Of a DNA stretch of 37,825 bases, positions 1 to 37,825 are shown one piece after another. The translations under genes and the position numbers were made by a program. A model generated the notes under the pieces. It saw only the letters and a program-made list of their open reading frames with translations, did not search any database and was not told the origin of the DNA. Each line of letters opens with the position of its first letter. Position 1 is the stretch's first letter. The stretch is from the NCBI GenBank assembly GCA_025358575.1, contig JANYJA010000032.1:1-37825 (forward strand), read 5' to 3'. This DNA is from Terriglobia bacterium (GTDB lineage Bacteria > Acidobacteriota > Terriglobia > Bryobacterales > Bryobacteraceae).

Positions 1-655
1 CGAGGACTTCGTCAACCGTCTCGCCAAGCCCAAGCATGAGTCCGGATTTCGTCGGAGTCGCCGTCGACAAGCTCTTCGCGTACTCCAGCATGTCGAGCGA
101 TCGCTCATAACGCGCGCCCAGACGAACCTGTCGATAAAGCCGCGGCACAGTCTCGGTATTGTGGTTGAGCACGTCGGGACAAGCGCGCATCACCGTCTCC
201 ATAGCTGCGTGATTCCCCTGAAAATCTGGCACCAACACTTCAACTTTGCAGCCCGGCACGCGCCTTCGGATAGCTTCGATTGTGTCTGCAAAGAGCGATG
301 CGCCGCCGTCTTTCCGGTCGTCGCGGTTTACGCTCGTAACCACCGCGTAAGTGAGGCCCATCGCTTCCACCGCCTCGGCGACGCGGTTCGGCTCATCGAA
401 ATCGACAGGCAACGGCGCGCCTTTTTGCACCGCGCAGAATCCGCAACGCCGCGTGCACACGTTGCCGAGAATCATAAAGGTTGCGGTACGCCGATTCCAG
501 CACTCACCCACGTTGGGGCACGCCGCACTCTCGCAGACAGTGTGCAGCTTCAGGCGCGAGATTAAAGATTTCAGATCGCGATAGTTGTCGCCGACCGGCG
601 CGGGTGCGCGCAGCCAAGCTGGTCGGGTCAGGGGTGCGGAAAGAGAAACAAGCAC
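1..655 (-). CDS. lipA: Lipoyl synthase, partial (C-terminus beyond window)
   Basis: Radical SAM enzyme that inserts two sulfurs into protein-bound octanoyl groups to make lipoate for 2-oxoacid dehydrogenases and the glycine cleavage system. Both iron-sulfur cluster motifs are visible: the family-specific N-terminal CX4CX5C (Cys41, Cys46, Cys52) and the radical SAM CX3CX2C (Cys67, Cys71, Cys74). The stretch KSGLMLGLGET, typical of the family, lies close to the window edge. About 218 codons are present, so roughly the last third is missing. I chose the GTG at 655 because it is the first start after an in-frame TAG at 670-668. It lies 7 nt after the stop of the formimidoyltransferase gene, so the two are probably cotranscribed. 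Identification is secure; the start is likely but not proven. Confidence 0.95.
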   Translation of the reverse strand, partial: MLVSLSAPLTRPAWLRAPAPVGDNYRDLKSLISRLKLHTVCESAACPNVGECWNRRTATFMILGNVCTRRCGFCAVQKGAPLPVDFDEPNRVAEAVEAMGLTYAVVTSVNRDDRKDGGASLFADTIEAIRRRVPGCKVEVLVPDFQGNHAAMETVMRACPDVLNHNTETVPRLYRQVRLGARYERSLDMLEYAKSLSTATPTKSGLMLGLGETVDEVL

Positions 656-662
656 GAAACTA

Positions 663-1547
663 CTATTCTAACTGGCCGACAGCACGCAGCCGGTTCTCGA
701 GCACCGACTCCTCTGTCAAATTTTGCCATTGAAGATCGTGGTCGGCGGATGGCGCGAGCGCCCGTTCCGGAATCAGGCCAATCAACTCGCTCCCAATTAA
801 ATGAACACCAGAGGCTTCCGCGCGCCTTTTCACCATCTCAAAAACCATGTGAAGAGGAGTGCGCTCAAAATCCGTTAGGTTGATCGCAACCTGAGTGATA
901 CCGCGCGAGACCAGTTCAAGTCCCATGGCCTTTACGCATTGCAACCCGCCCGACGACTCGCGAATTTCACGCGCGATGCGGCGGGCAATTGTGATGTCCG
1001 CAGTCGCGAGTTGGATATTCCACGCGATCAAAAACGGTCGCGCCCCCACAACCACCGCGCCCGCTGTGGCATGCCGGCCTTCGCCCACATCCGGAGGGAG
1101 GGAGGATGCGAACTTGCGAATATTCTCCAGGCGCCGGCACTCGGGCCGGCGGGCCGCGGCTTCATAGAGATAAACCGGAACCTGCAGACGCGTCCAGATC
1201 TTAAGCGCCAGCCGCTCCGCCATCCCCGCGCATTCAGCCAGCGAGATGCCGCGCACTGGAACGAACGGCACTACGTCGGCAACTCCTATCCGTGGATGAA
1301 CGCCCGCATGTTCCCGTAAATCGATACACCGAACTGCCGCCGCCACGGCTTGGAAAGCGGCCTCTTCGACCGTGCCCGGAGACCCCGCGAAGGTAATCAC
1401 GGTGCGGTGATGATCAAAATCTGAGGTGCGGTCCAGGAAGGCGGCGCCCCCGACATTCGCGATAGAAAGCACGATCTCGTCCACAGTGCCCGAGTCGCGC
1501 CCCTCTGAAAAATTCGGGACGCACTCCACAATCTGCGTGACGCTCAA
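663..1547 (-). CDS. ftcD: Glutamate formimidoyltransferase (FTCD N-terminal type)
   Basis: Transfers the formimino group of N-formimino-L-glutamate to tetrahydrofolate, a late step of histidine degradation. The 294-residue protein has the family N-terminus ECVPNFSEGRD and the conserved His-containing segment HAGVHPRIGVADVVPFVP (His80, His84), which contributes to the active site in characterised members. The length fits a stand-alone formiminotransferase with its N and C subdomains; no cyclodeaminase domain is attached. The start overlaps the stop of the upstream HutI-like gene by 4 bp, implying translational coupling. HutI makes formiminoglutamate in the pathway, so the pairing makes sense, although the HutI-like partner seems catalytically dead. 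No hutH or hutU lies in the window. Confidence 0.9.
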   Translation of the reverse strand: MSVTQIVECVPNFSEGRDSGTVDEIVLSIANVGGAAFLDRTSDFDHHRTVITFAGSPGTVEEAAFQAVAAAVRCIDLREHAGVHPRIGVADVVPFVPVRGISLAECAGMAERLALKIWTRLQVPVYLYEAAARRPECRRLENIRKFASSLPPDVGEGRHATAGAVVVGARPFLIAWNIQLATADITIARRIAREIRESSGGLQCVKAMGLELVSRGITQVAINLTDFERTPLHMVFEMVKRRAEASGVHLIGSELIGLIPERALAPSADHDLQWQNLTEESVLENRLRAVGQLE

Positions 1548-2821
1548 TTCTTCACGGCGCCAGAAACCCTGATGGCTCCCTCCCGATAGGTCTCGAGGCC
1601 ACGCAGAATGGTCATGTAGACATTATTGGTGCCCAACCGGGTCGATAGCTCGCGATAGTCGGTTACATTCAGGATGATTAAGTCTGCGTTCTTGCCGGGT
1701 TCGATAGATCCGCAATTTCCATTCAGGCCGGTGGCATGGGCCCCGTTGATGGTAGCGGCGGAAATCGCCTCTTCCGCGGTCAGGCCGAGATGCCGGGTTG
1801 CGAGCCCAATGATCCGCTGCATATTCAGACTCGGATTGGATTCGGGATGGGAGCCGGATGCGAGCGCAATTGCGCCACCTGCATCGACCAAAGCGCGGCC
1901 CGGATCGTAGGGGTTCCCGTTCTGGAAATGAACTCCAGGCAGAAGCGTCGCGATGACACTAGACTTCGCAAGCTCCAAGATGCGAGAGGCGCTGAGCGAA
2001 TATAGATGAGAAACTGCGTGTGCTTTCACTTCCAGCGCGAGAGAAACGGCATGGTCGGAACCGAGCGGATCGCCTTGAACCTTGATCAGATAGCCCAGCG
2101 CGCGAGCGCCGCTCAAATAGACTCGCGCGGGCTCCTTGGCGCACCCGGCAGCATCGCAAAGTAACTCCACAATACTGGCCAACTTGCGTTCGTGCACCTG
2201 AGTGAGTATGTCTTTATCTAGAGAGGTGGCAAAGAGAGCCGAAACGATCTGAACCGGCCGGCCATCCAAAAACTTCTGCCCGCGCAAAATCTTAATTGCG
2301 GCGGCATCTCCAACACTTTCCTCAACGTAGGATTGGATGGATCCCGTGCCGTGTCGGGCCATTGAGTGGGTGATGCGCTCCGCCTGAGAATTTAGACGCC
2401 GAATTGAAACGCCTTCCAGATTTTGAATGCCGTTGTCGGAGATTTCAGAATTGACTCGATCCAGCGAGACGATGGACGTCTGAGAATCGACGAATGCCGG
2501 CATCACCACGCGACCCGATGCGTCCACCTCATGGGCTCCCCGGACTGAGCTCATGTTCTCCAGGCGGCGCGTCGGACCGACTTCTTCGATTATGCCGTTG
2601 CGGATCAACACCGCTCCATCCCGGATCACGTGAAGTTCCCGGAGGTCGAGCCCGCGACGCGGACCGGGAGGGCCACGGAGCGTCACCAGCTGGCTGGCTC
2701 CGCGTACTAAAGTAAGGCCGGCCGGTTTTGTTTCCACGCGGGCGCTGTTGTGGGCTTTCAGCTGGGACTTAGTTTCCGAACGAGATTGAACGTTTTTCAC
2801 GGATAAGCATTGAAGTAACAT
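1544..2821 (-). CDS. HutI-like amidohydrolase lacking metal ligands
   Basis: A 425-residue homologue of imidazolonepropionase (HutI). It aligns by eye along its length: DLHVIRDGAVLIRNG, a beta-strand ending in PAFVDSQTS where HutI has PGxVDxHTH, LLPGVHF, NPSLNMQ and the C-terminal SIEPGKNADLIIL. All four metal ligands appear replaced: the HTH pair by Gln114 and Ser116, the His of the HADE motif by Gln249, and the Asp of the ATD motif by Gly323. A neighbouring conserved His (His272) remains. The frame is uninterrupted over 1.28 kb and coupled to ftcD, so this is not simple decay. It may be a pseudoenzyme, or a hydrolase with different chemistry. The first ~35 residues look non-homologous, so a later start is possible; no clear ribosome site precedes 2821. 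Confidence 0.75.
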   Translation of the reverse strand: MLLQCLSVKNVQSRSETKSQLKAHNSARVETKPAGLTLVRGASQLVTLRGPPGPRRGLDLRELHVIRDGAVLIRNGIIEEVGPTRRLENMSSVRGAHEVDASGRVVMPAFVDSQTSIVSLDRVNSEISDNGIQNLEGVSIRRLNSQAERITHSMARHGTGSIQSYVEESVGDAAAIKILRGQKFLDGRPVQIVSALFATSLDKDILTQVHERKLASIVELLCDAAGCAKEPARVYLSGARALGYLIKVQGDPLGSDHAVSLALEVKAHAVSHLYSLSASRILELAKSSVIATLLPGVHFQNGNPYDPGRALVDAGGAIALASGSHPESNPSLNMQRIIGLATRHLGLTAEEAISAATINGAHATGLNGNCGSIEPGKNADLIILNVTDYRELSTRLGTNNVYMTILRGLETYREGAIRVSGAVKN

Positions 2822-2876
2822 TCATATCACAGATGTTTACAGCCCAAGGATAAACTTTTATGCGCCCTCGCCCTGA

Positions 2877-2882
2877 TACAAT
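2877..2882 (+). promoter_or_regulatory. Putative -10 element, leaderless start
   Basis: TACAAT in the context GATACAATTG lies exactly 6 nt before the GTG at 2889. Transcription would start at or next to the start codon, and no Shine-Dalgarno sequence is present. The -35 region is weak (CTTTTA at 2855-2860 with a 16-nt spacer). The same arrangement occurs at 8452 and, with TATATT, at 29064. Confidence 0.5.
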
Positions 2883-2888
2883 TGCGGC

Positions 2889-3950
2889 GTGATTTCAGAC
2901 GCTCCAAGTTGTAAGAATTTGAGCCGGCGAGGTTTCTTCGCGTCCACGCTGGCAATCGCCGCTGCGGCTCGCGGCGATCAAAAATTCACCGGAACTCCGC
3001 CCGCCAGCCGCATGGGCATCGCGACCACTTCATATATCGGCGTCAAGATACCGAATGACGCCAACGAATTCCTGGAACACGCTCATGCGTTGGGGGCAGG
3101 CGGGATTCAGGCTAACCTGAATTCGCTCGAGTCGGCGGATTTACGGAAACTGAAAGACCGCGCCGAGACCTTGGGCATGTATATCGAGACCATGGCCTCG
3201 TTACCGAAATCCGCGGTGGATGCGCTGCTGTTCGAAAAAAACCTGGCGGCAGCGAGGTCCGTAGGTGCGCTGGCTGTGCGGGTTGCCGGTCTCAGTGGAC
3301 GGCGTTATGAAAACTTTAAGAGCTTAAGCGACTGGCAGCAGTTTGTCACCACCAGCATCGACGCCATCAAGCGCGCCGTTCCAATCGCCGAAAAGCACAA
3401 GATACCGATCGCTCTTGAAAACCACAAAGATTGGACGCTCGACGAAATCGTTCCAATCCTGAAAACACACTCGAGTGAATACCTCGGCTCCTGCCTCGAC
3501 TTTGGGAACAATATGTCACTGCTCGACGATCCCATGGCCGTGGTTGAAGCGCTTGCTCCCTATGCCGTATCCACGCACCTGAAGGATATGGCGGTGGAGG
3601 AGTATCCCGAGGGTTTTCTTCTATCCGAGGTGCCCTTCGGCGAGGGGATGCTCGACCTGAAGAAGATGGTAGCGGTCGTTCGCGAGGCTCGACCCAAAAC
3701 ACGCTTTACCCTTGAAATGATCACGCGCGATCCACTTCAGATTCCGTGTTTGACCGAAAAATACTGGGTGACGTTTCCAGACCGCAGCGGACTCTATTTG
3801 GCGAAGACCATGGCTATGGTCCGCAACGAATCAGGCCGCCTCGAAAAGCTTCCGCGAGTCGGTTATCAGTCTGAAACCGCGCGCAGGCGGCTGACTGAAG
3901 AGAACAATGAGATCTGCCTGCACTACTCCCGCGAACAACTCGCGCTTTGA
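2889..3950 (+). CDS. Secreted sugar phosphate isomerase/epimerase-like protein
   Basis: A 353-residue xylose isomerase-like TIM-barrel protein (AP endonuclease 2 superfamily). The N-terminus carries a twin-arginine-like signal (LSRRGFFASTLAIAAAARG), suggesting Tat export of a folded metalloprotein. Candidate metal ligands in family order are Glu in ALENH, Asp in CLDFGN, His in THLKD and Glu in TLEMI, so the site looks intact. A C-terminal extension of about 45 residues follows the barrel. The substrate cannot be read from sequence; relatives act on sugars or inositol derivatives. The GTG start is supported by the -10-like element just upstream. The next gene begins 9 nt after the stop. Confidence 0.8.
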   Translation: MISDAPSCKNLSRRGFFASTLAIAAAARGDQKFTGTPPASRMGIATTSYIGVKIPNDANEFLEHAHALGAGGIQANLNSLESADLRKLKDRAETLGMYIETMASLPKSAVDALLFEKNLAAARSVGALAVRVAGLSGRRYENFKSLSDWQQFVTTSIDAIKRAVPIAEKHKIPIALENHKDWTLDEIVPILKTHSSEYLGSCLDFGNNMSLLDDPMAVVEALAPYAVSTHLKDMAVEEYPEGFLLSEVPFGEGMLDLKKMVAVVREARPKTRFTLEMITRDPLQIPCLTEKYWVTFPDRSGLYLAKTMAMVRNESGRLEKLPRVGYQSETARRRLTEENNEICLHYSREQLAL

Positions 3951-3959
3951 TGAGTTCCC

Positions 3960-4850
3960 GTGCCGACGGCCTTTCATTTTGCGAAAGCTCGCAGTATCCT
4001 TTCCGTTACTCGCGGCTTCATCGCGCAAGCCGGGTTTACGCATTCACTCACGCCCGCCCGAAACTGCACCTACGGATGCTCCTACTGCTATGTGCCGACC
4101 CTTGGTTTTTATGGCGGGCTGAAACCGGCGGACTGGCAGCACTGGGGCGAGTTCACCACATTTAAGAGCAACGCCGCGCCGCTACTGTTTAACGCGATTC
4201 GCGGTAGTGAAGTTATTTACTGTTCGCCATTGGTTGATCCGTATCAACCGGCCGAGAAGGAAGGATGTCTGATGCCTGGGATTCTCGATGCGCTGGCACA
4301 AAATCCGCCTAGTGTGTTCGCGATTCAAACCAGGGGTCCGCTAATCTTGCGCGACATGCGCAGGCTCCAGAACCTCGCTAAGCGCACCACCCTGCGAGTC
4401 AGCTTCTCAATAACCACCAATCGCGATCACATTCGCCGCAAGTACGAGCCCCATTGCGCAACCATCGAAGAGCGCTTCGACACCGTTAGACAGCTTCGCT
4501 TGGCGGGAATTGAAACCTTCGCCACGCTCGCGCCCTTGTTGCCATGCGATCCGGAGCTTCTGATCCAGACGGCGGTCGCTGCTACGGAAACCGGAATCAT
4601 TGCCGACCCGTTGCATATCCGCGACGCGAAGAAACATGGCGCCACCACAAGAGCGACGGCATTGCGAATTAGCGAACGGCATGGTTTCCTGGAATGGCAC
4701 GACGCGAAATTCCAGGCGGGCATTGTTGAACGAATGCGCATTGCGGCTGAAGACGCCGGGCGGTACTTCGCCATCGGAGCAAAAGCATTCTCATTGCTGT
4801 CGCAAAGAAAAGAGACTCAGGAAACTACATGCAATCTTCGGAATTGTTAA
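3960..4850 (+). CDS. Radical SAM protein, SplB/COG1533-like
   Basis: A 296-residue radical SAM protein with the CX3CX2C cluster motif at Cys36, Cys40 and Cys43 (NCTYGCSYCYVP). The segments EVIYCSPLVDPYQPAEK and FAIQTRGPLILRD match the group related to spore photoproduct lyase (COG1533), whose bacterial members are mostly of unknown function; direct DNA photoproduct repair is one possibility. The GTG at 3960 is the only plausible start, because an in-frame TGA sits at 3951 and the nearby ATG at 3950 is in another frame. The 3' end overlaps the aldehyde dehydrogenase gene by 22 bp, so the two are probably cotranscribed. I cannot assign a substrate. Confidence 0.8.
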   Translation: MPTAFHFAKARSILSVTRGFIAQAGFTHSLTPARNCTYGCSYCYVPTLGFYGGLKPADWQHWGEFTTFKSNAAPLLFNAIRGSEVIYCSPLVDPYQPAEKEGCLMPGILDALAQNPPSVFAIQTRGPLILRDMRRLQNLAKRTTLRVSFSITTNRDHIRRKYEPHCATIEERFDTVRQLRLAGIETFATLAPLLPCDPELLIQTAVAATETGIIADPLHIRDAKKHGATTRATALRISERHGFLEWHDAKFQAGIVERMRIAAEDAGRYFAIGAKAFSLLSQRKETQETTCNLRNC

Positions 4851-6304
4851 TACGGTTGGGCGTCGCAAACTACCCCGCGGGCGAGCTTGTTTCACTCAAC
4901 CCATCCGATGGAGCCGAACTCGGTCGGGTGCGCATGGCCACCCGAGCTGAATACGACGCAACCATCGACCGGGCGTCCGAGACCTTTACTCGTTGGCGCA
5001 TTCTGCCCGCACCGCGCCGTGGCGAGATCGTCCGGCAGATTGGTAACGAACTACGCGAGCACAAATCCGATTTAGGCGCGCTCGTAACGTTAGAGATGGG
5101 AAAAATTCGGGCGGAGGGAGAAGGCGAAGTGCAGGAGATGATCGACATCGCCGATTTCGCCGTGGGTCTTTCGCGCCAGCTCTACGGCAACACCATGCAT
5201 AGTGAGCGCCCCGGCCACCGGATGTACGAACAGTGGCACCCGCTCGGAGTGGTTGGGGTGATCAGCGCGTTTAATTTCCCGGTGGCGGTGTGGGCGTGGA
5301 ACGCCATGCTCGCGGCGGTCTGCGGCGACACGGTAGTTTGGAAGCCTTCGCCGAAAACGCCTCTGTGCGCGCTAGCAGTGCAGGTGATCTGCGACCGGGT
5401 GCTCAGCCGGCACGGGTTCGGCGGAGTATTCAGCGTGATCATCGGCGCGAATGAAGTTGTGGGCGAGGCGATGCTGGCCGATCCGCGGGTGTCTCTGGTT
5501 AGTTTCACGGGTTCATCGGCGGTGGGCCGTCACGCAGCAGAAGTGGTTGGCAAGCGTCTGGGCCGCACCATTCTCGAACTTGGCGGCAATAACGGCCTAA
5601 TCGTGATGGACGACGCGAATTTGGATCTCGCGCTGCGGGCGATCGTCTTCGGCGCGGTCGGCACCGCCGGCCAGCGTTGCACCAGCACTCGCCGCGTATT
5701 TCTGCAGAAGGGCATCGCCGGGCAAGTCATCGAATCACTGAAAACAGCCTATGGGCAAGTGCGGATCGGGAACCCCATGGAACCCGAGACACTGATGGGA
5801 CCGCTTGTAAGTCCGCAAGCCGTGGAAGCAATGCTGCGAGGTCTCGATCGTGTGCGCGCCGAAGGCGGTGAAGTTCTCTATGGCGGCAATGCGATTGGCG
5901 GTTGTTTTGCCGAACCGACGCTGGTTCGCGCGCATCCGAAGATGTCCATCTTGCGCGAGGAGATCTTCGCCCCCATCCTTTACCTGATCGAATTCGAGAG
6001 GCTGGAAGAAGCCCTGCACTGGCACAATAACGTGCCGCAGGGACTTTCATCGGCGATGTTCACGACGAATATGATCTCAGCGGAGACGTTCTTGAGTCAT
6101 CGCGGAAGCGATTGCGGCATCGCCAACATCAACATCGGCACCAGCGGGGCTGAGATCGGCGGAGCCTTCGGCGGCGAAAAAGACACCGGCGGCGGACGCG
6201 AAGCCGGGAGCGATTCCTGGAAGGCTTATATGCGCCGTCAGACCAATACCATCAACTGGTCATTGGATCTTCCTTTGGCGCAGGGGATTGAGTTTGCGCT
6301 GTGA
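4829..6304 (+). CDS. Aldehyde dehydrogenase, ALDH7/antiquitin type
   Basis: A 491-residue NAD-dependent aldehyde dehydrogenase of the antiquitin group (alpha-aminoadipic semialdehyde/piperideine-6-carboxylate dehydrogenase of lysine catabolism). Visible motifs are GVVGVISAFNFPVAVWAWN near the cofactor site, FTGSSAVGR, the general-base Glu250 in LELGGNN and the catalytic Cys284 in GTAGQRCTSTRR. The NNGLIV after LELGG and the ending KDTGGGREAGSDSWKAYMRR are typical of ALDH7 rather than other ALDH families. AGGA at 4819-4822, 6 nt before the ATG, is a good ribosome binding site. No other lysine degradation gene is nearby, so the in vivo substrate is inferred from family only. Confidence 0.88.
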   Translation: MQSSELLIRLGVANYPAGELVSLNPSDGAELGRVRMATRAEYDATIDRASETFTRWRILPAPRRGEIVRQIGNELREHKSDLGALVTLEMGKIRAEGEGEVQEMIDIADFAVGLSRQLYGNTMHSERPGHRMYEQWHPLGVVGVISAFNFPVAVWAWNAMLAAVCGDTVVWKPSPKTPLCALAVQVICDRVLSRHGFGGVFSVIIGANEVVGEAMLADPRVSLVSFTGSSAVGRHAAEVVGKRLGRTILELGGNNGLIVMDDANLDLALRAIVFGAVGTAGQRCTSTRRVFLQKGIAGQVIESLKTAYGQVRIGNPMEPETLMGPLVSPQAVEAMLRGLDRVRAEGGEVLYGGNAIGGCFAEPTLVRAHPKMSILREEIFAPILYLIEFERLEEALHWHNNVPQGLSSAMFTTNMISAETFLSHRGSDCGIANINIGTSGAEIGGAFGGEKDTGGGREAGSDSWKAYMRRQTNTINWSLDLPLAQGIEFAL

Positions 6305-6309
6305 AGTGA

Positions 6310-6338
6310 GGAACTTTCCGCCAGGTCCCGGTGTCTCT
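6310..6338 (+). promoter_or_regulatory. Putative ECF-type (RpoE-like) promoter
   Basis: GGAACTT at 6310-6316 and GTCTCT at 6333-6338 are separated by 16 nt. This resembles the classical RpoE promoter (GGAACTT, about 16 nt, GTCTAA). It lies 31 nt upstream of the ATG of an ECF sigma gene, so positive autoregulation is likely. Motif matching is by eye. Confidence 0.5.
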
Positions 6339-6369
6339 TGTGGTAGCGTGAAAGCGGCCTGAGACGCAT

Positions 6370-7038
6370 ATGGGCGGTTCCCTGACACTCAATCTTCATC
6401 AAAGCATCCCGCGTGAAGCCGCAGTATTACTCGAAGATATTCGGCTCGTCGAGGGACTTCTCGCCGGTGAAGAAACAGCTTATGAAACTCTGATCGACCG
6501 GTTCCAGCAGCCGGTTTATAATCTGGCCGCGAGGCTGCTCGACAATTCCCGCGACGCTGGCGACGTCTCGCAAGAAGTCTTTTTGAAGGTGTTCCGCAGT
6601 ATTGCTCAGTTTCGTGGTCAAAGCAGCTTGCGCACCTGGGTCTATAGGATCGCGGTCAACGAAGTCCATAACCGAAAGAGATGGGTTTTCCGCCATACGC
6701 GAAATGAGGTTGGCCTCAATGAGGAATCAGGAGAGGCCGCGGTTCGGGAGCGGCCCATCGTCGACCCCAGCCGCTCGCCATTCGATCACACGTTCGACCG
6801 CGAGAAGCACATGCTGATCGAAGATGCTCTGGCGGCCATCAACCCCAACTTTCGCGCGGCTGTGGTTTTGCGCGACATGGAAGATTTGAGCTACGACGAA
6901 ATCGCTGCCGTCTTGCAGATTTCGATTGGGACGGTGAAGTCAAGAATCATGCGCGGCCGGGAGGCGTTGCGCGAGGAGTTACTGGGACGGTTGAATCCGG
7001 GACCGGCCCTGAACTGGGTACCTGGACCGGCCAAGTGA
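6370..7038 (+). CDS. ECF RNA polymerase sigma factor
   Basis: A 222-residue RpoE-like sigma factor. Region 2 spans about residues 38-100, with DNSRDAGDVSQEVFLKVFR (core binding, 2.2) and FRGQSSLRTWVYRIAVNE (-10 recognition). Region 4 is the C-terminal helix-turn-helix LSYDEIAAVLQISIGTVKSR. The linker between them is long, about 50 residues. The stop overlaps the GTG of the anti-sigma gene, so the pair is translationally coupled. A RpoE-like promoter lies directly upstream. The inducing signal is unknown; the periplasmic part of the anti-sigma factor is the likely sensor. Confidence 0.93.
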   Translation: MGGSLTLNLHQSIPREAAVLLEDIRLVEGLLAGEETAYETLIDRFQQPVYNLAARLLDNSRDAGDVSQEVFLKVFRSIAQFRGQSSLRTWVYRIAVNEVHNRKRWVFRHTRNEVGLNEESGEAAVRERPIVDPSRSPFDHTFDREKHMLIEDALAAINPNFRAAVVLRDMEDLSYDEIAAVLQISIGTVKSRIMRGREALREELLGRLNPGPALNWVPGPAK

Positions 7039-7721
7039 TTACTATGAGCTGCGAACGAGTACAACAGTCGTTATCTCCGTTCCTCGATGAAGCGCTGAAT
7101 GAGAGCGAATCGCAATTAGTGTCGCTACACTTGGCGGGCTGCCGGGATTGCCATCAATATTCGGTCGACTTGATGCGGGTGTGCGACGAACTGCGCGGTC
7201 TGCCTCGCGTGCCGGCCCCGCGCGACTTGCATTTGCAGCTGCGTGTCATCGCATCTCGCGAGATGGCGCGGACCAGACCTATTTTCTGGCCGGGGTTTGT
7301 GGAAGCTTGGCTGGTGCGCACTAAGCTGCGGATGCGCGATTTGATGCGGCCTCTGGCCGTTCCAGCGGCAGGTGGTTTGCTGATGTCCGTGGTGCTTTTT
7401 GTGGCTTTGGTGGATACGCTCGCGTTTCCATCCCCTCGCAACTTCCGGAATGACACGCCAAGCGGGTTGTATACCCAGGTGAGCGTGGACGATCTTTCGC
7501 CATTCGGATTCAGCGGCAGCGATCTGGTGGTGGAGTTGACCATCGACGAGCGCGGCATCGTTTCCGACTACGCCATTCCGAATCGTAACGTGTCGCGGGA
7601 TGAGCTGAAGCAGATCGGCAAGATGATTCTATTTACGAGCTTCAATCCAGCGACGGCTTTTGGCCAGCCGATCTCAGGCAAGGTGCTGTTGACCTTCCAT
7701 CGGATCAACGTCCGCGGCTGA
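7035..7721 (+). CDS. Membrane anti-sigma factor with TonB-like C-terminus
   Basis: A 228-residue protein with an N-terminal anti-sigma zinc finger (Cys6 then HLAGCRDC with His32, Cys36 and Cys39), one membrane helix at about 108-130 and a periplasmic C-terminal domain at about 160-228. The finger should bind and hold the sigma factor encoded directly upstream. The C-terminal part, with VVELTIDERGIVSDYAIP and a later FNPATAFGQPISGKVLLTF, resembles the fold of TonB C-terminal domains, which is unusual for an anti-sigma factor. The start is either the GTG at 7035, overlapping the sigma stop, or the in-frame ATG at 7044. rsmA starts 2 nt after the stop. Confidence 0.85.
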   Translation: MITMSCERVQQSLSPFLDEALNESESQLVSLHLAGCRDCHQYSVDLMRVCDELRGLPRVPAPRDLHLQLRVIASREMARTRPIFWPGFVEAWLVRTKLRMRDLMRPLAVPAAGGLLMSVVLFVALVDTLAFPSPRNFRNDTPSGLYTQVSVDDLSPFGFSGSDLVVELTIDERGIVSDYAIPNRNVSRDELKQIGKMILFTSFNPATAFGQPISGKVLLTFHRINVRG

Positions 7722-7723
7722 CC

Positions 7724-8467
7724 GTGCGGCAGAAGCTCGGTCAGCACTTCCTCAGGGACACGAAAACTTTAGAGCGCATTGCCGTCGCGGCTTGCGGCGA
7801 GCACTGCGGGTGCGTCGTCGAGATTGGTCCGGGACAAGGCGCATTGACCGGGCGGCTGTTGGCGCATGCAGACCATGTGGCAGCCGTCGAACTCGATCCC
7901 GCCTTGGCTGACATGGTGGCCGCAAGGTTCCCCGAGGTCGAACTGATTCGCGGCGATGCACTTGATACGGACTGGGGGCGATGGCCAGAATGCTCCATCG
8001 TTGGCAACCTCCCTTACTACCTTGCGACGGCCATCATCGAGCGCGTGGTGCAGCGGCGGCGGCGCGCGGTTTTTCTAATCCAGAAGGAAGTTGCGCAGCG
8101 CGTGGCAGCGGTTCCCGGAAGCCGCGACTATGGGTATTTCTCCGTAGCCACGCAGCTTTTCGCTCATGCCGAGATTCTGTTCGAAGTGAAACCGGGAGCG
8201 TTTCGTCCGCCGCCTAAAGTAGACTCGGCAGTGATCCGATTGACGCCGCGCCCCGATAGCTGGGGCGTTGCCGATCTCGATGGGTTTCTGAATTTTCTCT
8301 CCCGCTGCTTCCAGTACAAGCGCAAGACCCTCCGCAATAATCTGGTGGAAAGTTACGACCGCCAAAGAGTGGAGAGCCTGCCACTAGCAGGCGCGCGGGC
8401 GGAGCGGATTCCGCTGGAGCAGTTTGCCGAGATTTTTGGGCAGCTTAGCGATACAATCCGATCATGA
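7724..8467 (+). CDS. rsmA: 16S rRNA (adenine1518/1519-N6)-dimethyltransferase
   Basis: RsmA (KsgA) dimethylates two adjacent adenines in the 3'-terminal hairpin of 16S rRNA during small-subunit assembly; its loss gives kasugamycin resistance. The 247-residue protein begins with the family signature QKLGQHFL, followed by VVEIGPGQGALT (SAM motif I), AVELDPAL, and the catalytic NLPYY motif in IVGNLPYYLATAI. The tail has FRPPPKVDSAVIRL, also diagnostic. The start is the GTG at 7724, two nt after the anti-sigma stop. The end overlaps the DinB-like gene by 4 bp. It appears to ride in the sigma-factor operon. Confidence 0.96.
   Translation: MRQKLGQHFLRDTKTLERIAVAACGEHCGCVVEIGPGQGALTGRLLAHADHVAAVELDPALADMVAARFPEVELIRGDALDTDWGRWPECSIVGNLPYYLATAIIERVVQRRRRAVFLIQKEVAQRVAAVPGSRDYGYFSVATQLFAHAEILFEVKPGAFRPPPKVDSAVIRLTPRPDSWGVADLDGFLNFLSRCFQYKRKTLRNNLVESYDRQRVESLPLAGARAERIPLEQFAEIFGQLSDTIRS
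8452..8457 (+). promoter_or_regulatory. Putative -10 element, leaderless start
   Basis: TACAAT in GATACAATCCG, inside the 3' end of rsmA, is exactly 6 nt before the ATG at 8464. It repeats the arrangement seen at 2877 and would give the DinB-like gene its own leaderless transcript. There is no recognisable -35 element. Confidence 0.4.
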
Positions 8468-8979
8468 ATTTCACACCTGAGCAAGCCAAGGGCATGGCGA
8501 TGTTTTTCACCACCTCCCTGGATACCGAATTCGAAACAACCAAGAAAGTGCTGGCGGCGGTGCCAGCTGACAAGATGGACTTCAAGCTAGGCGACAATGG
8601 CCGCCCGGCGAGCGATCTCATGTGGCACATGGTCACCGGCGAGGTCTGGTTCGGCGAAGGAATTGCCAATCTTAACTTTGGCAGCGGCGACCCGGGTCCG
8701 GCCCCAGCGACGCCCGTTGAGATGCTTGCCTATTATGAAAGCGGCTACACGGCGGCGATCGCGAAGGTGAAGGCCATGACTGGCGAGCAGCTTGCCACTC
8801 CCGTCGACTTCTTCGGAATTATGAAACTGCCCGTGGTTCTCTATATCGACTTCTGGGCGAAGCACTCGATCCACCACCGCGGGCAGCTCAGCTCCTATCT
8901 GCGCGCGATGAACGCTCATGTTCCGAGCATCTACGGCGGGAGCTACGACGAGCCCATGGTTACGGGCGCAAGCGCTTAA
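8464..8979 (+). CDS. DinB-like four-helix metal-binding protein
   Basis: A 171-residue protein of the DinB/YfiT-like superfamily, small four-helix proteins that bind a metal through three histidines. Candidates are His in DLMWHMVTGE and the pair in KHSIHHRGQLSSYLRAM, the usual HxxxHxxQ-type arrangement near the C-terminus. Members include thiol-dependent transferases and stress proteins, so the reaction cannot be predicted. The 4-bp overlap with rsmA suggests coupling, yet the GATACAAT element upstream suggests an additional promoter. The 3' end overlaps the convergent permease gene by 4 bp, leaving no room for a terminator. Confidence 0.85.
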   Translation: MNFTPEQAKGMAMFFTTSLDTEFETTKKVLAAVPADKMDFKLGDNGRPASDLMWHMVTGEVWFGEGIANLNFGSGDPGPAPATPVEMLAYYESGYTAAIAKVKAMTGEQLATPVDFFGIMKLPVVLYIDFWAKHSIHHRGQLSSYLRAMNAHVPSIYGGSYDEPMVTGASA

Positions 8980-10286
8980 AGGAATAGCTGGACCAACATC
9001 ACGATCGAAATTCCCGTCACGGATGTCACGATCTTCATTGCGGTCCAGCTTTTGAGCGTCTGCGGAACGGTCATTCCGAAATATTGATTGACCATCCAGA
9101 AGCCCGCGTCGTTGACGTGCGAGAGCATGGTGCCGCCGCAGCAGACGGCGAGGAAGATCATCTCGGGATGCACGCCGGTCAGGTTCTTCATTAATGGCGC
9201 GATGATTCCCGCGGCGGTGATGATGGCGACCGTCGCCGATCCCTGAGCCGCGCGCATGCCAGCGGCCACTAGATATGCCACAAGCAGCGGCGAGACGGCC
9301 GAAGCGGCCAGGAGTTTGCCGGCGTAGGCGCCGACGCCCGTATCGACAATGATCTGCTTGAACGCGCCACCCGCGCCCATGATCAGCAGCAGCGACGCGA
9401 TGGGGGCGAGCGACTGGGTGGCCAGCTTTAACAACTGCCCGCGGTTCAGGCCGCGACGCCATCCGAAGAAGATCATGCAACCGAACAACGTCACGGACAG
9501 CGCGGTGAACGGATGACCCAGAAACTGGAGTGAAGCGTTGTGCGGGCCGGTGACGGTGGCGGCGACGATGAGCGCCACCGGCAGCAGGAGCAGCGCTAAC
9601 ACCAGTGCGACGGGCGGGGCGCTATGTTGGGCAAGCGGGATGTCAGACAGATTCGGGGCCATCTCGAGGACTGGGATATAAAGACGGCGCGCGATCCAGC
9701 CGCCGTATACGATGCCTCCGAGGATCGAAATGGGAACGGATAGAGCCGCTCCGAAGAGAATAGCGCGGCCGAGATCGGCGCCGAGGAGTTGAGCGGCGGC
9801 GGCGGGTGCCGGATGCGGAGGCACCAAGGCGTGCGTGACGGTAAGAGCGGCGGCCATCGGCAAGCCGTAAAAAAGCAAAGAGCGCTTCGTTTCACGCGCG
9901 AGGTTCCAGACCAGCGGAACCAGAATGATGAAGCCGACCTCGAAGAAGATGGGCAGGCCAACGAGGAGCGCGGCGACCAGCATGGCCCACGCGGCGCGCT
10001 CGCGTCCGAACTTATTTAGAAGCCAGTCAGCGAGGACGCGTCCGCCGCCGGAGTGTTCGAGGTAGCCGCCGATCATGGCTCCGAGGCCGAGGACCACGGC
10101 GATGAATCCGAGTGCTTCCCCGAAGCCACTTTGAATAGATTTCAAGACGGCGACGCCCGGCATGCCGGCGGCGAGGCCGAGCGCCATGCTGGTCAACAGA
10201 AGCGCCAGAAACGCGTGCAGTTTAACGACGAGAATTAGAAATAAGAGAAACGCGATGGCCGCTAGCGTCAGGAACAGAAGAATCAT
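8976..10286 (-). CDS. Gluconate:H+ symporter family (GntP) permease
   Basis: A 436-residue integral membrane protein with roughly a dozen hydrophobic segments. Family hallmarks are GLGAMIGGYLEHSGGGRVLA, GLPIFFEVGFIILVPL and ALVPPHPAPAAAAQLLGADL, as in gluconate and related sugar-acid importers. It should import a sugar acid with protons across the inner membrane. It lies 3 nt downstream of the BNR-repeat gene in the same orientation, so the two are very probably cotranscribed; the pair could release and take up a sugar acid, but the substrate is not visible. It converges with the DinB-like gene. Confidence 0.9.
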   Translation of the reverse strand: MILLFLTLAAIAFLLFLILVVKLHAFLALLLTSMALGLAAGMPGVAVLKSIQSGFGEALGFIAVVLGLGAMIGGYLEHSGGGRVLADWLLNKFGRERAAWAMLVAALLVGLPIFFEVGFIILVPLVWNLARETKRSLLFYGLPMAAALTVTHALVPPHPAPAAAAQLLGADLGRAILFGAALSVPISILGGIVYGGWIARRLYIPVLEMAPNLSDIPLAQHSAPPVALVLALLLLPVALIVAATVTGPHNASLQFLGHPFTALSVTLFGCMIFFGWRRGLNRGQLLKLATQSLAPIASLLLIMGAGGAFKQIIVDTGVGAYAGKLLAASAVSPLLVAYLVAAGMRAAQGSATVAIITAAGIIAPLMKNLTGVHPEMIFLAVCCGGTMLSHVNDAGFWMVNQYFGMTVPQTLKSWTAMKIVTSVTGISIVMLVQLFL

Positions 10287-10289
10287 TCG

Positions 10290-11336
10290 CTAAGGCAGTA
10301 TACGGAATTGAATGACTCCCTTGCGTTCCCAGGTCGCCAGAACTGACCCATTGGGAAGCGCCGCCAACTGCGGGTACTCGCCTTCGGTATCGACGATAAA
10401 CGGATCTTTATTCCCGGGGATTCGCGCGCGGAGGCCGATCTGGGTTTGCCATATTGCGAAGACGCCTTGGGAGGTGGCGGCAATGGCGGCATTTTTGCCT
10501 TCTTCCATTAGGTGCTCCACCTCCTCGCCCTGGGCGAGATAGATGCTGCTTTCACGACGCCAAGCTGAAACAACTTTGTTATCCGGCGTTATCGCGATGC
10601 CGCCGCCATCCATGGGACAGGCATTCAGCTTCCAAGTGCCCGCGCCAATCTTGGCGGCTTTGCCGAACGTCTTGCCGCCGTCGGTCGACGATGCGAAATA
10701 CATATCACGGAAGCCATCGATTTCATTGCGCCACATCGCGTAGATTTCACCATTAGGTGCAACCGCCAAGCTGGGATGGCAGCACTGGCAGATCGACCCG
10801 CTTGGCGATTCGTAAACAAGCACGTTCTTCGACCAGGTAAGGCCGCCATCGGTGGAGGATGCGCCGTAGAGGTGCGTTCCCTTGGAGCGAAGGTCGAGCC
10901 ATGCGGCATAGAGCAAACCGTTCGCGTTGGAGGCCATGGCGTGCAGGCCCTCACGCGCGGAACCGGGAACGTCATTGACAGCGGTGCCGGCGGACCAACT
11001 AACGCCGCTGTCGGTGGAGCGGAAGGCGAGCAGGTCGCCGTCCATCCCCTTGCCCTGCGCTCCGGCGACGGCAGTGATCACGACTGCCAGCGGTGTAATG
11101 GCAATCCGCGGGCCGCGATGCATTCCGAGTGCAAGTGCGCCCGGCTCGGCGACTTTGCGAGGCGACGTGAAGGTCTTGCCCTGATCCCGCGATGCCGTAA
11201 AGAAAATTGAATTCCGCGATCCGAAGGTAACCGCGACCATTTTGTCCGAAGCCGCGACCTGGGGCTGGCGGAAGTCAATCGCAGTGCGTGGAACCAGCGG
11301 TGCGGTCATTAGAAGCGCAAGAGGGAGGATCATCAT
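10290..11336 (-). CDS. Secreted BNR-repeat (sialidase-like propeller) protein
   Basis: A 348-residue protein with a signal peptide (MMILPLALLMTAPLVPRTA) and at least four Asp-box/BNR motifs: SRDQGKTF, STDSGVSW, STDGGLTW and STDGGKTF. These mark a sialidase-type six-bladed beta-propeller. A CQCCHP cluster in the middle may hold a metal or disulfides. I do not see the arginine triad clearly enough to call it a sialidase. The reading frame is open to 11498, but that extension would overlap the divergent gene; the signal peptide and a -10-like TATTCT at 11347-11342 support the start at 11336. Confidence 0.8.
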   Translation of the reverse strand: MMILPLALLMTAPLVPRTAIDFRQPQVAASDKMVAVTFGSRNSIFFTASRDQGKTFTSPRKVAEPGALALGMHRGPRIAITPLAVVITAVAGAQGKGMDGDLLAFRSTDSGVSWSAGTAVNDVPGSAREGLHAMASNANGLLYAAWLDLRSKGTHLYGASSTDGGLTWSKNVLVYESPSGSICQCCHPSLAVAPNGEIYAMWRNEIDGFRDMYFASSTDGGKTFGKAAKIGAGTWKLNACPMDGGGIAITPDNKVVSAWRRESSIYLAQGEEVEHLMEEGKNAAIAATSQGVFAIWQTQIGLRARIPGNKDPFIVDTEGEYPQLAALPNGSVLATWERKGVIQFRILP

Positions 11337-11341
11337 CTTCC

Positions 11342-11347
11342 AGAATA
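11342..11347 (-). promoter_or_regulatory. Putative -10 element, leaderless start
   Basis: TATTCT on the minus strand lies 5 nt before the ATG at 11336 (8 nt before the second ATG at 11333). It sits in the 27-bp space between two divergent genes, which is too small for ordinary leaders on both sides. Confidence 0.35.
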
Positions 11348-11363
11348 GCCGAGCGTAACAGCT

Positions 11364-12407
11364 ATGATAAGGCTGTTGCCAGCGACCACCCGCAAATTTA
11401 AGCTTCCGAAGTGGGCAGTTCCCGCCTTGAGTTATGGCGTCGCGACGGCCAGCTTGGTGGCGGTGTTCAGAAGGTTCCCATTTGTGCAGTTTGGGCACGA
11501 CGTGCAGGCGCTGGGGTGGGGATGGGTAACGCTGGCGATCGGGCTTGAGCTGCTGGTCTACGTCGTGGACGCGTGGCGCTGGCAGACGCTGCTGAGTCCG
11601 GCCGAAAATCCACCCTTGTGGGCGTGCATTCAGGCTGTGTACATCGGGCTGTTTGGGAATGACGTTCTGCCGGCGAAAGCAGGCGAGATTATCCGGTGCT
11701 ATCTGCTGACGTACTGGACCGACGTTCCGCTTTCTCTAGCGCTTACGTCGGCCGCGATCGAACGCATTATGGACGGCATCTGGATGGTCATCGGATTTTT
11801 TCTAGTGACAGCGGACATGAACACCATCGAACCCTGGCTCACCCGGGGCGCCTGGCTGCTGGGAGTGGCAGTGCTTTCGCTCTCGCTCCTTTTCATGTTT
11901 GTCCTGTTTCGCCGCGAGCATGCACACTCCTACATCTCGGAGCGCCCGTGGGCGGCGAAGTTCGTCCACGTGCTGCATGAGATCCATCGACTGGGCAACT
12001 TTCGCACGCTGATGGCGGCGTTCTGGATAAGCGTGCTTTATCTATTTTTGCAGGTGGTTGCGGTGTGGGCGTTATTCCACGCGGCAAATTTCGATTTCTC
12101 AATGCGCGCCGCGGGGGTGGTGTTGATCGTGATCCGGCTGGGGACAATGATTCCGAATGCGCCAGCGAATATCGGATCGTTCCAATATTTCTGCGCGAAA
12201 GCGCTGGAGTGGCTGAACGCCGAGCGGCCCGATGCGAAGAGCTTTTCACTGATTGTGTATGTGGTGCTGACCGTGCCGCCGCTGATCGGTGGAGCGATTG
12301 CGGTAGCGTTGACGGGATTGAATATTGGGGATATCCACCATCACGCGCACAAGGCGCATACGGAGCGGTTTGCACCGAAGGAGCCGGATGAGGCTTCGAC
12401 ACCTTAG
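11364..12407 (+). CDS. Flippase-like membrane protein (LPG synthase TM/UPF0104)
   Basis: A 347-residue membrane protein with about eight hydrophobic helices, of the family related to the flippase half of lysylphosphatidylglycerol synthase (MprF). Typical features are AVYIGLFGNDVLPAKAGEIIRCYLL near residue 100, AIERIMDGIWMVIG, and a later LGTMIPNAPANIGSFQYF. No aminoacyl-transferase domain is attached, so it is a stand-alone transporter-like protein, perhaps moving a lipid-linked precursor. The start is only 27 bp from the divergent BNR gene. The C-terminal tail is rich in His (DIHHHAHKAH). Function is inferred from family only. Confidence 0.85.
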   Translation: MIRLLPATTRKFKLPKWAVPALSYGVATASLVAVFRRFPFVQFGHDVQALGWGWVTLAIGLELLVYVVDAWRWQTLLSPAENPPLWACIQAVYIGLFGNDVLPAKAGEIIRCYLLTYWTDVPLSLALTSAAIERIMDGIWMVIGFFLVTADMNTIEPWLTRGAWLLGVAVLSLSLLFMFVLFRREHAHSYISERPWAAKFVHVLHEIHRLGNFRTLMAAFWISVLYLFLQVVAVWALFHAANFDFSMRAAGVVLIVIRLGTMIPNAPANIGSFQYFCAKALEWLNAERPDAKSFSLIVYVVLTVPPLIGGAIAVALTGLNIGDIHHHAHKAHTERFAPKEPDEASTP

Positions 12408-12599
12408 TTCCATTCGAACTGGACACTCACTTTCCGCACTCCTGGCAGCCTGTGCTCTTAAGTGCCGTTTACCGAACGACGCTCGTTGCCGGGTTGTTGT
12501 CGCCGCCGTCGCCGCGGCAACCGATAGGCGATCGGCTGTTCTTGATTCTTGAGATCTTGATCATCCTGACGATGCCTCCAATGGTCGCGCCAATGGTTG

Positions 12600-13519
12600 C
12601 GGTGCACTCTTGGGCACCCGGGGAGGCCAAAGTATTCAGTTTGATGCCGCTCGACAATACCCTCGCTATCCTCACCACCACCGCCCGTATCTTTGCGATC
12701 CCGACGCGCTCCACAAATCCGTATGTGCGCTCCAGATACTTGGCGTTCTCGCGATAGTATTGAATAAAAATAGCGATGCGCTGTAACACCTCATCGTGAC
12801 CGTTCACCACGCAGAGTAAGTCGCCTTTCCGCACATGCGCTCCCGCCGCCCCGCCGATGTAGATCTCCCAATGTCCGCCCTCAATTGCCACGGCACCGAC
12901 ATCTTTCACCATCGCTTCGGAACAGTTCCGGGGAAATCCCGCCATCGCCAGCTTCAGCTTCCCAGGGCTATCTAATCCTTGAAAATATTGTTCGATCCTG
13001 ATCGCTAGCGTGGTGCTGTCCCCCACGCCAAACCGGCAAAATTCCGTTCCAATGCAGCTCTTGCAGGTGCGATCGCGCTTCCCGTAAGCGTGGCCCGAGG
13101 GCATTGGGCCAAATGGTGGCCAGCAGAGTTGCCAATCCTGGCTTACTCGCCGGATCTTCTTTCCCTCCCGCAAGCTCCGCAAAAACCGCCGATACCGACT
13201 TCAGATTCTTCTCGCGGCACGCCAGAATCAGCTCCGGCTTGGCGAGTGGAACTCCAGGAACATAGTAATGCATCGAAGGATCTTCTTCTATCTGCCCGCC
13301 CGCGGCCCATTCGATGATTTCGGCCACCAGGCTCTTGCACGATCCGCAGCCCATCCCCGCGCGCGTCGCGTCCATCACGACCTTGGTGCTTCGCTTCCCG
13401 CTCTTGACACAGTTCACGATCGCGCCATTGCTCACGCCGGTGCAGTTGCACACCTGGGCGTCGACGGGGAGTTCTTTCAGCGTCACTTTCTCGGAAGGCG
13501 CCCCGATGTCAAAAATCAT
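12600..13519 (-). pseudogene. nirB: nirB remnant (nitrite reductase large subunit)
   Basis: C-terminal remnant of the NAD(P)H nitrite reductase large subunit. Reading down the minus strand, about 13519-13110 encodes the BFD-like [2Fe-2S] domain (VCNCTGVSNGAIV and MGCGSCKSLV) and the start of the siroheme domain (HYYVPGVPLAKPELILA, KSVSAVFAELAGGKEDPASK). Near 13108 the frame shifts straight to MPSGHAYGKRDRT, so about 80-100 residues normally found between TIW and this motif are missing. The cluster segment then continues (CKSCIGTEFCRFG, GFPRNCSEAMVKDVGAVA) to LERTYGFVERVGI. A further frameshift near 12680 leads to EDSEGIVER. The N-terminal FAD/NAD domains are absent. The end is diffuse; 12408-12600 holds nothing I recognise. 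The gene cannot make an active enzyme. Confidence 0.85.
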
Positions 13520-14293
13520 ACGACATCGAATCCGCTAGTCCGCTCATCGATAAATTCCTGATCGATATACCCCTCTTTAATCGCGACGTTCAACAAGCCA
13601 CTCGCGAGCGCCGCATCGGTGCCAGGCGAAATCTGCAAATGGAGCGTCGCGGCTGCGGCCGTCGGAGTGGCGCGGGGTCGACCACGATGAGAGACCCTCC
13701 ATTGCGCTTCTGCTCATCGAAATACTGCATGATCGGGGGCATGGTCTCGGCCATGTTACTGCCAATCAAAAGGATCGCTTCAGCTTTTGGAATGTCTACC
13801 AGCGGGGACGGGAGCCCGCGATCCACGCCGAACGCTTTGATGGAAGCCGCTGCCGCCGAGGCCATGCAGAACCGCCCGTTGTAGTCGATCTGCCAGCTTC
13901 GCAGCGCCACGCGAGTAATTTTGCCCAGCAGATAAGCTGCCTCGTTGGTAAGACCGCCCCCGCCGAAAACTCCCACCGCATCGCTCCCGTACTTATTTCT
14001 CGCGGAAGAGATTTCAGCCACCACGCGATCCATTGCTTCGTCCCACGAAGCCCGTCGCAGAGGCTGTCCTCGGCCCTCGCGAATTAGGGGGTAAGTTAGC
14101 CGCTCGGAATGGTCCAGAAGCTCGGCCGCCGTCCATCCCTTTTGGCAGAGGCCTCCCCGATTGGTCGGAAAGTCGCGCTTGGCGACCGTGGTGCGGCCTC
14201 CGAGTTCTACAGATTCATACCACACTGCAAGGCGCAGTACGGGCAATGGGTTTCGCAGGCGACAGCCGGGGCCGCCGCGCTACGCTGAGACAT
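13516..14293 (-). pseudogene. nasA: nasA remnant (assimilatory nitrate reductase)
   Basis: N-terminal remnant of the molybdopterin-dependent assimilatory nitrate reductase. From the ATG at 14293 it reads MSQRSAAAPA and the [4Fe-4S] motif HCPYCALQCGMNL, then hits a TAG. A shifted frame carries on with FPTNRGGLCQKGWTAAELLDH, GSDAVGVFGGGGLTNEAAY, YNGRFCMASAA and LLIGSNMAETMPP. A second shift after VVDP near 13680 is followed by ISPGTDAALASGLLNVAI and ends at TSGFDVV. About 270 of some 700 residues remain; the rest of the molybdopterin domains is deleted, and the sequence runs directly into the nirB remnant at about 13520. This junction is a deletion fusing the two genes out of frame. Confidence 0.88.
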
Positions 14294-14298
14294 AAGCG

Positions 14299-15527
14299 TC
14301 AGACGGTTCCTTCGGCGACCCGATCAGCAGACCGGCTCTTAACGCGGCGGCGCGCGGCCACGTTCGCGACCAATAGCCCTTTAGCCATAGCAGCGCCCCG
14401 CGCCCGAGAATATGAGCGCCATGAGAGTGGCAAAGCCGTCCCGAAGCTGCCCGTCTTGTCTTTCACGATCCCGAGCAGCGAAGGCGCAGAAATCCGCCGA
14501 AGCCGCCAGCCGCACCCACCAGGCCGGTTAGGATACCGACCCGATCGGGAAATCGTTGCGGCACCAACTGGAACACCGACCCATTGCCCATTCCGAGCAT
14601 TCCCATTCCAAGCGCCAGGAGGCCCAAGGCGACCGGCGCCGGCGGCATAGTGGCCACGCCCCCCAAACATAGCCCGGCCACTGCGAACAGCACAATTAGC
14701 ATTCGGTAGCCGCCCAGCTTGTCGGACCCCAATCCGCCCACAGGCCAGAGAAAACTTCCAAACAGCACCACGAAAGGCGTGAAGTCCCCTGAGTGAACTT
14801 TGGTCAGACCGTATGGGTCGTGGAAAAAAATAGAAAGGTAGCTCGCCAGACCGACAAACCCGCCGAACGTCAGGCTGTAAATCATGCAGAACCAAAGGGT
14901 GTCGCCGATTTTGAAAAGAGAGACGTAGTCCGCCCATCGTTTTACGGGGCGCTCCCCTGGTGCATTCTGGGCCAGCATGAAGAAGACGATCCAAACCTCA
15001 ATCACCGGGACCATGGCGATACCGAAGACGCTGCGCCAGCCGAGAGCCTGGGCGATGCGCGGGGCGAAGAGAGTCGCCAGCAGCGTTCCCGAGTTCCCCG
15101 CTCCGGCAATCCCCATCGCCAGACCTTGGTGCTCCGGTGGATACCACCCGCTCGCCATGGGAAGCGCCGCCGCGAAACTCGCACCCGCCACGCCCAGCAG
15201 CAAACCCAGACCGATAAAAGCCGAAAAGCTATCGGCCCATTGCCACGCGACGACCAGAGGAATTAAAGTAACACTCATACCGATCAGCCCGGTCCGCCGA
15301 CCGCCATACCGCTCCGTCATCCACCCCAGGATGGGCCGAAAAAAAGACCCTCCGAGCAGTGGAACAGCGGTAGCAGGCCTTTCTGTGTCGCCGATGACTT
15401 ATAAGCTTCGCCTATATGGGCCGAGCTGCCCGAGAATGACCCACACCATGAAGCTCATATCGAAGTACAAAAAGGCGGATAGCAGCGTCGGCGGATGGCC
15501 CGCTTTTCGGAAATCTCGCAGTGACAT
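14299..15527 (-). pseudogene. narK: narK remnant (nitrate/nitrite MFS transporter)
   Basis: Major facilitator transporter of the NarK family, broken by at least four frameshifts but nearly full length. It starts at the ATG at 15527 with [20 protein letters not shown] and [15 protein letters not shown]. Frame changes follow near [17 protein letters not shown] (about 15405) and before VPLLGGSFFRPILGW (about 15370). A long intact stretch follows (15320-14463) with MTERYGGRRTGLIGM, WYPPEHQGLAMGIAGAGNSG and LVGAAGGFGGF. The frame changes again at about 14490 to APSLLGIVKDKTGSFG and once more to GFATLMALIF. Nearby genes of similar composition are intact, so general sequencing error is unlikely. It heads the narK-nasA-nirB remnant. 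Confidence 0.87.
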
Positions 15528-15746
15528 AGGGTGCGCCTCGCTGACGGATAGCAAAATTGGATCGCAGGACGCTGCGGGTCAGCCAGACGGGTGGGAAAAG
15601 CGCAGGACGGGGCGCGCCTTAAAAGTTTACCTAGCGTGCGACGCTGAATTAACTAGAAACATTGGATCTTTTCCATTAGCGAGTGAAATGGAATATGCTA
15701 TATAAAGTTGCAGAATGTGTGCGTTATCGGCATTTAGTTGGAGCTT

Positions 15747-16640
15747 ATGGCACCTTCACCCATGCAGATGGTTACGATCGCAACCCTGACGGGACTTGCG
15801 GCAACCATTTTTCGGGTCAAACGAGTCGCGCTCAATAAAACTACGCCAATCTTTTTTGCTTATCTCATTTTCGAACTCGTTCGTTCCACAACTTTGTTTG
15901 CTTTCCCGACGGGCTCGTTGGTTTATTTCTGGACCTACGTAGGCACGGCGGCGCCGCTCTGGGCACTCTACGTCTTAACGGTGAGAGAACTCTTCGGCCT
16001 TTTTTTTGCCGGATATCCAGGCATACGAACCGCGAGCCGCTATATGCTGTACGCCGCAATGGCAATCTCCGTCTTGGTTTCGGCACTTAGTTTGGCAGCC
16101 AGCTGGCGTGTCCCGAGCGGTGGGCGACGCGACTTGCTTTTCGACACTTTTTTTGTTGAGCGGGGAATTGTGTTTGCGCTGGCTGTGTTCCTCATGATTA
16201 TGCTGGCGTATCTCCCTCAATACAGAGTGCTCTTGACGCGGAATGTTGTGGTGCATTCCGCTGTCTTCGGCACATTGTTTTTGGCGGATGCATTGATACT
16301 TCTGGTCGAGTATCTTATGCCCGGTCACTTCCGGACAGAACTGAACGCGGCCGTGGGAGTGGTGAGCTTGTGCTGCTATTGGGCGTGGGCGCTTCTTCTC
16401 CGGAGAGAGGGGACTCTTCGAATGCCAACTGGAAATCCCGATGCGGAAGTGGAAACACCACTTCTTCGCCAGCTCACCGCACTGAACAATGCGTTGATAC
16501 GGTCTTCGGGGGGAAAGCCGAAACAGATGCCGCGTGACGCGGAAGAGTTTTCGTCGGAGAATTCCCCGGCAGATTTGGCACCGTTAGATTATGGTGCCGA
16601 CAAAACAGATGTCCGCCCGAAGCGCGGACGTCTACGCTAA
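15747..16640 (+). CDS. Seven-helix membrane protein, unknown function
   Basis: About 297 residues with seven predicted membrane helices in the first 225 residues, then a soluble tail of about 70 residues rich in acidic and basic residues, ending in RPKRGRLR. I do not recognise a named family; similar seven-helix proteins of unknown role are common in Solibacter-like genomes. I prefer the ATG at 15747 (GGAG three nt upstream, a tight fit) over the in-frame TTG at 15738. A TATATAAAG stretch near 15696-15704 could hold the promoter. The 3' end overlaps the next small gene by about 50 bp. The 220 bp before it, up to the narK remnant, contain no gene I can see. Confidence 0.7.
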   Translation: MAPSPMQMVTIATLTGLAATIFRVKRVALNKTTPIFFAYLIFELVRSTTLFAFPTGSLVYFWTYVGTAAPLWALYVLTVRELFGLFFAGYPGIRTASRYMLYAAMAISVLVSALSLAASWRVPSGGRRDLLFDTFFVERGIVFALAVFLMIMLAYLPQYRVLLTRNVVVHSAVFGTLFLADALILLVEYLMPGHFRTELNAAVGVVSLCCYWAWALLLRREGTLRMPTGNPDAEVETPLLRQLTALNNALIRSSGGKPKQMPRDAEEFSSENSPADLAPLDYGADKTDVRPKRGRLR

Positions 16641-16923
16641 ATCGGATTTAGCCGACGTCGCAAGCCGGATAGCGGACCTCCAAAAAAAGCTCGATTCATA
16701 CACCAAATCGCAAATGGTGGTCTCGCGAAAACCAAATCTTCGTTTACGAGTGACCTGCCCCAAATGCCACAAACGGGAGGGCCGCCGCGTGAACCGGCAC
16801 TCGTTCGTGGAAGAATGCTTTCGGGCCTTTCGAATTTCTCCCTGGCACTGCGCGTATTGCAAGCACCGCTTCTATTGCTTGGGCCAACGCAACGGTTTGA
16901 AGACTTCGGCGACGGCGATGTAA
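16591..16923 (+). CDS. Small Cys-rich zinc-ribbon-like protein
   Basis: A protein of up to 110 residues (104 if the ATG at 16609 is used) with CPKC in RVTCPKCHKREGRR and, about 35 residues on, CAYC in SPWHCAYCKHRFY. The spacing CxxC...CxxC and the ending CxYCxHRFY are those of a single zinc ribbon; similar modules follow membrane proteins in related bacteria, from memory. An N-terminal amphipathic stretch (VASRIADLQKKLDSY) may form a coiled coil. It overlaps the upstream membrane-protein gene in another frame, and its last 52 bp overlap the convergent gene at 16872-17144. Function unknown; probably nucleic acid or protein binding. Confidence 0.6.
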   Translation: MVPTKQMSARSADVYAKSDLADVASRIADLQKKLDSYTKSQMVVSRKPNLRLRVTCPKCHKREGRRVNRHSFVEECFRAFRISPWHCAYCKHRFYCLGQRNGLKTSATAM

Positions 16924-17144
16924 ACGTTCACGAGGCCGAGCCCGCTGACGGCGCCTCGCAGGTACGCATTTTGCCACCAGAGGTGCCATTGCGGCGCGAA
17001 ATTAGAAAATAAATTTGCCGACCAATTGGGCGTCCAAGGGTAAATAAGCAGAAATAAGCCCAGTTCCAAGCAAAAGAGTGCAAAAAGCAGGTGAGTCAGC
17101 CTGCTATACCAGTTCTTGGATTGCGGTTGCGCGTCCGAATTCAC
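16872..17144 (-). CDS. Small two-helix membrane protein after rnhB
   Basis: A 90-residue protein with a hydrophobic segment at about 16-36 (LTHLLFALFCLELGLFLLIY) and a second at about 63-80 (GAVSGLGLVNVYIAVAEVF), separated by a Trp-rich loop (PWTPNW, PQWHLWW). Its ATG overlaps the rnhB stop as ATGA, so it is translationally coupled and is the last gene of the ffh operon. I recognise no named function. The aromatic loop and two helices suggest an inner-membrane protein. It converges with the Cys-rich gene on the other strand, overlapping by 52 bp, so one of the two annotated 3' ends may need revision. Confidence 0.7.
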   Translation of the reverse strand: MNSDAQPQSKNWYSRLTHLLFALFCLELGLFLLIYPWTPNWSANLFSNFAPQWHLWWQNAYLRGAVSGLGLVNVYIAVAEVFKPLRWPKQ

Positions 17145-17839
17145 GCCGGGGCCTCGGCGGCGAACAGAGCATGGCGGCCATGCAAATCGGGCGGGTAGGG
17201 GCAGCGCGCCCGAACTGGCTCGAAACTAAAGCGGTGCATCAGGCAAGGCCCATGCAGATCGAGTGCACGGATATGTTCAGGAGTTTGATAACCCTTATGA
17301 TTGGCGAGTCCGTAATGCGGATAAATCTCGTGCCACTGACACATGGCCCGATCGCGAAAGACCTTGGCGATAATGGACGCGGCGGCAACCACGTGGCAAC
17401 GCTCATCGCCTTGCAGGAGAGGCTCCTGCGGGAGGTCGAGGTCGAGGCGGACGGCGTCGACCAGAAGGAAGTCCGCGGCTCGCCCCAGGCGCGTAACGGC
17501 CAGCTTCATGGCGAGTCGCGACGCTTGGTAGATGTTGATGCGGTCGATGGTTGCCGCATCGACGGCAGCCACAGCCCAAGCTACCGACCGTTCCTGGATG
17601 CGCTCACAGAGGATCTCGCGGCGTTCGGGAGTCAGTTGCTTGCTGTCGTTCAGGCCGCGAATGGGGCGATCCGAAGACAGGATGACGGCACCAGCGACTA
17701 CGGAACCGAATAACGACCCCCTGCCCACTTCGTCGGCACCCGCTATAACAGCAAAGCCGCGGGCGCGAAGCTCGCGTTCTAGCGTGCCTTCGCATTTCCA
17801 ATTGGGACGCTCAGTCGCTGCCACAAGGAATGCCGCCAC
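17141..17839 (-). CDS. rnhB: Ribonuclease HII
   Basis: Removes ribonucleotides misincorporated into DNA and RNA from RNA-DNA hybrids. The 232-residue protein has the active-site motif GADEVGRGS (Asp and Glu), a third acidic residue in FLLVDAVRLD and the fourth in SIIAKVFRD. GLNDSKQLTPERRE is also typical. The usual Pro after GRG is Ser here (GRGSLFGSVVAG), a minor deviation. The first ~25 residues are poorly conserved, so the GTG at 17839 is provisional. It follows rplS by 27 bp, the order found in many bacteria, and is coupled to a small membrane protein downstream. Confidence 0.95.
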   Translation of the reverse strand: MAAFLVAATERPNWKCEGTLERELRARGFAVIAGADEVGRGSLFGSVVAGAVILSSDRPIRGLNDSKQLTPERREILCERIQERSVAWAVAAVDAATIDRINIYQASRLAMKLAVTRLGRAADFLLVDAVRLDLDLPQEPLLQGDERCHVVAAASIIAKVFRDRAMCQWHEIYPHYGLANHKGYQTPEHIRALDLHGPCLMHRFSFEPVRARCPYPPDLHGRHALFAAEAPA

Positions 17840-17866
17840 GCAAGATGCCGAACGTACCGGCGGGGT

Positions 17867-18214
17867 TTAGGTGCGTTCCTTGAGACGCGCCGCTTTGCCA
17901 CGGAGCCCACGGAGATAGTAAAGCTTGGCGCGCCGAACTCTGCCGGTTCGCACAATGTCGATGTGATCGATCAGTTTGGCGTGCAGCGGGAAGATGCGTT
18001 CCACGCCCTGGCTGAAGCTGACCTTTCGAACCGTGATGGTCTCGCCCATGCCAATGTTATTGCGGGCGATGAGCGTGCCCTCAAAAATCTGAATGCGCTC
18101 TTTGTCGCCTTCTTTGATTTTGACGTGAACCCGGATGGTGTCGCCGGGACGAAACTCGGGGAAATCAGTCCGCCGGTGTTTCAGAATAAACTTGCTTAAC
18201 AGCGCATTCGTCAT
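17867..18214 (-). CDS. rplS: Large ribosomal subunit protein bL19
   Basis: A 115-residue bL19, located at the interface with the 30S subunit. Conserved stretches are [46 protein letters not shown] and [20 protein letters not shown]. The length is normal. It follows trmD by 24 bp and precedes rnhB, as in the widespread rpsP-rimM-trmD-rplS arrangement, so it is expressed with the ribosome-assembly operon. Identification is secure. Confidence 0.98.
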
Positions 18215-18238
18215 TTCTAGTAACCTTCTCGCAATCTT

Positions 18239-18931
18239 TTAATTTAGCAAATCTGGGCGCAGTCGTGCAGTCTTCAGGCGGGCAGCCTGTTTACGCCAGC
18301 GGCGAATCTCTTCGTGGTTGCCGCTCAGTAGGACATCGGGGACCCTCAAACCGCGAAATTCAGCGGGGCGGGTGTATTGCGGGCAGTCGAGCATTCCCGC
18401 TTCGTGGCCGGCATCACCGAACGATTCGAAGACGGCGGAATCTTCATTTCCGAGGACGCCGGGGGCGAGCCGGGCGATGACGTCGACGACGACGGCGGCG
18501 CCAAGCTCACCGCCGCTGAGGACGAAATCGCCGATGGAAAGTTCTTCGTCTACCAGGTTTTCAGCGACCCGTTCGTCGACGCCTTCGTAGCGCCCGCAGA
18601 TTAGAAGCACTTCTTCAAAAGCGGCGAGACGACGCGCCGCGGCCTGGTTGAATACCGGCCCCTGGGCGGAAAGGAGCACGGTGCGGCGGGAGGGGCCGCG
18701 CTCGGGGAAGATAGCTTCGACGGCGCTGAACAGCGGTTCGGGTTTGAGGAGCATGCCTTCCCCGCCCCCGAAAGGCCGGTCGTCGACGGTTTTATGGCGA
18801 TCGAGAGTCCAGTCGCGAAGATTGTGGATCACGATTTTTATCAGGCCGGTTTCACGGGCGCGGGCGACGACGCCGTGGTCAAACGGACCGGTGAAGAATC
18901 CGGGGAAGATGGTCAGCACATGAAACATCAT
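18239..18931 (-). CDS. trmD: tRNA (guanine37-N1)-methyltransferase
   Basis: TrmD methylates G37 next to the anticodon and prevents +1 frameshifting. From the ATG at 18931 the protein is 230 residues: [13 protein letters not shown], the segment DDRPFGGGEGMLLKPEP, and the trefoil-knot SAM site ICGRYEGVDERV with SIGDFVLSGGELGA. Near the end QYTRPAEFRG and VLLSGNHEEIRRWR are conserved. The frame is open to 19006, but those 25 extra residues lie inside rimM; the ATG at 18931 overlaps the rimM stop as ATGA and matches the family start. It sits in the ffh-rpsP-khpA-rimM-trmD-rplS-rnhB operon. Confidence 0.97.
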   Translation of the reverse strand: MMFHVLTIFPGFFTGPFDHGVVARARETGLIKIVIHNLRDWTLDRHKTVDDRPFGGGEGMLLKPEPLFSAVEAIFPERGPSRRTVLLSAQGPVFNQAAARRLAAFEEVLLICGRYEGVDERVAENLVDEELSIGDFVLSGGELGAAVVVDVIARLAPGVLGNEDSAVFESFGDAGHEAGMLDCPQYTRPAEFRGLRVPDVLLSGNHEEIRRWRKQAARLKTARLRPDLLN

Positions 18932-19443
18932 GACCGGTTGATTTCTTTCAGACCTTCGGGAAGATCGACTTCGATGCGGTGCCCTGCCGGGTCGATCAAG
19001 ACGCAAATGGCGGTGGCGAACGGGATGAGGAGATCGCCGACTTGCAGGAGCTGGGAGCCGCCGCCGTCAACGAGGTCGGTGACGAAACCTAGCGATTCAC
19101 CGGAGGGGCGCTCGAATACTTCACAGCCGATTAGATCGGAGTCAAAAAACTCGCCGGGATCGAGAGCAAGACGCTCGGACGCGGGAATCTGCACTTCGCT
19201 TCCTTGCAGGGGCTCGGCAGCGGAGATGGTATCGATGCCGGCGAACTTGAAGACGAGATGATCATGATGGGTCCACACGGTTTCTACTTCAAAGGGGGCG
19301 CGTTCGGACGTGGAAGGATGAACCAGGGAGACGCTGGTGAGGCGCTGGTAGCGCTCGGGCTTACTGCTGAGGGCAGTGGCCGTGAGTTCGCCGCGATTCC
19401 CGCGCACGCGCCCTAAAACGGCGACGGCGACCCAGCCGCTCAC
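18928..19443 (-). CDS. rimM: Ribosome maturation factor RimM
   Basis: A 171-residue 16S rRNA processing factor that binds uS19 and helps mature the 30S head. The N-terminal domain has [19 protein letters not shown] and the C-terminal PRC-barrel has [19 protein letters not shown] and [11 protein letters not shown]. The GTG start at 19443 overlaps the khpA stop as GTGA, and the end overlaps trmD, so translation is coupled on both sides. The length is normal. The sequence is divergent, as usual for this family, but motifs and context agree. Confidence 0.93.
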
Positions 19444-19670
19444 TCGTTGATGGCGAGCGTGAACCGGCGGTTCAGCTTCATGCCGGCGGCACCGAGAATG
19501 GTCCGAATGGAACGCGCGGTGCGGCCCTGCTTGCCGATCACTTTGCCGAGATCGCTGGGGGCGACCTTCAATTCGAGCACCGTGACCTGCTCGCCCTCGA
19601 TGGCATTAACCACGACATCGCCGGGCAGATCGACCAGCGCCCGAGCGATGTTCTCGACTAATTCTTTCAT
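19440..19670 (-). CDS. khpA: KH-domain RNA-binding protein
   Basis: A 76-residue single KH-domain protein (KhpA, also YlqC). The RNA-binding GxxG loop is GKQG in [19 protein letters not shown], and the N-terminus [14 protein letters not shown] is typical. In other bacteria KhpA binds many RNAs and acts with KhpB in cell division and envelope control; no khpB lies in this window. It stands between rpsP and rimM as in most genomes, 10 nt after rpsP and overlapping rimM by 4 bp. Confidence 0.95.
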
Positions 19671-19680
19671 TGCCGCCTCG

Positions 19681-19938
19681 TTAGACGGCGGGCTGCGCGG
19701 CGACCGCCGGGTTGGTCTTGATCAGGCGGGCTACGGTTTCCGAAATCTGCGCGCCGTTTTTGGTCCAATGTTCGATTCTTTCGTGATTCAGAACCACGCG
19801 CGGGGGATGGACCAGCGGGTTATAGTTGCCGACCACCTCAATGTTGCGGCCATCGCGGGCGCGCTCTTTCTCGATTACAACTACTCGGTAAAACGGCTTT
19901 TTCTTGGCGCCGAAACGGGCCAATCGAATCATTAACAT
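19681..19938 (-). CDS. rpsP: Small ribosomal subunit protein bS16
   Basis: An 85-residue bS16 from the ATG at 19938, with [20 protein letters not shown], the conserved [14 protein letters not shown] and the C-terminal [12 protein letters not shown]. The frame stays open to 19965, but the N-terminal signature begins at 19938 and AAGGAAAG lies just upstream as a ribosome binding site. The ffh gene ends at 19955, 16 bp upstream. It belongs to the same operon as its neighbours. Confidence 0.97.
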
Positions 19939-19954
19939 AATCTTTCCTTGTCTC

Positions 19955-21340
19955 TTAGAAACCAAATCCGGGGGGCAGCTTCATTTTACCCAGCTTTCCG
20001 GCCATTTTGCCGCCGGATTTTCCGCCCAGCATGCCGCCGAGCATTCCGCCGGAGAAACTCTTCATCATTTTGCGCGTCTGGGTATACTGTTTGAGCAACT
20101 GGTTCACGTCCTGCACGCTAGTGCCACTGCCCTTCGCAATGCGGCGTCGGCGATTGCCATTAATGATCATGTGGTTGTTGCGCTCGCGGGGCGTCATGGA
20201 GTCGATGATGGCCACGACGCGCGTCATCTCGCCCTCATCCACTTTGACGTTTTGCAGTTCTTTGAGCATGCCGACTTGCGGCATCATCTTCAGGATGGAA
20301 TCGAGCGAGCCGATCTTGCGCATCTGCCGGATCTGATTGCGAAAATCTTCCAGCGTGAACTCATTGTCCATGAGTTTCTGCTGCATCTGCTCGGCTTGCT
20401 TCTTATCGACGAACTCTTCAGCTTTTTCAATGAAGGAGAGGATATCGCCCATGCCGAGGATGCGCGAGGCTGCGCGGTCGGGATAGAAGGGCTCGAAGGC
20501 ATCGGGCTTTTCGCCGACGCCGACGAACTTGAGCGGCTGACCGGTGACGTGGCGAATGGAGAGGGCCGCGCCGCCGCGAGCGTCGCCATCCATCTTGGTT
20601 AGAATGACGCCGGTGATGCCGAGCCGCTTGTGGAATTCCTCGGCGGATTTAACTGCGTCCTGACCGGTCATGGCATCGGCCACGAAGAGAATTTCGACGG
20701 GGCCGAGAAGTTCTTTGAGCTGTTGGAGCTCACCCATCAGATCGTCATCGATGTGCAGGCGACCGGCAGTATCGACGAGCAGGACATCGCGACCGCTGTT
20801 GGTGGCTTCGAGCTTCGCTGAGCGCGCGAGATCGACGGGCAAGGCTTCGCCCGGCGCGCCAAAATAAATCGGGATATTGATCTGTTTGGCGATGACGTTG
20901 AGCTGCTCGCGCGCGGCGGGCCGGTAGATGTCGACTGAGACGACCAGGGGACGGTGACCGTTCTTCGACAGCCAGCGAGCGAGCTTGCCTGTGGAGGTAG
21001 TTTTGCCGGACCCTTGCAGGCCGACGATGAGAAAAACGCTAGGGGGATCGTTGGAGAAGCGGAGCTTGGATTCGTGGCTGCCGAGGACTTTGATCAGCTC
21101 GTCGCGGACGATGGCGATGACCTGCTGCGAAGGAGAAAGGGCCTGGAGCACTTCCTCGCCCATGGCTTTGACCTTGACGGCTTCGATGAGTTGTTTGACA
21201 ACGCGGAAGTTGACGTCGGCTTCAAGGAGCGCCACGCGGATTTCGCGCAGAGCGGCGTCCATATTTTCGGCGGTGAGGCGCCCTTCGCCGCGCAGGTTTT
21301 TGAAGACCCGCTGGAGCTTTTCAGATAGATTGTCGAACAT
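19955..21340 (-). CDS. ffh: Signal recognition particle protein Ffh
   Basis: A 461-residue SRP54 homologue that binds 4.5S RNA and signal sequences and delivers ribosomes to FtsY at the membrane. The N domain opens with MFDNLSEKLQRVFKNLRGEG. The GTPase domain has GLQGSGKTTSTGKLA (P-loop), VDIYRPAAREQL, VDTAGRLHIDDDLM, TKMDGDARGGAAL and GVGEKPDAFEPF. The Met-rich M domain follows, with RIAKGSGTSVQDVNQLLKQY and a Gly/Met/Lys-rich tail. It heads the operon and has the best vegetative-type promoter in the window about 45 nt upstream. The SRP RNA gene is not in this window. Confidence 0.98.
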   Translation of the reverse strand: MFDNLSEKLQRVFKNLRGEGRLTAENMDAALREIRVALLEADVNFRVVKQLIEAVKVKAMGEEVLQALSPSQQVIAIVRDELIKVLGSHESKLRFSNDPPSVFLIVGLQGSGKTTSTGKLARWLSKNGHRPLVVSVDIYRPAAREQLNVIAKQINIPIYFGAPGEALPVDLARSAKLEATNSGRDVLLVDTAGRLHIDDDLMGELQQLKELLGPVEILFVADAMTGQDAVKSAEEFHKRLGITGVILTKMDGDARGGAALSIRHVTGQPLKFVGVGEKPDAFEPFYPDRAASRILGMGDILSFIEKAEEFVDKKQAEQMQQKLMDNEFTLEDFRNQIRQMRKIGSLDSILKMMPQVGMLKELQNVKVDEGEMTRVVAIIDSMTPRERNNHMIINGNRRRRIAKGSGTSVQDVNQLLKQYTQTRKMMKSFSGGMLGGMLGGKSGGKMAGKLGKMKLPPGFGF

Positions 21341-21382
21341 GAGCTAAACAGGCGGGCCACGGGCAACCGCGAATCAGCAATC

Positions 21383-21388
21383 ATTATA
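21383..21388 (-). promoter_or_regulatory. Putative -10 element of the ffh operon
   Basis: A perfect TATAAT on the minus strand, preceded by TG, ends 42 nt upstream of the ffh ATG, giving a leader of about 35 nt. The -35 region is weak (AACCAG at 21411-21406 with a 17-nt spacer). It would drive ffh through rnhB and the small membrane protein. The rest of 21341-21492 holds no gene I can see. Confidence 0.5.
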
Positions 21389-21492
21389 CATTGCGGGCAA
21401 AACGGCTGGTTCGGAGGGAATAATCCGAATTGAATACGAGGGGAAGCTGTTGGGAGACAAAATCAGGTTCACCAGGCAGGTGGGCGAAGCGG

Positions 21493-22407
21493 TCACCGGA
21501 TTAGCGACCCGATTAATTGCCTAACAGCGATCAAGTTTTGTTCGGCGCAAAACCGTTCCAGGTCTTGTGCAATCTTGGCGGCGGCGGCGGGATTCCAGAA
21601 ACTCGCTGTTCCGATTTGCACGGCGGTCGCGCCGGCGATCAGGAATTCGGCGGCATCTTCACCCGTCGCGATTCCCCCCAATCCGATGACTGGAAGTTTG
21701 ACCGCCTGGGCGGCTTGGTATACCATCCGAAGCGCAATGGGCTTGATGGCCGGTCCGGAGAGTCCGCCGAATCCAGCGCCGATTCGGGGACGCCGCGTGC
21801 GCGGATCAATGGCGAGAGCGATAAAGGTATTCACGAGCGAGATGGCGTCGGCACCGGCTTCTTCGGCGGCGCAAGCTAGAGGCTCAATCCGGGCTACGTT
21901 GGGCGAGAGTTTCACAATCACCGGGCGCTGGGCGATGCGCTTCACCCGACTTACTAAGTCGGTTAGAGCGGCGGCATCATTTGAAAAGAAAATTCCGCCG
22001 TGTTTGGTGTTGGGACAGGACACGTTCAATTCATAGGCTGCGATTCCGGATGAGTCATTCAGAACGTGAATCACCTCCAGATAATCTTCGGCGGAGTAAC
22101 CGAACACGTTGCAAAATACAGCACATGGCACGCTACTAAGTTTCGGCAGCTTGTCTTTGACGAAGGACTTCACGCCGATATTCTGCAGGCCGACGGAATT
22201 CATCATTCCAGCCTCCGTTTCCCAAAGGCGAGGGGCCGGATTGCCGTCGATGGGGTCGCGGCTCAGGCCTTTGGTGACTAGGCCGCCAATACTACTTAAG
22301 TCCAGAAGGCGTTCGAACTCGATGCCGTAGGCGAGTGTTCCGGATGCGGCGATTACGGGGTTGCGAAGTTCGATGCCGCAGAAGTTGACCGTGAGGTCTA
22401 CGCTCAC
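21493..22407 (-). CDS. pyrD: Dihydroorotate dehydrogenase, class 1B catalytic subunit
   Basis: Oxidises dihydroorotate to orotate in pyrimidine synthesis. The 304-residue FMN protein has NPVIAASGTLAYG, GNPAPRLWETEAGMMNSVGLQN, and the catalytic Cys in ELNVSCPNTKHGG. Cys at this position marks class 1 enzymes; the sequence resembles NAD-linked class 1B (PyrD-PyrK). GLGGIATGEDAAEFLIAGA and VQIGTA form the phosphate site. The PyrK electron-transfer subunit is not in the window. The GTG start at 22407 overlaps the stop of the upstream AlkP-like gene as GTGA, an odd partner for a pyrimidine gene. Confidence 0.93.
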   Translation of the reverse strand: MSVDLTVNFCGIELRNPVIAASGTLAYGIEFERLLDLSSIGGLVTKGLSRDPIDGNPAPRLWETEAGMMNSVGLQNIGVKSFVKDKLPKLSSVPCAVFCNVFGYSAEDYLEVIHVLNDSSGIAAYELNVSCPNTKHGGIFFSNDAAALTDLVSRVKRIAQRPVIVKLSPNVARIEPLACAAEEAGADAISLVNTFIALAIDPRTRRPRIGAGFGGLSGPAIKPIALRMVYQAAQAVKLPVIGLGGIATGEDAAEFLIAGATAVQIGTASFWNPAAAAKIAQDLERFCAEQNLIAVRQLIGSLIR

Positions 22408-23930
22408 TTGCGGTCTTTCAGGAAGGGGAGCGCTTGGGTCAACACTCGCCCAGTGCTGGATGAGGGCTCGGCGATTCCCACAGCGCGGGACAGCGTGGGC
22501 GCAATGTCGGCTAATTCCACAGCGCTATCCACGACGCCGGGGAGCAACTGCGGGCCGAAGAAAATGAGCGGCACGCGGACGTCGTAATTGTAGATGGAGC
22601 CGTACGAGATGGCGGGGCCGGTACCATAATCCTCGACGAAGCCTGGCGGATAGGAAAGAATCAGGTCGCCGGATCGCGAGGAATGGAAACTGTTACTCAA
22701 GCGCCGCTGCCATTCGCCGGCGTGGGAGCAATCGCCATCGGCTGTGTAATAGGCATTCGCTTTACCTGTGGCCACGGCCGCTTGCCCCGCAAGTTCTCGG
22801 GCCTCGCGTGGGTTCACTTTGGCACTGCGCAATTTTTCGGTATCCAAGTACGCAAAAGGATACAGGTAGGCGCGCAGTAAGTGACGCTCGCCATAGCGCG
22901 CGGCGAGAGCCCGGTCCATGGAGTGAGCCATTTCGTCTCCGGCAATCGATTTAACCGGAGATTGCAGCAGGGGCGCGCCGTGGCATCCCGTGAAAGCCAC
23001 CTGATAGTTTGCGGGGCCCGGCCGATTCTGCAAGAACGACAGGAGGCCTCCGATTTGGCGGTCGAAGTTTGCGACCATGTCGGTTACGAGCGGTGAGTGT
23101 GCGCCGGTTTGGTACGTGAGCGCGCCGAGGGAATCGAGCGAGACGAACACGCAATCGAGGCCGGGCCCGCGACCTAAATTTTCGCGCTGGACCATTTCGC
23201 GCAGCAGTTCGAACTGCATGTACTGGCTGTACGGGGAGGCGTGAAAGAGCGAAAGAAATTCGTCAGGGCGGCCCGGGTCGTACGAAAGGGTGCGCATGGG
23301 GGGGGCTCCAGCGTGCGCATTGATGGCACCCCAGCGTACATTTCGGTATCGCTCGGGCGCGTTGGCGTTCTGAAATGCAGGGAACCAGGAAGGGGAAGCG
23401 CCTCGGGTGGAGGCCCAGCGGCCCTGGTTATCGAGGGCGAAGTTGGTGCTGGCGGCGCGGCCCGTGAGCAGTCCGGAATGCGGTTCGCTAAGGCTGACTG
23501 CGAACACGCGGTTTCGGGCGTCCGCGGCGAGCACTTCTTCCGCGAAAGTTCCAGCCAACAGATTGGCACCCGTGGCGGTGACCGGCTGATTCAGAGATAA
23601 GTCGAACCATCGCTCCGCAACCACGCCATGCGACCCGGGGATGGTGCCGGTCGCAATGGTTGCGAGGCCGCTGGAGGAGAAGGCGGCTGACGCGGCTTGG
23701 CACTCGGTGAAGTAGACGCCTTCTTCCATGAGTTTTTTAAATCCGGAATTGCGGAACCACTTGAAACAGGAAGTGAGGTAATCGGCTCGAAATTGCTCGG
23801 CGACCAATACGATAAGCAGAGACTGCCGGGGGAAGGAGGATGCAGGTGACGGGCGGCTGTTAAAGAATGCCAACGCAGCTGCGGAAGCTGAGAATTCGAA
23901 CTGGCGACGCGAAATTGTCGGCGAAACCAC
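22404..23930 (-). CDS. Degenerate AlkP-superfamily (PafA-like) protein, exported
   Basis: A 508-residue protein with an export signal containing SRRQFEF (twin-arginine-like) and a fold of the alkaline phosphatase/nucleotide pyrophosphatase superfamily, closest by eye to PafA. Landmarks are VLVAEQFRADYL, ATIATGTIPGSHGVVAERW, VFVSLDSLGALTYQTGAHS and YDVRVPLIFFGPQLLPG. Several expected zinc ligands are changed: Asp of the first motif is Glu45, the nucleophile position reads FSSSG (Ser85 instead of Thr), a His four residues after a conserved Asp is Ala, the Asp-His pair reads CH (TGCHGA), and the last His is Tyr (SYGSIYNYD). The frame is intact, so it may be a retained pseudoenzyme or binding protein. 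Start is GTG. It is coupled to pyrD. Confidence 0.72.
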   Translation of the reverse strand: MVSPTISRRQFEFSASAAALAFFNSRPSPASSFPRQSLLIVLVAEQFRADYLTSCFKWFRNSGFKKLMEEGVYFTECQAASAAFSSSGLATIATGTIPGSHGVVAERWFDLSLNQPVTATGANLLAGTFAEEVLAADARNRVFAVSLSEPHSGLLTGRAASTNFALDNQGRWASTRGASPSWFPAFQNANAPERYRNVRWGAINAHAGAPPMRTLSYDPGRPDEFLSLFHASPYSQYMQFELLREMVQRENLGRGPGLDCVFVSLDSLGALTYQTGAHSPLVTDMVANFDRQIGGLLSFLQNRPGPANYQVAFTGCHGAPLLQSPVKSIAGDEMAHSMDRALAARYGERHLLRAYLYPFAYLDTEKLRSAKVNPREARELAGQAAVATGKANAYYTADGDCSHAGEWQRRLSNSFHSSRSGDLILSYPPGFVEDYGTGPAISYGSIYNYDVRVPLIFFGPQLLPGVVDSAVELADIAPTLSRAVGIAEPSSSTGRVLTQALPFLKDRK

Positions 23931-23937
23931 TGCAGGA

Positions 23938-23943
23938 AGTTTA
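23938..23943 (-). promoter_or_regulatory. Putative -10 element, leaderless start
   Basis: TAAACT on the minus strand lies 7 nt before the GTG at 23930, with no ribosome binding site between. It fits the TAnnnT pattern only loosely and is the weakest of the five such cases. Confidence 0.25.
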
Positions 23944-24017
23944 ACAAACTGCCGATATAGCGGAATAATGAGAGTTTTAGCGCACCAAATACTCTAAAGA
24001 ATAGGCGAACTCAACTC

Positions 24018-24326
24018 ATGCAAGACATAAATTTCCCCGCAATGGAATCCGCGCGCAAGGCGAAGGGCGTGACGCTCGAGCAGATTTCGGCGTTGACCAA
24101 AATCTCGGTGCGATGGCTTCAGGCGATTGAAAGCAGCGAGTTTAAGAAACTTCCAGGGGGAATTTACGACATCAGCTACATCCGTCAGTATGCCGAGGCG
24201 ATAGGTTGGGACGCGGCCGAGTTGCTGGCGGATTACCGCGCCAAAACCGAAATACTGCCCGCTGGCCCGATCACAAAAAAACCCGGAAGCTCCCTTTTAG
24301 GAAGCCTCCGAGCCGCTTTCGCGTGA
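24018..24326 (+). CDS. Small helix-turn-helix protein, RodZ N-terminal-like
   Basis: A 102-residue protein whose residues 8-75 form an XRE-type helix-turn-helix of the kind found at the N-terminus of RodZ: SARKAKGVTLEQISALTKIS, then FKKLPGGIYDISYIRQYAEAIGWD. It has no membrane helix, so it is not RodZ itself. A short basic tail follows. It may bind DNA or act as a protein-protein adaptor. It is divergent from the AlkP-like gene and convergent with the PDZ gene, ending 9 bp from that gene's stop. The 87-bp divergent region has an imperfect inverted repeat (AGAGT at 23971, ACTCT at 23991) that could be its own operator. Confidence 0.75.
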   Translation: MQDINFPAMESARKAKGVTLEQISALTKISVRWLQAIESSEFKKLPGGIYDISYIRQYAEAIGWDAAELLADYRAKTEILPAGPITKKPGSSLLGSLRAAFA

Positions 24327-24335
24327 TTCGCGCCG

Positions 24336-25208
24336 CTACAGGTCCTCGCGTGCCTCGCTCCACCACTGATGTGACTGTTCTTCCAGCTTTACTTCTACCG
24401 TCATCTCTTTATGATTGCGAATGACCGTAAAGGGAACGCTCTTCTTCTCCCGACCGGAGCGCATCTGCACTGAGATATCGCGGGGCTTGCTTACGCCGTT
24501 GCCAGCGACTTTAATCACAACATCTCCCGCCTTGAGTCCCGCCTTTTCAGCCGCCGACTGTTTCTCCACCGAGCGCACGAGCACGCCTTCCTTGACTCCA
24601 AAGAACTCCGCCATTTGCGGATTCAGCTTTTCGGACTCGATGCCGACCATGGGGCTTTGAAACGAGAAGAACGGATTGGGCATGTCCGGCATCCGAATTT
24701 GCGGCATCGGAGGTATGGGGGCTACCTGCGGATCGTACACGAACGGAAGCGAACCTTCCCGCCCAAAACGCGCCTCAATGGTGGCGCTCACGGTCTGGCT
24801 GGCCCCGTTTCTCCAAATTAGCAGATTCACCTTCCGCCCAATTGGTGTTTCTCCCACCATACGGATAAACTGCTCGGCACCTTCGACGCGCTGGCCATTG
24901 TATTCGAGGACGACATCGTTATCTTTTAGGCCGGCTTTGGCGGCGGGGCTGTCCTCTTCCACATTCCGAATTTCGACCCCGCGTTCCTCTTTCAGATTCA
25001 ACGCGCGAGCCCGTTCACCATTGATTTCCTCGACGCCCACCCCGAGAAAACTGCCGCCGTGCCGTATGGCAATGTTTCTGACGCGAACCGCGCGAGGTGC
25101 CGCCGGGGGCGGTGGGACAGACGGCACCTGTGCCACCGCAACGGAAACCATCCCGGCAGAAAGTAAAGCGGCCAAACACACTTCCGACTTGCTCATTCTC
25201 GTAAACAT
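24336..25208 (-). CDS. Exported protein with two PDZ domains
   Basis: A 290-residue protein with a signal peptide (CLAALLSAGMVSVAVAQ) and two PDZ domains. The first spans about 52-145 (FLGVGVEEINGERARAL, DSPAAKAGLKDNDVVLEYNG) and the second about 185-275 (MVGIESEKLNPQMAEFFGVKEG, KQSAAEKAGLKAGDVVIKVAG). No trypsin-like protease domain is present, unlike HtrA. A Pro/Met-rich linker joins the two. It is probably a periplasmic adaptor that binds unfolded or C-terminal peptides. It is the last gene of a sigma-factor operon, 37 bp after the beta-repeat protein gene, which suggests a role in envelope stress sensing. Confidence 0.85.
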   Translation of the reverse strand: MFTRMSKSEVCLAALLSAGMVSVAVAQVPSVPPPPAAPRAVRVRNIAIRHGGSFLGVGVEEINGERARALNLKEERGVEIRNVEEDSPAAKAGLKDNDVVLEYNGQRVEGAEQFIRMVGETPIGRKVNLLIWRNGASQTVSATIEARFGREGSLPFVYDPQVAPIPPMPQIRMPDMPNPFFSFQSPMVGIESEKLNPQMAEFFGVKEGVLVRSVEKQSAAEKAGLKAGDVVIKVAGNGVSKPRDISVQMRSGREKKSVPFTVIRNHKEMTVEVKLEEQSHQWWSEAREDL

Positions 25209-25245
25209 ATTTATCCTCTTATCCTCGCTTTAGGTCTTAATTTCG

Positions 25246-26400
25246 TTACTTTCGCTTGATCAAAATGCGGCCGCCATTGCCCGCCAAGCTGAGCAGCGGG
25301 CCGCCGCCATTGACTTTCCCATCCGCGATGAGCACGAAACCAGTGGTTCGCGCTTGAATCGCGGAGTAATCGGAAACAATAGCGCCGGGATTCCCGGAAC
25401 TATTGTTCCGCGCATGAACCGTTACCCCTACATTAGACGGAATAAATACTGTTATGTCACCCGAACCGGTGCTCAGCACCGATTCAACCACCGGGCGGCC
25501 TGACAGGAACTCCGCCACAATGCTGCCGGCGGCCGTGCTGGCGCGCATACTGCCTGAAACATTGGTAAGACGAATGGTGCCGCTGTCGCTTTCGCAATGA
25601 ACGCCGGCTGCCGCGCCCACGCGGATAGGCCCTCCGGCGTTACGCGCGGTCACCAGGCCGAGCGCCCGTTCGATCTCGATAGGCCCGCCCGCGGTTCGGG
25701 CAAAAACTGCGTCGCCCGCCTGAATAATGCGAATTTCTCCGCCCCCAGTGAACGCTTGAACCATCCCGCCGACCTTCTGAATCAAGATGTCGCCGCCGCC
25801 GGTTTGAAACGTGGCCGCGCCCAGGATGGATCCGACGTCAATGCCGCCGCCGGCAGACATTACGCTTACCCTACCGCCAATAGAATTCAAACTGGTGGCA
25901 CCGCCCGCGCTGCGTATGTCGACATCGCCGGCGACCCGCTGGATGGCGATTTTCCCGGCTCCATTTTCGACGGATAGCGATCCGTCAAGATCGGCTGCAT
26001 CAATGCTGCCGCCGGGGGTAGCCAGGAAGAGGCGGTGCAAACCGCGCGGCCCGGAGATTCGCAGATCGGAATTTCCCGCCAGACTTGGCGCGATCAAATG
26101 AACCGTTCGACCGCTCCGACTGTGCAACAGAGTCGAAGCCTTCAAGAGTGCCCGCGCTTCGGTCTCGCTGTGGGCCTGCACGCGGCGAGTAAGAGTGTAC
26201 CTTATATCGCCGCCAGCTTGGCCACGCCAAATCACGTTGCCCGGGGTGGTGACTCGCAACTTGCCGCCCGGAATAGCGGGTTCAGAACCCTGAATGCTTT
26301 CAACCCAATACTTGCCATCCTGATGGAGAGTGGGCACCGGAGACGCGGAGAAAAGCGTACTCGACAAAACGAACCCGACTGTGAATCCAAAGCGCTTCAC
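25246..26400 (-). CDS. Exported beta-repeat (DUF4097-like) surface protein
   Basis: About 384 residues from the GTG at 26400, beginning with a signal peptide (KRFGFTVGFVLSSTLFSASP). Residues ~130-290 form a run of 18-residue repeats, each with a GG(D/E/P)I start and alternating hydrophobic residues, e.g. GGDILIQKVGGMVQAFTG then GGEIRIIQAGDAVFARTA. This predicts a right-handed beta-helix or roll like the DUF4097 'putative adhesin' family. The frame is open to 26451, but the upstream extension overlaps the anti-sigma gene; the GTG lies 2 nt after that stop. The tail repeats GGGPLLSLAGNGG. It is likely periplasmic or surface-exposed and could bind a ligand or substrate watched by the sigma system. 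Confidence 0.78.
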   Translation of the reverse strand: MKRFGFTVGFVLSSTLFSASPVPTLHQDGKYWVESIQGSEPAIPGGKLRVTTPGNVIWRGQAGGDIRYTLTRRVQAHSETEARALLKASTLLHSRSGRTVHLIAPSLAGNSDLRISGPRGLHRLFLATPGGSIDAADLDGSLSVENGAGKIAIQRVAGDVDIRSAGGATSLNSIGGRVSVMSAGGGIDVGSILGAATFQTGGGDILIQKVGGMVQAFTGGGEIRIIQAGDAVFARTAGGPIEIERALGLVTARNAGGPIRVGAAAGVHCESDSGTIRLTNVSGSMRASTAAGSIVAEFLSGRPVVESVLSTGSGDITVFIPSNVGVTVHARNNSSGNPGAIVSDYSAIQARTTGFVLIADGKVNGGGPLLSLAGNGGRILIKRK

Positions 26401-26402
26401 GA

Positions 26403-27326
26403 TCAAAACGTTCCTATTGAAGCATTCTGCTCCTGCAGTGCGCGCTGGCACTTCTGCACCACGTAGCTGTTATCATCTTTCTGAACCAAACTCTGAAACA
26501 TCCCGATCAGAGAATCGTCCTTCTGGCTTGTGAGCAGGTCGATTACCTGCATTCTGACGGCGGGATTGCTATCGGCCAGAAGCGCCCGAGAAAGCGTCTT
26601 GCGGGTCTCGGGGTCGGCTTCGAACCGCTTCAATCCCTCGAGCGCCTTTAGGCGAACACCAGGATTCGGGTCGTGGGCAACCGCCTCGAGAAGGGCCTTC
26701 CGGACGTTGGCAGTTCCGGCTTGATCCTTCAGCACGTTCATTACATCCACGCGCACCCCGGAATTAGATTCGTCGCGGAGCGCAGCGAGCAGGAGCTGCT
26801 GAATGTTGGAGTCCTGCACGTTGCCGGAAATCACGCGCCGACGCGTTTCGTCCACGTCGATCTGAACGTGGCCGCTGGAGTCGGGTTGTACTGACCGAAC
26901 GCTGGAGATTAAGCCCGCGTAAATGATTTCTCCGTCGGAAGAAGATCCCAAGCTTGGAACAACGTTGGGCATTAGGCGTGCCACCAAAAATCCTAATGCC
27001 AGTAAAGCCATAGCTCCCAAAGGGACTTTAAAAGCAATACTTGAACCAAAAATCCAGTCCCAGTTTAACTTCCAGGTTTGGATATGGGTTCGTTTAGGCG
27101 ACTCACGGGTGAGGTGAGAGAGAGACTGGCGACATTCCGCAATTAACCAGACCGGCGGAACCTCCACGGCATTTGTAATCGCATCGGAGAAGGCGCGGTA
27201 CTTTTTTAACTCTTGTTCGCAAAGCAAACAAACATTGATGTGTTCTTCAAAGATTTCCTCAGCTGGCGCGGGCATTTCGCCGTACACATAAAGCGGTATT
27301 TCCTGCTGGACTAATTCGCACTTCAT
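26403..27326 (-). CDS. Membrane anti-sigma factor with HEAT repeats
   Basis: A 307-residue protein from the ATG at 27326, which overlaps the sigma stop as ATGA. The cytoplasmic N-terminus has an anti-sigma zinc finger (Cys3, His29, Cys33, Cys36 in EEHINVCLLC). A membrane helix spans about 98-118. The outer part begins with about 60 residues of unknown fold, followed at ~180-300 by three to four HEAT-like repeats, with motifs such as ESNSGVRVDVMNVLKD, PNPGVRLKALEGLKRF and SNPAVRMQVIDLLTSQ. The HEAT array is probably the periplasmic protein-binding sensor. The open frame extends to 27494, but that part is inside the sigma gene. The next gene begins 2 nt downstream. Confidence 0.85.
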   Translation of the reverse strand: MKCELVQQEIPLYVYGEMPAPAEEIFEEHINVCLLCEQELKKYRAFSDAITNAVEVPPVWLIAECRQSLSHLTRESPKRTHIQTWKLNWDWIFGSSIAFKVPLGAMALLALGFLVARLMPNVVPSLGSSSDGEIIYAGLISSVRSVQPDSSGHVQIDVDETRRRVISGNVQDSNIQQLLLAALRDESNSGVRVDVMNVLKDQAGTANVRKALLEAVAHDPNPGVRLKALEGLKRFEADPETRKTLSRALLADSNPAVRMQVIDLLTSQKDDSLIGMFQSLVQKDDNSYVVQKCQRALQEQNASIGTF

Positions 27327-27937
27327 AATAAGTCTCCCAATCCGGCGCGCATCTTTTGAGTGGCGCGGAAAAGACAGTTCTTCGCCGCCTCCTCGGTAGT
27401 TCCAAGGGTTTCGCCGATGTTGCGAAGCCTCATGCCCTGGAAATGCCGGAGCTCGAATACCATCCGTTCCCTGGGTGTCAAAGATTCTAAACAACCGCTT
27501 ATGCGGCTGCCGAGTTGCCGGTTCCAGAGATGCCTTTCGGGGTCGGAATGGGCGCCTTCTTCTCGCACCTGATCCATGCGGTCTACCGGACCGTCACCGG
27601 TCTCCACCACGGACGATTCTTCCTTGCGCACCTTGCGTTTGCGCAAGTGGTCGAGGCATATATTCGTCACAATCCGGTATAACCACGTGTGAAAACTGCA
27701 ATCGAACCGAAAGTTTTGCAGATTTCGATACACCCGCAAGAAGGATTCCTGGTAAACGTCGCGCGCATCCTCCGGCGAACGCAGCAGATTCATGGCAATG
27801 CGAAGCACACTCTGATCGTACGTACGCACTAAGCGCTCAAACGCATCTCCATCGCCGTTCTGGGCAGCCCTGATAAGGCCGGCTTCGTCCATTTGCGGCG
27901 CCAGTCTGGCCGTGATGGCCCCAACGGCATTCTGCAT
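27323..27937 (-). CDS. ECF RNA polymerase sigma factor
   Basis: A 204-residue RpoE-like sigma factor. Region 2 includes RSPEDARDVYQESFLRVYRN and FDCSFHTWLYRIVTNICLDHL. Region 4 is SLTPRERMVFELRHFQGMRL followed by a helix-turn-helix ending TTEEAAKNCLFRATQKMR. It heads a four-gene operon with its anti-sigma factor, a beta-repeat protein and a PDZ protein. I find no convincing RpoE-like promoter in the 36 bp upstream or just inside the preceding gene. It differs clearly from the first sigma factor at 6370, so the two are not recent duplicates. Confidence 0.93.
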   Translation of the reverse strand: MQNAVGAITARLAPQMDEAGLIRAAQNGDGDAFERLVRTYDQSVLRIAMNLLRSPEDARDVYQESFLRVYRNLQNFRFDCSFHTWLYRIVTNICLDHLRKRKVRKEESSVVETGDGPVDRMDQVREEGAHSDPERHLWNRQLGSRISGCLESLTPRERMVFELRHFQGMRLRNIGETLGTTEEAAKNCLFRATQKMRAGLGDLL

Positions 27938-27973
27938 CCTATTCGTGAGTAAGACGCTTCTTCGGTGAAAAGG

Positions 27974-28837
27974 TCACGGCAAAAGCGTGGTTACGCGAAG
28001 CGGAACGGTTGTGGTGGCCAGCATGAGGCTTTCGCCGTTAACGCCGATCAGGAAGCTGCCGGGTTCCCCGATCGGTTGCCACTTTAGGGTCCGCTTATCG
28101 AACCGTTGGACCGTAATGCCGGCACCAAAGATGCGTGCGAAGAGTTGGCCATTCCGGGTGAATCCGAAGCCTTGAAAGCGTGGGGCCGGCGGCGGTTCGG
28201 GAAGTGCGCCTTGATCGATTTCGGGATAGGGAAGGATCCAGTGGCCGGTGATGTGGCCCTCGAAATCGAGTTCAGTCCATTCCCGTCGGGCGGGATCGTA
28301 AATGCCGACATGTTCGCGCGACAGTCCAAGATGCGCCCGCCCAGCCCGATCTGTCGAATCGGAGATTGAAGGCCGGTTCAGATAACTGCTCAGCAAGGTG
28401 CCGTCGCGTGAAAAGTGCCGTAGTATCCCGCCACCCTCGGGCTGCACCGAACCCAGAATCCAAAGGGTGTGGTCCGGTGCGAAGGCAACGCGGTTGGGCT
28501 GAAAAGCGGTGGGCGTCACTTTCAAAGCCGTTCGGCCATCTGGGTTGAGCAGCAAGAGGGTCGCCGTGGTTCCGGACAGCGCCACTGCAGCGCTGCCGTC
28601 CGCTTCAAAAGCGGCGTCAGTTACCACTCCCGGCAGCCGAACCCGGTATGCAAGGGAACCATCGGGCCGGTATGCCACAAAAGGATGATCCTCACCGGGA
28701 CCCTGGCGCAAGAATACGAAACCTCGGTCTCCGCCTGGAAATGCATCTCCGCTATGCAGGTCGAGTGGGTAAACCACCGTCGGCGCCGTCGGAGCTCCCG
28801 AGGCCGCGATGCAAGCTATCGCCAAAACGAATTTCAT
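27974..28837 (-). CDS. Secreted protein, probable beta-propeller, unknown
   Basis: A 287-residue protein with a short signal peptide (MKFVLAIACIAASGAPTAP). The rest is rich in beta-strand-like segments with spaced Asp/Gly turns (AYRPDGSLAYRVRLPG, LLLNPDGRTALKV, HFSRDGTLLSSYL, YDPARREWTELDFEG), which suggests blades of an NHL- or WD-like propeller. No catalytic motif is recognisable. The start is 6 nt after the stop of the one-helix small protein, so the two form a bicistron reading away from the subtilase. The sigma operon lies 36 bp downstream and could be read through. Confidence 0.65.
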   Translation of the reverse strand: MKFVLAIACIAASGAPTAPTVVYPLDLHSGDAFPGGDRGFVFLRQGPGEDHPFVAYRPDGSLAYRVRLPGVVTDAAFEADGSAAVALSGTTATLLLLNPDGRTALKVTPTAFQPNRVAFAPDHTLWILGSVQPEGGGILRHFSRDGTLLSSYLNRPSISDSTDRAGRAHLGLSREHVGIYDPARREWTELDFEGHITGHWILPYPEIDQGALPEPPPAPRFQGFGFTRNGQLFARIFGAGITVQRFDKRTLKWQPIGEPGSFLIGVNGESLMLATTTVPLRVTTLLP

Positions 28838-28843
28838 GTGTAA

Positions 28844-28984
28844 TCAAAGACTAGTGATGGCATCCATTGCTTCGACGGTCCAATTGCTTCCCGCGAAGTT
28901 AAAAATGCCGCTGACTAAATTATAAATGGCGCAGACCATCCATATGTTTAGAACAATGGTGGCTGCGAAAGCTTTGTAACGCAA
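28844..28984 (-). CDS. Small single-helix membrane protein, TTG start
   Basis: A 46-codon gene. The TTG at 28984 is preceded by a strong ribosome site, AGGAG at 28996-28992, with 7 nt between, the clearest Shine-Dalgarno I saw in the window. The product begins MRYKAFAATIVLNIWMVCAI, and a hydrophobic helix spans about residues 6-28 followed by a short polar tail ending TSL. The stop is 6 nt before the secreted protein gene at 28837, so the two look cotranscribed. I know no named family. The signal-anchor-like sequence could act as a small regulator or partner of the downstream protein. No homology evidence is available to me. Confidence 0.6.
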   Translation of the reverse strand: MRYKAFAATIVLNIWMVCAIYNLVSGIFNFAGSNWTVEAMDAITSL

Positions 28985-29014
28985 TCGTCGGCTCCTGAAG
29001 AAGGAATAGCTAAG

Positions 29015-29030
29015 TGTACCTTACAGTACA
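29015..29030. promoter_or_regulatory. Inverted repeat, possible operator
   Basis: TGTAC at 29015-29019 and GTACA at 29026-29030 form a perfect 5-bp inverted repeat with a 6-nt spacer, in the 91-bp region between the divergent small-protein gene and the subtilase gene. Its place suits a dimeric regulator acting on both. Arms this short can arise by chance. Confidence 0.25.
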
Positions 29031-29063
29031 TTACTCCAGCGCAACCTCGACTCTCGCTATACG

Positions 29064-29069
29064 TATATT
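29064..29069 (+). promoter_or_regulatory. Putative -10 element, leaderless start
   Basis: TATATT (in CGTATATTGGG) lies exactly 6 nt before the ATG at 29076, with no Shine-Dalgarno sequence. It has the same spacing as the elements at 2877 and 8452. No clear -35 is seen. Confidence 0.45.
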
Positions 29070-29075
29070 GGGTTT

Positions 29076-32000
29076 ATGCTGCATATTCCTGCTCGCTTGC
29101 GAGGTCTTGCGATCTTCGCGGGATTGGTCGTTCCACTTTCGCTGTTGGCCCGCCAACGATTAGACGACTATGCGCTGATCTTGAACGACGCTCCACTGGC
29201 CGAAAATTCCGGCAATTCGCAAAGAATCGCATCCGCGCAACAAGCCCTTATGGAAGATTTGCGAAATCGCAAGATTCCCGTAACTGGCGCGGTGCAGACT
29301 GTCCTGAACGCGGTCTTCGTGAGCGTGCCTCCCGAACGAGCCGTGGAACTCCGCGGACTCGCGGGCGTGCGCGAGGCCGCGTTTCTGCCTGCCATGAAGA
29401 TGCACCTCAACAAAGCGCTGGATTTGGTCAAGGTGGCAGGCGCATGGAGCCAAGTCGGCGGTCAGGGGAATGCGGGCGCTGGCATTAAGATCGGGATACT
29501 CGACTCAGGAATCGATCAGAACCATCCGGCATTCAACGACCCGTCGCTGGCGATCCCGTCCGGATTTCCCAAAGGGAATTTCAAATTCACCAATCACAAG
29601 GTGATCGTGGCGCGGAGTTACGTCAGTCAACTGAACACGACGGATCCGCAGTATTCGATTCCGGATGACACGTCGCCGCGGGATCGGTCGGGGCATGGTA
29701 CGGCCATCGCGATGATTGCCGCGGGCGGGACGGTGCAGGCACCAGTCGCCACAATTACGGGTGTCGCGCCGAAGGCTTGGCTGGGGAACTACAAGGTCTA
29801 CGGATCGCCGGGGGTGAACGACATAACGCGCGCGGGCGCGTTGATCCAGGCGCTTGAAGACGCGCTAAATGATGGGATGAATATCGTAGCCATGTCCACC
29901 GGAACGCCCGCGATCTACGGCCCGCTAGATACAGACAAAGCCTGCGCCGCAACACAGCTTCGCAGCTACCTTCCCGCGAATGCGTGCGATGTACGTTCAC
30001 AGGCGGTTGAGAACGCGGTACGCATGGGAATGACGGTGGTCATCTCCGCGGGCAATGACGGAAATTCCGGGGTGCAATATCCGACGCTGGGGACGATCAA
30101 TTCGCCGGGCACGGCACCTTCCGCAATCACGGTGGGCGCTTCGACAAATTCGCATATCCTCTTCGCCACTGCGACAGTGAACGGAAGCGGTACACCCGCG
30201 AGCTTACAAGGTTTCGATATTCAATTCGGCGGACCAAAGCCGGCGGCGCGCTTCACCGCGAATCTAGCAGATATCGCAGCCATCGGCAATGACGGCTTCG
30301 CGTGCTCGGCGCTGCCAACCGGATCGCTGAAGGGAGCGGTGGCACTGGTGCAGCGCGGGAATTGCACGTTCGAAGTGAAGGCAAATAACGTCCAAGCTGC
30401 GGGGGCTGCGGCTTTGTTGCTGTATCTTGCCAATAACTTGGACGAACTATTTGTTCCAACTAGTCTCACGAACACATCGATTCCGACCGCGCTGATAAAT
30501 AACACCACGGGACTAGCCATCAAAACGCTTTTGCAAGCGGGCGGGAGCCACACGATTACGCTCGACCCAGCGCTGCATGAAGAAGCCGCGTCGTTCGACA
30601 CGGTGGCACAGTTCTCATCCCGTGGGCCTGCACTGGGCGACTTTTCAGGCAGTAGCGGGAACGCGAATTTGACGATAAAGCCGGAGTTGGTCGCCGTTGG
30701 AACGGACCTTTACACGGCGACACAGACGTACGATCCGAATGGCGATCTCTATGACGCTACCGGCTTCAATTCGGCGCAGGGAAATAGTTTTTCGGCAGGT
30801 CTGGTGGCTGGCGCGGTGGCGCTGGTGAAGCAGGCTCATCCGAATTTCACTCCAGCTCAATTGAAATCGGCCGTGGTGAATACGGCGACCGGGGACGTGC
30901 TCGACAACTCAGTCCCGGCGCGCGTGACCGCAGTGGGCGCGGGGAAACTCAACGCTGCCGGAGCGGTCGGGGTGAACGCAACAATCGAACCGGCGACTTT
31001 GTCGTTCGGTTCCATCGTATCCGGGGCACTGCCAATCTCACGCGTATTGACTCTAACCAATCAAAGCAAGGCATCGGCAGCATTTACGGTCGGCGTAGCA
31101 GCGCGGGATGCGGATTCGCTCGGCAAACTTACGATTTCTCCTTCAACCGTGACGCTCGCCGCTGGCGCATCCACCAGCATCAGCGTACAGTTAAGCGGCA
31201 GCACGCCGAATCCGGGTTCGTATGAAGGACAGATCACCATCGCCGAATCCGGGTCTACGCTGCATGTTCCGTATTTATATCTGGTGGGAAACGGCACGCC
31301 CTATAACGTTTTTCCAATTTTGGGCATCGGATATACAGGCCTAACTAATGAGATTAACGACTTCATCGCTTTCCGAACGGTGGACCAATATGGATTGCCC
31401 GTGAAGGGTGCGCCCGTGCAGTTCGCGGTTACCTCCGGCGGAGGGCTGATTGACACGGCTCGCGGCACGGACGCGCAGACGGACGTCTACGGAATTGCCG
31501 GCACTTATGTGGCTTTGGGGCCGCAGCCAAGCAGCCAAATATTCACTGCAACCGTAGGATCGATAACCAACGAATTCGATTTGGCGGCGATCGCGCGTCC
31601 CGCGATTGCAGCGAATGGGGTGGTGAATGGGGGAAGTTTTCTTGCAGGGACGGGGTTGGCCGCAGGTTCGTATGCGACGATTGCGGGAACCAACCTCTCG
31701 ATGATCTCGACGCCGTTTTTCACGCCGTATCTGCCGCTGTTTTTGGCGGGAGTGACGGTGACTTTCGACGCGGGCGGAATCAGCGTGCCGGGTTACATTT
31801 CGTATGTCAGCCCGTCGCAGATCAATGTGCAAATTCCGTGGGAGCTGCAGGGGCAGACATCCGCTCAAATGAAGGTGGCGGTGCAAGGGAATCCGAGCGC
31901 GCTTTATACCCTGCCACTGGTCGCGGCTTCGCCCGCCGCGTTCGAATTCACGGATGCGACGAGTGCCAACCTGGTAGCGGCGGTGACCGATGCAGTGACT

Positions 32001-32321
32001 GGCACCGTGATCACCATCCCCCGCCCGGCGGCGCGCGGCAAAGCGATCTCGATTTACGCGAACGGCTTGGGTGCGGTGACGAACACGCCCGCGAGTGGGA
32101 ACGTTGCGCTTGGAATTCCGCTTTCGCAAAGCATCACAAGGCCTGGGGTGACGATCGGCGGGAAACCCGCGACGGTGTTATTCAGCGGTCTCGCGCCTGG
32201 CTATGTCGGCCTCTATCAAATCAACGTGATCGTGCCGCCGGACTCGCCGACTGGATTGCAGCCGCTCTCAATTTCGGTGGGTTCGGTGACATCAAAAGTT
32301 TCGCAGACTTACGTGAATTAG
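29076..32321 (+). CDS. Secreted subtilisin-like protease with PA and TIGR03437-type domains
   Basis: A 1081-residue S8 family protease. In order: signal peptide (~1-26), an inhibitor I9-like propeptide (~30-110), and the catalytic domain with Asp143 (GILDSGID), His207 (RSGHGTAIAM), the oxyanion Asn in VISAGNDG and Ser571 in GNSFSAGLVAG. The Ser motif departs from the usual GTSMAAP. A PA domain is inserted between His and Ser (~390-490, GAVALVQRGNCTFEVKANN). Then come an Ig-like domain (~640-735, ATLSFGSIVSGALPISRVLT), a further beta domain, and a C-terminal domain (~850-1081, NGGSFLAGTGLAAGSYATI, SPSQINVQIPWEL) that I identify as TIGR03437. It is probably exported and anchored or sorted by its C-terminus. 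It resembles plant-type subtilases with PA insertions. The gene stands alone. Confidence 0.9.
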   Translation: MLHIPARLRGLAIFAGLVVPLSLLARQRLDDYALILNDAPLAENSGNSQRIASAQQALMEDLRNRKIPVTGAVQTVLNAVFVSVPPERAVELRGLAGVREAAFLPAMKMHLNKALDLVKVAGAWSQVGGQGNAGAGIKIGILDSGIDQNHPAFNDPSLAIPSGFPKGNFKFTNHKVIVARSYVSQLNTTDPQYSIPDDTSPRDRSGHGTAIAMIAAGGTVQAPVATITGVAPKAWLGNYKVYGSPGVNDITRAGALIQALEDALNDGMNIVAMSTGTPAIYGPLDTDKACAATQLRSYLPANACDVRSQAVENAVRMGMTVVISAGNDGNSGVQYPTLGTINSPGTAPSAITVGASTNSHILFATATVNGSGTPASLQGFDIQFGGPKPAARFTANLADIAAIGNDGFACSALPTGSLKGAVALVQRGNCTFEVKANNVQAAGAAALLLYLANNLDELFVPTSLTNTSIPTALINNTTGLAIKTLLQAGGSHTITLDPALHEEAASFDTVAQFSSRGPALGDFSGSSGNANLTIKPELVAVGTDLYTATQTYDPNGDLYDATGFNSAQGNSFSAGLVAGAVALVKQAHPNFTPAQLKSAVVNTATGDVLDNSVPARVTAVGAGKLNAAGAVGVNATIEPATLSFGSIVSGALPISRVLTLTNQSKASAAFTVGVAARDADSLGKLTISPSTVTLAAGASTSISVQLSGSTPNPGSYEGQITIAESGSTLHVPYLYLVGNGTPYNVFPILGIGYTGLTNEINDFIAFRTVDQYGLPVKGAPVQFAVTSGGGLIDTARGTDAQTDVYGIAGTYVALGPQPSSQIFTATVGSITNEFDLAAIARPAIAANGVVNGGSFLAGTGLAAGSYATIAGTNLSMISTPFFTPYLPLFLAGVTVTFDAGGISVPGYISYVSPSQINVQIPWELQGQTSAQMKVAVQGNPSALYTLPLVAASPAAFEFTDATSANLVAAVTDAVTGTVITIPRPAARGKAISIYANGLGAVTNTPASGNVALGIPLSQSITRPGVTIGGKPATVLFSGLAPGYVGLYQINVIVPPDSPTGLQPLSISVGSVTSKVSQTYVN

Positions 32322-32339
32322 TGCGTGCGATGCGCGGCT

Positions 32340-32987
32340 TCACTTCTTTTTCACCGTCAGCGTCACCGTAACTTCCGGGTCGCCCTGGAATCGGACCTGC
32401 GGATCGCTCACATAGGTCGCTCTTCGAACGTCGCGCGATGAGGTGATGGTGTTCAGCAGAACCGGGTCCGTCTCGACCGATTCCGTGCGATTCACGCGCG
32501 ATTCAGGGCCGACAATTCCGAGCAACCGCGGGGAGCTTTCGTAAGATTGCAACTCAACTCTTGCAGGGAGATCCCCCGAGAGTCGCACGTGCACTGGCAC
32601 CTGTCGCCACACGCGCCGCTCAAAATGGATGCGAAGCTGAGACGGGATGGCGCGCACCAGTTCGATGCCGCGAGGCAGGTTGATGTTGTTCTGAGTAATA
32701 GTGAATGTGCGTTCGCCGGGATTAGTGATTTTACTTAAGTCCAAAACCACGGCCGCGCGCGCGCCGTTCAAATCGCGCAGCCGTCCCGACGACCCGCGAG
32801 TCTCCAAATTTACCGACTCAACGATGGAAGAACTGATTTCCAGATCGTTTTGGCTGTTTTTATATTCCACGGGGACGGCCAGAATGGTGGCTAATTCGGG
32901 TTCGCTCGCGATCAGCATCCACGCGATGGCGGCTGCGGCGAGTGAAATCAGTTTGAGCAGCCAGTTGCGGGTAAAGAATTCGATCAT
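32340..32987 (-). CDS. cdaR: YbbR-like regulator of diadenylate cyclase
   Basis: A 215-residue protein with one N-terminal membrane helix (NWLLKLISLAAAAIAWMLIA) and two or so YbbR domains outside, e.g. LAVPVEYKNSQNDLEI and VPVHVRLSGDLPARVEL. In Firmicutes CdaR binds and tunes CdaA, adjusting c-di-AMP levels. The ATG overlaps the cdaA stop by 4 bp, so the subunits are coupled. GlmM, often the third gene, is absent here. The 3' end converges with the subtilase gene 18 bp away. The family call rests on the anchor, length and context, as YbbR sequences are divergent. Confidence 0.88.
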   Translation of the reverse strand: MIEFFTRNWLLKLISLAAAAIAWMLIASEPELATILAVPVEYKNSQNDLEISSSIVESVNLETRGSSGRLRDLNGARAAVVLDLSKITNPGERTFTITQNNINLPRGIELVRAIPSQLRIHFERRVWRQVPVHVRLSGDLPARVELQSYESSPRLLGIVGPESRVNRTESVETDPVLLNTITSSRDVRRATYVSDPQVRFQGDPEVTVTLTVKKK

Positions 32988-33823
32988 CGCCGCACCATTC
33001 TCCGACCGTCCTCCGCGGGAATTGGTTCTTCTTCGTCAGCCCGCAATACCTTGAACTTTCCAACCCCGAAGTGGCGGTTGATGCGCCCATCGAGTTCGGC
33101 TGACGAGAGGTTCTGATAAATCTCACCAAACGCGGCAATCGACATCGCGCCGGTTTCCTCTGAAACGATCAGCGAAAGGCAATCGGTCTCCTCGGTGATT
33201 CCAATAGCGGCGCGGTGCCGAGTTCCGAGTGTTCCCGAAACGTTCGGATTGGTGCTCAGGGGAAGAAAGCAAGCAGCCGCGTTGATACGATCTTTCTTTA
33301 CGATGACGGCGCCATCATGAAGGGCCGAGCCGTCGCGAAAAATGGAGAGCAGCAGATCGCGCGAGACCTGCGCGTCGAGCCGCACTCCGCTTTCAATGAA
33401 CGTGCGCAAGCCGATGTCACGCTCCAATACGATCAGCGCCCCGGTTTTGTCGGTGCTCATCCGATTCATGGCCAGCAGAATTTCCGCAATGGATTCCGGG
33501 CGGCGGTATCCGATCCCAAAAAATCGCTTGCGGCCAATGCGCGCCAGAGTACGACGAATCTCAGATTGAAACAGGACAATCAGGGCGATGGCAATGTAAG
33601 GAACGATATAGGAGAGCAGAGATCGTAAGGCATCAAGACCGGTCCAATAAGCGATGGTGTAAATCGCCACCATGATCAAAATGCCGACCAAAATATGCGC
33701 GGCGCGGGTCCCCCGCACAATGAGCAGCAGTTGGTAGATTAGGACCGCGACGGCTAAGATATCGAACACCGCCGTAAGGGTGATGTGAGGCGGCGCGAAC
33801 GTGAACGAAGCAAGCGTCGGCAT
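32984..33823 (-). CDS. cdaA: Diadenylate cyclase CdaA
   Basis: Makes cyclic di-AMP from two ATP at the membrane. The 279-residue protein has about three N-terminal helices (~15-95: VLIYQLLLIVRG, AHILVGILIMVAIYTIAYW, LLSYIVPYIAIALIVL) and a DisA_N domain with the signature motifs DGSALHDGAVIV and GTRHRAAIG, so the catalytic residues are intact. A C-terminal stretch (GRINRHFGVGKFKVL) follows. A -10-like TAAAAT ends 11 nt before the ATG, so a very short leader is possible. cdaR follows directly. The inositol oxygenase gene ends 20 bp upstream. Confidence 0.95.
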   Translation of the reverse strand: MPTLASFTFAPPHITLTAVFDILAVAVLIYQLLLIVRGTRAAHILVGILIMVAIYTIAYWTGLDALRSLLSYIVPYIAIALIVLFQSEIRRTLARIGRKRFFGIGYRRPESIAEILLAMNRMSTDKTGALIVLERDIGLRTFIESGVRLDAQVSRDLLLSIFRDGSALHDGAVIVKKDRINAAACFLPLSTNPNVSGTLGTRHRAAIGITEETDCLSLIVSEETGAMSIAAFGEIYQNLSSAELDGRINRHFGVGKFKVLRADEEEPIPAEDGRRMVRR

Positions 33824-33843
33824 CGGATGACGCTATTTTACCC

Positions 33844-34695
33844 TTACCAGTGAATCCGCGCCGGAAAGTATTCAGAAATTAGTTCGTCGTAAAACGGCCG
33901 CAAAGCACTGACGACGGGACGCTCAGACCCCTTGGAGTACAGATCATAGGGATTGAACTTGCGAACCCAGTCGAACATTTCGCGATCGCGGGGCGTCATT
34001 AGGTTCGTGTAAGCCCCGTGGCGGTGCGCCGAGTAGAACGAATGATAACGGATCATGTAGAGCGCGGGCTCCGGCAAATAGTCTTTCACCACGTGATAAA
34101 GATATTCGTCGTGTCCCCAGGAAAGATGCACGTTCCGCAGGCCGCAGTGCCGCTCATAGATGCCTAGCTCGGTTTGGTACAAAGGAACGCCCGAATCGGG
34201 ATTGGCGGCGAAAAATTCCGGGTAGACGATTTGATCCGACCAGGCGCAGCCCACCGGAAAGGTGTCTCCGACAACGGCCCATTGCCGCTCACCGAAGAGA
34301 CACAGAATCTTACCGAGATCGTGAATAAGCGCAGTTAAGATAAACCAGCGGGGCTGAGCGTCTTTTCGAGCCGCTTCGGCGGTTTGCATAAGATGCTCGA
34401 TTTGAGAGAGGTCGGTATCGGGATCGCTGTCATCGACCAGCGTGTTGAGAAAGTCCATGGCGTCCCAGACGCTCATCTCGCGCCGGTTCAGCGTGGTGAA
34501 CGACGCCTTCTTTTGGAGCACGAAATCAAGCGTTTGGTATTGATGATTTAAGCGATAGAATTCGGCCACGCGCGTGTTGGCCGCAGCGGCGTAATTACGG
34601 AACTCCTCTTGCGATTTTCCGGGCTCGTAACGGCTCCCGACGAAGTCGTCCCACTCTTCCAGGCTTTTTAGCGGCTGGGCGATTAAGGATTGCAT
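33844..34695 (-). CDS. myo-Inositol oxygenase (MIOX)
   Basis: Di-iron enzyme that cleaves myo-inositol with O2 to D-glucuronate, the entry to the glucuronate route of inositol use. The 283-residue protein closely follows animal [56 protein letters not shown] and RYHSFYSAH. All six iron ligands of the human enzyme have counterparts: His101, His125, Asp126, His195, His218 and Asp251 (FNPYDLYSK). It is mostly eukaryotic but known in a minority of bacteria. AGAGG lies 7 nt before the ATG. It lies upstream of cdaA-cdaR and divergent from ribBA; no inositol or uronate gene adjoins, although a sugar isomerase-like protein (2889) and a GntP permease (8976) are elsewhere in the window. Confidence 0.93.
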
Positions 34696-34757
34696 CTAAG
34701 TGCCTCTGCTTCCAGTCTAAATGGTATGGCGCGAGTTGATAAAATGAGTTTACACCT

Positions 34758-35897
34758 ATGTCATTTGTAGCGATCGAGCAGGCCATTGAGGAGATCCGCG
34801 CGGGGCAGATGCTAGTGGTGGTGGACGACGAAGATCGCGAAAACGAAGGCGATTTGACCATTGCGGCGGAGAAGGTTACGCCGGAAATCGTCAATTTCAT
34901 GGCGACGCATGGCCGTGGCCTGATTTGTCTGACTCTGACGGCCGCGCGGTGCGACTATTTACGCCTGCCTTTAATGACGTCGAACAACACCTCAAATTTC
35001 GGCACGGCTTTTTGCGAGTCGATCGATGCGATGGAAGGCGTGACGACAGGAATTTCGGCGGCAGATCGCACGCGGACGATTTTGGCCGCGATCAATCCGT
35101 TAACACGGGCGACTGACTTGGCACGACCCGGACATATATTTCCATTGCGCGCGCGCGATGGCGGAGTTCTGGTTCGCGCCGGACAGACCGAAGCCGCTGT
35201 GGATCTCGCGCGTCTGGCGGGACTGACGTCGGCTGGCGTGATTTGCGAAATAATGAACGAAGACGGCACCATGGCGCGGGTGCCGCAGTTGCTGGAATTC
35301 TGCCGGAAGCATGGGCTGAAGATGTGCTCCGTGGCGGATCTGATTCGATACCGGCTGCAGCACGAGCGCTATATACACCGCCGCGCCGAGGGCGTGATCC
35401 AGACCGAGTTTGGGGAATTCGGCACGGTGGCCTATTCGAGCGACGTTGAACCGGAAACGCATCTGGCTCTAGTGCGCGGCGAGGTGGCTGGCCGCGAAGG
35501 CGTGCTGGTGCGGATGCACAGTCATTGTGTCTATGGCGATGTCTTCGGCTCGACCGAGTGCGATTGCCATCTGTTAGTAAGGGAATCACTGCGAAAGATT
35601 GCCGAATCAGGCTGCGGTGCGCTGGTCTATTTACACCAAACCGGGCCGGGCCTGCGTCTTCATGAGCACAGAATTTCAAGCCATGATCGTGAGCTGCCAA
35701 ATTATCCGGGCTTGGCAGGGCAGCGCCAGCTACAGCATGAAAGCGGAACGGGTGCGCAGATTTTAGCCGACCTGGGGCTGCATACTATCCGGCTGCTGAC
35801 GAATCATCCGCGAAAGGTGGTTGCTCTGCAGGGATTCGGAATTGAAATTGTTGAACAGGTGCCGATACTGTCGCCAGAAGCGGTTCCGGTTTCGTGA
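34758..35897 (+). CDS. ribB: RibBA-type protein, degenerate GTP cyclohydrolase II half
   Basis: A 379-residue fusion. Residues ~1-200 are 3,4-dihydroxy-2-butanone-4-phosphate synthase with the acidic loop [29 protein letters not shown] and [15 protein letters not shown], so RibB looks active. Residues ~205-375 resemble GTP cyclohydrolase II and keep the three zinc cysteines ([19 protein letters not shown]) and the tail [21 protein letters not shown]. However, the GTP-binding/catalytic part is altered: the usual RQEGRGIGLxxKIRAY reads [18 protein letters not shown], and the region with catalytic Asp and Arg (ADLRDY in Bacillus) is shortened to [13 protein letters not shown]. RibA activity is therefore doubtful and must come from elsewhere. 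The start is ATG 34758; TAAAAT at 34740-34745 may be the -10. Confidence 0.85.
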
Positions 35898-36082
35898 ACA
35901 CAGGGCTGTGCGAGACGTGCCGGATGCATCGGCACATGGTATCCGATCGCGGATCCGAATTTCATCTTTGTGAGCGGGCTCTGACGGATTCGAACTTCTT
36001 GAAATACCCGCCGCTGCCGGTGCTGCGCTGCGGGGGCTACGAAAATGTGCGAACTTCCCCGCCCCTTCGTTCGTTAGGATAA
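35894..36082 (+). CDS. Small four-Cys protein coupled to ribBA
   Basis: A 62-residue protein starting at a GTG that overlaps the ribBA stop as GTGA. It has four cysteines in a CxxC...C...C pattern: GLCETCRMHRHMVSDRGSEF, then HLCERA and finally KYPPLPVLRCGGYE. The conserved-looking segment YPPLPVLRCxGYE reminds me of small uncharacterised proteins found in many bacteria, usually of 55-70 residues, probably binding zinc or an iron-sulfur cluster. Its function is unknown. The last ~12 residues after GGYE look non-conserved. Tight coupling to a riboflavin gene suggests but does not prove a link. Confidence 0.65.
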   Translation: MNTGLCETCRMHRHMVSDRGSEFHLCERALTDSNFLKYPPLPVLRCGGYENVRTSPPLRSLG

Positions 36083-36090
36083 TAGGAAGG
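36078..36090 (+). promoter_or_regulatory. -10-like element and ribosome binding site
   Basis: GATAAT at 36078-36083 is followed by AGGAAGG at 36084-36090, then 8 nt to the ATG at 36099. The Shine-Dalgarno match is strong and well spaced. If GATAAT were used as -10, transcription would start inside or after the ribosome site, so upstream transcription from ribBA is more likely. Confidence 0.35.
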
Positions 36091-36098
36091 GACACTTT

Positions 36099-37043
36099 AT
36101 GAAACAAACTGCTTTTATTACCGCTGCCGCTCTGGTATTCGGGTCGTTGGCCTCCGCCGCTGATCCCCAACTTATGAACATGGTTATGCCCGATGCCAAA
36201 GTGATGGCAGGGATTAATGTCGAACAGGCCAAGACTTCGGCTTTCGGGCAGTTTGTGCTTGCCATGATGCCCGCAAACTCCGGTTTTGAGCAGTTTATCA
36301 GTACGACAGGGTTCGACCCGCGCCGTGATCTGCATGAGGTTTTGATCGCGTCCACCGGGGATGCGGGCCACAAGGCAGGGCTGATTCTGGCGCGCGGCAA
36401 CTTCAATTTGAGCGTGATTGCGGCGGCCGCCGTGAAGGAAGGGCATCACACCAGCCAGACCTATAAAGGTGTCCAACTATTGACTAGCACCGATGGCAAA
36501 GGCCACGAGGCGATGGCGCTTATCGACAGCAATACCGTGGCGGCGGGCGATGTGGACAGTGTGAAGGCCGCGCTCGACCGGCGTGCCGGTGCTAATTCGG
36601 TGGACCCCCAGCTCGCGGTCCGGGTGAACCAGCTGAGCGCTAGCGAAGATGCTTGGTCAGTTTCGATCGCGCCAATTTCCTCATTGATAGGAACGGCCAA
36701 TGCCGAAAAGGGCGCGCATGCTCAAGCAATGAATGTCTTCAAGTCGATCCAACAGAGCAGCGGTGGCGTGAAATTCGGTTCCGTAGTGCAGATTAATGGC
36801 GAAGCGTTGGCGGCCAGCGATAAGGATGCGTCGTCTTTAGGCGACGTGCTGAAATTTCTGGCCAGTATGGTTCAGGCCAACGGGCCCAAGAATTCGCCGG
36901 TGCCTCTGAGCGATTTGATTAAGAATCTGAGCGTGACCACGGAGGGCGCGACTCTGAAAGTTTCACTTGGAATTCCGGAAGATCAACTGGAGACGCTGGT
37001 GAAGGCGATGCACGGACACGAAGCACCCGGCGCTGTAATCTAG
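36099..37043 (+). CDS. Exported protein of unknown function
   Basis: A 314-residue protein with a clear signal peptide (MKQTAFITAAALVFGSLASA), so it is exported to the periplasm or beyond. The mature part alternates short strands and helices, with FDPRRDLHEVLIASTGDAGH and KGVQLLTSTDGKGHEAMALI. This layout recalls DUF3352-like or similar acidobacterial exported proteins, but I cannot name it. No catalytic motif is apparent. A good ribosome site precedes it. It follows the four-Cys gene by 16 bp. The 3' end overlaps the stop of the convergent FG-GAP fragment by 4 bp. Confidence 0.75.
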   Translation: MKQTAFITAAALVFGSLASAADPQLMNMVMPDAKVMAGINVEQAKTSAFGQFVLAMMPANSGFEQFISTTGFDPRRDLHEVLIASTGDAGHKAGLILARGNFNLSVIAAAAVKEGHHTSQTYKGVQLLTSTDGKGHEAMALIDSNTVAAGDVDSVKAALDRRAGANSVDPQLAVRVNQLSASEDAWSVSIAPISSLIGTANAEKGAHAQAMNVFKSIQQSSGGVKFGSVVQINGEALAASDKDASSLGDVLKFLASMVQANGPKNSPVPLSDLIKNLSVTTEGATLKVSLGIPEDQLETLVKAMHGHEAPGAVI

Positions 37044-37728
37044 TCGGGGCTAGGGGGTGGTGTTTGCGACGACGGACACGTCGCCAGTAAGCGCACCGCA
37101 AAATCGGGCTTGCTGTCCCCATTGAAATCGCCAATGACGACGCTGGTGGGAACGCGGCCGACAATGTAATTGACGGCAGTACGGAACGTGCCGTTTCCAT
37201 TGCCCATCAGCACCGAGACGGTACCTATAAGAGTCGAGGTCACGTTGGGAGAAGAGTTGGCTACGATTAGATCTTTCTTCCCATCGCCATTAAAGTCGCC
37301 TATGGCGAGGGAACCCGGTAAATTTCGCACAGCGAAGCTCACCGGCACATGGAAGGTGCCATTTCCGTTGCCCAGCACTACCGAACGTTACCACCTTGGA
37401 GTTGACCCACGGCCGGGCTGGTTGAGACAAGGTCGAGTTTGCCGTCATGATTGAAGTCACCTACTACCACGGCATAAGGGGAAATGCCAAAGCTGAAGTT
37501 GACGGGCGGTTGAAAGGTGCCGTCGCCGTTACCAGAAAAAATTGGGACGGTATTTGAATAGGTACATACAACGTCCTGCTTTCCATCCCCGTTGAGGTCG
37601 CCCAAGGCGATTGAAGAGTAATCGAAGGCAAGGCCAGCCGAAGCGATCTGAAAAGATCCATCACCTTTGCCCAGAAAGACGCGCATCCGGCATTTTAGTG
37701 GCTGGTCTGGGAAAATGCGGGGATGCAA
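37040..37728 (-). pseudogene. FG-GAP/VCBS repeat protein, truncated and frameshifted
   Basis: Remnant of a secreted beta-propeller protein with FG-GAP/VCBS calcium-binding repeats. Repeats visible are FLGKGDGSF, ALGDLNGDGKQDVV, FSGNGDGTFQ, VVGDFNHDGKLDLV, LGNGNGTFHV, IGDFNGDGKKDLI, MGNGNGTFRT and IGDFNGDSKPDFAV. A single-base frameshift near 37378-37385 splits it: one frame ends at LQGGNVR and the other resumes with VLLGNGNGTF-like sequence. There is no signal peptide or normal N-terminus; upstream, the sequence becomes an ISL3-like transposase start on the other strand. The most likely history is interruption by the insertion element and then decay. Confidence 0.75.
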
Positions 37729-37825
37729 GATCGTGATCTGTATGCCGCCATTCTTGGAATTCGCACCCCGTGGAGCGAGTCGATCTAAAGCTGACCGAAG
37801 GCGAGGTGCACGTGCACCTGGAACA
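37723..37825 (+). mobile_element. ISL3-like transposase, 5' fragment (runs off window)
   Basis: From the ATG at 37723 the reading MQDRDLYAAILGIRTPW matches, from memory, the N-terminus of ISL3-family transposases found in Solibacter-like genomes. The frame then stops at TAA, but another frame carries on with VERVDLKLTEGEVHVHLE, the expected next segment. The junction ACCCCGTGGAGCGAGTC could come from loss of one copy of a 7-bp direct repeat (GTGGAGC). The left end of the element should lie between about 37690 and 37722; I cannot mark its inverted repeat. Only the start is in the window, so completeness is unknown, but this copy appears broken. Confidence 0.65.

Follow-up and report, generated by a model that had tools for sequence, protein, structure and literature searches.

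CRMP/dihydropyrimidinase-like proteins have an amidohydrolase fold devoid of metal ligands, are non-catalytic and act in eukaryotes as tetrameric cytoskeletal adaptors. In Pseudomonas, the gene of the pseudo-dihydroorotase (pDHO, PyrC') adjoins the transferase gene of ATCase. This pDHO is a dead subunit that serves ATCase (PMC7053772). According to a comparative-genomics study, formiminotransferases, including the COG3643 protein of Acidobacterium, can replace 5-formyl-tetrahydrofolate (5-formyl-THF) cycloligase, as judged by their complementation of E. coli ygfA (PMC3223725).

The gene described here lies in a stretch of 37,825 nucleotides from a Terriglobia bacterium of the family Bryobacteraceae (contig JANYJA010000032.1, positions 1 to 37,825; hereafter the window). 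Its product shares with imidazolonepropionase (HutI, EC 3.5.2.7; for example B. subtilis HutI, structure 2bb0) the whole fold, 28–30% identity and the operon order before ftcD, and differs from it by the replacement of all four metal ligands, the loss of the conserved pocket and a genome without urocanase. With pDHO it has in common a dead amidohydrolase without zinc ligands, a retained fold and a transferase as companion, the partnership with the transferase being putative here; unlike pDHO, it derives from HutI and not from DHOase, its putative partner is FtcD, ligand loss is graded within one family and part of the barrel has been deleted in some members. The likeness to CRMP lies in the amidohydrolase fold without metal ligands, whereas CRMP has neither an operon partner nor a barrel deletion. 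The moonlighting glutamate formiminotransferase (COG3643) that replaces the cycloligase is paralleled by FtcD presence and cycloligase absence across the family; the difference is the HutI-like companion, none being described with that route in the papers searched. A literature search whose reach left out most subscription papers returned nothing relevant on a dead HutI pseudoenzyme.

The HutI-like protein of the window

Table 1. Features of the locus, in window positions
Feature	Positions	Strand	Remarks
lipA, lipoyl synthase	2..667	-	truncated by the window edge, limits are those of the frame only; next gene, same direction as ftcD
ftcD, glutamate formimidoyltransferase	663..1547	-	294 aa, without cyclodeaminase domain; H84 kept
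TTGA overlap of hutI-like stop and ftcD start	1544..1547	-	4 bp
HutI-derived pseudoenzyme ORF	1544..2821	-	425 codons; TIGR01224 match, 2bb0 alignment, AlphaFold2 model
C-terminal segment	1592..1831	-	residues 331-410; conserved in dead copies, retained in barrel-deleted ones
Barrel segment	1832..2485	-	residues 113-330; conserved catalytic residues gone; middle deleted in genera g55 and g78
G323 in place of D324	1853..1855	-	alignment; Gly in 81% of dead copies
H272, sole active-site histidine retained	2006..2008	-	alignment
Q249 in place of H249	2075..2077	-	alignment
HxH pair site, Q114 and S116 in place of H80 and H82	2474..2482	-	alignment
N-terminal composite beta-sandwich segment	2486..2719	-	residues 35-112, with RRLENMSSVR (85-94); best-conserved part of dead copies

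The original prediction had described an intact frame of 425 codons encoding a HutI homologue in which all four metal ligands are replaced, and both statements stand. The frame is free of stops from an ATG at 2821 to a TGA at 1546–1544; the true start is likely a GTG at 2737 (397 codons), since relatives begin near residue 33 and residues 1–28 have a pLDDT below 50 in the AlphaFold model. The best profile match is TIGR01224 hutI (163 bits, E 9e-48, below the equivalog cut-off of 298 bits), the closest solved structure is 2bb0 (E 2e-37), and the protein is homologous to the amidohydrolase superfamily with its catalytic residues lost. In the alignment, DPHTH of 2bb0 corresponds to DSQTS (112–116), KIHADE to KVQGDP (247–252), SADHLV to AVSHLY (269–274) and ATDFNPGS to ASGSHPES (321–328), which accounts for H80, H82, H249 and D324 of 2bb0, its four zinc ligands. 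The AlphaFold2 model (pLDDT 89, pTM 0.89) superposes on 2bb0 with a Z of 51.6 and 1.9 Å over 370 residues, with both the TIM barrel and the composite beta-sandwich of the HutI fold complete. The replacements thus do not stem from faulty alignment, and the superposition speaks against intact ligands at other positions of the protein.

Promoter and terminator signals were not found in positions 2600–3100, upstream of the ORF, and the window contains no match to RNA families or defence families. Elsewhere in the window (12469–15320, minus strand), nitrate-reductase-like and MFS-transporter-like frames (by eye) appear short and split across several reading frames, as a pseudogene or sequence errors would produce.

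Graded loss of metal ligands in the family

The comparison with relatives covered 237 genomes from this family, mostly metagenome assemblies in which a single absence may be a gap. A HutI homologue was found in 152 of the 237 with the full-length query (E 1e-30); this query misses barrel-deleted forms, so a profile search with the sandwich segment was added, which also catches intact copies and gave matches in 189 of 237 (E 1e-18). Among 174 aligned rows, four ligands are retained in 50, three in 39, two in 15, one in 23 and none in 47. The ligand losses that the original prediction had wanted looked for next to ftcD in relatives are present as a graded series, many of them beside ftcD and with a pattern that differs by genus: replacements are of the DPDAV type and RxR in genus g50, DPGLR and LLWPG in g51, and HTM and HAAL in g5. 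A further group of 28 rows (the HHHHN clade: L005, L006, L008, L076–L081, L084, L089–L092 and others) keeps H80, H82, H249 and H272 with Asn for the Asp ligand; its members may be enzymes whose activity has changed, or they may be at the beginning of decay. Random substitutions and frameshifts in relatives had been named as evidence against a maintained protein; ligand substitutions do differ between lineages, and frames are open except in a few split copies (L058, L060, L192), which may be real breaks or assembly faults.

Homologues sampled in other phyla outside the family are nearly all intact, the two dead ones (L285, L294) being labelled only Acidobacteria, and from this sampling ligand loss is read as the derived state. 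Dead copies are scattered over a tree whose deep branches are weakly supported, which implies that ligands were lost several times.

Ligand retention follows the histidine pathway. Of 50 intact copies, 47 come from genomes with urocanase, and 55 of the 70 copies that retain one ligand or none come from genomes lacking it (genome-level Fisher p 7.5e-15, uncorrected for shared ancestry). In all ten examined urocanase-positive genomes that carry a dead or ligand-poor copy, a separate intact HutI is located in the hutU neighbourhood.

Selection on the dead copies

Selection rather than decay had been argued from the intact frame and the overlap with ftcD, and the codon comparison, carried out on dead relatives, agrees with it. 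Pairs of dead copies with unsaturated dS gave an omega of about 0.02–0.22 (pairwise codon model; some dS values were saturated and reliance was placed on pairs with dS below about 2), with likelihood ratios against omega = 1 of 59–486; these values are similar to those of ftcD and of intact HutI. For the window copy itself purifying selection appears indirectly: among the 46 columns with at least 90% conservation in other dead copies it retains 45, at the end of a branch of 0.91 changes per column. A decaying pseudogene with a frame open by chance or recency would fit the way losses track urocanase loss, as decay would, and the few split relatives mentioned above; it is very improbable given the low omega of dead relatives, the constrained columns that the window copy kept after 0.9 substitutions per site, and the open frames in nearly all genera. 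The window protein is almost certainly a HutI-derived pseudoenzyme under selection.

Conservation is distributed unevenly along the protein. The identity of the window copy to its relatives is 58% for the sandwich and 28% for the barrel; in intact pairs that have diverged to a similar extent the two values are 48% and 46%. Where intact HutI shows at least 90% conservation, dead copies retain 11 of 12 columns of the N-terminal part, 9 of 43 columns of the barrel and 18 of 19 of the C-terminus. Dead copies conserve R85, R86, N89 and R94 better than intact ones do, and the basic motif RRxENLxxAR to which they belong is near-invariant in dead and HHHHN copies and present in about half of the intact enzymes.

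The strongest single argument for a function kept outside the catalytic centre is provided by genera g55 and g78, which have deleted the barrel middle and remain under selection. The gene beside ftcD in ten examined g55 and three g78 genomes encodes a protein of about 260–340 residues that has retained the sandwich and the C-terminus, whereas the stretch between profile positions of roughly 100–160 and 280–320 is missing or unrecognisable; pairs of these copies gave an omega of 0.07–0.18. It is a safe conclusion, as far as sequence comparison goes, that the working part of the pseudoenzyme would be the composite domain.

These forms also bear on the suggestion of the original prediction that the protein might bind a formimino compound or use metal-free chemistry. 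The notion of a repurposed enzyme, whose barrel would perform new or metal-free chemistry, draws on the full fold of the window copy, on the HHHHN clade with all its His ligands and a change of D to N, and on genus g5, where ligand-poor copies (L146, L147, L149, L152, L154, L024), unlike those of other genera, show the same strict conservation in the barrel as in the sandwich (omega about 0.015). Lineages like g5 may indeed use the barrel or pocket. Overall the notion is improbable, since pocket residues vary between and within genera, few of the conserved barrel columns survive and g55 and g78 have dispensed with that region. The variable pocket residues and the deletions contradict formimino binding in the old pocket, and metal-free chemistry there was likewise judged unlikely.

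Linkage to ftcD

The 4-bp overlap noted earlier is real provided that ftcD begins at TTG, a start that the ftcD alignment supports. Much as the pDHO gene adjoins that of its transferase, the gene overlaps that of its possible partner, and an overlap of the hutI-like stop with the ftcD start occurs in most linked loci of relatives. In about 36 related loci lipA has been conserved as a neighbour, whether the HutI copy there is intact or dead.

Such an overlap could also mean that the frame is a translational leader, kept only for ribosomes to reach the ftcD start. This is scarcely credible, because a leader would not conserve particular residues of the sandwich and C-terminus, and copies unlinked to ftcD are conserved too.

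In the 18 species of genus g50, as in g8, dead HutI is unlinked to ftcD; ftcD mostly does not adjoin the HutI-like gene in the HHHHN clade, and genera g24 and g53 possess ftcD with dead HutI undetectable. FtcD therefore cannot strictly need dead HutI everywhere. No neighbour is shared by the unlinked dead copies compared (g50, g51 and others). In genus g50 (L142, L143, L156, L159, L162, L174), dead HutI is located directly downstream of a secretin-like gene (GspD/PilQ-type by eye). A rhomboid-like membrane protein gene neighbours the unlinked HutI-like copies of g51, and other unlinked copies have a divergent neighbour gene that resembles a pseudouridine synthase by eye.

These unlinked copies, the presence of ftcD alone in g24 and g53 and the enrichment of RRxENLxxAR in dead and HHHHN copies are what one would find if the sandwich of the pseudoenzyme had a function of its own (binding of a ligand, protein or nucleic acid) untied to FtcD, with the neighbourhood as a relic of an old hut operon. 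This is a real possibility, if a minority one, for against it the ftcD linkage and start overlap persist over large divergence in most dead copies and in every examined barrel-deleted copy except one.

FtcD and its probable role in the disposal of 5-formyl-THF

The genome from which the window comes (assembly of 4.77 Mb, 95.6% complete) yielded no second HutI, the point on which the original prediction had wanted the genome checked, and no urocanase (TIGR01228), cyclodeaminase or 5-formyl-THF cycloligase. Its best HutH match (412 bits) falls below the family cut-off of 539 bits. With urocanase, another HutI and cyclodeaminase absent and HutH below its cut-off, FtcD can hardly serve histidine breakdown in this organism; with the cycloligase missing as well, it probably disposes of 5-formyl-THF. 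The HutH-like ammonia-lyase gene (G000:C146:6712–8175), found in this genome without urocanase, is possibly another aromatic ammonia-lyase.

A scaffold or regulator of histidine breakdown had been proposed earlier. The scaffold or regulator type is possible and preferred here; its tie to histidine breakdown does not hold, since this genome has neither urocanase nor cyclodeaminase and most dead copies reside in urocanase-less genomes. A histidine-pathway scaffold was rejected for this genome on the absence of hutU and cyclodeaminase.

Of the 237 genomes of the family, 222 carry ftcD (146 of the 148 good ones) and 1 has the cycloligase, which 11 of 14 controls possess. The catalytic-type histidine is kept in 100% of the FtcDs beside dead or barrel-deleted copies. 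In the window FtcD it is H84, which we take to be the equivalent of the porcine catalytic His. From this co-occurrence and the published complementation, we infer that the family retains FtcD for 5-formyl-THF disposal without cycloligase.

Proposed origin and role

On this reading, ancestors of the family had a functional HutI gene flanked by hutU and ftcD. Comparison shows that the metal site decayed in lineages that gave up histidine breakdown or entrusted it to a second HutI, with the composite beta-sandwich and C-terminal parts remaining under purifying selection, and that the barrel middle was later deleted in two genera. FtcD would have been kept for disposal of 5-formyl-THF in bacteria without cycloligase, with dead HutI most likely as its non-catalytic partner, held at a fixed ratio through translational coupling. 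Contact with FtcD might be made through the sandwich face that bears the RRxENLxxAR motif, in a manner like that of the dead dihydroorotase in Pseudomonas ATCase. The putative partnership with FtcD draws on the linkage, the overlap and the Pseudomonas ATCase precedent (PMC7053772), and ftcD without dead HutI in g24 and g53 speaks against a strict need of the pDHO kind. To the whole explanation, that is, a HutI pseudoenzyme that works through its composite domain and most likely acts as non-catalytic partner of FtcD, we assign a probability of about 0.5. More tentatively, and at somewhat less than even odds, the composite beta-sandwich, normally accessory, may now be the functional unit across the family, freed first from catalysis and then from the barrel and serving one-carbon metabolism as a module for binding or assembly.

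Implications

Most pseudoenzymes come to light only when their evolution is complete. In this family the stages coexist, from complete HutI through copies that lack one ligand or all of them to copies without the barrel middle. Every stage is under selection, many of the genes still occupy the same operon, and the residual role of an enzyme after loss of its active site becomes a testable question. For annotation, it follows that hutI or amidohydrolase labels in these soil Acidobacteria do not imply histidine breakdown. In addition, disposal of 5-formyl-THF by FtcD may involve a companion that has so far gone undescribed. The strong selection on what remains of the protein, whose gene usually shares an operon with that of a folate enzyme, suggests that dead HutI is now a helper protein in a large group of soil Acidobacteria.
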